Part shown: piece by piece, positions 1 to 40,818 of the stretch
Layout: each line of letters starts with the position of its first letter
Position numbering within the stretch: position 1 is the first letter of the stretch
Origin: an uncultured bacterium
GTDB taxonomy: Bacteria; Planctomycetota; Phycisphaerae; Phycisphaerales; SM1A02
Assembly: GCA_903891095.1 (NCBI GenBank)
Contig: CAITDI010000018.1
Coordinates: 1-40,818 of the forward strand
Direction of reading: 5' to 3'
Length of the DNA: 40,818 bases
Program-made: the position numbers and the translations under genes
The notes under the pieces: generated by a model
Told to the model about the DNA's origin: nothing
Databases searched by the model: none
Seen by the model: only the letters and a program-made list of their open reading frames with translations

Positions 1-2
1 AG

Positions 3-143
3 GACAACGGGCTGTTCACGATGCTGCAGTGGAGCACGCTGATGTGCAATCCGCCGCTCACGATCAGCGAGCGCGAGATGGCCGATGCGTTCGACATCAT
101 CGACCGCGCGCTGGAGATCACCGACGCAGCGTTCGAGGGGTAA
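3..143 (+). CDS. Class-III aminotransferase, C-terminal end (partial)
   Basis: Only the last 46 codons are inside the window; the reading frame is open from the window edge to TAA at 141-143. The tail DNGLFTMLQW...NPPLTISE...DIIDRALEITD is the usual end of PLP-dependent class-III (omega) aminotransferases, where an NPPL-(I/T)-(S/T)-E segment precedes a last helix of the form (D/E)IIDRAL. The catalytic Lys and the rest of the PLP site lie upstream and cannot be seen. The neighbour converging on it is an NCS1 permease for nucleobases or hydantoins, so a role in pyrimidine or beta-amino-acid breakdown (for example beta-alanine:pyruvate type) is plausible, but this is inference from context. The fragment is too short to fix the substrate. 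Confidence 0.6.
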   Translation, partial: DNGLFTMLQWSTLMCNPPLTISEREMADAFDIIDRALEITDAAFEG

Positions 144-159
144 GCGAGCGAGCACTCGA

Positions 160-256
160 AGGCTCACGCACGAAGCCCCACGGCCTCAACCACCAGTCGC
201 CCGAATGCCCGTGGGCGCAAGCCCACGGAACACCGGACGCGGGAGTCGAACCTCGT
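160..256. repeat. Dispersed hairpin repeat, locus 1
   Basis: This fills the gap between two convergent genes. It holds one full copy of the window's intergenic hairpin family: GAATGCCC at 203-210, an 8-bp perfect stem CCGTGGGC (209-216) / GCCCACGG (221-228) closed by a GCAA tetraloop, then GGAAC and a GGACGCGGGAGTCG tail. The left part (TCGAAGGCTCAC at about 157-168) matches another module of the same family seen near 20567 and 39679. No coding function is supported here. Confidence 0.75.
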
Positions 257-258
257 CA

Positions 259-1800
259 TCACGCGCCACGCCGCGCGCGCATCCCCGCGAGATACACCGC
301 ACCCGCCACGATGAACCCCGTGAACCACGCGTACGGATAGATCGCATCCCACATCGTGGGCTCGCCCTTGAGCACCTTCACCGCGCCGAGAAAGCCCGCG
401 ACATTCGGCGCAACGCCAAGCACCAGCGCCAGCATCGCGACCCAATTCACGCCGGCATACCGTCCGCTCACGCGATACAGGTCCGGCACATCGAGCTCCT
501 TCTTCCGCACGATCCAGTAGTCCGCGATCATGATGCCCGCGATCGGCCCGAGCAGCGCCGAGTAGCCGACGAGCCACTCGAAGATGTACGAGTCCGCGCT
601 CGCGAGCAGCTTCCACGGCATGATCGCGACGCCGAGCACGCCCGTGATCATCGCGCCCGTCTTGAAGCTGATGTGCCGCGGCGCGATGTGCGCGAAGTCA
701 TTCGCGGGGCTCACGACGTTCGCCGCGATGTTCGTGCTGATCGTCGCGATCGCCACACCGACGAGCGCGAGCACCGCGATCACCACGCGCATCGCGGGGC
801 TCGCGAGTATCGGCTCGCTCAATCCCGCGGGCGGCGTGCTGCTCGTGATCTGCGAGAGCACGAACACCGGATCCCACAGCTTCGCGGGATCGACGCCCTT
901 GAGCAGGCTCGCCGAGGCGCTCGTGATCACCACCGCCATCGCGCTGAACGCGATCATCGTGGTCGGCAGGCCGATCGTCTGCCCCACCATCTGCGCGCGC
1001 TGGTCGCGGCCGAACCGCGTGAAATCAGGGATGTTCAGCGAGAGCGTCGCCCAGAACCCGATCATGCCGGTGAGCGACGGAACGAACACCTTCCAGAACT
1101 CCGCCGCGGTCGCGAACTTCGACGGCTTGTCGAGCAGCTCGCCCACGCCGCCCGCACGCGACACGAGCCACACGAGGAGCCACAGGCCCATCACGAGGAT
1201 CAGCGGCGCGGACCAGTTCTCGAACACGCGCACCGCGTTCATGCCGACGAGGATGATCGCGATGTTCAGCAGCCAGAACACCGCGAACGTGATCAGCGAC
1301 GGAATCGCGAGCCCGAGCACCATCGCGTCGCCGCCGATCTGCCCGAACTCAGGCCACGCCGCCACGATGAACGTGCGCACCGCTTCGCCGCCGATGTATG
1401 TCTGGATGCCGAACCATCCGCACGCGACGATCGCGCGCAGCACCGCGGGCACATTCGCGCCGACCGTGCCGAAGCTCGCGCGCGCGAGCACGGGAAACGG
1501 AATCCCGTACTTCGTGCCCGGATGCGCGTTGAGCAGGATCGGCACGAGCACGATCAGGTTGCCGAGTCCGATCGTGAGCAGCGCCTGCCACCAGTTCATG
1601 CCGACGGCGATCAGGCCGCCCGCGAGCATGTAGGTGGGAATGCAGTGCGCCATCGCGATCCACAGCGCGGCGAAGTTGTAGGTCGTCCAGTTGCGACGCC
1701 GCGTGGGCACGGGCGCGAGGTCGCCGTTGAAGAGCGGGCTGTCGGCGATGTCGGGCGGCAGCTCGGCGAGCGCCTCGCGGGTCAGGTTCGGATCGTGCAT
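259..1800 (-). CDS. NCS1-family nucleobase/hydantoin/allantoin permease
   Basis: Integral inner-membrane symporter of 513 residues, expected to bring a nucleobase, hydantoin or allantoin into the cell with Na+ or H+. About 12 hydrophobic segments alternate with short loops, which is the NCS1 fold. The N-terminal RRRNWTTYNFAALWIAMAH and the segment ASFGTVGANVPA...GWFGIQTYIGG are typical of the family; Trp129 and Gln133 in W-F-G-I-Q match the substrate-stacking Trp and hydrogen-bonding Gln of Mhp1. The ATG at 1800 was chosen because GAGGAG lies about 8 bases upstream; a TTG seven codons further out keeps the frame but has no such site. It converges on an aminotransferase, which fits a catabolic pair. 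The substrate cannot be told from sequence alone. Confidence 0.9.
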   Translation of the reverse strand: MHDPNLTREALAELPPDIADSPLFNGDLAPVPTRRRNWTTYNFAALWIAMAHCIPTYMLAGGLIAVGMNWWQALLTIGLGNLIVLVPILLNAHPGTKYGIPFPVLARASFGTVGANVPAVLRAIVACGWFGIQTYIGGEAVRTFIVAAWPEFGQIGGDAMVLGLAIPSLITFAVFWLLNIAIILVGMNAVRVFENWSAPLILVMGLWLLVWLVSRAGGVGELLDKPSKFATAAEFWKVFVPSLTGMIGFWATLSLNIPDFTRFGRDQRAQMVGQTIGLPTTMIAFSAMAVVITSASASLLKGVDPAKLWDPVFVLSQITSSTPPAGLSEPILASPAMRVVIAVLALVGVAIATISTNIAANVVSPANDFAHIAPRHISFKTGAMITGVLGVAIMPWKLLASADSYIFEWLVGYSALLGPIAGIMIADYWIVRKKELDVPDLYRVSGRYAGVNWVAMLALVLGVAPNVAGFLGAVKVLKGEPTMWDAIYPYAWFTGFIVAGAVYLAGMRARRGA

Positions 1801-1955
1801 ATGCGGACTCCTCACGGGCAATTCGGCTCAATCGCGCGCGGAGGATGAATGCGGCCGAGCCGATCGCCGCGATCACGCCGCCCGCGCGCGCGAAGTTTCG
1901 CGCGACAACCACGGATTTCCGTCCCTCGCCCGCGCTCGATTGCAATCCTCGCACC

Positions 1956-3128
1956 ATGCGCACGAACCTCCACGCCCTGATCGCCGCCACCGCACTCGCA
2001 TCGCTCGCCGTCTGCATGCCGGCGCTCGCCCAGCGCGCCCCGCGCGGCGGCGGCCCCGAAGCGCGCACCGCCGCCGCCACCACGAAGGATGGCGCGATCA
2101 TCCAGTGGTACGCCACGCTCGACCGCGGCCTCGCCGAGGCCAAGCGCACGGGCAAGCCGATCCTGCTCGTCTCGGGCGCGCCGCATTGCGCGGGCGTTTC
2201 GGGCATGTGGTGCCCGGGCAAGGTCAAGATCGACAACGGCTGGCTGCTCAAGGACGAGGTCGTCGCCGCGTCGCGCGACTTCGTGTGCATCCGCCTGACC
2301 TCGTACGAGTCGGCGGAGGAAGCCGCCTTCGTCACCAAGCTGCAGGGCAACCCCGTCAACACGGTGTTCGCGATCCTCACGCCCGATGCGCAGCCCGCGA
2401 TCGCGATGAAGGGCCTCGGCCGCGGCCCGGGCGAGCTCTTCAGCGATCCCGCCGACATGGTCAGGCAGATGGGCGAGCTTGCGAAGAAGTTCCCCGCGAA
2501 GAAGGCCGACGGCGAGCCCGCGCTCCCGATCACGCTCGATGCACGCCTCGGCCTCGCCGTCGCATCGGCGGACCTCGAGCCGCTCGCGCTCGTGATCGCA
2601 GCCGACGCGAAGGAACGCGCCGCGCTCGAGGCCAAGGTCGCCAAGCTCGCATGGTCGAAGGACCTGCGCGGCCGCTTTACCTACGCAAGCGCCGAGTCGC
2701 TGAAGGACCTCAAGCTCAAGGATCTCAAGCTCACGGACCTCAAGCTCGAGGACCTCAAACTTAAGGATCTCAAGCTCAACGAGAAGAGCGCCGCCACGAC
2801 GATCAAGTCGGGCGTCCTCCTGATCGAGCCCGATGTCTTCGGCGTCGAAGGCACCGTCGCGACCGCGATCGCCGCGGCCGACGTCGGCACCAAGCTCGAC
2901 GCCGCGATGCACGACGCGGCCGCCAAGCACGTGCGCGCGACCAAGTCGCGCGAGCAGCTCAAGCGCCTTGCGCTCGCGAAGGGCGTGTTCTTCGAGACCG
3001 GCATCCCCGTGAGCGGCAAGAAGGAAGCCGAGGACCGCGCGAAGTTCAAGGCGCAGGTCGAGGAGGCGAAGAAGGCGCGCGAGACGCAGGCTCCGGCGCC
3101 GGCTCCGTCGTCAGCTCCTGCCGCGTGA
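1956..3128 (+). CDS. Exported thioredoxin-fold-like protein with 15-bp coding repeat
   Basis: 390 residues. A clear signal peptide (MRTNLHALIAATALASLAVCMPALAQ) decides the start; the frame extends upstream but the extra codons look non-coding. Residues about 45-140 read like a thioredoxin-like domain of the kind ...LAEAKRTGKPILLV...C...WC..., but the two Cys are far apart (about 9 residues), so a CXXC redox centre is absent. The middle contains five successive pentapeptides LKDLK, LKDLK, LTDLK, LEDLK, LKDLK, encoded by five 15-bp units at 2700-2774, which would form an amphipathic or coiled stretch. The C-terminus is Lys/Glu-rich and ends Ala/Pro-rich. Its last 83 bases overlap the 3' end of the convergent gene. 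The exact function is unknown and the thioredoxin-fold call is moderate. Confidence 0.7.
   Translation: MRTNLHALIAATALASLAVCMPALAQRAPRGGGPEARTAAATTKDGAIIQWYATLDRGLAEAKRTGKPILLVSGAPHCAGVSGMWCPGKVKIDNGWLLKDEVVAASRDFVCIRLTSYESAEEAAFVTKLQGNPVNTVFAILTPDAQPAIAMKGLGRGPGELFSDPADMVRQMGELAKKFPAKKADGEPALPITLDARLGLAVASADLEPLALVIAADAKERAALEAKVAKLAWSKDLRGRFTYASAESLKDLKLKDLKLTDLKLEDLKLKDLKLNEKSAATTIKSGVLLIEPDVFGVEGTVATAIAAADVGTKLDAAMHDAAAKHVRATKSREQLKRLALAKGVFFETGIPVSGKKEAEDRAKFKAQVEEAKKARETQAPAPAPSSAPAA
2700..2774 (+). repeat. In-frame 15-bp tandem repeat (five units)
   Basis: Five consecutive 15-bp units, consensus CTCAAGGA(C/T)CTCAAG, lie inside the coding sequence and encode LxDLK pentapeptides. The third unit, CTCACGGACCTCAAG, is 11/15 identical to the intergenic 15-mer ACCACGGACTTCAAA at 6811-6940. 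Confidence 0.9.
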
Positions 3129-4839
3129 CGATCGGAACAAACCCGACCTCCATGCCCTTCGGCGGCGTGACGAAGAGGTTCGCGTCGAATCCCACAAGCT
3201 TGCCCGCGCGCGGCGGCGCGAGGTATTCGCCGTCGATCGGCCACGCGCGGTGCATGCGCTCGACCAGCGATTGCAGCGCGGCGCGCTCGGCGTCGGTGAA
3301 CTTGCACTGCGCGAACACGGGCTGATCGACAAAGCGATACCAGTGGTATGTCACCGTCGATCCGTCGACGAGCTTCGCGGCAAACGGCCCCGCGCTCGGG
3401 CCCGGCGTCGCCCACGCACCCGCGAGCGGCTCGGCGCTGTACGGCGCGGGCTTCGCGTTCGGCCGCGGGAACTCGCGCTCGCGCAGGCCGAGCGATGCGG
3501 GCACTTCGCTCGCGCGCACGGCGACGCGCGTGTCGCTCTTCTCGCTGCTGTTCTCGCCTTTCTTCGCGCCGGCGTTCTCGCCGTTCTTCTCGCGCTTCTT
3601 CTCGCTCTTCTTCTCGAGACCATCGCGGAAATACTGCGGGAACCGAGCGAAACCGTCCGAAGGCCGCTGCTTCCACTGCAATCCAAAAGCGCCGTCGTCG
3701 AAGATCGTCGGCGTCGCGAGCTCGTGGATGCCGTCGATCTGCTTGTCGTCCTGCTTGTAGCCGACGCGACCCGTCGAAACCTTCGGGCGCACCGTGCCTG
3801 CCGCGGCGAACGCGCCCTTCGGCGCCTCGCCTCCGCGACGCCACGCGAGCACGGCGTCGTACAGCGCGGTCTTCGAGTACAGCGCGACATCGCGCACGAG
3901 CGTCGTGCGGCCCGACGCATCGACGGGAAAGCGCAGCTCGGGGATCTTGGTCCACGCCACGCCGCGCTCGTCGCGCGCGATGAACTCGGGCACGGTGTTG
4001 ATCTCCATCGAGCCATCGACGCGGCCCGACGCCATGCGCGCATCGAGCCCGCGGCCGACATCGGTCGGATACTCGCGCGAGATGCGGCTCCAGCACTCGG
4101 GGATGTAGTACGCGAGCGGGCCCTTGAAATTCGCGGCGTTGAGGAACAGCGTCCAGCTCAGCTCGCCCGTCGGCTGCGGCGCGTTGCGCGCGTCGGTGAG
4201 CGGCAACGCCATGTACGCGTAGCCGAGCAGTTCGCCGTTCGGCGCGCCGTTGAACGGCAGGCCGTCGGGCGGAATCAGCAGGCGGTTGCTGATCTGCGCG
4301 ATGCCGAGGCGGTCATCCGCAAGCGGCCTGCTGTTGTAGAAAAACGACCAGCCGGGCGACGCGACCTCGTTGGTGTAGCAGTCCGTCGTGCCGTTCATGC
4401 TGAACTTCGGCGGTCCGTAGTGGAAGCGGTTGCCCGCCCAGTAGCCGAGCCCGCCCTCGAGCGTCTGGAACACCGTGTCGAACGTCGGCCCGCGCTCGGG
4501 CCAGCTGTCGCGCGGCAGCGTGCCGGGAGGACAGAGCGGCTCGGTCTTGTTGTCGGAGTTGTCGGGCAGGATCCATGTCGAAGGCAATCCGATCTGGAAT
4601 CCCGCGATCGGCCGCGCGATCAGCGGCCACACCGTCGCGTAGAAGCCGGCGCCGTAGTGGAACTCCGGAGGCACGCTCTCCGCCTGGCTCGCGATGTAGC
4701 CGTGGAGACCGTTGCTCGTGAGTTGGGCGTCGCCGGGCGGCTGCGCGCAAGCGAAGGACGCTGCGGGAGATGCAGCGAGCGATGCCGCGAGAACTGCGGC
4801 GAGAGATCCGGCGTGCGTGGCGGCGAGCGAGTCGTTCAT
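3046..4839 (-). CDS. Exported protein of unknown function, Lys/Glu-rich insert
   Basis: 597 residues from the ATG at 4839, chosen because it opens an Ala-rich signal peptide ending ASFACA before QPPGDAQ. The frame stays open upstream to 5223, but the extra codons lack protein character. The mature part is rich in Trp, Tyr, Pro and Asn in its first 300 residues (for example GYWAGNRFHYGPPKFSMNG and PECWSRISREYPTDVGRG), suggesting a folded extracellular or periplasmic domain. A low-complexity Lys/Glu stretch (EKKSEKKREKNGEN...) around residues 430-460 separates it from a smaller C-terminal domain that keeps HWYRFVDQPVFAQCKFTDAERAAL. I do not recognise the family. It overlaps the convergent gene by 83 bases and is divergent from the interrupted dockerin gene. 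Confidence 0.7.
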   Translation of the reverse strand: MNDSLAATHAGSLAAVLAASLAASPAASFACAQPPGDAQLTSNGLHGYIASQAESVPPEFHYGAGFYATVWPLIARPIAGFQIGLPSTWILPDNSDNKTEPLCPPGTLPRDSWPERGPTFDTVFQTLEGGLGYWAGNRFHYGPPKFSMNGTTDCYTNEVASPGWSFFYNSRPLADDRLGIAQISNRLLIPPDGLPFNGAPNGELLGYAYMALPLTDARNAPQPTGELSWTLFLNAANFKGPLAYYIPECWSRISREYPTDVGRGLDARMASGRVDGSMEINTVPEFIARDERGVAWTKIPELRFPVDASGRTTLVRDVALYSKTALYDAVLAWRRGGEAPKGAFAAAGTVRPKVSTGRVGYKQDDKQIDGIHELATPTIFDDGAFGLQWKQRPSDGFARFPQYFRDGLEKKSEKKREKNGENAGAKKGENSSEKSDTRVAVRASEVPASLGLREREFPRPNAKPAPYSAEPLAGAWATPGPSAGPFAAKLVDGSTVTYHWYRFVDQPVFAQCKFTDAERAALQSLVERMHRAWPIDGEYLAPPRAGKLVGFDANLFVTPPKGMEVGFVPIVTRQELTTEPAPEPASRAPSSPPRPAP

Positions 4840-5074
4840 GAGTCCGCGCACAGTAGTGGATGCCTGCGCATCGAGGCGTCGCGCGCAACACGCACTTGCG
4901 CGGAGCGTTGCGATGGACCGGCGCGCGTACGCGGATTTCCCAGCAGCATCACGCGCGTCATCTCCGCAGAAGAATCTCCGCGCGCGCGGCGACATGCAGA
5001 AATCCCTGCAAATCCCCGTGGATTCCGCTGCAAGCAAACACGCGCGACCCGCGCGTTCGCAAGATGCGCGAACC

Positions 5075-6679
5075 ATGACGTCCCACACCACCCATCGCAT
5101 TCTCGCGTCGACGATCGCATTCGCCGCCGGCGCACTCGCAACCAGCGCTTCGGCGCAGTACTCGTCGGATCCGACGACGCCGCTCGCGATCCGCGCCACC
5201 GCACTCGACGACGTGCAGGCCAAGATCGCTCCTGGCCCGAACGGCAGCCAGTAAATCAGCTACTTCTCCGACGCGGGCTACGACGTGTACATCGATCGCC
5301 TCGATGCGAGCGGCCACTCGATGTGGAGCGCGCCCGTGCTCGTCGAGGACCGCGCGTTCTCGTCGACCGTCGACTACGGCATGGCCAGCGACGCGAGCGG
5401 CAACGCCTACATCTCGTACCACTCGCTCGCCAAGAACGGCACCGATCCCGCGCAGAAGGTCGCGTCGATCGGTCCCGACGGCGCGATCCGCTGGAAGACG
5501 ATCTTCTACACCGCTCCGAGCGTCTCGCTCGGCAACGGCCGCGTGACCGTCGCGAGCGACGGCTTCGTGTGGGGCGCGACCTCGGTCGGCTTCGACAGCG
5601 CGATCGCGCGCCTCGATCCCACGACCGGCGCGATGAGCTTCACTCCCGCGACCTACATCACAGAGACGAGCGCGAAGCAGATCTGCTCGGGCCTGCAGCC
5701 GTCGACCGACGGCACGGTGATCCTCTCGACCGTGCGCTACACGACGACCTTCAGCAACAAGATCCTCCGCGCGCACAAGATCGCCACCGACGGCACGCGC
5801 CCGTGGGCTGCCGCAGGCAACGCGGTCGCAAGCGCCGGCAACATCCAGACCGGCAACTTCCCCGACTTCATCAGCGACGGCTCCGGCGGCGCGTACTTCT
5901 CGTGGTACACGACCAACCCGCTCACCTGCCGCGTGCAGCACATGGACTCGACCGGCGCGATGACCTTCGGCACCGATGGCTTCGCCGTCGGCACCAGCAC
6001 CACCGCAAGCTTCGGCGGCACCACCTCCACGCTCAATCGCACGAACCCCTCGACGGTTCGCGGCGCTGACGGCCGCGTGTACTGCTTCTTCCGCGCGTAC
6101 TCGGGCTCGATCGCGGGCATCGTGTGGTACGGCATCGGCGCGCAGTGCTTCAACACCGACGGCACCACCGCGTGGGGCACCGACGGCGTGATGGTCGAGG
6201 ACTACCTGCCGTCGTCGGCTGGATCCGTCTACGACCGCCAGGTCGGCAGCGCGATCAACTTCGGCAACGGCATCGGTTGCTCGTATGTCGACGCAGCGAC
6301 CGCGGTCGACAACACCGCGATGGCCGTGCGCATGAACTCCGACGGTACCCTCGCGTGGCGCACCACCGTCGCGTCGAACTCGGGCGTGAAGTACCGCTTC
6401 GTGTCCTCGACCGCTCCGAGCAACTCGGCGGTCCTCGCGTGGCAAGGCGGCCGCACGATCGGCGCGAGCGACATCTACTGCGCGCGCGTCGACTCGACGG
6501 GCGTGCTCGGCGCACCTGCCGGCATCACCGGCGACCTGAACGGCGACGGCCATGTCAACGCGAGCGACCTCGCCACCCTGCTCAACCAGTGGGGCGGTCC
6601 GGGCTCGGCGGACTTCGACCAGGACGGCGCCGTCTCGGCGTCCGACCTCGCGACGCTGCTCAACAACTGGACCAACTGA
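5075..6679 (+). pseudogene. Secreted beta-propeller-like dockerin protein with in-frame TAA
   Basis: A signal peptide (MTSHTTHRILASTIAFAAG...SASAQ) begins at 5075, but codon 60 is TAA (5252-5254). The same frame then continues without any shift for a further 474 codons: ...KIAPGPNGSQ, stop, ISYFSDAGYDVYIDRLDASG. The residues around the stop match the usual pattern in this family, where an aromatic residue precedes I-S-(W/Y)-F...GYDVYLQRLD, so the stop most simply replaces a Tyr codon (TAC or TAT to TAA). Downstream are repeated blocks like SDASGNAYISYHS and DGTTAWGTDGVMV, then two dockerin-like Ca loops, GDLNGDGHVNASDLATLLNQWG and DFDQDGAVSASDLATLLNNW. The product would be a cell-surface protein. 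It could be a pseudogene, a polymorphism or a base-call error. Confidence 0.75.
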
Positions 6680-6710
6680 GCGCGCGCGCATCGGTTGAAC
6701 TGATCTCACG

Positions 6711-6746
6711 CGACGCCCCGGGCTTGTCCCGGGGCGTCGTCTTTTT
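6711..6746 (+). terminator. Rho-independent terminator
   Basis: Perfect 12-bp stem CGACGCCCCGGG (6711-6722) / CCCGGGGCGTCG (6728-6739), loop CTTGT, followed by TCTTTTT. It lies 31 bases after the stop of the dockerin gene and ends that transcript. Confidence 0.92.
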
Positions 6747-6810
6747 CGCGGAGGTGGCGAACGAGGCGCGCTTCGATGTCCGCACGGGTTGGGGGACACG
6801 GGGTTTGACA

Positions 6811-6940
6811 TCCGCAGAGTTCGAAAGCCGCAGAGTTCGAAAGCCGCAGAGTTCGAAAACCACGGAGTTCAAAACCACGGACTTCAAAACCACGGACTTC
6901 AAAAACCACGACTTCAATAACCACGAAGTTCGAAAACCAC
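6811..6940. repeat. Intergenic 15/16-bp satellite array
   Basis: About eight head-to-tail units drift from GCCGCAGAGTTCGAAA through ACCACGGACTTCAAA to ACCACGAAGTTCGAAA. Unit length varies between 14 and 17, so the array is not read as protein. It runs directly into the hairpin repeat at 6941. Confidence 0.85.
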
Positions 6941-7039
6941 GAATGCCCGCAGACGGCAGTCTGCGGAACGCATGACGTCCGACACCACTTCCCCGACCAC
7001 CACGCAACCCGCGCCGCAGACTGCCGTCTGCGGGCACTC
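6941..7039. repeat. Dispersed hairpin repeat, locus 2 (inverted pair)
   Basis: Two copies face each other. The plus copy has GAATGCCC (6941-6948), stem CCGCAGAC (6947-6954) / GTCTGCGG (6959-6966), loop GGCA, then GGAAC. The minus copy has the same stem at 7033-7014 with GAGTGCCC outside it. The remaining gap up to the next gene at 7112 holds no other structure that I can support. Confidence 0.8.
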
Positions 7040-7111
7040 GACTCCAGCGTGATCTTGAAGTCGGGCGTCCACTCCCACCACGATCCCCCGCCGCCGCGCA
7101 TACTGTCGCGC

Positions 7112-7861
7112 ATGAGCTCGCCCGCGCCCAACACGCCGACCTTCACGCTTGACGCGATGCAGTTCTTTGGACGCCTCGGCCGCGAGTACGAGCAGATGTT
7201 CGCGCGGCCGCTTGCATCGCTCGTCGGGCTGCATGTGCTCGACTGCCCGTCGGGGCCGAGCTCGTTCATCTCCGAACTGCACGCGCTCGGCGTGCGCGCG
7301 GTCGGCGTCGATCCGCTGTACGCCGAGTCGGCCGACACGCTGCTCGCGCGCGGCCGCAGCGATGTCGCGCACACCATCGCGCAGATGCGTGCGAATCCCG
7401 CGGCGTTCGCCGACCTCGACCTCGAGGCGTACGGCGCGGCCAAGCTGCACGCGCTCGAAGCGTTCGCGCGGCACTTTGCCGACGAGCGCAACCGCGGGCT
7501 GTACGTCGCCGCGTCGCTGCCCGCGCTGCCGTTCGCCGATCGCGCGTTCGACGTCACGCTCAGCGCGCACCTGCTGTTCACCTACAGCGATCCGTCGACG
7601 GGCGGACTGCTCACGAACTCGCCGTTCACGCCCGAGTGGCACGTCGCGTCGGTGCGCGAACTCATGCGCGTCACGCGCGGCGAGCTGCGGCTCTACCCGA
7701 CCACCACGCGCTGGACCAAGCCGTGCCGCCATCCGCTTGCCGAGCTGGTCGAGCGCGACATGCGCGCGCACGGCCTTGCCGTGCGCTACGAGCAGAGCAG
7801 CTTCGCGCGCGGCAACCACGCCAACGACGCGCTCAACGCCTGCATGGTGATCACGCGCTGA
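7112..7861 (+). CDS. SAM-dependent methyltransferase-like protein
   Basis: 249 residues; the ATG at 7112 was taken because the 21 upstream in-frame codons have no protein character. LVGLHVLDCPSGPSSFISEL (about residues 39-58) fits the beta1-loop-alphaA SAM site of class-I methyltransferases, with the usual Gly-rich loop replaced by CPSGPSSF, and VGVDPLY follows at the position of motif II. Later DRAFDVTLSAHLLFTYSD resembles the motif-IV/post-motif region, and the C-terminal strand ends NACMVITR. The ligand residues look preserved enough for SAM binding, but the acceptor is unknown. It lies after the satellite and hairpin region and converges on the COG4705-like gene with a 3-base gap. Confidence 0.75.
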   Translation: MSSPAPNTPTFTLDAMQFFGRLGREYEQMFARPLASLVGLHVLDCPSGPSSFISELHALGVRAVGVDPLYAESADTLLARGRSDVAHTIAQMRANPAAFADLDLEAYGAAKLHALEAFARHFADERNRGLYVAASLPALPFADRAFDVTLSAHLLFTYSDPSTGGLLTNSPFTPEWHVASVRELMRVTRGELRLYPTTTRWTKPCRHPLAELVERDMRAHGLAVRYEQSSFARGNHANDALNACMVITR

Positions 7862-7864
7862 GCG

Positions 7865-8758
7865 TCAGGCCGTCGCGGCCGCCCGCCGCTTGCGCGACAC
7901 GAAGTACGCGAATCCCGCGACCGCCAGCAGCACCGCGAGCAGGATCGCGCTCGCCTTGGTGTTGCCCATGTCGAGGCCGTCTTCCTTGGTCATGTAGTCG
8001 CCGGCCGCGGCGCCGAGCGGATGCGTGACGATGATGCCCGCCCAGTAGCACGTCATGCGCGACACGCGCGTGAAGAGCGCGACGCAGGTCACGACCGCGA
8101 GCAGCCCGAGCAGCACCATCGCCGTCGTGTCGTCGCCAAAGCCGAATCCCGCCTGGTGGATGCCGTGGTTCGCGATCCACTCGCCGAACATCGTGTCCGA
8201 CAGCGAGCGCTCGACGAGCTCCTTGCCGTCGGCGCCGATCACCTCGCCGAGATCAAGCTCGTCCTTCGAGAGGAGGTCGCCGATCACGGTGCCGAGCGTG
8301 CTGCTTGCGAAGATCGCGAGCCAGTACAGGCTTTCCGCGCGGCGGCTGAGTTCGGCCCCAAGCGTGTTCACTGGATCAAGCGAGCGCGTCGAGAGCCTCC
8401 ACGCGACCAGCGCGGCGACGAGCGCCGCGAGCACCACGACCGCGCTGATCGGGTAGCCGAGCCCGAGCGTGCGCGCGGCCCAGTCGGAGAGCGTCGTGCC
8501 ACCGATCGATGCGAGCGTGAGCGTCGTCCAATAGAGCGCCGCATGCGACTTGCGCCGCGAGACCTCGACGATCATCGCCACGAGAAACAGCCCGAGCAGC
8601 ACCGCAGTACCGCCGCCGTAGCCAAGGCCGAGCGTCTGCGAGATCAGGTCGCCTGCGGTCTCGCCAAGCGTGGTCGAACTGATCACGAGCGCCCAGTAGA
8701 GGCCGTCGATCTTGGGAAGGGTCTTGTGGTTCGATTCGGTGGTCATTGCGGGTGCCAT
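7865..8758 (-). CDS. COG4705-like polytopic membrane protein
   Basis: 297 residues with about eight transmembrane segments arranged as internal repeats. Each repeat starts with a Tyr-Trp pair and a Thr/Gly-rich signature: GLYWALVISSTTLGETAGDLIS, ALYWTTLTLASIGGTTLSDW, SLYWLAIFASSTLGTVIGDLLS and CYWAGIIVTHPLGAAAGDYM. This is the pattern of the uncharacterised COG4705 membrane-anchored protein family. The conserved Asp in each repeat (GD or SDW) may line a channel or bind a metal, but that is inference. The ATG at 8758 lies 4 bases after the sulfatase stop (TGA at 8763-8765), indicating translational coupling; a second ATG at 8746 is also possible. The partnership with a sulfatase has no obvious functional explanation. 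Confidence 0.82.
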   Translation of the reverse strand: MAPAMTTESNHKTLPKIDGLYWALVISSTTLGETAGDLISQTLGLGYGGGTAVLLGLFLVAMIVEVSRRKSHAALYWTTLTLASIGGTTLSDWAARTLGLGYPISAVVVLAALVAALVAWRLSTRSLDPVNTLGAELSRRAESLYWLAIFASSTLGTVIGDLLSKDELDLGEVIGADGKELVERSLSDTMFGEWIANHGIHQAGFGFGDDTTAMVLLGLLAVVTCVALFTRVSRMTCYWAGIIVTHPLGAAAGDYMTKEDGLDMGNTKASAILLAVLLAVAGFAYFVSRKRRAAATA

Positions 8759-8762
8759 CGCT

Positions 8763-10085
8763 TCATCGCGTGTTCTGCGGCGGGCGCGCGCGGCCGCCCT
8801 GCTTCGCCGGCGCATCGCGCTTCGCAGTGATCGCGGGGAGATCCTTCGTCGCAGCCTCTGCCTTCGCAGCGAGTCGCGCGACAATCTCAGGGTTGTCCTT
8901 CGCGACATCGTTGCGCTCCGACGGATCGCTCGCGAGGTTGTACAGCGCGCGCGTGCCGCCTTCGAGCAGGATCAGCTTCCACCCGCCATCGAATACCGCG
9001 TTGTCGAACGACGCGATCACGAACGGCGCGCGCTCGACCGCCTTGCCCGATGCAATCGCAGGCCACTGGCTCGCGCCGTCGAGCTTGGCGGCCTCAGGAA
9101 GCTTCGCGCCCGCGGCCTCGGCCAGCGTCGGCAGCAGGTCCTGCACGCACATCGGCTGCGCGAGATGCGCGCCCGCCGCGAGCTTGCCCGTCCAGCGCAC
9201 GACCGCGGGCACATGGATGCCGCCCTCGTACACCGAGCCCTTGCCGCCGCGCATCGGCGCGTTGCTGCCGCCTTCCGCCCTGCTCGCGCCGTTGTCGGAG
9301 AGGAACACGACCAGCGTGTTCTCGCGCAGCTTCTCCGCGTCGAGCGCGTCGAGCACGCGGCCGATGCCGATGTCCATCGCCTCGACGACGGCCTTGTAGA
9401 GCCCGCGCTTCTCGACAAGTTCCGCAGGCGCGGCGAGCGGATCGTGCGGCGCGTTGAGGTTGAGCTGGATGTAGAACGGCTTCTTCGCGTCGCGCGCCTT
9501 GATCTGCCGCACGGCCTCGTCGGCGAGGAGATACGTCGAGTAGCCCTCTTCCTCCACGCTCTTGCCGTCGCGCTGCCAGTCGAGGCGGCCGTTCTTGGCG
9601 GTGTGCTTGTAGTAGTCCGTGCTCGCGCTCAGGAATCCGTAGAAGTGGTCGAAGCCCGCCTTCTGCGGAGAAGACGCCGTGCCGAGATGCCACTTGCCCA
9701 CGAGCGCCGTCGTATAGCCCGCGTCGTGCAGCACCGAAGGAAGCGTCACCTCGCCCGCAGGCACGCCGCGGTCCTGGCCGTTGAGCGGGTTCACGATGCC
9801 GAACCGCCGCGGCATCTTGCCCGTGAGCAACGCCGCGCGCGTCGGGCTGCACACGGGATACGCGTAGAAGCGGTCGAGCTCGGTGCCTTCCTTCGCGAGG
9901 CGATCGAGGTTCGGCGTCGGCATCGACGACGCGTGGAAGCCCACACCCGCCCAACCGAGGTCGTCGACGACGATCACGAGCAGGTTCGGCGCAGGCGGCG
10001 CATCGTCGCGCGCCATCGCGGGGCCGGCCGCCGCAAGGAATCCCGCGAACACGATCGTGGCAAGGCGCATGGAGACCGACATCAT
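8763..10085 (-). CDS. Secreted arylsulfatase (type I, formylglycine-dependent)
   Basis: 440 residues. A signal peptide (MRLATIVFAGFLAAAGPAMA) precedes PNLLVIVVDDLGWAGVGF, whose Asp41-Asp42 are the first calcium ligands. C79-S-P-T-R is the sulfatase signature; Cys79 must be turned into formylglycine to act. Further family marks are GKWHLG, HDPLAAPAE and LSDNGA, the last holding the second metal-binding pair. The enzyme should hydrolyse sulfate esters, probably of sulfated polysaccharides, outside the cytoplasm. Met-Met at 10085/10082 is used as start, but the Met at 10070 gives an equally good signal peptide. It is coupled to the COG4705-like gene downstream and divergent from the DUF3313-like lipoprotein. 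An FGE-like domain occurs at 25301, but it does not look like a functional formylglycine generator. Confidence 0.95.
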   Translation of the reverse strand: MMSVSMRLATIVFAGFLAAAGPAMARDDAPPAPNLLVIVVDDLGWAGVGFHASSMPTPNLDRLAKEGTELDRFYAYPVCSPTRAALLTGKMPRRFGIVNPLNGQDRGVPAGEVTLPSVLHDAGYTTALVGKWHLGTASSPQKAGFDHFYGFLSASTDYYKHTAKNGRLDWQRDGKSVEEEGYSTYLLADEAVRQIKARDAKKPFYIQLNLNAPHDPLAAPAELVEKRGLYKAVVEAMDIGIGRVLDALDAEKLRENTLVVFLSDNGASRAEGGSNAPMRGGKGSVYEGGIHVPAVVRWTGKLAAGAHLAQPMCVQDLLPTLAEAAGAKLPEAAKLDGASQWPAIASGKAVERAPFVIASFDNAVFDGGWKLILLEGGTRALYNLASDPSERNDVAKDNPEIVARLAAKAEAATKDLPAITAKRDAPAKQGGRARPPQNTR

Positions 10086-10206
10086 GCACCGCCAACGCGG
10101 CGAGCATGCGGAAGATTGCCCCCAATTCGACGGACCGCCGCAAGCAAGTCCGCGGGTATAGTCGCGCCCCGCCGGCATGAGCCGGCTTCACGCAACGAGG
10201 AACACC

Positions 10207-10830
10207 ATGAACATCATCCGGAACACCAACCGCTTTCGCTCCGCCCTCTCCGCCATCTTCGTGACCGCGACCGTCGCGGCGCTCGCCGCCTGCGGCTCGT
10301 CCGCGCAGCAGCGCATCGGCTTCATCCCCAACAGCGTGCAGATGAAGGAGACCGACAAGCTCACCCACGAGTGGACGGCGCCGAGCTTCAACCACAAGCA
10401 GTACACCGAGGTCGTCGTCCTGCCCGTGACCACGCCTGCCGAGGGCGCGTACGGCGACCTGACCGACGAGCAGCTCGCCGAGCTCCGCACGACGTTCACC
10501 AACAAGCTCAACGAGGCGTTCAAGGGTGGCATGGGCGCCGCCGCCGGCGCGCCCGCGCGCAAGCTCGTGATCCACGCCGCGATCACCGCGATCAAGCCCA
10601 ACAAGCCGCTGCTCAACGTCGCGCCGCAGACCCAGATCCTGCGCCGCGGCTACGGCTTCGCCTCGTGCGAGATGTTCGCCACCGACGGCGACATCGGCAG
10701 CGTGGTCGCTGCGTACATGCAGACCGTCGACACCCAGCGCCTTGGCACTGCGAAGTACTCGTCCACCGGCACCGCGTCGAAGGCGGCTGAGGATTGGTCG
10801 ACCGAGTTCTTCAAGCTCGTCACGAAGTGA
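10207..10830 (+). CDS. DUF3313-like lipoprotein
   Basis: 207 residues. The start at 10207 is supported by AGGA six bases upstream and by a lipoprotein signal ending LAAC (Cys about residue 29). The mature protein has the features of DUF3313 lipoproteins: an early QRIGFIPNSVQMKE...WTAPSF block, a central Y-x-E-V-V-V-L-P-V strand, a long helix and a C-terminal helix AAEDWSTEFFKLV. Members are envelope lipoproteins of unknown role. It is divergent from the sulfatase, with 121 bases between the two starts. Confidence 0.72.
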   Translation: MNIIRNTNRFRSALSAIFVTATVAALAACGSSAQQRIGFIPNSVQMKETDKLTHEWTAPSFNHKQYTEVVVLPVTTPAEGAYGDLTDEQLAELRTTFTNKLNEAFKGGMGAAAGAPARKLVIHAAITAIKPNKPLLNVAPQTQILRRGYGFASCEMFATDGDIGSVVAAYMQTVDTQRLGTAKYSSTGTASKAAEDWSTEFFKLVTK

Positions 10831-10876
10831 CTCACCCGATAAGCCGCGCAGATTGGGCTTTCGTTCAGGTTTTGTT

Positions 10877-10917
10877 GCCGCCTCCGACGCTACCTCTTGC
10901 GTAGCGTCGGGGGCGGC
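10877..10917. other. Long perfect hairpin between genes
   Basis: 17-bp stem GCCGCCTCCGACGCTAC (10877-10893) / GTAGCGTCGGGGGCGGC (10901-10917), with a single T-G pair and the loop CTCTTGC. It sits 46 bases after the DUF3313-like gene. No T-run follows on either strand, so it is not a standard intrinsic terminator, though it may protect the 3' end or help factor-dependent termination. Confidence 0.6.
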
Positions 10918-10967
10918 TGTCACAGTGGTGGCCGGCCGCCTTCCAGTCACGCGCGACCGATCACAAC

Positions 10968-12134
10968 ATGAAGCCGTACCGCACCCTCGCATTCGTCTTC
11001 GTCCTTGGCCTCACGCATCTGGTTGTCGGTTCGTCCACCGCGCTCGCGGTTCCGGGCGTGACCCCGAACAAGGTGCTCTTCGACGCCACCAAGGCCGAGA
11101 TGGCGGGCAACGCCGACTGGGTCGTGGACGCGGACGTCAACAACATCGGCACCGGCACTGGTGGCGCGATGGTTCCGGGCGGCGGAACCGACTCCAACCC
11201 GCAGCGCATCCCGACCCCCGCGGCGTCGGGCATCACCGCTGCGACCGCCGAGACCTACTGGAAGGGCGCGCTCTCCTCGTGGGGCGTCGCGCTGGTCAAG
11301 CGCGGCTTCAGCGTCGAGTCGCTGCCGCTCGGCGGCCGCATCACCTACGGCGACGCGACCAACGCGCAGGACCTCTCGAACTACGGCATCTACGTGATGT
11401 GCGAGCCCAACATCATGCTTTCCGCCGCGGAAAAGAACGCCATCGTGCGCTTCGTCGCCGCGGGCGGCGGGCTGTTCATGATCGGCGACCACAACGCGTC
11501 CGATCGCAACAACGACGGCTTTGACTCGGTCGATGTGATCAACGACCTCGCGGCCAGCAACGGCGTCGCGACCAATCCGTTCGGCATCGTGAGCAACATC
11601 AACCAGTTCTCGCTGACGAGCACGTTCGTCGCGACCTCGACCACCGATCCGCTCATCCGCGGCGCCGCAGGAACCGTGACCGCGATGATGTACAGCGCGG
11701 GCGCGACGCTCACCATCAGCGGCGCGAATGCCAAGGGCGCGATCTGGCGCACGTCGGCGCGCGCCAACGGCGACGTGATGGTCGCGTACTCGACCTACGG
11801 CCTCGGCAAGGTCGTCATGTGCGGCGACTCGTCGCCGTTCGACGACGGGACGGGCGACACCAACGACACGCTCTTCACCGGCTGGGCCGGCGAGGTCAAC
11901 GGCGACCACGCCAAGCTCGCGATCAACGGCTGCCTGTGGCTCAACCCCGTCCCGCCGCCGCCCGCGTGCGACGCCGACGTGAACGGCGACCGTCTCGTGG
12001 ACGGCAGCGACCTCGCGATGGTGCTGCAGTCCTGGGGCGCGTGCGCTGGCTGCGCGGCCGATGTCAACAACGACAACGTCGTGAATGGCTCCGATCTCGC
12101 GATCGTGCTGCAGGCCTGGGGTGCCTGTCCGTAA
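10968..12134 (+). CDS. Secreted dockerin-like protein with GATase1/DUF4350-like domain
   Basis: 388 residues with signal peptide MKPYRTLAFVFVLGLTHL...ALA. The body (about 30-320) begins NKVLFDATKAEMAGNADWVVDAD and contains GIYVMCEPNIMLSAAEKNAIVRFVAAGGGLFMIGDH, the arrangement seen in glutamine-amidotransferase-like domains of DUF4350/ThuA type, which lack a clear catalytic Cys here. After a PPPP linker come two Ca-loop repeats, DVNGDRLVDGSDLAMVLQSWG and DVNNDNVVNGSDLAIVLQAWG, separated by a Cys-Gly-Cys turn, making a planctomycete-type dockerin-like module. Expected location is the cell surface or outside. Ligand and partner are unknown. Confidence 0.8.
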   Translation: MKPYRTLAFVFVLGLTHLVVGSSTALAVPGVTPNKVLFDATKAEMAGNADWVVDADVNNIGTGTGGAMVPGGGTDSNPQRIPTPAASGITAATAETYWKGALSSWGVALVKRGFSVESLPLGGRITYGDATNAQDLSNYGIYVMCEPNIMLSAAEKNAIVRFVAAGGGLFMIGDHNASDRNNDGFDSVDVINDLAASNGVATNPFGIVSNINQFSLTSTFVATSTTDPLIRGAAGTVTAMMYSAGATLTISGANAKGAIWRTSARANGDVMVAYSTYGLGKVVMCGDSSPFDDGTGDTNDTLFTGWAGEVNGDHAKLAINGCLWLNPVPPPPACDADVNGDRLVDGSDLAMVLQSWGACAGCAADVNNDNVVNGSDLAIVLQAWGACP

Positions 12135-12284
12135 GCGGACCCTCGGCGGCGGCGGCCACCCTCCATCGAGTCGCCATGCGAAGTCGTTGCACACGCTCGG
12201 CTTGCGATTGATTTCGGCGTGAAAGTCCGTCGCGGCGCGTTTGTTCAGTTCTCGCGTTTTGCCGCAGGAAATCAGGCTTTTTGT

Positions 12285-12313
12285 TGCGATTGACCTGATC
12301 GCCCACTACCTTG
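12285..12313 (+). promoter_or_regulatory. Possible sigma-70-type promoter
   Basis: TTGCGA at 12285-12290 and TACCTT at 12308-12313 are separated by 17 bases, 107 bases ahead of the PEP-CTERM start. Only half of the hexamer positions fit the consensus, so this is weak. Confidence 0.25.
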
Positions 12314-12363
12314 ACTGCTCGCGTTGAAGTCCCTCTCTGCGCGCGTCGGTTTTCAGTGTCTCG

Positions 12364-12400
12364 TTTGTCTCGTGTCCTGTCCCTGTCCCGTGTCCCTCTC
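12364..12400 (+). promoter_or_regulatory. Pyrimidine-rich leader shared with another PEP-CTERM gene
   Basis: This untranslated stretch contains TTTGTC, TGTCCTGT, CCCTGTCCC and TGTCCC and ends ten bases before the ribosome site TAGGAG. The same words in the same order precede the minus-strand PEP-CTERM gene starting at 19292. Confidence 0.6.
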
Positions 12401-12419
12401 GAACATCTAGGAGTTTGTG

Positions 12420-13109
12420 ATGACGAAGCAGTTCCTTTTGGCTGCGGTTGTTGGTCTTGCAGCCTCGGCGAGCGCCTCTGCGGCCCTCGTCTGCGGTTGG
12501 ACGATTCCGACCGCCGTTGCCGCCGCCACCACTGGCAGCAACTTCACCTACGGCGCCGCCGATCAGGGTGAGCTCACCGCTGGCACCTCGCTCAGCGGAT
12601 TCCACACGCTTGCCGCGGCCACTTGGTCGTCGCCGGCCGGCAACGGATCGAGCTTCTCGCTCAGCGTCAACAACTGGAGCGCTGGCGACTACTTCCAGAT
12701 CAGCTGCTCGACCACGGGCTACGCCGATCCGATCTCGTTCTCGTTCGACCAGACCCGCTCGGCTACTGGTCCGGCGACGTTCGACGTGCTCATGAGCACC
12801 GACGGCGGCTCGACCTTCAGCACCGTGCTCGCGGGCTACAGCGTCGTCCAGGCTGGTCTCGCCGGCACGGGCACCAGCTCGTGGAACGCGACCACCAACC
12901 AGCCGACCGCCTTCACCACGACCGTCAGCGGCCTCACCGCTGCGGCCAACCAGGCGTCGGTCATCTTCCGCATCCAGTCGACGGTGACCACGGCTGCTGG
13001 AGGCACCAACCGCATCGACAACGTCCAGGTCAACAGCGGCGCCGTCCCGTCGCCGGGCGCGATCGCGCTCGTTGGCCTCGCGGGCCTCGTCGCCCGCCGT
13101 CGCCGCTGA
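12420..13109 (+). CDS. PEP-CTERM-type secreted protein
   Basis: 229 residues. Signal peptide MTKQFLLAAVVGLAASASASA; TAGGAG lies 6-11 bases before the ATG at 12420, which is preferred over the adjoining GTG. The mature part is Ser/Thr/Gly/Asn-rich and beta-strand-like (FSLSVNNWSAGDYFQISCSTTGY, TFDVLMSTDGGSTFSTVLAGY), probably a jelly-roll or lectin-like fold. The last 20 residues are the sorting tail: VPSPGA, a hydrophobic helix IALVGLAGLVA, then four Arg. Such tails are recognised by an exosortase, which is not encoded in this window. It has its own terminator downstream. The ligand is unknown. Confidence 0.88.
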   Translation: MTKQFLLAAVVGLAASASASAALVCGWTIPTAVAAATTGSNFTYGAADQGELTAGTSLSGFHTLAAATWSSPAGNGSSFSLSVNNWSAGDYFQISCSTTGYADPISFSFDQTRSATGPATFDVLMSTDGGSTFSTVLAGYSVVQAGLAGTGTSSWNATTNQPTAFTTTVSGLTAAANQASVIFRIQSTVTTAAGGTNRIDNVQVNSGAVPSPGAIALVGLAGLVARRRR

Positions 13110-13155
13110 GCCGCCCTGCGCTCCGCACGACGCACCACCAGTCATTAAGGTGAGC

Positions 13156-13192
13156 AACGCCCCGGTCGAAAGGCCGGGGCGTTTGCCTTTTT
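13156..13192 (+). terminator. Rho-independent terminator
   Basis: 12-bp stem AACGCCCCGGTC (13156-13167) / GGCCGGGGCGTT (13172-13183) with a GAAA loop, followed by TGCCTTTTT. It ends the PEP-CTERM transcript. Confidence 0.9.
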
Positions 13193-13239
13193 CGCGATCT
13201 GCGGGCGTCGCCCGTCCCCTTCGTGCCGCCTCGGCTCCA

Positions 13240-15192
13240 ATGCGCGTTCACATGACGCACGACGATTCCTTCGCGGCCCCAGCCGATGCGACCCACGCCG
13301 ACCGACCCGCGCCGAACTCCCGCCTTCGGCTCTGGCGCGATCCCGCGTGGATGATCGCGTTGCTCCTCGCGATCGCCGCGCCGATCGCGCTGCGGGCGTG
13401 GATGAACTTCCGCACGCCGATCCCGGGCGGCGTCGACGCGGGCTACTACGCGGTGCAGGCGCGCGAGCTGCTGCAGCACGGCAAGCTCGCGTGGACCGAC
13501 GTGCCGCTGATCTTCGCGCTCGACGCGGCGATCGCCAAGTGCACGATGATCGTGCTCGGCTGGTCGCTCGACGACGCGGTGCTGTGGTCGTCGCGCTTGG
13601 TCGACAGCGTCGGACAGCCGCTGGTCGCGCTGAGCGTCTTCGCGGGCGCGTTCGCGTGGTCGCGCGGACGCCGCAGCGCGATCCCCGCGGCGATCGCGGC
13701 GACGCTCGCGACGACGGTCACCTCGCCCATCCTGCGCATGGTCGGCGACTTTGAGAAGCAGTCGCTCGCGATGGCGTTCATGGCCGCCGCGTGGATCGCG
13801 CTCGGGCGTGCGCTCGCGTCGGCCGACGCGCGGCAACTGCGCGTGCGCGGCGCGTGGGCGATCGGGTTCTTCGTGCTCACGGCGCTCACGCACGCGGGAA
13901 CATTCGGCGCGGCGGCGATGGGCGCGGCGATCACGCTGGTCGCGTGGTCGATCGGCGGCGGACTCACGCGCAGCGGCGTGTCGCGCGCGCGCATCGCGCA
14001 AGGCGCGGTGGTCGCGGTCCTGGTCGCAGGCGTGGTCGGCGCGGTGGTTCTTGGCGCGATCTGGCTGCTCGCCCCGCTCAAGGCGAAGGCGCTGATGGAC
14101 GCGCCGATGAAGCTGTTTGGCGGCGGCGCGGAAGGGCCGGGGGGACCGGGTGGGCCCCGCGGCGGCTCGATGCTCACACTTTGGCTCGCCGCGATCGGCG
14201 TGTGCGCGGTCGCGATCGGTTGGACGATTCGTCGCGCGCGACCCGCGGCCGATGCGCCCGACGATCAACGCTGCGCCGCGCTCGCCGACGGCGCGCTCGC
14301 GATCGGACTCGCGGCGACGGCGGCGTTTCTCGCGTGCCCGCTGATCGCGGGCGACTACGCGAGTCGACTCGCGATCATGGCGCCGGTGCCGTTGGCGCTC
14401 GTGCTTGCGTATGTGCTCGCGTACCGCGCGGCGCAACCGCGCGGCGGCTGGTGGCGCGCGGTGATCTCGCCCGCCGCGAGCGTCGCGCTGTGCGCGGCGA
14501 TCGCGTGGACCAGCGGAATGGGTGGTCGCGGCGGACCGCCGGGCGGCCCGCCGAATAGCATGGGCGGCCCGTCGGGCGGAATGTCCGGCGGACCGCAGAT
14601 GATCACCGTCGACGGCCTCGCCGAACTGCGCAACTGGCGCGACGAACTCGCCGCGCGCGGCACCGCAGTCGTGGCCGCGCGACATGGACTCGAGTTCTGG
14701 GCTGCCTTCGCGCTCAACTGCGCGGGCCGACAGAGCGCGCTCAAGGCGACGGACTTCGACCGCTACGAACACTGCTACATGCTGGTCGAGTCGCGCGGTG
14801 GCGCGGGCGGCGGCGGAGGCGGAGGCGAAGGATTCGGCGGTCGCGGCGGTCCCCCGCGCGGCCGACCTGGTCGTGGGCGTGAGGATGATGGCGAAGGCGG
14901 GGACTTCGGCGGGCGAGACGAGTTCGGCGGCCCCGGTGGCCCCGGCGGCTTCGACGACTTCGGCGGCCCCCCGCCTGGCGATGACTTCTTTGGAGGAGGT
15001 CCACCGCCGCGCAGACGCGGCATGCGCGGCGGTCCGCCGGGAGGCGGCGGCCCCATGTCCATGGGACCTATGTCCGTCGGCCCCATCCCCAGTTCCGCAA
15101 CGATCGTGAAGCGCGGCACCTGGTTCACGCTCTACGAGGTTCCCAAGTCCGCCCGCGAGGAACTGCTGCGCGACGGGCAAACACAAGATTGA
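13240..15192 (+). CDS. Polytopic membrane protein, GT-C-like, with Gly/Pro-rich inserts
   Basis: 650 residues; the start is ATG 13240 or 13252, since upstream in-frame codons overlap the previous gene's terminator. About ten transmembrane segments follow an N-terminal TM. The first loop, PIPGGVDAGYYAVQARELLQ, has an Asp-x-x-Tyr-Tyr arrangement like the catalytic first loop of GT-C or dolichol-type glycosyltransferases, and a later loop ends in a soluble domain with WRDELAARGTAVVAARHGLEFW. Three low-complexity stretches interrupt it: GGGAEGPGGPGG (about 290-305), GGRGGPPGGPPNSMGG (about 428-450) and a roughly 95-residue Gly/Pro/Asp block (about 520-612). GT-C assignment is tentative; another envelope transporter or ligase is possible. 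Confidence 0.7.
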   Translation: MRVHMTHDDSFAAPADATHADRPAPNSRLRLWRDPAWMIALLLAIAAPIALRAWMNFRTPIPGGVDAGYYAVQARELLQHGKLAWTDVPLIFALDAAIAKCTMIVLGWSLDDAVLWSSRLVDSVGQPLVALSVFAGAFAWSRGRRSAIPAAIAATLATTVTSPILRMVGDFEKQSLAMAFMAAAWIALGRALASADARQLRVRGAWAIGFFVLTALTHAGTFGAAAMGAAITLVAWSIGGGLTRSGVSRARIAQGAVVAVLVAGVVGAVVLGAIWLLAPLKAKALMDAPMKLFGGGAEGPGGPGGPRGGSMLTLWLAAIGVCAVAIGWTIRRARPAADAPDDQRCAALADGALAIGLAATAAFLACPLIAGDYASRLAIMAPVPLALVLAYVLAYRAAQPRGGWWRAVISPAASVALCAAIAWTSGMGGRGGPPGGPPNSMGGPSGGMSGGPQMITVDGLAELRNWRDELAARGTAVVAARHGLEFWAAFALNCAGRQSALKATDFDRYEHCYMLVESRGGAGGGGGGGEGFGGRGGPPRGRPGRGREDDGEGGDFGGRDEFGGPGGPGGFDDFGGPPPGDDFFGGGPPPRRRGMRGGPPGGGGPMSMGPMSVGPIPSSATIVKRGTWFTLYEVPKSAREELLRDGQTQD

Positions 15193-15255
15193 CACGCGGG
15201 CTCACCACGCCGCCGCAAGGTCGACATCGGTCCGCCAATCTGCGAAAGTGACCCG

Positions 15256-15588
15256 ATGCAGATCACCGTCGAGAGCAAGTCCCCCGCGCCTGGAACCGTC
15301 GTCAGCCTCGTCGGAAAGCTCGATGCCGTCAGCACCGCAGACGTTGAGAAGGCTCTGATCGGCGTGATCGAAGGCGGCGAGACCAAGCTCGTGGTCGACT
15401 GCGCCAAGCTGGAGTTCATCAGCAGCGCGGGCCTGCGCTCGCTCATCATGGCCATCAAGCGCATGAAGACGCGCGGCGGCACCATCGCGCTCGCGGCGAT
15501 GCAGCGCGACGTCAAGGAGATCATCAACATCAGCGGCCTCTCGCCGCTGTTCAAGATCCACGCGACGCCCGCCGAAGCGCTGGCCTGA
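15256..15588 (+). CDS. STAS-domain anti-sigma factor antagonist
   Basis: 110 residues, one complete STAS domain. Conserved features are VVSLVGKLDAVSTADVEKAL near the N-terminus and VVDCAKLEFISSAGLRSLIM, where Ser56/Ser57 in ISSAGL is the candidate phosphorylation site used by partner kinases. The family switches sigma factors by binding an anti-sigma kinase when unphosphorylated. No RsbW-like kinase, phosphatase or sigma gene adjoins it, so the partner must be elsewhere. It follows the membrane-protein gene by 63 bases on the same strand and could be co-transcribed. Confidence 0.93.
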   Translation: MQITVESKSPAPGTVVSLVGKLDAVSTADVEKALIGVIEGGETKLVVDCAKLEFISSAGLRSLIMAIKRMKTRGGTIALAAMQRDVKEIINISGLSPLFKIHATPAEALA

Positions 15589-15624
15589 GCGGGACAACGA
15601 TCGATCGTTCCACCGATCGATCAG

Positions 15625-16533
15625 TCAATCGACCGGCGTCGCCGTCGGACGAATCGCCACATCGAGCCCGGGGATCTTCGCCTCGAGGTCGGCCCGCATC
15701 GCATCGATCCGCCGCTGCGCCTCGCCCATGAGGATGTTCGGATCGAACTCCAGGAAGATCTCCGCATACATGTTCGGTCCCGAGCGGCGCGTGCGCACCT
15801 TGTGGATGCGCTCGTAATCGTCGATGTGGAGCACGAGTTCGCGCATGATCTGCAGCTGCGTCTCCTCCTCGACGGTCGCGTCGAGCAGGTCGCCGACCGA
15901 CGACGACGCCATGCCCCACGCGGCGTGGAACATGAAGCACACGCCGACCAGCGACGCGAGCGGGTCGAGGTACCAGCTCCAGGAGTGCTCCTTGAAGACC
16001 AGCGCGATCGTCAGGCCGGTGCCCATCGCGGCGTCGAACGCGCCCTTCGAGAACCACAGCTTGGCCTGCGACTCCATGATCGCCGACGGCTGCTTGCGCG
16101 AGATCGCGCGCGCCCGCAGGCTGATGAAGAACGCGATGCCCGAGTAGAGCGCGAACACCACGATGCCGGGCAGCGTGCCTTCGGCCGCCGCGGGTTCCTT
16201 GAGGTGGTGCACGGCGTGGACGGTCACCGACACGGCGCAGACGACCATGATCACGCCGATGGACACGCTGACGAGGTTCTCGAGCTTGCCCACGCCGTAG
16301 GCGAAGCGGTAGCCCGGCGACTTGCGCACCGCGCGCACCGTGAGGAACGCCGCGAGCACGGCCAGCGTGTCGGTCGTCTCCTTGAGGAGGTCGCCGAGGA
16401 TCGTGACGGAGTTCGAGTTGTACGCCGCCGTGCCCATCAGGCAGAGGTCGATCAGACAGAAGATGAGCGCCATGCGCAGGCTGCCCTCGCGGGTGCCGGC
16501 GCTGCCTCCGTGTGATGAGCCTTGGTGGGACAT
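15625..16533 (-). CDS. Cation diffusion facilitator-like transporter, altered metal site
   Basis: 302 residues with six transmembrane segments and a C-terminal cytoplasmic domain (RIHKVRTRRSGPNMYAEIFLEFDPN) typical of CDF exporters. Membrane helix 2 carries GDLLKETTDTLAVL; Asp48 and Glu52 take the place of the D-x-x-x-D pair of YiiP. In helix 5 the expected H-x-x-x-D appears as K-G-A-F-D, so the His ligand seems replaced by Lys. Metal transport is thus likely but with an altered or lost primary site. The ATG at 16533 lies inside the 3' end of the upstream nnrE gene (82-base overlap on the same strand), showing a coupled pair. An N-terminal His-containing HQGSSHGG is a minor possible metal-binding tail. 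Confidence 0.85.
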   Translation of the reverse strand: MSHQGSSHGGSAGTREGSLRMALIFCLIDLCLMGTAAYNSNSVTILGDLLKETTDTLAVLAAFLTVRAVRKSPGYRFAYGVGKLENLVSVSIGVIMVVCAVSVTVHAVHHLKEPAAAEGTLPGIVVFALYSGIAFFISLRARAISRKQPSAIMESQAKLWFSKGAFDAAMGTGLTIALVFKEHSWSWYLDPLASLVGVCFMFHAAWGMASSSVGDLLDATVEEETQLQIMRELVLHIDDYERIHKVRTRRSGPNMYAEIFLEFDPNILMGEAQRRIDAMRADLEAKIPGLDVAIRPTATPVD

Positions 16534-17201
16534 GGCGTGACTTCTACCACACAATCGGTGCCAGGCACCGGCGGGGCGATCGGGACGATCTCGACGCGGC
16601 CCACGCACGCGCGCGCGCCATCCGCGACAAACCCGCGCTTCGGCGCGACCATCGTGGCGGTCACCGTCGCGCGCACGCACTCGGGCAGTCCCGCGCCTGT
16701 GTCGCAATCCATCCCGCTCGGGAGATCCACCGAAAGGACAGGCACTCCGAGCGCGTTGATCACGCGCACGAACGCCAGCGCGTCGCCCTCGAGCGCGCGG
16801 TCGAGCCCCGTGCCAAACAGCGCGTCCACCACAAGCTCCGGCGCACCGCCATCACCCGCGAACCCCGCGATCGGCACACCGCGCGCCTCGGCACGCGCGC
16901 GCATCTCCGCAGCGTCGGTTCCCGCGCGCGGCGGCGCGAGCGCGACCACGCGCACCGCGCATCCCGCGTCGGCCAGCATGCGCGCGATCGCGTAGCCGTC
17001 GCCACCGTTCTGCCCCGCGCCGCACGCCACCAGCACGCGCGCACCGCGCGGCTCCGCGAGAATCCGCAACGCGACGTCGGCGCACCCGCGCGCGGCGTTC
17101 TCCATGAGCGTGAGCCCGCGAATGCCGAGTTTGCCCATGCAAAATTGGTCGTACGCCCGCGCCTGCTCGCGCGTGAAGTTGCTCGGGATCGGCTGCATCA
17201 T
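16452..17201 (-). CDS. nnrE: NAD(P)H-hydrate epimerase (YjeF N-terminal domain)
   Basis: 249 residues from the first of two adjoining ATGs (17201/17198). It repairs damaged NAD(P)H by interconverting the R and S hydrates so that a dehydratase can act. The cytoplasmic Rossmann-like fold shows VLVACGAGQNGGDGYAIARML, equal to the family's G-x-G-N-N-G-G-D-G signature with Gln for one Asn, followed by VVDALFGTGLDR and LSVDLPSGMDCDTG. Only the epimerase half is present; the NnrD dehydratase domain, often fused, is absent here. The C-terminal ~27 residues (CPTKAHHTEAAPAPAR...) are disordered-looking and overlap the next gene. The upstream 41 codons of the open frame show no protein character. Confidence 0.9.
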   Translation of the reverse strand: MMQPIPSNFTREQARAYDQFCMGKLGIRGLTLMENAARGCADVALRILAEPRGARVLVACGAGQNGGDGYAIARMLADAGCAVRVVALAPPRAGTDAAEMRARAEARGVPIAGFAGDGGAPELVVDALFGTGLDRALEGDALAFVRVINALGVPVLSVDLPSGMDCDTGAGLPECVRATVTATMVAPKRGFVADGARACVGRVEIVPIAPPVPGTDCVVEVTPCPTKAHHTEAAPAPARAACAWRSSSV

Positions 17202-17484
17202 CGATGGTTTCTGCAGACGCCCGCGCGCGGCCGCGTCTCGTAAGCGACCAAAATACAACGACATGCGCGCCGAGATCGACGCGCATGCTTGCTTTGCCCT
17301 GCATCGCCCGCACATTTGTCGCACTCGGAGGGGAATCGCGCGGCCTAGCTGATGACCACGTGCGGCTGCGCGAAAATCGTCTTTCCACCTTCGAGGAGCT
17401 GGGCTGTCGCGTATCGTCCGCGCTGTCCAGCCGCGTGGTTCTGTACCGCGCGGCCTGCGTCTGAGGAAGAAAAAGGGGTTTCAC

Positions 17485-18186
17485 ATGTCGATCACCAGAG
17501 GTGCCGCGCTCGCGGCTGTTGTTGCTGTTTCCGCCTCCATGCTCGTCGCGAACACCGCGCACGCGAGCGTCGTCGGCTTCACCGAGCGATTCGTCTCGAA
17601 CTCCGCCAGCTGGCGCAACTCCAATGGCGCGGCCGATCTCGCGTGGTTCGCCACAGGCGGCCCGACGGGAGGACCGGCGGGCGGCAGCTACGCGTCGAGC
17701 ACATTCAATCTCAGCGTCACCACGGCGGGCGGCTTTCCGCCCACGGTCATCCGCGCGCAGCAGGGCTACGGCTCGTCGGGCGGCGCGTTCGCGGGCAATT
17801 GGATCGCCGATGGCGTGACGGGCATCACCTTCAAGTTCCGCCATGACCTGAGCGAGGCGGTCAACGTGACCGGCCGCTTTGCGTCGGCCAACAACTTTCC
17901 AGGCGCGGCGGTCGTGGCATTCACGCCCGTCCAGCCGAACACCTGGACCACGATCTTCATCGACATGACGGCGACGAGCCCGAACTTCGTGTCGTTCGAA
18001 GGCAGCAGCTACGCGGCGGTGTTCTCGAACATCGGCAACATGCAGTTCGGGTTCACGGTGCCGACCGCGCTCGTCGGGCAGAACATCGACGGCCACTTCG
18101 ACATCGCCGACTTTGCGATCGTGCCCGCGCCGGGCGCGATGGCGCTGCTCGGAGTCGCTGGCCTCGCGAGCCGCCGACGTCGCTGA
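17485..18186 (+). CDS. PEP-CTERM-type secreted protein
   Basis: 233 residues. A purine-rich ribosome site GAGGAAGAAAAAGGGG precedes ATG 17485. Signal peptide MSITRGAALAAVVAVSASMLVANTAHA; the mature domain FTERFVSNSASWRNSNGAADLAWFATGGP...GGSYASSTFNL looks like a laminin-G/concanavalin-like beta-sandwich. The tail VPAPGA-MALLGVAGLAS-RRRR is the sorting signal. The 283-base gap before it shows only a small inverted repeat (ATGCGCG/CGCGCAT near 17263-17286) and no gene. It converges on the next PEP-CTERM gene and shares a bidirectional terminator with it. Confidence 0.87.
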   Translation: MSITRGAALAAVVAVSASMLVANTAHASVVGFTERFVSNSASWRNSNGAADLAWFATGGPTGGPAGGSYASSTFNLSVTTAGGFPPTVIRAQQGYGSSGGAFAGNWIADGVTGITFKFRHDLSEAVNVTGRFASANNFPGAAVVAFTPVQPNTWTTIFIDMTATSPNFVSFEGSSYAAVFSNIGNMQFGFTVPTALVGQNIDGHFDIADFAIVPAPGAMALLGVAGLASRRRR

Positions 18187-18265
18187 GCTTTTGCCGGCGG
18201 CAGGCCACGAGCAAAAGTCACGAGCAACAGGCACGAGCAGACCGGCACAAGCAAGCCAAAACACA

Positions 18266-18298
18266 GCGCCCCCGCGTGCGAGCAGCACGCGGGGGCGC
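18266..18298 (+). terminator. Hairpin terminator, likely bidirectional
   Basis: 14-bp perfect stem GCGCCCCCGCGTGC (18266-18279) / GCACGCGGGGGCGC (18285-18298), loop GAGCA, followed by CTTGCGTT. On the other strand TGTGTTTT follows, so it may work in both directions between the convergent PEP-CTERM genes. Confidence 0.75.
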
Positions 18299-18344
18299 CT
18301 TGCGTTCTGGATGTTGGTCGTCTGAAAGCGCCACCACGAAAAAT

Positions 18345-18377
18345 CAGCACGCCCGCGTGAATCACGCGGGCGTGCTG
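18345..18377 (-). terminator. Rho-independent terminator
   Basis: Perfect 15-bp stem CAGCACGCCCGCGTG / CACGCGGGCGTGCTG with a three-base loop, followed on the minus strand by ATTTTTCG. It lies 36 bases after the stop of the minus-strand PEP-CTERM gene. Confidence 0.9.
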
Positions 18378-18413
18378 GGAGAGACTTGCTGAGGACTGCT
18401 TCCCGGCAATCAA

Positions 18414-19292
18414 TCAGCGGCGACGACGACCAGCGAGGCCGGCGAGGCCGAGGAGCGCGAGCGCGCCCGGAGCCGGAACCGTCGAGGTGGTGTAGGCCGA
18501 GATGTTGTCGTAGAAGCCGAGGGTCGTGCCCTGGGCAGCGGTGCCGGAGTTGGCCGAGCCGATCAGGTCGTACTCGCCAGCCTGGGTGCCAGCAGCGGCG
18601 CCGTCGACGTAGAACATCGAGAAGGTCGCGCCACCGTCGGTCGAGAAGCCACCCTGGAAGCGGCCGCTGACCGAATCGAAGGTGACGGCGAACGTGTACC
18701 AGCGGTTGCGCTGGAGCAGGCCAGCGGTGCCGGTGCTGAACGAGAAGTTGCCGATGGTGCCGGCGTTGTTGTAGCTGCCGACGATGTAGAACTGACCCGT
18801 GTTGTTCTGCATGGTGACGCCGGCGAGGATCTTGGCGCCAGTCGCGTCATAGATGTAGTTGCCGTAGCGGTTGGTGCTGGTCGCGCTGCCGCCGTCCATG
18901 TAGAAGTCGTACGTCATCACGAACAGGTTGTTCTCAGCGGGGTTCGACGACATCGTGTTGAAGACGTCATCGTTCCACGCGAAGCGCGTGACGTTGTTGC
19001 CGGTGGCGGTGGTGCCAGCCTGCATCTGGAGGACCTGGCCGCCGTTGTGGAGCGGGCCGCCGTTGGAGTTGGTCGGATTCGGATCGTTGACGACCTGGTA
19101 GTTGCCGGTGGCCTGACCAGCAGCGGTCGTCGAGTTGAAGATGTACCAGCCGCCCTGGCCAGCGACGGTGCCGGTGGCATCGCCCGACAGGTTGCCGAGG
19201 GTCATGCTGTTGAAGTTCTGCTGCGAAACAACCATGTCGGCGTTAGCGGCAGCGGCGACGGCGAGCGTGAGGGACGCGAAAGCGAGACGCAT
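18414..19292 (-). CDS. PEP-CTERM-type secreted protein
   Basis: 292 residues. Start ATG 19292 has TAGGAGAG about eight bases upstream and opens the signal peptide MRLAFASLTLAVAAAANA. The mature domain starts MVVSQQNFNSMTLGNLSGDATGTVAGQGGWYIFN and continues with DVFNTMSSNPAENNLFVMTYDFYMDGG, a concanavalin-like lectin/glucanase fold by appearance. The tail VPAPGA-LALLGLAGLAG-RRRR is the clearest sorting signal in the window. Its leader contains the pyrimidine-rich block shared with the gene at 12420. Codon use is less GC-biased than its neighbours (AAC, AAT, TTC and TAC abundant), as expected for an abundant secreted protein. Confidence 0.9.
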   Translation of the reverse strand: MRLAFASLTLAVAAAANADMVVSQQNFNSMTLGNLSGDATGTVAGQGGWYIFNSTTAAGQATGNYQVVNDPNPTNSNGGPLHNGGQVLQMQAGTTATGNNVTRFAWNDDVFNTMSSNPAENNLFVMTYDFYMDGGSATSTNRYGNYIYDATGAKILAGVTMQNNTGQFYIVGSYNNAGTIGNFSFSTGTAGLLQRNRWYTFAVTFDSVSGRFQGGFSTDGGATFSMFYVDGAAAGTQAGEYDLIGSANSGTAAQGTTLGFYDNISAYTTSTVPAPGALALLGLAGLAGRRRR

Positions 19293-19308
19293 AGAAGACT
19301 CTCCTAAT

Positions 19309-19340
19309 GGAACAGGGACAGGGAACAGGACAGGGACAAA
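19309..19340 (-). promoter_or_regulatory. Pyrimidine-rich leader shared with another PEP-CTERM gene
   Basis: Read on the minus strand this contains TTTGTC, TGTCCTGT, CCCTGTCCC and TGTTCC, the same order as at 12364-12400, and leads into TAGGAGAG of the PEP-CTERM gene. Confidence 0.6.
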
Positions 19341-19440
19341 CACAAAGGTGCTTGGACGGCACCTAGGGGCAGAGCAAACCCGCGCCATGCTCACCGTGAT
19401 CGATTTGATCTGAGTGGACCGAGGGAGGGCTTGCGAGCTC

Positions 19441-19478
19441 CATGCTTAGGCTCGTCAGGAGTGACGAACGAAAGCATG
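19441..19478. other. Two-tier hairpin in a 343-base gene-free gap
   Basis: The gap 19293-19635 holds the leader above and this structure, with no supported gene. Outer stem CATGCTT (19441-19447) / AAGCATG (19472-19478), a symmetric 4x4 internal loop (AGGC/ACGA), inner stem TCGTC (19452-19456) / GACGA (19463-19467), and a hexaloop AGGAGT. On the other strand the loop is ACTCCT. It could be part of the untranslated leader of the PEP-CTERM gene or a small RNA; nothing shows that it is transcribed. Confidence 0.4.
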
Positions 19479-19635
19479 AAGCACGCACCGCGCCTCGCAG
19501 CGCGGCCCTTCAACCTGATCTCCGAGTCAGACAATGCTGCGGATCTGAACCGTGTCAAAACCTTCCGCTGCGAGTTTTCCGATGTTTTTGGTTCGAACTC
19601 GGGGTTTCTGCGCAGAGTTTCGGGGGGTTTGGTCT

Positions 19636-20496
19636 CTATGCGCCGCGATGGCTGCCTGTAAGCATCGCTTTTTGCACGAGTTGTGCCGCCTGGCCCGGAA
19701 CGCGGTCCAGGAAGAGCGAGGGCTCGACGACCTCCAGCTCCATGAGGAACATTTTGTCGTCGGCGCCCCGCGCGAGGTCGACCCGCGCGTAGGTCGGGTG
19801 GCCGAAACCGAGTCGGTTGACATGTGCGAGCACCTGCCGGGCGACGCCGAGCTCTGCCTCGGACGGGTCGACGAGCCCCCGCGATTGCTCCGTCTGGCCG
19901 CTCCACCGCGCGCCCTTGTGGATCGCATGGGAAAACTCGCCGCCGAAGAAGACCAGGTTGGTCTCGCCGTACTCAAGTACCGACTGAAGGAGGGGTTGCA
20001 CGAGGAGGTCGCGGTCGGTGTGTTCCAGGTGGTGGGCCTGGACCGTGGCGTGGTCGCCCTTGGGAACACGAATCGTGGCGAACGACCCCGCCGAGATCGC
20101 GGGCTTGACCACGAGGTCGCCCCACCGCGCGAAGTGCCTGTCCCATGCGATGTCGGCGCCGGCCGCGAAGCACTCCGTGGGCACGACGGGAATGCCGGCC
20201 GCGGCGAGCTCGATCAGGTAGCGCTTGTGGAGGTTCCAACGCACGAGCGGGAGCGGGTTGGCGAGGCGCGTGACCTTGTCGGTGGCGTCAAGCCAGGTGC
20301 AGAAGCGGTCGAAGTGCGCGACATAGTTCCACGTCGAGCGGATGAGCGCGAGGTCAAAGCGGGACCAGTCGGCGGACGGATCGTCCCACGCGACGACCTC
20401 GGCACGGGCCCCAGCAGCCGCGAAGGCGTCGACGAGGATCGGGAGGTCGTAGTCAGGACGAGGCAGTTCCGAGGCGGTGACGAGAGCGACGCGCAT
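19636..20496 (-). CDS. ATP-grasp ligase, cycloserine-ligase (DcsG)-like
   Basis: 286 residues from ATG 20496 (MRVALVTASELPRPDYDLPILVDAFAAAG). The N-terminal pre-ATP-grasp half includes VVAWDDPSADWSRFDLALIRSTWNYVAH, very typical of the RimK-related group that contains DcsG. The central part WNLHKRYLIELAAAGIPVVPTECF and VVKPAISAGSF is the ATP-binding half; later FFGGEFSHAIHKGARW and ARVDLARGADDKMFLMELEVVEPSLFL carry the Mg-binding Glu residues. It should form an amide bond using ATP, in the cytoplasm, but the substrate is unknown. It stands alone between hairpin-repeat DNA and a PEP-CTERM leader. Confidence 0.85.
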   Translation of the reverse strand: MRVALVTASELPRPDYDLPILVDAFAAAGARAEVVAWDDPSADWSRFDLALIRSTWNYVAHFDRFCTWLDATDKVTRLANPLPLVRWNLHKRYLIELAAAGIPVVPTECFAAGADIAWDRHFARWGDLVVKPAISAGSFATIRVPKGDHATVQAHHLEHTDRDLLVQPLLQSVLEYGETNLVFFGGEFSHAIHKGARWSGQTEQSRGLVDPSEAELGVARQVLAHVNRLGFGHPTYARVDLARGADDKMFLMELEVVEPSLFLDRVPGQAAQLVQKAMLTGSHRGA

Positions 20497-20540
20497 GGGG
20501 GCGGATCGTAGTTGCGATCGGGGGCCCAGCCACGACTTGC

Positions 20541-20730
20541 ATGAATGGCCGTGGGAGGGGGACCATCGAAGGCTCACACAACCCGCGCCGCAGGCTTACG
20601 CCTGACGGGCATTCACAGCTGACGAAGGCTCACGGCCGTGACGGCTCACATCGGTCGCCCACCAGTTGCAGGATACCCAAGCCCCAAAGCCTCCGAGCGG
20701 GAGCCCGCGGAACAGCGGACCCGCGACTCA
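20541..20730. repeat. Dispersed hairpin repeat, locus 3
   Basis: Contains a minus-oriented copy: stem CCGTCAGGC with bulged T (20608-20600) / GCCTGCGG (20595-20588) closed by GTAA, with GAATGCCC on its 5' side and GCGCGGGTTGTGTGAGCCTTCGAT after it. A diverged second copy at about 20675-20730 (GGAGCCCGCGGAAC, GGACCCGCGACTC) runs to the stop codon of the HglS-like gene. Confidence 0.75.
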
Positions 20731-22437
20731 CCCCGCGCGATACGCCGCCACGCACTTCTCGAGCTCCGCGCGCTCCGCCGCCGGAACCGTCGCCAGCACG
20801 CCGAGCTTCTCGTAGGTCTCGAGCCGCGACTCGGCGTCCACGCCGGCATACACCGTCGTCGAGTCAACGATCCGCTTGCCGAGGATCTCCTCGAGCTGCT
20901 GCTGCGTGTAGGTCGGCTTGACCGCAGCGGTCGACTTGGTGCCGTACTGCTGCAGGTTCGACGCAAAGATGCCCGCGGCGCTCACGGGGAGGAAGTCCTC
21001 GTAGCGCAGGCCTTCGTAGTCGGCAAAGCCGGCGCGCACGAGATCCCACAGGTTCGCGCTCTTGAGCGCGCCGGACTTCGCGGCCGCAATGCCCTTCGCC
21101 GTCGGCGCGAATCGCGCATACACGAGCCCGCCGACCACCAGCTCCTGCAGCGTCTTCGGGAACGCCGCGAACGGCTTCGCGTACGCAGCCTCGTAGCCCG
21201 CCATGTCGCGCTTCGGCCACGCGGGATCCTTCTCGCGCGCGGCGTCGGCGACGGCGAGGCACTCGTCGTACAGCTTGCGGCCCTTGGGCGTGCAGGCGTA
21301 GCCGCGCTCCTCGATCTCGCCAAAGCGCGCGGTGTGCGTGGTGTTCACGACCGTGCCGTCGTTCTCGCTGAACTCAACCGGCTCGGTGAGCGCCTTGTAC
21401 GCGTCCTGGCGGAGCAGCACGGGCGTGTCCTCGCTGGGACCTTCGGTGAAGTCCTTGTATCCCGCGTGGTTGAGCTTGGACAGCGCGTACTCGGGCTTGG
21501 CGAACGTGGCGGTGAGATCCGCGGCAAGGCGCGCGACATCGGCCGCGCCCACGGCGCCCTTCCTGTACGCGGCGATCTCCTCGAGCGGCACGTGCTTGAA
21601 GTGCAGCTTCATGTAGTCGTGGTCCGCCTGCGCGACGAGCCGCGAAAGCACGGTGTTTGCGCGCGCCTCGAACCACTTCGCGTCGACCTCGCCGAGGCAG
21701 TGCTTCATCGCCGCGGTGTAGAGGTCCATGCAGAACGTGTTCGGCGTGAGGTGGTTGAGGTGATGCGACTGGAAGCACGCGATGTCGGCCGCGATCTTGA
21801 ACCCCGCCGCCGAAAGCTCCTTGTAGAGCGCGTGATCGCGCGCCTTGCCCGTCCACTTGAAGATGCGCTCGGTGCACTCCTTGATGAGCTCGTCGCCGTC
21901 GGCCTGGCCGAGTCCGCCCTGGCGCTCGCTCTTCTCGATCAGCGCCTTGGCGCGATCGGAGAACACGGTGCGCTTGGCGAGCAGCGCCTCGATGCGCGCC
22001 TGCGTGGCGGGATCGAAGTAGTTCGTCATCAGGATCGAGGTGAACACGCGGTGCTCGGGCCGCAGCGTCGAGCGGAACGCGGTCGCGATGATCGGCTGGC
22101 TCTTGGAGCCGACGCAGGTCATGTCGTAGAAGTTGTGCGGCTCCATCGCGAAGCAGCCGAACAGGCGGCCGATCCAGCGGTATTCGTCGGGGCGGCCGAT
22201 GCGGATCGCGCCGTGGCGCTCGCCGCTGGTGCGGTCGAGGTCCTCGTCCGACATGCTGAAACCCGCGTGCAGCTTGGCAAGCATCGCGCAGACCGTCGTG
22301 TTGCACGCCTTGTTGACCAGCAGCGCCTTGTCGTAGAGCGGAACTTCCTTGCCGAACATCGCCGAGAGCGCGGCGAAGAGGCGGTTCTGCATGTCGAGCT
22401 TGTTGGCGGTGGCGGTGCCGGCGGCGAAAGTGGTCAT
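20728..22437 (-). CDS. hglS: 2-oxoadipate dioxygenase/decarboxylase (HglS/YdcJ, DUF1338)
   Basis: 569 residues. HglS converts 2-oxoadipate to D-2-hydroxyglutarate with O2 and Fe(II) in lysine breakdown. The three iron-ligand motifs are visible: GERHGAIRIG (His75), NHLTPNT (His229) and HTARFGEIEERG (Glu374), with the nearby RVFTS and YEDFLPVSAAGIF blocks also conserved. Compared from memory with E. coli YdcJ (about 450 residues), it carries about 70 extra residues between NHLTPNT and EGPSEDTPVLLRQ, helical and Leu/Ala-rich. The ATG at 22437 follows GAAGGAAGAC. Directly upstream is a 40-base tetranucleotide repeat. No other lysine-catabolic gene adjoins it, so pathway membership is inferred from the family. 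Confidence 0.9.
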   Translation of the reverse strand: MTTFAAGTATANKLDMQNRLFAALSAMFGKEVPLYDKALLVNKACNTTVCAMLAKLHAGFSMSDEDLDRTSGERHGAIRIGRPDEYRWIGRLFGCFAMEPHNFYDMTCVGSKSQPIIATAFRSTLRPEHRVFTSILMTNYFDPATQARIEALLAKRTVFSDRAKALIEKSERQGGLGQADGDELIKECTERIFKWTGKARDHALYKELSAAGFKIAADIACFQSHHLNHLTPNTFCMDLYTAAMKHCLGEVDAKWFEARANTVLSRLVAQADHDYMKLHFKHVPLEEIAAYRKGAVGAADVARLAADLTATFAKPEYALSKLNHAGYKDFTEGPSEDTPVLLRQDAYKALTEPVEFSENDGTVVNTTHTARFGEIEERGYACTPKGRKLYDECLAVADAAREKDPAWPKRDMAGYEAAYAKPFAAFPKTLQELVVGGLVYARFAPTAKGIAAAKSGALKSANLWDLVRAGFADYEGLRYEDFLPVSAAGIFASNLQQYGTKSTAAVKPTYTQQQLEEILGKRIVDSTTVYAGVDAESRLETYEKLGVLATVPAAERAELEKCVAAYRAG

Positions 22438-22447
22438 GGTCTTCCTT

Positions 22448-22487
22448 CGTGCGTGCGTGCGTGCATGCTTGCTTGCTTGCGAGCGAA
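22448..22487. repeat. Tetranucleotide repeat in hglS leader
   Basis: Ten consecutive 4-base units: CGTG x4, CATG, CTTG x3, CGAG, CGAA. The array ends 10 bases from the hglS start codon and abuts its ribosome site, so unit number would change the leader length but not the reading frame. Confidence 0.85.
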
Positions 22488-22565
22488 CGCAAGTATCGGC
22501 AAGGATAGCCCACGCCCTGTCGCGGACGGCGCGATTTCCCCGCCTGTTCTACGGACCAATCCGCT

Positions 22566-24716
22566 TCAGTCCGCGATGCCCGCGAGATCGAGGAAGAACG
22601 CCTGCTGCCGCGCGACATCCTTGAGATGCTCGAAGCGCCCCGAGCTGCCGCCGTGTCCCGCGCCCATGTTCACGTGCAGGATGAGCGGGTTCGCGTCGGT
22701 GCGCAGGCGACGGCTGCGCGCGACGTACTTGACGGGCTCGTAGTACTGGACCTGCGAGTCCCACAGGCCCGTCGACACGATCATCGCGGGATACGCCTTG
22801 GCCTCGATGTTGTCGTACGGCGAGTACGAGCGGATGTAGTCGTACGCGGCCTTCTCGCGCGGATCGCCCCACTGCGTCCACTCGTTGGTCGTGAGCGGGA
22901 TCGTCTCGTCGAGCATCGTCGTGAGCGCGTCGACAAACGGCACGCCGAGCGAGATGCCGCGATAGCGGTCGCCGGCCTGGTTCGCGATCGCGCCCATGAG
23001 CAGGCCGCCCGCGGAAGCGCCGGTCGCGAAGACCTTGTCCTTCGCGCCCCACTTCTCGGCGACGAGGAAATCGGTCGCGTCGACGAAGTCGTTGAAGGTG
23101 TTCTGCTTGTGCATGAGGCGGCCGTCCTCGTACCAGTTCTGGCCGAGATCGCCGCCGCCGCGCACATGCGCGAGCGCGACCGCCACGCCGCGGTCCATCA
23201 TCGACACCATCGAGTTGCTGAACTCCGCGTCGGTCGGGATGCCGTACGAGCCGTAGCCCTCGATCAGCAGCGGATGCGCGCCGTCCTGCGCGTACGCGTC
23301 GCGGCGCCACGAGATCGACACGGGAATGCGCTTGCCGTCGCGGCTCGGCGCCCACACGCGCACGCTCGCGTACTTCGACGCGTCGTAGCCGAGCACGGGC
23401 TGGATCTTGCGCACGGTGCGCGCACCGGTCGCGAGGTCGACATCCATGGTCGTGCGCGGCGTGACCATCGAGGTGTAGACGACGCGCACGGAGGTGTTCC
23501 ACGAGTCGGGGTTGTCGCCGAGGTTCATCGTGTACGCGGCCTCGGGCGCGGGCACGACAAAGCCCTGCCCGCCCGCCCACGGAATCACGCGCACGCGCGC
23601 GTTCGCCTCGACGCGCTCGGCGAGCACGATCGCGCCTTCGAAGAGCGACACGCCGTCGATCGCGGCGTCGGTGCGGTGCGGCACGAGCTCGCGCCAGGTC
23701 GCGCGATCGGCGGGAGCGGCCTCGCTTGCGGAAACCACGCGGAAATTCCGCGCATTCTCGTTGGTTCGGATGATCCAGCGGCCGCGCAGATGGTCGGCGT
23801 AGTTGCGCACGCCGGCCGCACGCGGAAGCACGACCACCGCAGCCTGCTCGGGATGCAGCATCGGCACCGCGCGCAGCTCGTTGGTGTCGTAGCCCTCCTG
23901 GTCGATGAGCAGGAACTCGCGCGACGCGCTCGCGCGGATGCCCGCGGTGAGCGTCTTGTCGGCTTCGTCGTAGATCAGCGCGTCGGATGCGACGGGCGTG
24001 CCCACGCGGTGGCGATACACGGGGCCGCTCTGCAGCAGCACGGGATCCTGCTTGATGTAGAAGACGGTCGCGTTGTCCGAAGCCCACTCGACGTTCTCGA
24101 GCACGCCGGGGATCTCGTCCTTGAGCACCTCGCCGGTGACGAGGTTCTTGACATGCAGCGTGTGGATGCGGCGGCCCGTGACGTCCTGCGTCCACGCGAG
24201 CCACTTGCCGTCGTTGCTCACGGAGTAGTCGCCGATCGCGAAGTAGTCCTCGCCCTTCGCAAGCGCGGGGCAGTCGAGCAGCGTCTCGACGGGCGCGGCC
24301 GCGTCGCGCGCGCGCATCGTGCCGGCCTGGCGCATCTGCACGGGATACTCGGCTCCTGCGGCGAACGACTGCCAGTACCAGTAGCCGCGGTCGTAGGCGG
24401 GCGCGCTCGAGTCGTCTTCCTTGATGCGCGAGCGCATCTCGCGGACGAGCTTGTCCTGCAGCGGCTCGAGGCGCGAGAGATAGGCGTTGGTGTACGCCTG
24501 CTCCGCCGCGATGTAGTCGAGGACATCGGCGCGCTTCTCGTCGGGATTGTCGTCGCGCACCCAGTAGTACTCGTCGGTGCGGTCGCCTTGCGGGCTCTTG
24601 ACCACGAAGGGCTTCTGCGGCGCGACGGGCGCGCGGCCGCCGCCGGTCGAGCACGCGGCAAACGGAAGGAAGGCGAGAAAGATGCAGGCGATCGAAAGGG
24701 CGAGTCCGAGCTTCAT
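22566..24716 (-). CDS. Oligopeptidase B-like S9A peptidase, lipoprotein
   Basis: 716 residues. An N-terminal lipoprotein signal MKLGLALSIACIFLAFLPFAAC puts Cys22 as the lipid site, so the enzyme is envelope-anchored rather than cytoplasmic. Next comes the S9 entry DEYYWVRDDNPDE and a seven-bladed propeller (about 80-440), then the alpha/beta-hydrolase domain. Catalytic residues are Ser568 in GASAGG, Asp653 in LWDSQV and His688 in GAGHGG. AHVRGGGDLGQNWYEDGR is the conserved block before the nucleophile. The family cuts short peptides after basic residues. The gene stands between hglS and a small membrane-protein gene on the same strand, 25 bases after the latter. Confidence 0.95.
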   Translation of the reverse strand: MKLGLALSIACIFLAFLPFAACSTGGGRAPVAPQKPFVVKSPQGDRTDEYYWVRDDNPDEKRADVLDYIAAEQAYTNAYLSRLEPLQDKLVREMRSRIKEDDSSAPAYDRGYWYWQSFAAGAEYPVQMRQAGTMRARDAAAPVETLLDCPALAKGEDYFAIGDYSVSNDGKWLAWTQDVTGRRIHTLHVKNLVTGEVLKDEIPGVLENVEWASDNATVFYIKQDPVLLQSGPVYRHRVGTPVASDALIYDEADKTLTAGIRASASREFLLIDQEGYDTNELRAVPMLHPEQAAVVVLPRAAGVRNYADHLRGRWIIRTNENARNFRVVSASEAAPADRATWRELVPHRTDAAIDGVSLFEGAIVLAERVEANARVRVIPWAGGQGFVVPAPEAAYTMNLGDNPDSWNTSVRVVYTSMVTPRTTMDVDLATGARTVRKIQPVLGYDASKYASVRVWAPSRDGKRIPVSISWRRDAYAQDGAHPLLIEGYGSYGIPTDAEFSNSMVSMMDRGVAVALAHVRGGGDLGQNWYEDGRLMHKQNTFNDFVDATDFLVAEKWGAKDKVFATGASAGGLLMGAIANQAGDRYRGISLGVPFVDALTTMLDETIPLTTNEWTQWGDPREKAAYDYIRSYSPYDNIEAKAYPAMIVSTGLWDSQVQYYEPVKYVARSRRLRTDANPLILHVNMGAGHGGSSGRFEHLKDVARQQAFFLDLAGIAD

Positions 24717-24741
24717 GCGGCGCAGAATAGCCGCGCGCCCG

Positions 24742-25203
24742 CTATCCCTGCGTGAGCAGGTATCCGAACAGCACGCCGCCGAGCGCGAGCCGCACGAATC
24801 CGCGCAGCGCGACGAGCCTGGGCGTGATCGGCATGTTGCGCAGCGTGAACGCGTACGCCTCGGGCACGATCAGGAGCAGCACGCCCGAGCAGACCGCGAG
24901 CCAGCCGAGGATGGTCACGATCACGCGCACATCGGGGACCCAGAGATTGTGCGCGAGGACGACCATCGTGCCCGTGAGCAGCGCGTAGATGCCCGACACG
25001 ATCGGCGTAAGCGGATGCGCCACGATCCCGCCCATCGCGATGATCCACATGCGCGAGCGGGACACGAGGCTGATGCCGATCACGATCAGCGCGATCGCGA
25101 CGAACCACTCGACGAACTCCTGGCGCGTGAGTTCGCGCGCGCCGGAAATCGTCGGCGCGGCCTGCGCGGCAAGCGTGCTCGCGATGAAATCGATGGTGTG
25201 CAT
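24742..25203 (-). CDS. Small four-helix membrane protein of unknown function
   Basis: 153 residues; GGAGG five bases before ATG 25203 fixes the start. About four hydrophobic segments: FVEWFVAIALIVIGISLV, IAMGGIVAHPLTPIVSGIYAL, VIVTILGWLAVCSGVLLLIV and LALGGVLFGYLLTQG. The first 30 residues (TIDFIASTLAAQAAPTISGARELTRQ) are less hydrophobic and could lie outside. No family recognised. It precedes the S9 peptidase gene by 25 bases, so the two are probably one transcript, perhaps with the membrane protein assisting envelope placement; that last point is guesswork. Confidence 0.75.
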   Translation of the reverse strand: MHTIDFIASTLAAQAAPTISGARELTRQEFVEWFVAIALIVIGISLVSRSRMWIIAMGGIVAHPLTPIVSGIYALLTGTMVVLAHNLWVPDVRVIVTILGWLAVCSGVLLLIVPEAYAFTLRNMPITPRLVALRGFVRLALGGVLFGYLLTQG

Positions 25204-25300
25204 GGCACCTCCCTTTGTGCGGGACCGTAGCGCGCGCCACCCGTGGATCGCAGTGAATCTGCGGCGCACGCGGCGTATCGGGCATGCGTTCTGCAGGCGA

Positions 25301-27169
25301 TTACCGCGGGTTTGCGGGCTGCGTGCCGACGACGCTTCGCACGAGACGCGCGCCGAAGAGCTCGTTGCGCGTCGACGGCTCGACGGCGCTCCTGGCGTCG
25401 ATGCCCTGCGTGCCCGCGCGATCGGCCCAGCAACCGCCGCGGACGATGCGCGCGGTTGTCGTGCCGCCGCCTGTATCGCGACCTGTATCGCTCGTCCAGT
25501 TCCACAGCGTGCCCGAGATCGCGTCGCGCGCGGCGAAGGTCGCGCGCCACTCTGCGTCGGTCGGCAGCGCCCAGCCGTTGCCGTCGGTGCGCGTGACGAC
25601 GGCGCCGACGAGCCGCGCGGCGCCGTGCTCGAGCGTTTCGCGCTGCGCGAACTCGATGCGATACGCAGGCGCGAGGCCTTCGCGCCGCGAGAGCTCGTTG
25701 CACAGCGCGATCGCTTCGAACCACGAGAATCCCGCCGCGTCGGTCGCGCCCGTGCGTGGCTCGGCGTCGTAGCCGAGGAGCTCGCGAAAGACCCCGGCGG
25801 TGACGAGCGGCGTGCAGAGAAGGGCTTGCTTTGCGGCGCTTTCACGAACGCTTTCGTCACGGCTTGCACCAGCGCTCGCGCGCACGTTCGTCGCGAGCCA
25901 TGCCGTCGTTGCGGGGCCGAGCGGCTGCGCGGCGATGGGCGCTGGCGGCGCGGGCGGCTTGTTTGCCGCTGTTTCCGCCGGTTTTTCCTCGCCATCCGAA
26001 ACCAACAGCACCGCCTGCGGCGTCGCGCGCGCGGCGAGGATCTCGTTGAGCGCATCGACCGTGAGCACGAGCCGCGTGCCGCGCGCGAGCGCGTACACGG
26101 GATCGACGACATACGGCCGATCGGTGTGGATGTCGTAGCGGTCGACGCGCGCGAGCACGGTGCGCGTCGAGTCGGCGGCGATCGCCGCAAGCTCGACCGT
26201 GACCGCGTCGGGCCCAGGCCGCAGCACGATCGCCGCGAGGTCCAGCGCGCGCTCGATCGGCGGCGTCTCGAACATCACGCGCGCGCCATCATGGACCTCG
26301 CGCGCAGCGCCTTGCGAACTCACGATCGACGGCCGCACCATGCGCAGCGCGCGGCCTTCGACCGCGACGGGCGCGACGGCGCGCAGCGTGAACGCCCCGC
26401 TTTCCGTGCGGCCGCGGCCGTCGGCGTGGCATTCGGTGACGATCGCGTCGCCCGCGCCGATGCGCATTGCGAATCCCGCAGGCAGCGCGAACGCGCCGTC
26501 GATGCCGACGCCCGCCAGCGCGCCCGACGGCCGCTGATCGAGGTCGCCCGTGAACTTGAAGCCGATGCTTGCGTCGCGCTCGTCGAGCGACTGCGCGAGC
26601 TGCGCGCTGCCCGAGGTCACGAGCATCGTCGATACGAGCCCTGGCGCGTCGCTCGTCACGCGCCAACCGCCGATCGCGAGCGCGCCGCCGCCAGCATCGG
26701 CCGCGTCGCGCGCGGGCACGAACTGAAACGACCGCATCACGCGACGCTCCTCGGCGCCGATCGTCCAGCCGTCGGCCACGCGCCACTCGGCGAGCGTGCG
26801 CGGATCGGCTGTCTTTGCAGCGATTTCGCGCGCAGCTGCAGCGGCGTCGCCGACCGGCGCGCCCTCCGCGACCCACGCGCGCACGCGCGCGATCTCGTCG
26901 ACGCTCGGCCGCGGCGGCACGCGCATCACGCCTTCGGACGGCGACCACGGCGGCATCGTGCGCGACTCAAGCGCCTGCAGCATGGTGCGCGCGACACGCT
27001 TGACCTGCGCGGCGTTCTCAAGCGGATACGCGCCAGGCCCGCCCGCGCGATGGCACGAAAGACAACATCGCTCCACGATGGGAGCGATGTCGCGCGTGAA
27101 ATCAGTTGTCGCCGATGCAGCGGGCGCGATCAGGCTCGCGAGCAGCGCAGGGACGGCAGTGCGCGTCAT
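25301..27169 (-). CDS. Exported c-haem / PHM-like / FGE-like fusion protein
   Basis: 622 residues from ATG 27169, with signal peptide MTRTAVPALLASLIAPAASA. Domain 1 (about 23-110) holds one c-type haem site C36-L-S-C39-H40 followed by RTMPPWSP and VDEIARVRAWVAEGAP, as in planctomycete cytochrome-c domains. Domain 2 (about 120-350) has GDAIVTECHADGRGRTESGAFTL, resembling the HYHPTGK strand of copper type-II monooxygenases with most ligands missing. Domain 3 (about 465-622) is FGE-sulfatase-like: FSWFEAIALCNELSRREGL, GWALPTDAEWRATFAAR and RIVRGGCWADRAG...GARLVRS. The Cys pair of true formylglycine generators is not evident, so domain 3 may only bind. Alternative starts lie at 27187, 27205 and 27223 in 18-bp repeats. 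Confidence 0.8.
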   Translation of the reverse strand: MTRTAVPALLASLIAPAASATTDFTRDIAPIVERCCLSCHRAGGPGAYPLENAAQVKRVARTMLQALESRTMPPWSPSEGVMRVPPRPSVDEIARVRAWVAEGAPVGDAAAAAREIAAKTADPRTLAEWRVADGWTIGAEERRVMRSFQFVPARDAADAGGGALAIGGWRVTSDAPGLVSTMLVTSGSAQLAQSLDERDASIGFKFTGDLDQRPSGALAGVGIDGAFALPAGFAMRIGAGDAIVTECHADGRGRTESGAFTLRAVAPVAVEGRALRMVRPSIVSSQGAAREVHDGARVMFETPPIERALDLAAIVLRPGPDAVTVELAAIAADSTRTVLARVDRYDIHTDRPYVVDPVYALARGTRLVLTVDALNEILAARATPQAVLLVSDGEEKPAETAANKPPAPPAPIAAQPLGPATTAWLATNVRASAGASRDESVRESAAKQALLCTPLVTAGVFRELLGYDAEPRTGATDAAGFSWFEAIALCNELSRREGLAPAYRIEFAQRETLEHGAARLVGAVVTRTDGNGWALPTDAEWRATFAARDAISGTLWNWTSDTGRDTGGGTTTARIVRGGCWADRAGTQGIDARSAVEPSTRNELFGARLVRSVVGTQPANPR

Positions 27170-27234
27170 GGACCCGCCGCGCGTCATGGACCCGCCGCGC
27201 GTCACGGACCCGCCGCGCGTCACGGACACGCGCC
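27163..27234 (-). repeat. 18-bp tandem repeat carrying the gene junction
   Basis: Four units of 18 bp at 27163-27180, 27181-27198, 27199-27216 and 27217-27234 (minus strand unit GCGGCGGGTCC(A/G)TGACGC). Each contains an ATG or GTG preceded by GGCGGG; the outermost one also contains the TGA stop of the upstream gene in a GTGA overlap. Confidence 0.9.
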
Positions 27235-28389
27235 CCAATTCGAAAGCAGCACCGCAAGGTCGCCGCCCGCCACGAGACCGTCGCGGTCGAGATCGGCCGC
27301 GCCGCCCGCGCTACCCCACGCAGTGAGGAACGTGGCGAGATCCGAGCCGTCGACCGTGCGGTTGCCATCGAAGTCGCCCGCGCACGCGGAACCCGTGAAG
27401 GTCACCGGCGCGTCGGTCGGCACGACATGTCCGCCGCCCGGGCCCGTGTTGCCCGCGACAAGCACGCCCTTGTACTTCGGGCCAACGAGGTACGGATACT
27501 CGGTGCTGCCCTTCGCGCTGATGGTCGCGAAGTAGCACCAGGTGCCGTTGGGATACTCAGGCGTCACGCTGAATCGCGCGTTGCTCGCGTCAAGATCGCC
27601 GAGGCCCGCGGCGTACTCAAAGTCCTCGGCAAACGCGCCGATCGGATAGGTCCCGCCCACCGCGGGGCCGTACTGCGCGGGCGCGAGCTGCGTGCCGTCG
27701 GGCAGCGTGGTGCGCTGCGTGATCGCGCGCGTGCGGTAGCTCGTGCGCATGCGCGCGATGCCGCCGCTGCCGTCGGCGTTCGCGTAGCCGTACGGGCCGT
27801 AGATCGGGAAACCGTCGAACGCGTAGCCGATGATCGGCGAGTGATGCGCCGCGTCAAAGGTCGCGACGCAACCCGGAAGCTGGTGCGGGTGATACACGCC
27901 GCCCGGCGCGGGATGGCCCTTGCACGCGTCGAAGCTCGCGGCCTCGAACACCATCGCGTTGCGGTGCCAGATGTTGCCGTTGTTGTAGCTCATGCCGTCG
28001 AGCGGATTGAAGAACGGCACGCCATTGATCAGCGTGCCGATGATGCCGAGCGGCGTGTTGGTCGGCGCGGCCGAGACGGTCGGAGTCTTGGTGATCTTGA
28101 AGACCCAGCTCTGGTTCGCCGGCGTGTTGGGATTGCCGTTCCACGGGCCGATCGCGTACGACGGGATGCCCGAGCTCGACGGATACACGAAGCCCGTCGA
28201 ATGCCGCACGAGCGTGACGTTCGCGATGATGCCGTTGTAGCCCGTCTGCGTGCCGCCGACGTTGCGGGTCCACGCGGTCACGGTCGGGGTGATCGTCTGC
28301 GCGCTGGCGGCGGCGGAGATTGCGGCGACGGCGATGGCGGTGGTGGCGGTGGCGATGTTGGCGACGGCGATGGACGAGTGCTTCATCAT
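27220..28389 (-). CDS. YHYH-domain secreted protein with dockerin-like tail
   Basis: 389 residues; GGAG about nine bases ahead of the double ATG at 28389 fixes the start. The signal peptide MMKHSSIAVANIATATTAIA...SAQ is followed by a YHYH-type domain with the block ARMRTSYRTRAITQR and the hallmark SPIIGYAFDGFPIYGPYGYANADG; here the name motif appears as V-Y-H-P-H-Q. The C-terminal two-loop dockerin-like module reads DFDGNRTVDGSDLATFLTAWG and DLDRDGLVAGGDLAVLLSNWG. The protein should sit at the surface or be released. Its TGA overlaps a candidate GTG start of the cytochrome/FGE-like gene, so the two are translationally coupled. Confidence 0.85.
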   Translation of the reverse strand: MMKHSSIAVANIATATTAIAVAAISAAASAQTITPTVTAWTRNVGGTQTGYNGIIANVTLVRHSTGFVYPSSSGIPSYAIGPWNGNPNTPANQSWVFKITKTPTVSAAPTNTPLGIIGTLINGVPFFNPLDGMSYNNGNIWHRNAMVFEAASFDACKGHPAPGGVYHPHQLPGCVATFDAAHHSPIIGYAFDGFPIYGPYGYANADGSGGIARMRTSYRTRAITQRTTLPDGTQLAPAQYGPAVGGTYPIGAFAEDFEYAAGLGDLDASNARFSVTPEYPNGTWCYFATISAKGSTEYPYLVGPKYKGVLVAGNTGPGGGHVVPTDAPVTFTGSACAGDFDGNRTVDGSDLATFLTAWGSAGGAADLDRDGLVAGGDLAVLLSNWGACP

Positions 28390-28575
28390 GGCGGGCTCCA
28401 ATTGTGCCGCAGGATCGCGGACGGGTCGGGCCGTTTGAGGCAGTTGCCGCAAATCGGGACAGCCCGCGCTACGAATCCCGCGAAATCACCAGATGGCGCC
28501 ATGCCCGACCAAGCCGTCAAGCGCTTGGCTGCGAGGAGGTTGGGGCGACTTTGCGCCTGCGCCAGCTGGCTGCCG

Positions 28576-30474
28576 TCAGCTACCCCACGCGTTGAGCAGC
28601 AGTCCGAGATCGCCGCCGTCGACATGGCCGCTGCGATCGATGTCGCCCGTGCCCGTGCCGCCGAAGTTGCTCAGGAGCAGCGCGAGATCCGCGCCGTCGA
28701 TCCGCCCGTCGCGGTTGATGTCCGCGGGCTTGAGCGGCGGCGCAGGCTCCTCGATCGTGACATGCAGCGGTCCGGTGACGGTCTCATCAAAGCCGCCCGC
28801 GGCGATGTAGTAGGTCTGCCCCGCGACCGCGGTAAACACGAGCCGCGCGGTGTACGGCGCGGCGCCTGCGGTGCAGCCGTCGTCGTTGCACGCGACGACC
28901 GACGCGGGATTGCCGCAATCGGTGAGCACGGCGATGCGCGCGTCGACGGCGCCGGTTCCGTTCGGATCGGTGTCGCCGCAGTTGCCGACCGTGTAGTCGC
29001 CGCTCACCGCGGCCGTAAAGCGAATGATGCGCGCACAGGCGATCGCGTCGCTACCGGCCGGGCCTGGGTCGCAGTAGCCCGTCAGGTCGAGCGAGCGGTA
29101 CGCGATGCTCATCGGCACGGTGTTCGCACCGACGACGCCGCTGATGATGTTGGTCGGCGCGCAGCGGTCCGCTGGCGGCGCCAGGAACGTCAGCGAGAGC
29201 ACCGTCGCCGGCGGCAGCGGATCGATCGACGACCACGCGCCGATGCCGATCACGCGCGTTTCGCCCGCTTCGCAGAAGAACTGCAGCCGCGACGGTCCGC
29301 CGAGCACGCCGCAGCCGTCGTCGTTGACCGCGATCACCGCGTTGGTGCTGTTGCACTGCGTGGCCACGAAGATCCAGCTGTCGAAGTCGGAGTTCGTGCA
29401 GTTCGCGACGCGATACACGCCGGCCTGCGGCGCGGTAAAGCTCACGTAGTTGACCTTGTAGACGGACTCGGGCGGCACGGTCGGGATCACGAGGCTCGGC
29501 ATCGCCGCGTTGAGCGCGACCGCGTTTGCGCCGAGGCCGACGGGCACGATCGCCGCGCAGGGATCGACCGGAGGCGCGGCTTCCTCGAGCGCGATCGAGA
29601 GCGTCGCGGGCGGCAGCGCCGAAGCCGCGTGCAGGCCGACGCCGATGTACACGGTCTGTCCCGCGCTGGCGCTGAACGTCGCGCGCGACGCGGCGCCGCA
29701 CGCGTCGTCGTTGCACGCGATCACCGTCGAGCCGTCGCCGCACGCGGCGAGCACCGCGATCATCGTGTCGGTCGCCTGCGCGCAGCTGCTGGCGATGAAT
29801 TCACCCGTGTACGGCGCGGTAAAGCGCATGTAGTTGGTGAAGTACATGTCCGACAGCACGCCGCCGCACTGCGTGGAGAGCGTGGGCGCGGCGGCGCTCA
29901 TCGGCAGCGTGTTCGCGCCGATGGTGGCGACGACGGTCGACGCGCACGGATTGATCGGTGCGGGAATCATCTCGACGCTCAGCGCGCCGTGGATCGGCGT
30001 CGTCGACGGCGCGAAGCCGCCGACCGCGATCAGATACGTGTGACCCGCAAGCAGCTCGCCGTTGAGCGAGAGCCCCGAGTTGCCGGGATACAGCTTGCTC
30101 GCCCAGAGGCCAGTGCCGCTGCCCATCGCGCAGGTGTCGTCGTTGTAGCCGAGCGTCTGCCACGCGGTGAACGGATCCGACGGGCATCCGACGCCGAGCG
30201 CGATCTTGGTGTCGTCGTTCGCGCCGCAGAGGCCGAACATGTAGCGCGCGGTCACATCGGGCGTAAAGGCGAACCAACCCGTGCGGTAGATGACGTCTTC
30301 GCCAAAGCCCGCGTCGGAGCGCACGGCCTGCTCGTCATAGCCCACGAGGTTGCTGAAGCTGGTGTCGCCAAGCCCGATCGGCTGCGGGTTGACGCACGAA
30401 GCGCTCTGGGCGAACACAGCGGACGGCAACGCAGCGCAGGCAGCGGCAGCAACGGCAAAAACGCGACGAAACAT
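28576..30474 (-). CDS. Secreted four-repeat PPC-like protein with dockerin-like tail
   Basis: 632 residues with signal peptide MFRRVFAVAAAACAALPSAVFAQ and GAGG about eight bases ahead of ATG 30474. Four repeats of about 135 residues each pass through FTA...Y...NC/SC, a DT-or-D-(A/S)-x-IA/IFVA strand, CNDDxC(G) or VNDDGC and GQTVYIGVG or GQTYYIAAGGF, which is the pre-peptidase C-terminal (PPC)-like beta-sandwich pattern. The tail DINRDGRIDGADLALLLSNFG plus DIDRSGHVDGGDLGLLLNAWG is dockerin-like. Repeats likely bind calcium and glycans. The 186-base gap to the YHYH gene shows no terminator, so the two may be co-transcribed. Confidence 0.85.
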   Translation of the reverse strand: MFRRVFAVAAAACAALPSAVFAQSASCVNPQPIGLGDTSFSNLVGYDEQAVRSDAGFGEDVIYRTGWFAFTPDVTARYMFGLCGANDDTKIALGVGCPSDPFTAWQTLGYNDDTCAMGSGTGLWASKLYPGNSGLSLNGELLAGHTYLIAVGGFAPSTTPIHGALSVEMIPAPINPCASTVVATIGANTLPMSAAAPTLSTQCGGVLSDMYFTNYMRFTAPYTGEFIASSCAQATDTMIAVLAACGDGSTVIACNDDACGAASRATFSASAGQTVYIGVGLHAASALPPATLSIALEEAAPPVDPCAAIVPVGLGANAVALNAAMPSLVIPTVPPESVYKVNYVSFTAPQAGVYRVANCTNSDFDSWIFVATQCNSTNAVIAVNDDGCGVLGGPSRLQFFCEAGETRVIGIGAWSSIDPLPPATVLSLTFLAPPADRCAPTNIISGVVGANTVPMSIAYRSLDLTGYCDPGPAGSDAIACARIIRFTAAVSGDYTVGNCGDTDPNGTGAVDARIAVLTDCGNPASVVACNDDGCTAGAAPYTARLVFTAVAGQTYYIAAGGFDETVTGPLHVTIEEPAPPLKPADINRDGRIDGADLALLLSNFGGTGTGDIDRSGHVDGGDLGLLLNAWGS

Positions 30475-30722
30475 CGGGAAACCTCTTCGCGCGGGTGCAC
30501 GCGCGACGCATGGGATGTGCAGCGCCGAGAGCAAGCTCTCGGGTGCGAGTGGTACGAATCTGCACGGACGACGTGCTGGCGGACGACTGTCGAGATGCTC
30601 GACGGGTCAACTATGTCGCGCGTCTTAGGCGATGCGTCTTCGCAGACCTCGAACAGCACGGAGGGATCAGATTCCACGCCAGATTGCGTGTACCGAAGAG
30701 TTCTGCGGACCTCGCAGGCCGC

Positions 30723-31271
30723 TCACGCCCGCGCGCGGCGGACGATCAGCACGACGATTCCGATGACCCCGACCACGATCCACCCGTAGCCGCGCATTTG
30801 CGTGCGGCGCATCCAGCGCGTCTGGCCGAAGCCGCTGTCCTGCGCCGCGATCGGCCCCACGCCCACGCTCATGCGGATCACCGTGCGGTTCTTGCTGAGC
30901 GGCGGCGTGATGTCGAGCATCCACGTGCCTTCGGTGCGCAGGTCGATCGGGGCGACGACGCGGCCTTCCGACTGGCTCCACTCGAGCGAGGCCGAGGTGC
31001 GGGATCCGCTCGACCGATGCGTCGCGAGCACCTGACCCGACGCATCGTACGGACCGCTCCAGACGATGGTCACGGGGCCTTCCTCGGGCGCGTCGGGCTC
31101 CATGCGGATCTCGATCTTCTGGCCGTCGATCGTGCCGGTCCAGAGCTGGCGCGAAGTCGCCTCCGCTGCCGCGGCACGGGGCGCGGAGGCCGCGAGCATC
31201 GCCAGGACGACGCCGACGACGGCGGCTACCAGGAACAACCACGCGCGATCAAGGGGCGGTGAATGAAGCAT
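30723..31271 (-). CDS. Exported protein with C-terminal membrane anchor, unknown
   Basis: 182 residues. An N-terminal hydrophobic segment (RAWLFLVAAVVGVVLAMLAASAP) acts as signal or anchor, a single beta-rich domain follows (LWTGTIDGQKIEIRMEPDAPEEGPVTIVW, LEWSQSEGRVVAPIDLRTEGTWMLDITPPL), and a C-terminal helix GYGWIVVGVIGIVVLIV with RRARA anchors it again. I do not recognise the family. The 248-base gap downstream (30475-30722) shows a small CGAGAG/CTCTCG inverted repeat and nothing else that I can support. It is divergent from the FG-GAP gene. Confidence 0.6.
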   Translation of the reverse strand: MLHSPPLDRAWLFLVAAVVGVVLAMLAASAPRAAAAEATSRQLWTGTIDGQKIEIRMEPDAPEEGPVTIVWSGPYDASGQVLATHRSSGSRTSASLEWSQSEGRVVAPIDLRTEGTWMLDITPPLSKNRTVIRMSVGVGPIAAQDSGFGQTRWMRRTQMRGYGWIVVGVIGIVVLIVRRARA

Positions 31272-31412
31272 CGAGGCGGCATCCTAAATTGTCATCGGGA
31301 ACGCGCCAGCCGAAAGGGCGGGCGCCAGCGGCCCCCGATGAGAAACGTTGAAAATTCGACCCGACAGCGCGCGGACTCCAAATGGCGACCCGAACATCGC
31401 GTACATAGCCGT

Positions 31413-33134
31413 ATGCGACTCGACCCACGCACCCCTCGTCGATCCCTTGCGTTCAGCGCCACAGCCGCCCTCGCGCTTTCGGCGTGCGCGGCTTTCGTAA
31501 CGGCTGGCGCCAACGCCGACTCGACGGGCCTGCTCTACCACTCGACCTCCAAGGTCGTCGACGGGCAGACCTACTTCGTCATCGACGTGTTCGTCGGCTA
31601 CGAGAACCCCTGCGACCGCCTGCTGGTGTACTGGAACACGATCGCGCAGCCGTACGGACTGTCGTCGGGGTTCTTCTTCCACGCATCCTCGGCGGACTAT
31701 GCCGCGACGTCGCGCCCGAGCCCGGGCGCGGCGGCGATCTGGGATGTCGACACGTTCATCTCGGTGGGCGGAAACGCGCAGCGCCAGACCAACGGCTGCT
31801 ACTTCGTCACGCCCGACTGGGACGAGTCGTTCACGCTGACCTCGGCCTACCAGCCGGGATGCATGTTCATCATTCCGCCGCTGCTGGGCTTCAACTTCGC
31901 GGGACCGGACCACAAGGTGCATGTGGGACGGTTCACGATCCACGAGTCGCAGTACCTGCCGGGCGCAACGCTGCACTTCTCGGGGCGATTCGGGAGCGGC
32001 GGACAGCCGGGGCAGGGACCGTGGACGCACAACTACGAACTCGACATCCCGTTCCAGCTCACGTCGGCGGGTTCGACCACCGACGCGCTCGACGAGCCTT
32101 CGCCTGAGCCGTTCTGCTACTCGCCGCCGCCGGACGGCGGTGCAGGGGGCGGCGCGGGGGGCGGTGCGGGGGGCGGTTCAGGTGGTAGCGGCACGGGAAC
32201 CGAACCTCCGGCCGGCATGGTCAACCGAAACCCTCCCGACCTCGACTTCAACGGCGACGGCAACGCCGACCTGATGTGGTTCTGCAGCATCAACGGACAG
32301 ACCAGCCACTGGCAGATGAGCGGCCTGTCGCGCATCGGCGGCGGCGGGTTCACCTGGGCCGCGATGAGCAACTCGGTCGCGCTCGGCGCGGCGGACATGA
32401 ACGACGACGGCACGCCCGAGGCGTTCTTCTTCCAGCCGTACGGGCGCTGGGTGTTCATGTGGACCTTCGTGGGCACGCAGCGGTTGTCGGCGGAGCTGAT
32501 CTTTACCGAGAACAGCGGCTGGACGCCCGTCGCGGTCGGCGACTTCACGGGCGACGGGCGCGCGGATGTGCTGAGCCGTTCGAGCGACGGGCTCACCTAC
32601 CGCGTGCGGCCGATCGCGTACCGCACGGTGTACGCGGCGCGGAACATCGCGACGGTCGCGGCGGGGTTCGGCTTCGTTGCGACGGGCGACTTTGACGGCA
32701 ACGGCATCCAGGATCTGCTGCTTCGCGCGTCGAACGGCGTGTACTGGGTCAAGCGGATCGGCGTGACGGGCGTGGCGAGCATGCTGCCGATCACCGCCGG
32801 CGCGATGGCGACCGAGTGGCGCATGGAAGGCGCCGGCGACCTCGATGGTGACTTCGACGACGACGTGATCTGGCACAACACCGTGACCGGCGAAGTGCGC
32901 GGCTGGCTGATGCAGGACGGCTTGCGCCAGACCGGCGGGTTGATCCGCACGGGCGTGGGCGCGAGCTACAGGGTGATCTCGATCCTCGACACCGACCACG
33001 ACGGCCACGACGACGTGATCTGGCGCAACGAAGCCACCGGCGACGTCTACGCGTGGAAGATGAACGGCCTCGTCCGCGAGAACGGCGCGTTCGTGCGCAA
33101 CGTCTCGACGGTGTGGAGCGCGGTGAACAGGTGA
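31413..33134 (+). CDS. Secreted FG-GAP/VCBS-repeat protein
   Basis: 573 residues from ATG 31413; signal segment SLAFSATAALALSACAAFVTAGANA. The N-terminal domain (about 30-230) is beta-rich and ends at PFCYSPPPDGG. A Gly linker (GGAGGGAGGGAGGG) separates it from six calcium-type repeats: DLDFNGDGNADLMWF, AADMNDDGTPEAFFF, VGDFTGDGRADVLSR, TGDFDGNGIQDLLLR, GDLDGDFDDDVIWHN and LDTDHDGHDDVIWRN. Such repeats form a beta-propeller, often for surface binding. The upstream in-frame codons from 31263 overlap the divergent gene and are not expected to be used. It converges through repeat DNA on the DUF4139 gene. Confidence 0.88.
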   Translation: MRLDPRTPRRSLAFSATAALALSACAAFVTAGANADSTGLLYHSTSKVVDGQTYFVIDVFVGYENPCDRLLVYWNTIAQPYGLSSGFFFHASSADYAATSRPSPGAAAIWDVDTFISVGGNAQRQTNGCYFVTPDWDESFTLTSAYQPGCMFIIPPLLGFNFAGPDHKVHVGRFTIHESQYLPGATLHFSGRFGSGGQPGQGPWTHNYELDIPFQLTSAGSTTDALDEPSPEPFCYSPPPDGGAGGGAGGGAGGGSGGSGTGTEPPAGMVNRNPPDLDFNGDGNADLMWFCSINGQTSHWQMSGLSRIGGGGFTWAAMSNSVALGAADMNDDGTPEAFFFQPYGRWVFMWTFVGTQRLSAELIFTENSGWTPVAVGDFTGDGRADVLSRSSDGLTYRVRPIAYRTVYAARNIATVAAGFGFVATGDFDGNGIQDLLLRASNGVYWVKRIGVTGVASMLPITAGAMATEWRMEGAGDLDGDFDDDVIWHNTVTGEVRGWLMQDGLRQTGGLIRTGVGASYRVISILDTDHDGHDDVIWRNEATGDVYAWKMNGLVRENGAFVRNVSTVWSAVNR

Positions 33135-33164
33135 CGCGCGTGCGGCGGCGAGAGCCGGGAGCCG

Positions 33165-33675
33165 TCGATCATCTGACTCCCATGTCCAACGTTCCGCGGG
33201 CTTCCGCCCAAAGTCTTCAGGCCTCGGGCATTCATGCAACTTGTGGCCGGTAGCCGTCAGCCCACGAAGACCGTGAATGCCCGTCAGGCGGAAGCCCGGG
33301 TGCCCGTCAGGCGAAGCCCGGGTGCCCGTCAGGCGAAGCCCGGGTGCCCGTCAGGCGAAGCCTGGGTGCCCGTCAGGCGAAGCCTGCGGAACGGGTTGCG
33401 TGAGCCTCCGAATCGTGGGACTTCCATTCGACTCCCACGTCCAACGTTCCGCGGGCTCACGCCCACGGGCATTCATGCAACTTGTGACCGGTAGCCGTCA
33501 GCCCACGTCAACCGTGAATGCCCGTCAGGCGGAAGCCCGGGTGCCCGTCAGGCGAAGCCTGCGGCACGGGTTGTGTGGGACTTCAACTCGTGAGACGTCG
33601 ACGATTCGAATCCGACGTCAACCGTGAATGCCCGTCAGGCGCAAGCCTGCGGCACGGGTTGCGTCAGCCGTCGAT
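33165..33675. repeat. Dispersed hairpin repeat, locus 4 (expanded cluster)
   Basis: This 580-base gene-free gap is nearly filled with repeat modules. Minus-oriented copies: 33170-33235 (GGGC/GCCC with loop GGAA) and 33449-33468 (CCGTGGGC/GCCCGCGG, loop GTGA). Plus-oriented copies: 33275-33390 (22-bp tandem), 33545-33564 (loop GAA) and 33632-33652 (CCG(T)CAGGC/GCCTGCGG, loop GCAA). A unit of about 89 bp at 33230-33318 recurs at 33471-33559 with four differences. Confidence 0.85.
33275..33390 (+). repeat. 22-bp tandem array inside hairpin locus 4
   Basis: Five units of GTGCCCGTCAGGCGAAGCC(C/T)GG run head to tail from 33275, the first slightly longer (GGAA instead of GAA). Each unit is itself a small hairpin. 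No spacers separate the units. Confidence 0.9.
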
Positions 33676-33714
33676 CCGTCAGCCTTCGATCCGTGCGCCT
33701 TCGCCCCGCCCCAC

Positions 33715-35598
33715 TCACTCCGGCAGACCCGTCATGTTCACGTCCTTCGGCTTGGACACGAGCACGGTCCACGAGACGCTCTTCGTCGCGGGCTTGCCGG
33801 CCTCCGCGCGCGCGGGCAGCTGCACGAGCCACTTGAGGATCCCCTGCGGCTTCTCGTCGGCGACGTACTTCGCGTCCGTCACCACGGGCTGCGAGAGATC
33901 CTTGAGCTCGACCTTGATCTGCTCGTTGCGCGAGACAGGCATGCGGTCGACGAGCTCGATCGTGACGGGCTTCGCGTCGGTGCTGGTGAGATCGACGCGG
34001 TACTCCCACTTGGTCACGTCGGCCTTGTCGAAGACGCCCTTCTCGCTCGTGTCCTTCTTGACGATCACGCGCTTGGCCTCGATGCGGCGATCGGTGCCGA
34101 GCCAGAAGGTCATCTCGGCGCCGGGCGCGAGGTCGGGCAGCGTGGTCGAGCCGACGGAGTCGCCGCCGAGGAACACCGTCGCCGGGCCCGCGAGGAACTG
34201 GTACTGCGACGCGTTCGCCGCGACGGCCTTGAGGTAGACCGCGCTCTCGACGAGCGGCCGCGCGACATGCACGAAGCTCGGCTTGGCGTCGACGGTCGCG
34301 ATGCGCTGCTTGCGCGAGCGCTGCGCGTCGCTCGGGATCGTGACCGCGCGCGCGAGCGGGAACGACACCACCGTGCCCGTCTGCACCGCGCTCGCGTCGG
34401 CGAAGGCCTCAGCCATCGCCTTGTTCTCGACGACGGCGTCCGGCGAGCCGGTCATCGGTTCGCCGCCTTCGAAACCACCGGTCCCACCCGGACCGCTCGG
34501 ACGGCCCGCCTTGCGCATATCGCGGCGCGCGGGCGCAGGCGCACCCGGCATCATCGCCGGCGCATCCATCGCCATCGACGCCACGACCGGCATCGGCACG
34601 ACGACATCGACATACACCGGCGGCACATCGCCCGGCGCCGCGCGGCGCGTGGGCTGCGCGGTCGAGAGCGTGAGCTTGACGTCGTTCCAGCTTTCGCCGG
34701 TGGCCTGGCGGATCTCGGCGTCGTACTCGATGGTCAGCGCGCCCGACTCGACATCGGCGCGCACCGCGTAGCGCGGCGCCCAGCCCGCGTTGCCGACGAG
34801 GTAGCGCAGCGTGACATCCGCGCTCGCCGCCATCGACTGGCCCACGCTCACCACCGCCGTGCGCTCGACCTTGGTCTGCCCGCCGAGCGCGTTGACCTTC
34901 GCCTGCAGCGCGTTGACTTCGTCGGTGGTCTTGCGGATCTCGGCGTCGAGCTTGGCGCGGTCGGCGATCAGCTGCGCCTGCGTCGCGTCGAGGAACGCGA
35001 TCTGCTTGCCGAGCGCCTCGGGGTCGAGGGACTTCGAGCCGAAGTCCTTCGCGCTCTCGGTCGCGGTCTTGGTGCGGATCGCGGCGAGCAGCGTGTAGCG
35101 GTCGTTGATCGCCGCCATCTGCATCGTGTGCATCTCGGCCACGCGCTTGGCGGCCTCGAGCGCGGTGATCGCGTCGCGCAGGTCGGGGTTGTTGCTCGTG
35201 TCGGACTGCGTGACCTTCTCCTCGTAGCGGACATCGAGGAGCTTGGCGCCGCCGCGCGCGCTGCTCACGGTCGCCTGCAGCGTGGCGGGATCGAGCGCGC
35301 CGGGAAGGTTCTCAAAGCGCAGTTCAAAGAGGCCCTCGCGCGCGGGCGAAGTGGCCGTGCGCGCGATCATCGCGCGACCTTGGTAGAGCGTGACTTCGCT
35401 GATCGGGGCGGTGGCCGCGACGGACTCGGCGGCGAGTGCGTCTTGGCCAAGCTCGGCGCAGCTCGGCATCGATGCGGCGCAGCTCGGCATCGATGCGGCG
35501 CAGCTCGGCATCGGCGCAGCGTGGAGCAGCGTCGGCGCGGAGCCGATCATGATGGAGGCGAGAAGGAGACCGGTGCCGATCGAGTGTCGCGTGCGCAT
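33715..35598 (-). CDS. DUF4139/DUF4140 (mucoidy-inhibitor MuiA family) protein
   Basis: 627 residues with signal peptide MRTRHSIGTGLLLASIMIGSAPTLLHA. After a short repeated linker (MPSCAAS twice, then MPSCAE), the N-terminal DUF4140 strand EVTLYQGRAMIARTATSP is followed by a coiled-coil helix region (about 140-235). The DUF4139 half contains TLRYLVGNAGWAPRYAVRADVESGALTIEYDAEIRQATGESWNDVKLTLSTAQP, the hallmark of the family, and ends VSWTVLVSKP. A Pro/Gly insert (about 335-375) interrupts it. Family members are envelope proteins of unclear role, named for a Rhizobium mucoidy phenotype. Next gene upstream lies 48 bases away on the same strand. Confidence 0.92.
   Translation of the reverse strand: MRTRHSIGTGLLLASIMIGSAPTLLHAAPMPSCAASMPSCAASMPSCAELGQDALAAESVAATAPISEVTLYQGRAMIARTATSPAREGLFELRFENLPGALDPATLQATVSSARGGAKLLDVRYEEKVTQSDTSNNPDLRDAITALEAAKRVAEMHTMQMAAINDRYTLLAAIRTKTATESAKDFGSKSLDPEALGKQIAFLDATQAQLIADRAKLDAEIRKTTDEVNALQAKVNALGGQTKVERTAVVSVGQSMAASADVTLRYLVGNAGWAPRYAVRADVESGALTIEYDAEIRQATGESWNDVKLTLSTAQPTRRAAPGDVPPVYVDVVVPMPVVASMAMDAPAMMPGAPAPARRDMRKAGRPSGPGGTGGFEGGEPMTGSPDAVVENKAMAEAFADASAVQTGTVVSFPLARAVTIPSDAQRSRKQRIATVDAKPSFVHVARPLVESAVYLKAVAANASQYQFLAGPATVFLGGDSVGSTTLPDLAPGAEMTFWLGTDRRIEAKRVIVKKDTSEKGVFDKADVTKWEYRVDLTSTDAKPVTIELVDRMPVSRNEQIKVELKDLSQPVVTDAKYVADEKPQGILKWLVQLPARAEAGKPATKSVSWTVLVSKPKDVNMTGLPE
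35451..35518 (-). repeat. 21-bp repeat after a signal peptide
   Basis: Unit GCTCGGCATCGATGCGGCGCA occurs perfectly twice (35461-35481, 35482-35502) with shortened copies on each side. It encodes MPSCAAS repeats, placing one Cys in each copy directly after the DUF4139 protein's signal peptide. Confidence 0.9.
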
Positions 35599-35646
35599 GG
35601 GGGCGATCGTATGGCGATCGCTTTCGGCTGTCTCGAGAAAGTCGAC

Positions 35647-36615
35647 TCAGCCGCCGTACATCTGCTTGAGTTCATCGTCGCTCGGTCCGCCGCTCGACTC
35701 CTTGCCGCCCTGCGAGAGCGCGAGGACCACGAGCAAGACGCCCGCAAAGAACGCCACGCCCGCGACCCGCCAGAGCTTGGCGCGCGCGGGCGTCTTGGCC
35801 TTCGCGGCCCAGCGGCCAAGGAGCAGCGCGCCCGCGGGCAGGACCGGCACGACCATCCACATCCACGGCGGGGTCCCCGTGGTGTCGTACGCGCGGCCGC
35901 AATGGGCGACGGCCGTCGCGAGCAAACCGAGCGCGAGTCCGATCGCGCCGCCGACGGGCACGGGCTCGACGCCCGACTTGAGGCGGGGCAGGATCGCGTA
36001 CACCGTCGCAACGCCAAACGCCGCCGCGCTCACCGCGCCGCACAGCACGGCAAGCGACGCGAATCCGCCGAGCATCGCCATCGCCGAAAGCACCGCGAAG
36101 GTGATCCACGCGCTCCAGAGCGGGACGTCACGCGCACCGAGCGAGAACGCCGCCGTCGACGCGACCGCGAGAAATCCCTGCGCCACGGCCCATCCAGGCG
36201 ACGATCCGGGGAACGACACCAGCGTCGCGAGCAAGAACGCCGTCTTGAGACTCACGCCGATCGAGAGCTCGCGCCCCCAGCGCTTGGGCGCACGCTCGCG
36301 CACGAACGCAAGCAGCGGCGCGCCGAGCGCGACGATCGCCGCCATCGCGCCGAGCCGATGCCACTTCTCGATGGGAGTGTCGTCGCCCTGAATCGCCATG
36401 AACTGGCGGATGATCGCGTTCCACCCCAGGTCCTGCGCGAAACTCATCACGCACGCGAGCATGAGCGCGAAGCCAACGAGCCCCTCGGTCTCCGACGCGC
36501 GCGAGCGGAACGGCCAGACGGGCGCAGCGAAGACCGCGACCACCAGCGCGATCAGCGACGCGACCAGCGCGGGAAAGATCACCACTCCGAAGATGTACTC
36601 GAGGACTTCGGACAT
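35647..36615 (-). CDS. Polytopic membrane protein of unknown function
   Basis: 322 residues, about eight to nine transmembrane segments (for example EYIFGVVIFPALVASLIALVVAVFAAPVWPF and AGALLLGRWAAKAKTP) and a charged C-terminal end GGKESSGGPSDDELKQMYGG. A loop after the second segment reads QDLGWNAIIRQFMAIQGDDTPIEKWHRLGAM. No family recognised; it is not an obvious transporter. Start is ATG 36615. It is flanked by the YceI gene (57 bases upstream) and the DUF4139 gene (48 bases downstream), so the three look like one operon. Confidence 0.75.
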   Translation of the reverse strand: MSEVLEYIFGVVIFPALVASLIALVVAVFAAPVWPFRSRASETEGLVGFALMLACVMSFAQDLGWNAIIRQFMAIQGDDTPIEKWHRLGAMAAIVALGAPLLAFVRERAPKRWGRELSIGVSLKTAFLLATLVSFPGSSPGWAVAQGFLAVASTAAFSLGARDVPLWSAWITFAVLSAMAMLGGFASLAVLCGAVSAAAFGVATVYAILPRLKSGVEPVPVGGAIGLALGLLATAVAHCGRAYDTTGTPPWMWMVVPVLPAGALLLGRWAAKAKTPARAKLWRVAGVAFFAGVLLVVLALSQGGKESSGGPSDDELKQMYGG

Positions 36616-36639
36616 GCGGAGATCCGGCTGCGCTCAGTT

Positions 36640-36687
36640 CATGGCCTCAACTCTTGGCCTTAGCTCATGGCCTCAACTCTTGGCCTT
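36640..36687 (-). repeat. 26-bp-offset duplication of the yceI 3' end
   Basis: The 22 bases containing the last codons and stop of the YceI gene (36666-36687) are repeated at 36640-36661. The copy lies wholly in the downstream gap. Confidence 0.85.
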
Positions 36688-37335
36688 CGCCACATCGCCC
36701 TCAAGCGCGATCGTCATCTTGACCTCGTTGCCGACGGCGCCCTTCGGCGCGTCGATGCCCCACTTCATGCCGTAGTCGGCGCGGTTGATCGTGAAGACGC
36801 ACTCGAAGCCGACCTTCTGGCCGGTCGGCGCCTTGCCCACGCCCGTCACGGTGCAGTCGACGTCGATCGACTTGGTCACGCCGCGCAGCATGAGGTCGCC
36901 GGTCACGGTGTAGTGGCGGTCGCCGAGCTTCTTCGCGCTCTTCGACTTGAAGGTCATCGTGGGGAACTCAGCCTGGTTGAAGAAGTTCGGGCCCTGCAGG
37001 TTGCCGTCGAGCTTCTCGCTGCCGGTATCGACCTTCTTGACATCGACGGTCACGTCGAACACGGGCGCGGTGCTGTCGTCGAGCGACCAGGTCGCGGTAC
37101 CCGCGAGCTCGTTGAAGCGGCCCCAGAAGAACCCCGCGCCGAGGTGCTGCACGCGGAAGAGCGCGAGCGAGTGCACGGGATCGAGCGTGATGGTCGCGGG
37201 CGCGGCGGCAGCGACAGGCGCGGCGGGCGCCTTGGCATCGGGCTTGGCATCGGGCTTGACATCCTGCGCGAACGGCGCAGCAGCGAGCGGAATCATGGCG
37301 AGCAGCGAGGCGACGACGATTGAGCGGGTCTTCAT
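36673..37335 (-). CDS. YceI-family exported lipid-binding protein
   Basis: 220 residues: signal peptide MKTRSIVVASLLAMIPLAAAPFAQ, a repetitive linker (VKPDAKPDAKAPAAPVAAAAPA), then the YceI lipocalin-like barrel. Landmarks are ITLDPVHSLALFRVQHLGAGFFWGRFNELAGTATW, NFFNQAEFPTMTFKSKSAKKLGDRHYTVTGDLMLRGVTKSIDVDCTV and VGFECVFTINRADYGMKWG. The family binds isoprenoid-type lipids in the periplasm. The linker tandem codons KPDA are another small in-frame repeat. It is upstream in the apparent operon with the polytopic and DUF4139 genes. Confidence 0.95.
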   Translation of the reverse strand: MKTRSIVVASLLAMIPLAAAPFAQDVKPDAKPDAKAPAAPVAAAAPATITLDPVHSLALFRVQHLGAGFFWGRFNELAGTATWSLDDSTAPVFDVTVDVKKVDTGSEKLDGNLQGPNFFNQAEFPTMTFKSKSAKKLGDRHYTVTGDLMLRGVTKSIDVDCTVTGVGKAPTGQKVGFECVFTINRADYGMKWGIDAPKGAVGNEVKMTIALEGDVAKAKS

Positions 37336-37452
37336 GCTTGGATCCTCGATGAGTGAGGCGGACAGTTCGTATGCGGGCGGCGCATCCTACAGGCGACCTT
37401 GCGGCTTGCCGCGCGACCACACACGCTTCCAAAGAATTGCACGCGTGCTGAT

Positions 37453-38616
37453 TCAGTGCTTCGCTGCCGCGGTCGGCGTCGGAACCGCCACGCGCTTGAG
37501 CACGATCTTCTTGTAGCCCGCGCCTTCGTAGAGGACGCCGACCGTGTCGGGCGCAAGCGCGACGGGCACGCTGTACGCAAAGCCCTCGCGCTCGACGACG
37601 ACCTTCTCCGGCCAGGTGCGGCCGGCGTCGCGCGAGACCCACATCGCGCCGTTCGCGCGGCGCGTCTCGCTGTCGCAGCCGGTGAAGACGACGATCGATC
37701 CATCAAGCGCAAGCAAGCCGCCCATGCACGTCGGATCGAGCAGCTCGGGCACATCGGCGAGCACGCTCCACGTCGCGCCGCCGTCGGTCGAGGTCGCGGT
37801 CTTGCGCCGCTTGGCGCCGAGATGCTGGCGCGCGTTGAGCACGACCGAGCCGTCGGCGCGCTCGAACATCTGCACCTCGTTGCCCACGCCGCGCTCGCCG
37901 TTGGGCGCGGGATCGCCGCACTTCCACGAGTCGCCGCCGTCGTCGCTGTACGCGGCGTACACGCGCCAGTGGTCCGGCGGACCTTCGTTGAACGGCATGA
38001 TCACGCGCCCCGCATGCGCGCCGTGCGCGAGCTGGATGCCGATGCCAGGGCCCGTCGCGGTGCTCGTCGCGCCCTTCGCGCGCTTGACCTCGCGCGTGAC
38101 TTCGCGCGGCGTGCTCCACGATGCGCCCGCGTCGTCGCTGTGCATGACGAGCGTGCGGCAGATGGTGTCCTCGCCGTTCGCGGGCGCGTCGTAGCCCTCG
38201 GTCACGCAGCCTTCGCCGCAACCGTCGCGGTACGACTGGAACATCAGCAGCACGCGCCCCGCATGCACGCCCGTGCGCAGCTCGACCACGCAGGGATTGT
38301 TGAGCGAACGCGCGGGAAGATCGCAGATCACGCGCACAGGCGACCATGTCGCGCCCGCATCGTCGCTCGTGCGCAGCACGATGTCGTTGGTGCCGTTGTC
38401 GCCGAGATGGCCGCGGCCTTCGGCAAAGGCGAGGAGTCGGCCCTGATGAGCGGCCGCCTGATGCACCGCGCCTTCGATGCGCGTGATCGCGGGAATGCGA
38501 TACACGGGATAGCCGCCTTCGCCGCCGACAAACACGTCGACGGAAGCCGGCGGCGCAGCGATCAGCGACGCTGCGACGAGTGCGGAACAGACGAGCGATG
38601 CGGCGGCTGCGAGCAT
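37453..38616 (-). CDS. Secreted sialidase (GH33-like, BNR repeats)
   Basis: 387 residues from ATG 38616; signal peptide MLAAAASLVCSALVAASLIA. The start of the domain has the catalytic-Arg motif VYRIPAITRI and RLLAFAEGRGHLGDNGTNDIVLRTSDDAGATW, the classic bacterial sialidase opening with the conserved Asp. Five Asp boxes follow: SDDAGATW, SDDAGASW, SDDGGDSW, STDGGATW and SRDAGRTW, on a six-bladed propeller. PPDHWRVYAAYSDDGG and GNEVQMFERADGSVVLNARQH supply the later active-site Arg and Glu regions. It should remove sialic acid or a related sugar from glycans outside the cell. Upstream of it is a divergent PEP-CTERM gene. Confidence 0.92.
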   Translation of the reverse strand: MLAAAASLVCSALVAASLIAAPPASVDVFVGGEGGYPVYRIPAITRIEGAVHQAAAHQGRLLAFAEGRGHLGDNGTNDIVLRTSDDAGATWSPVRVICDLPARSLNNPCVVELRTGVHAGRVLLMFQSYRDGCGEGCVTEGYDAPANGEDTICRTLVMHSDDAGASWSTPREVTREVKRAKGATSTATGPGIGIQLAHGAHAGRVIMPFNEGPPDHWRVYAAYSDDGGDSWKCGDPAPNGERGVGNEVQMFERADGSVVLNARQHLGAKRRKTATSTDGGATWSVLADVPELLDPTCMGGLLALDGSIVVFTGCDSETRRANGAMWVSRDAGRTWPEKVVVEREGFAYSVPVALAPDTVGVLYEGAGYKKIVLKRVAVPTPTAAAKH

Positions 38617-38837
38617 CGTCGAAGTATCGCACGCCGCCGCATGCGTGCGAACGGCATAGGCACCATTCCTCAAGGATCGATGCGCGAAACGCGCAACATC
38701 GCGCCGTGTCACGCGCCGCTGCTTGAGATCGCGAACCGCGCTCCTACGGTCGAACCCACGGCGCAGCGCGCACCGTGCAGCGCGCCGTGTGGGCACGCCG
38801 CGCGGACGCGCGCCCGCCACCACACAGGAGCAGAGAG

Positions 38838-39485
38838 ATGAAGGCAGCAGTTGCAATGTGTTCGCTCGCCGCGGCAATCGCCGGCGCAGCGCAGGGTTCG
38901 ATCGTGACCTTTGAATCGGTGCCCGAGTACTCCTGTCCCGGCTACTACACCGGTTCGATGGAGTACGTCTGCCCAGGCAAGAAGGAGACGTTCGGCACGC
39001 TCACCGTCACGCTCAACAACACCACCGCGATCAAAGACGGCGGCTGGCTCACGGGCTTTGCGTTCGACATCGTGCCGGCGGTCCAGCTCACATACACCGC
39101 CGGTCTCTCCGGCTGGAGCGGCATGAGCAACGTCAACGGCACGGGCTTCGGCCAGCCGTACGACTTCGGCGCCGGCGTCGGCGGCAAGTTCAATGGCGTG
39201 CCGAACAACGACGTGGATCTCGGCATCGCCGCTGGCTCGAGCGGGACGTTCACGTTCGCTGTCGCCGGCGACGCCGAGGCGCTGTGCAAGCTCACGGCCC
39301 GCGACTTCTTCGACGACTCGAAGGACTACGCGTTGGTCGCGCGCTTTCTGAAGTTCAACCACGGGAACGACTTCGGCGACAGCGAGGATGAAGGCAACGC
39401 GAAGATCCCGGCGCAAGCGCCGGCACCTGGCGCGCTCGCCCTGCTCGCGCTGTCGGGCGTCGCAGCGCGTCGTCGCCAGCGTTGA
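38838..39485 (+). CDS. PEP-CTERM-type secreted protein
   Basis: 215 residues; CAGGAG nine bases before ATG 38838 fixes the start. Signal peptide MKAAVAMCSLAAAIAGAAQG; a beta-rich body with ESVPEYSCPGYYTGSMEYVCPGKKETFG, two likely disulfide Cys, and FDIVPAVQLTYTAGLSGWSGMSNVNGTG. Near the end a charged segment NHGNDFGDSEDEGNAKIP leads to the tail APAPGA-LALLALSGVAA-RRRQR, a slightly changed sorting signal (a Gln inside the Arg tail). The 221-base region upstream is shared with the divergent sialidase gene. It has its own terminator at 39518. Confidence 0.85.
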   Translation: MKAAVAMCSLAAAIAGAAQGSIVTFESVPEYSCPGYYTGSMEYVCPGKKETFGTLTVTLNNTTAIKDGGWLTGFAFDIVPAVQLTYTAGLSGWSGMSNVNGTGFGQPYDFGAGVGGKFNGVPNNDVDLGIAAGSSGTFTFAVAGDAEALCKLTARDFFDDSKDYALVARFLKFNHGNDFGDSEDEGNAKIPAQAPAPGALALLALSGVAARRRQR

Positions 39486-39517
39486 CGCGACGCAGCGGCA
39501 GACATCGAACCCCTTTG

Positions 39518-39555
39518 GCCCGCGGACCGTCGATCGTCGGTCCCGCGGGCTTTTT
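39518..39555 (+). terminator. Rho-independent terminator
   Basis: GCCCGCGG-ACCG (39518-39529) pairs with CGGT-CCCGCGGGC (39538-39550), one C bulged, followed by TTTTT. It ends the PEP-CTERM transcript ahead of repeat locus 5. Confidence 0.9.
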
Positions 39556-39597
39556 GCTGGAGCCGATCGGCTGCCACGTGCCGGCAACAGTGTGCAT

Positions 39598-39726
39598 GAA
39601 TGCCCACGGCCTGAAGACTTTGGGCGGAAGCCCGCGGAACGTTGGACGTGGGAGTCGGATCGTCGACGTCTCACGAATCGAAGGCTCACACAACCCGTGC
39701 CGCAGGCTTCGCCTGACGGGCATTCA
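39598..39726. repeat. Dispersed hairpin repeat, locus 5
   Basis: Plus copy at 39598-39657: GAATGCCC, inserted segment ACGGCCTGAAGACTTT, short stem GGGC (39622-39625)/GCCC (39630-39633) with loop GGAA, GCGGAAC and GTTGGACGTGGGAGTCGG. This about 60-bp block is nearly identical, inverted, to 33170-33235. Minus copy at 39700-39719: CCG(T)CAGGC/GCCTGCGG with loop GAA, ending GGGCATTC. The rest of the gap to 39804 shows nothing more. Confidence 0.8.
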
Positions 39727-39803
39727 CGCTTGACGCCGGAGCCGAATCTCCCCACCCACCCGCAAATCGCTTGATCCACCGCCTCGCATCGACATACTGC
39801 ATC

Positions 39804-40818
39804 GATGCTGATCGCACGCGCACTCGCCATCACGGCCATCACGGCCGCCGCCTCCGTCGCTCTCGCCGACAGTTCGCTCCCCGGTCCGTTCGCCGTGTCG
39901 CAGCGCACCGTCACGGTCACGCGCACGAGCGGCACGACCTTCACCGCGCAGATCCGCTACCCCGCCACGAGCTCCGCGGCCAACGCGCCGTTCGCCGCCG
40001 GCGCCGCGCCCGCGCCCGCGATCACCTTCGGCCACGGCTTTCTGAGCGCGGTCGATCTCTACGACTCCACGATGGATCACCTCGCGAGCCACGGCTACAT
40101 CGTGATCGCGACCACCAGCGAAGGCTCGCTCCTGCCGAGCCACGCGAACTTCGCGCTCGACATGCGCCAGTGCCTCACCTGGCTCGAGGATCAGAACGCG
40201 CTCGCGACCAGCTGGCTCGCCGGCGACGTGAACACCGCGGCGTTCGGCGTCTCGGGCCATTCGATGGGCGGCGGCGCGAGCGCGCTTGCCGCGGGCGCCG
40301 ACGCGCGCATCAAGTGCCTCGCCACGCTCGCGGCCGCGGAGACCAATCCGTCGGCGGCGGCGGCGGCGAGCTCGATCCAGCGGCCATGCTGCTTCATCAC
40401 GGGCGCGCAGGACGGCATCGTCGCGCCGAGCTCGACGCTCGGCGAATACAACAACTGCGATGCGCCGCGGCAATTCGTGTCGATCGCGGGCGGCTCGCAC
40501 TGCGGGTTCATCGACAGCGCGATCATCGCGTGCGACGGCGGAACGCTCGCGCGCGCCGACCAGCTGTCCAAGACACGCGCGCTGCTGCTCGACTGGTTCA
40601 ACACGCATCTGCGCGGGAATGCCGCGGCGTTCACCGTCGCATGGGGCGCGGGCGCGCAGGTCGCGGGCACGACGACCACGCGCGACGCGCGCACGACGGC
40701 CGCGCTCGCCGCGAGCACGCTGGCTGGCACAGCGGGCGCCGCGCCGCTCGAGACCACGATGACCATCACCAACATCGGTCCCGACGCGACGGCGTTCGCG
40801 ATGCGCGCGGGCTCGTCG
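39804..40818 (+). CDS. Secreted alpha/beta hydrolase, polyester-hydrolase/DLH-like (partial)
   Basis: 338 codons are inside the window and the 3' end is cut off. Signal peptide MLIARALAITAITAAASVALA. The alpha/beta-hydrolase core has the oxyanion segment ITFGHGFLSAVD, nucleophile Ser153 in GVSGHSMGGGASALAAG, acid Asp203 in ITGAQDGIVAPS and His232 in GGSHCGF. The G-H-S-M-G-G-G nucleophile elbow and S-H-x-x-F are as in chlorophyllase/dienelactone-type and PET-hydrolase-like secreted esterases. Six Cys in the domain suggest disulfide bonds outside the cell. After residue 270 a C-terminal extension starts (VAGTTTTRDARTT, then LETTMTITNIGPDATAF), a beta-sandwich or repeat-like domain that runs off the window. 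The substrate is unknown. Confidence 0.85.

Follow-up and report, generated by a model that had tools for sequence, protein, structure and literature searches.

Y1 transposases of the RAYT type belong to the class of enzymes called HUH. According to PMC8266576, such an enzyme (TnpA-REP) binds and cuts one strand of the folded REP, including a REP with an 8-bp stem and a 3-nt loop. The repeat family described here resembles the REPIN and BIME elements of RAYT systems, as portrayed in PMC3116915 and PMC8266576, in being a 5′-tagged short hairpin found in spaced inverted pairs, in its intergenic location and high copy number, in the long hairpin formed by a pair, and in the presence of RAYT genes in the genus; its closest counterparts in PMC8266576 are the 'group 3' REPs, which are perfect short palindromes, one having an 8-bp stem and a 3-nt loop. 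It differs from the elements of RAYT systems in its tag, which is GAATG(C) here and GGGTG, GAGTG or TGTG in sister species instead of GTAG, and in that no cognate RAYT was found in the genome under study. The CGTC-tagged REPs, as PMC3733652 describes them, are similar in their 8–9 bp stems, 4–5 nt loops, dimers and apparent lack of a dedicated transposase, but the present repeat has neither a conserved CGTC end tag nor A-T pairs at the stem base, and in one sister species a candidate RAYT adjoins it. It also lacks GTAG or GT[AG]G at the 5′ foot, and thus falls outside the GTAG and CGTC superfamilies as PMC3733652 defines them. Non-canonical TnpA-REP genes (subclass 2.6 and class 3, class 3 occurring mainly in Planctomycetes) are, according to PMC6006769, adjoined by putative motifs without GT[AG]G; our repeat is like these REP-like structures in the missing GT[AG]G tag, whereas the candidate gene of the sister genome G004 scores as an ordinary REP-associated tyrosine transposase. 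We describe what is probably a new family of the REP/BIME/REPIN type, the kind itself being already known.

The window, by which we mean the whole 40,818-nt stretch of DNA analysed, is contig C18 of a draft genome (G000; 3.6 Mb, 131 contigs, 98.6% complete). A sequence-only reading had reported five intergenic loci with a shared layout, and on direct inspection this layout was present at all five, with exact GAATGCCC occurring ten times in the window against 1.35 expected (100 shuffles, maximum 5). Allowing one mismatch gave 36 occurrences, which is the chance level, so that the signal lies in exact GAATGCCC together with the hairpin. Each half-element combines a tag with a stem of about 8 bp, whose loop in the simple form has 3–4 bases, followed by GG(A/C)AC and a tail of 16–20 bases. 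The tag in this genome is GAATGC, the stem begins with CC (base CCG/CGG in most copies) and finishes with GG, and (A/C)AC follows the second arm; most half-elements measure 29–30 bp, with long variants of up to 59 bp. The flanks had been described as differing from locus to locus; instead, the hairpins are followed by two conserved 3′ tails of about 16–20 bases, alpha (consensus GGACGTGGGAGTCGA) and beta (consensus GGGTTGCGTGAGCCTTCGA). The five loci together hold 11 half-elements, mostly in inverted pairs, plus one tandem array, placed in the window as follows.

203..231, + strand: single alpha half, loop GCAA, perfect 8-bp stem
6941..6969, + strand: left half of a tail-to-tail pair, loop GGCA
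7011..7039, - strand: right half of the pair at 6941, with the tag GAGTGCCC
20585..20614, - strand: half-element with loop GTAA, degenerate remnants of further halves around it (judged by eye)
33135..33714, no strand: convergent intergenic region of 580 bp that holds the cluster
33191..33233, - strand: alpha half, exceeding the standard length by 14 bases (CTGAAGACTTT-type insert)
33278..33384, + strand: beta hairpin repeated in tandem, 4.8 copies of a 22-bp unit
33364..33392, + strand: final hairpin of the array at 33278, with beta tail
33446..33474, - strand: alpha half, loop GTGA
33516..33567, + strand: beta half with a doubled hairpin
33626..33655, + strand: beta half, loop GCAA
39598..39640, + strand: alpha half in the long insert form, left of a tail-to-tail pair
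39697..39725, - strand: beta half with a GAA triloop, right of the pair at 39598

The stem listed earlier as (T)CAGGC/GCCTG does have the paired layout, but it contains one extra unpaired base. Inserts of the CTGAAGACTTT type stand before the stem in alpha halves at 33191-33233 and 39598-39640 of the window and also in contigs C31, C34, C53 and C88, one C31 insert copy carrying CCTGAAGA three times over. Immediately 5′ of hairpins in C37, C90, C51 and C29, the tag and 5′ arm recur as short direct repeats (e.g. CCGTGAATGCCCG..), which look as if replication had slipped at the hairpin.

Searching the whole genome with the pattern GAATGCCC-N(12-40)-GCGGMAC gave 93 matches, among them non-family sites (e.g. 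C21:4472, C35:23487 and C61:27386) and nested double counts, against none for the reversed control. The proposed covariance-model search was carried out with a model built on 32 distinct hairpins (R1), which gave 105 matches in this genome at E up to 1; sister genomes were matched with a broader model (R2, see below). The genome total came to 116 half-elements in 54 clusters, composed of 94 regular-expression matches in the fetched stretches (96 minus C38:34292 and C90:2435, left out as chance) and 22 further model matches, with a pair on C112 (R1, E 0.64) also left out. Alpha tails were assigned to 62 half-elements and beta tails to 51, with three unclear. Rfam at gathering scores returned no match for the repeat in the window, nor was the family named in the titles and abstract openings of the open-licence literature searched. 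The view of a structured, dispersed repeat with real covariation (described below) was borne out.

Clusters contain one to five halves, with a single half in 19 of the 54. Tail-to-tail neighbours (n = 26) are spaced by 33–56 bp, with one at 105 bp, a mode of 41 bp and 12 at 41–42 bp, and 23 of them combine an alpha with a beta half; the spacing of head-to-head neighbours (n = 26) is broad, at 27–130 bp, and ten neighbours are directly oriented. Since tail-to-tail pairs are nearly always alpha-beta at a preferred spacing, in contrast to the broad head-to-head distances, the natural unit is probably the alpha-beta inverted pair of about 100 bp, which is bounded by GAATGCCC/GGGCATTC inverted repeats. 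The family thereby shows both the unit of REP/BIME/REPIN elements (a short palindrome of about 20–40 bp in high copy; here mostly 29–30 bp, n = 116) and their inverted doublet. A pair from this genome and a pair from G003 were folded, and each formed one long hairpin on either strand, at z -5.2 to -7.4 relative to shuffles as DNA (both strands) and -5.5 to -7.1 as RNA (three strands tried). The 52-base doubled hairpin of the window alone, folded as DNA, was not significant (z -1.7; 14 of 200 shuffles as good).

The stems had been said to vary yet stay paired through compensatory changes. In the set of 32 distinct hairpins from this genome, two-sided alterations affect three pairs, one of these through one sequence only. 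Three is an ordinary number (reached by 206 of 500 shuffles); the count of cells altered on both sides (18 against a shuffled mean of 4.9) and the percentage paired were reached by none of 500. Across the genus, five of the eight pairs are altered on both sides in 13 chosen sequences, with 104 of 104 cells paired, and the sampled loci of seven genomes contain 23 distinct unbulged 8-bp stems in a list that required pairing. When the family tail but not pairing was required, 162 of 175 candidates were fully paired; of the remaining 13, seven belong to the bulged form, whose register was misread, and one seems to be a chance match. We also applied a tree-aware test with independent-column simulation along a FastTree phylogeny, computed from about 50 columns with the stem included, to 148 unique sequences from seven genomes, excluding the bulged type, G008, two G014 loci and rows with more than three mismatches. 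By fraction paired, five of the six variable pairs were matched by none of 1000 simulations and the sixth by 10, and by mutual information the values of pairs 3 to 8 were reached by 79, 98, 0, 7, 2 and 52 of 1000, so that by the latter measure pairs 5–7 are strong and the other three variable pairs are not. Pairing thus goes beyond these FastTree-based simulations, common descent alone does not account for it, and the compensatory changes exceed the tree-based null by fraction paired. One-sided changes on the tag strand gave G-T in eight and C-A in two distinct stems once the mis-registered bulge type was removed, which hints weakly at folding of the tag strand.

Of the 66 G..A tetraloops in this genome, 64 conform to GNRA and two are GGCA; eight further loops are GAA (tally of 91 rows, including a few chance coding matches). 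The wider loop survey left out 69 of 296 rows lacking a 6-bp stem at the foot, mostly coding, among which are eight long-insert variants of this genome and at least three G003 family members with a mismatch. Sampled simple hairpins of G003 and G009 have mainly GAA, GCA and GGA triloops, with two GCCA, and TTCA loops (printed by the script as TC within a T-A pair) dominate in G004 (56) and G007 (7), G004 also having 10 GAA loops; among the sampled copies GNRA loops belong to this species only. Mini-hairpins with GNA or GNNA loops (C-GNA-G, C-GNNA-G) are, as PMC4686876 reports, exceptionally stable in DNA, which contradicts the notion that GNRA is an RNA and not a DNA preference, and on that account a DNA rule accommodates most loops of the genomes other than G004 and G007, but not TTCA. 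GNRA loops thus prevail here but were not seen in the sampled sister copies, and GNRA-like loops and covariation by themselves are no proof of RNA.

All 54 clusters lie between genes, one of them overlapping a gene end by two bases. According to our own codon-usage gene caller, applied to 225 kb of stretches, 27 are in convergent, 17 in tandem and one in divergent contexts, with nine unclassified at contig edges; the same stretches also contain 11 convergent, 57 tandem and 28 divergent junctions without an element, but having been selected around elements they do not represent the genome as a whole. This matches the extragenic location preferentially 3′ of genes that is typical of REP/BIME/REPIN elements, one of the 45 classified clusters being divergent. 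The five loci of the window are all 3′ of at least one gene, as had been claimed, but those at 6941, 20585 and 39598 are also upstream of the next gene. Transcription running out of a gene first encounters a half oriented with it in 39 cases and against it in 40 (single halves, 14 and 13), unlike the expectation for a strand-specific transcribed element, and no intrinsic terminator (stem-loop followed by a T run) was found at 33100-33760 of the window.

At two junctions the insert is missing from sister genomes. The junction of an FG-GAP repeat gene and a DUF4139 gene (33135..33714) measures 580 bp here and 65 bp (an eye count) in G014; of six sister genomes examined, only this one had both genes in the fetched locus. 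The junction at 20497-20727 is 188–225 bp longer here than in G001, G002, G006 and G008, and 196 bp longer than in G015 (from coordinates); in G004, G005, G009, G012 and G013 the flanking genes are 1.6–4.3 kb apart, which is uninformative. Gain of the insert in this lineage is the simplest reading at both junctions, and the sister junctions without it indicate that the repeat is dispensable in those species.

Searches keyed on GAATGCCC in 60 relatives, the genome_contigs collection and 396 other genomes of the class found the family nowhere else, and relaxed-pattern matches in 25 genome stretches and four viral contigs showed no family hairpin by eye. The resulting impression of a single-species repeat arose because the tag differs in sister species, and a species-specific origin was rejected. 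With the window cluster as DNA query against 16 genomes of the genus, the hairpin was found in six others (G003, G004, G007, G008, G009 and G014); the fetched sister loci have the hairpin and tails as here, mostly with other tags (GGGTGC, GAGTGC, TGTGTGC), so that the tags overall are mainly GAATG, GGGTG, GAGTG and TGTG, and exact GAATGCCC occurs in one G008 copy. The broader model R2, built on 13 hand-chosen sequences after three bulged ones were removed for misalignment, was searched in 39 genomes at E up to 0.05. Matches numbered at least 150 in G004, 109 in G000, 59 in G003, 52 in G007, 50 in G009, 17 in G005, six in G014 and two in G011 (best 5e-9), with 0–4 weak matches in each of the remaining eight genus members (best E 0.0015). 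By these model matches, high in some genomes and at 0–4 in others, the hairpin family appears genus-wide but patchy. Outside the genus matches were weak (best E 0.0018); G046 and G051 each gave 18 weak matches, possibly other REP families of the order.

No RAYT had been noticed in the earlier reading, and none was found beside the family in the window's genome, but this genome does contain two Y1 (PF01797) genes, both flanked by another palindrome, GGCACGTGCC-NN-GCAC (sites include L031 at about 1330-1385 and 2100-2155, and the flanks of L032). On both strands with up to one mismatch, the GGCACGTGCC pattern gave 251 matches against 40 for the control, and the palindrome and Y1 genes are likely a separate RAYT-REP system; the two genes were rejected as cognate RAYTs because of these flanks. 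Their proteins score 51.6 and 55.4 bits against the NCBIfam REP-associated tyrosine transposase (cut-off 80), and a flank of the GGCACGTGCC kind was present at six of eight related Y1 loci, one per sister genome. The proposed search for a Y1 gene accompanied by the family's own motif yielded none in the window's genome and one in a sister species: three family hairpins lie within about 300 bp upstream of a Y1 gene on contig C15 of G004, with none seen downstream. Its protein scores 89.9 bits against the same NCBIfam family and weakly matches the solved TnpA-REP structure 4er8 (E 0.0039); a close homologue was not found in the window's genome, which has only the two weaker relatives. Family hairpins were absent from the fetched flanks, some of which end at contig ends, of the homologues G004:C14, G007:C455, G005:C87 and G002:C144 and of the partial G014:C591 and G005:C94. 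By eye, hairpins of other kinds border C14, C87 and C144; at C14, a paralogue of the C15 gene, they lie on either side and share the GGGTG tag. Co-occurrence of the C15 subtype with the repeat in 16 genomes gave a Fisher p of 0.11 (hand-entered table). From its position the C15 RAYT may be the cognate enzyme of the family; as the association is one-sided and the homologues are without family hairpins, it may also be a chance association. Eleven further Y1 proteins of the genus (L183-L193, from G009, G014, G008, G001 and G015), 370-446 aa in length and combining a Y1-like domain at the N-terminus with a long C-terminal region, were rejected, with no family-like hairpin in the fetched flanks. 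Sister RAYT genes at L205, L206 and L217 are flanked by further hairpin families (CACCACCTCCTGC-TTC-GCAGGAGGTGGTG, CACTACCTCCTGC.., GGGTGCCACCACT-TCC-AGTGGTGG).

We consider it probable that the family is a REP/BIME/REPIN-type repeat that acts as a single-stranded DNA hairpin and whose pairs were moved by a RAYT. The resemblance to REP/BIME elements proved stronger than first claimed, given the spaced inverted pairs, the tails, the insert-free sister junctions and the RAYT genes of the genus. In such a scheme the selected form would be the single-stranded DNA hairpin, exposed during replication, which a RAYT-type (HUH/Y1) transposase would recognise strand-specifically, and the enzyme would have cut pairs and copied them into gene ends; the window's species may have lost the RAYT beside the family, or the draft assembly may not show it. 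The earlier proposal of a structured RNA element at transcript 3′ ends, selected as RNA, could draw on the covariation of the stems, the GNRA tetraloops of this genome, the position of clusters nearly always downstream of a gene and the stable RNA folds of the two pairs. It is weakened, and in our judgement very unlikely, since orientation to transcription is even for first halves and singletons alike, each pair has its halves on opposite strands, GNRA loops are missing from the sampled sister copies, the same pairs are about equally far from shuffles as DNA, and Rfam had no match in the window. With the tag-strand form on opposite strands in the two halves, single-stranded DNA is the simpler substrate, and the repeat most likely works as a single-stranded DNA hairpin; an RNA or transcript-end role for individual copies is possible.

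Mobile DNA might also have been turned to host use between convergent genes, as barriers at transcript ends or stabilisers of mRNA 3′ ends, a role hypothesised for REPs in PMC3733652 and in keeping with the 27 convergent and one divergent among 45 classified clusters and with the folding of two pairs on both strands. We regard this as unlikely: purging of insertions in promoters or genes would give the same distribution, no terminator-like site was seen in 33100-33760, and the insert-free sister junctions show dispensability there. With its length of roughly 100 bp and its GAATGCCC/GGGCATTC boundaries, the pair could suggest a miniature inverted-repeat element derived from a DDE transposon of the cut-and-paste kind, GAATGCCC being the terminal inverted repeat, but single halves are common (19 of 54 clusters), each half folds alone with its pairing kept through sequence change, and the tag-adjacent bases look mirrored by eye, not directly repeated, which makes this the least probable reading. 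Integron attC sites were considered and dropped, as the units occur in both orientations and cassette-like arrays were not noticed. Returning to the REP/BIME/REPIN-type reading, a more specific version, which we put forward as doubtful but conceivable, is a REP population of more than 100 copies in a species that no longer has the transposase belonging to it; an unrelated RAYT would maintain the copies or still move them in trans, and tag, stem and loop would be rewritten from one species to the next under a rule for DNA hairpins (loops GNA/GNNA or TTCA). If true, it would show REP specificity switching between transposases. The family adds to the known REPs one with neither a GTAG nor a CGTC tag, and the sister genomes, with their diverged tags, stems and loops but preserved pairing, form a natural mutagenesis series for RAYT recognition.
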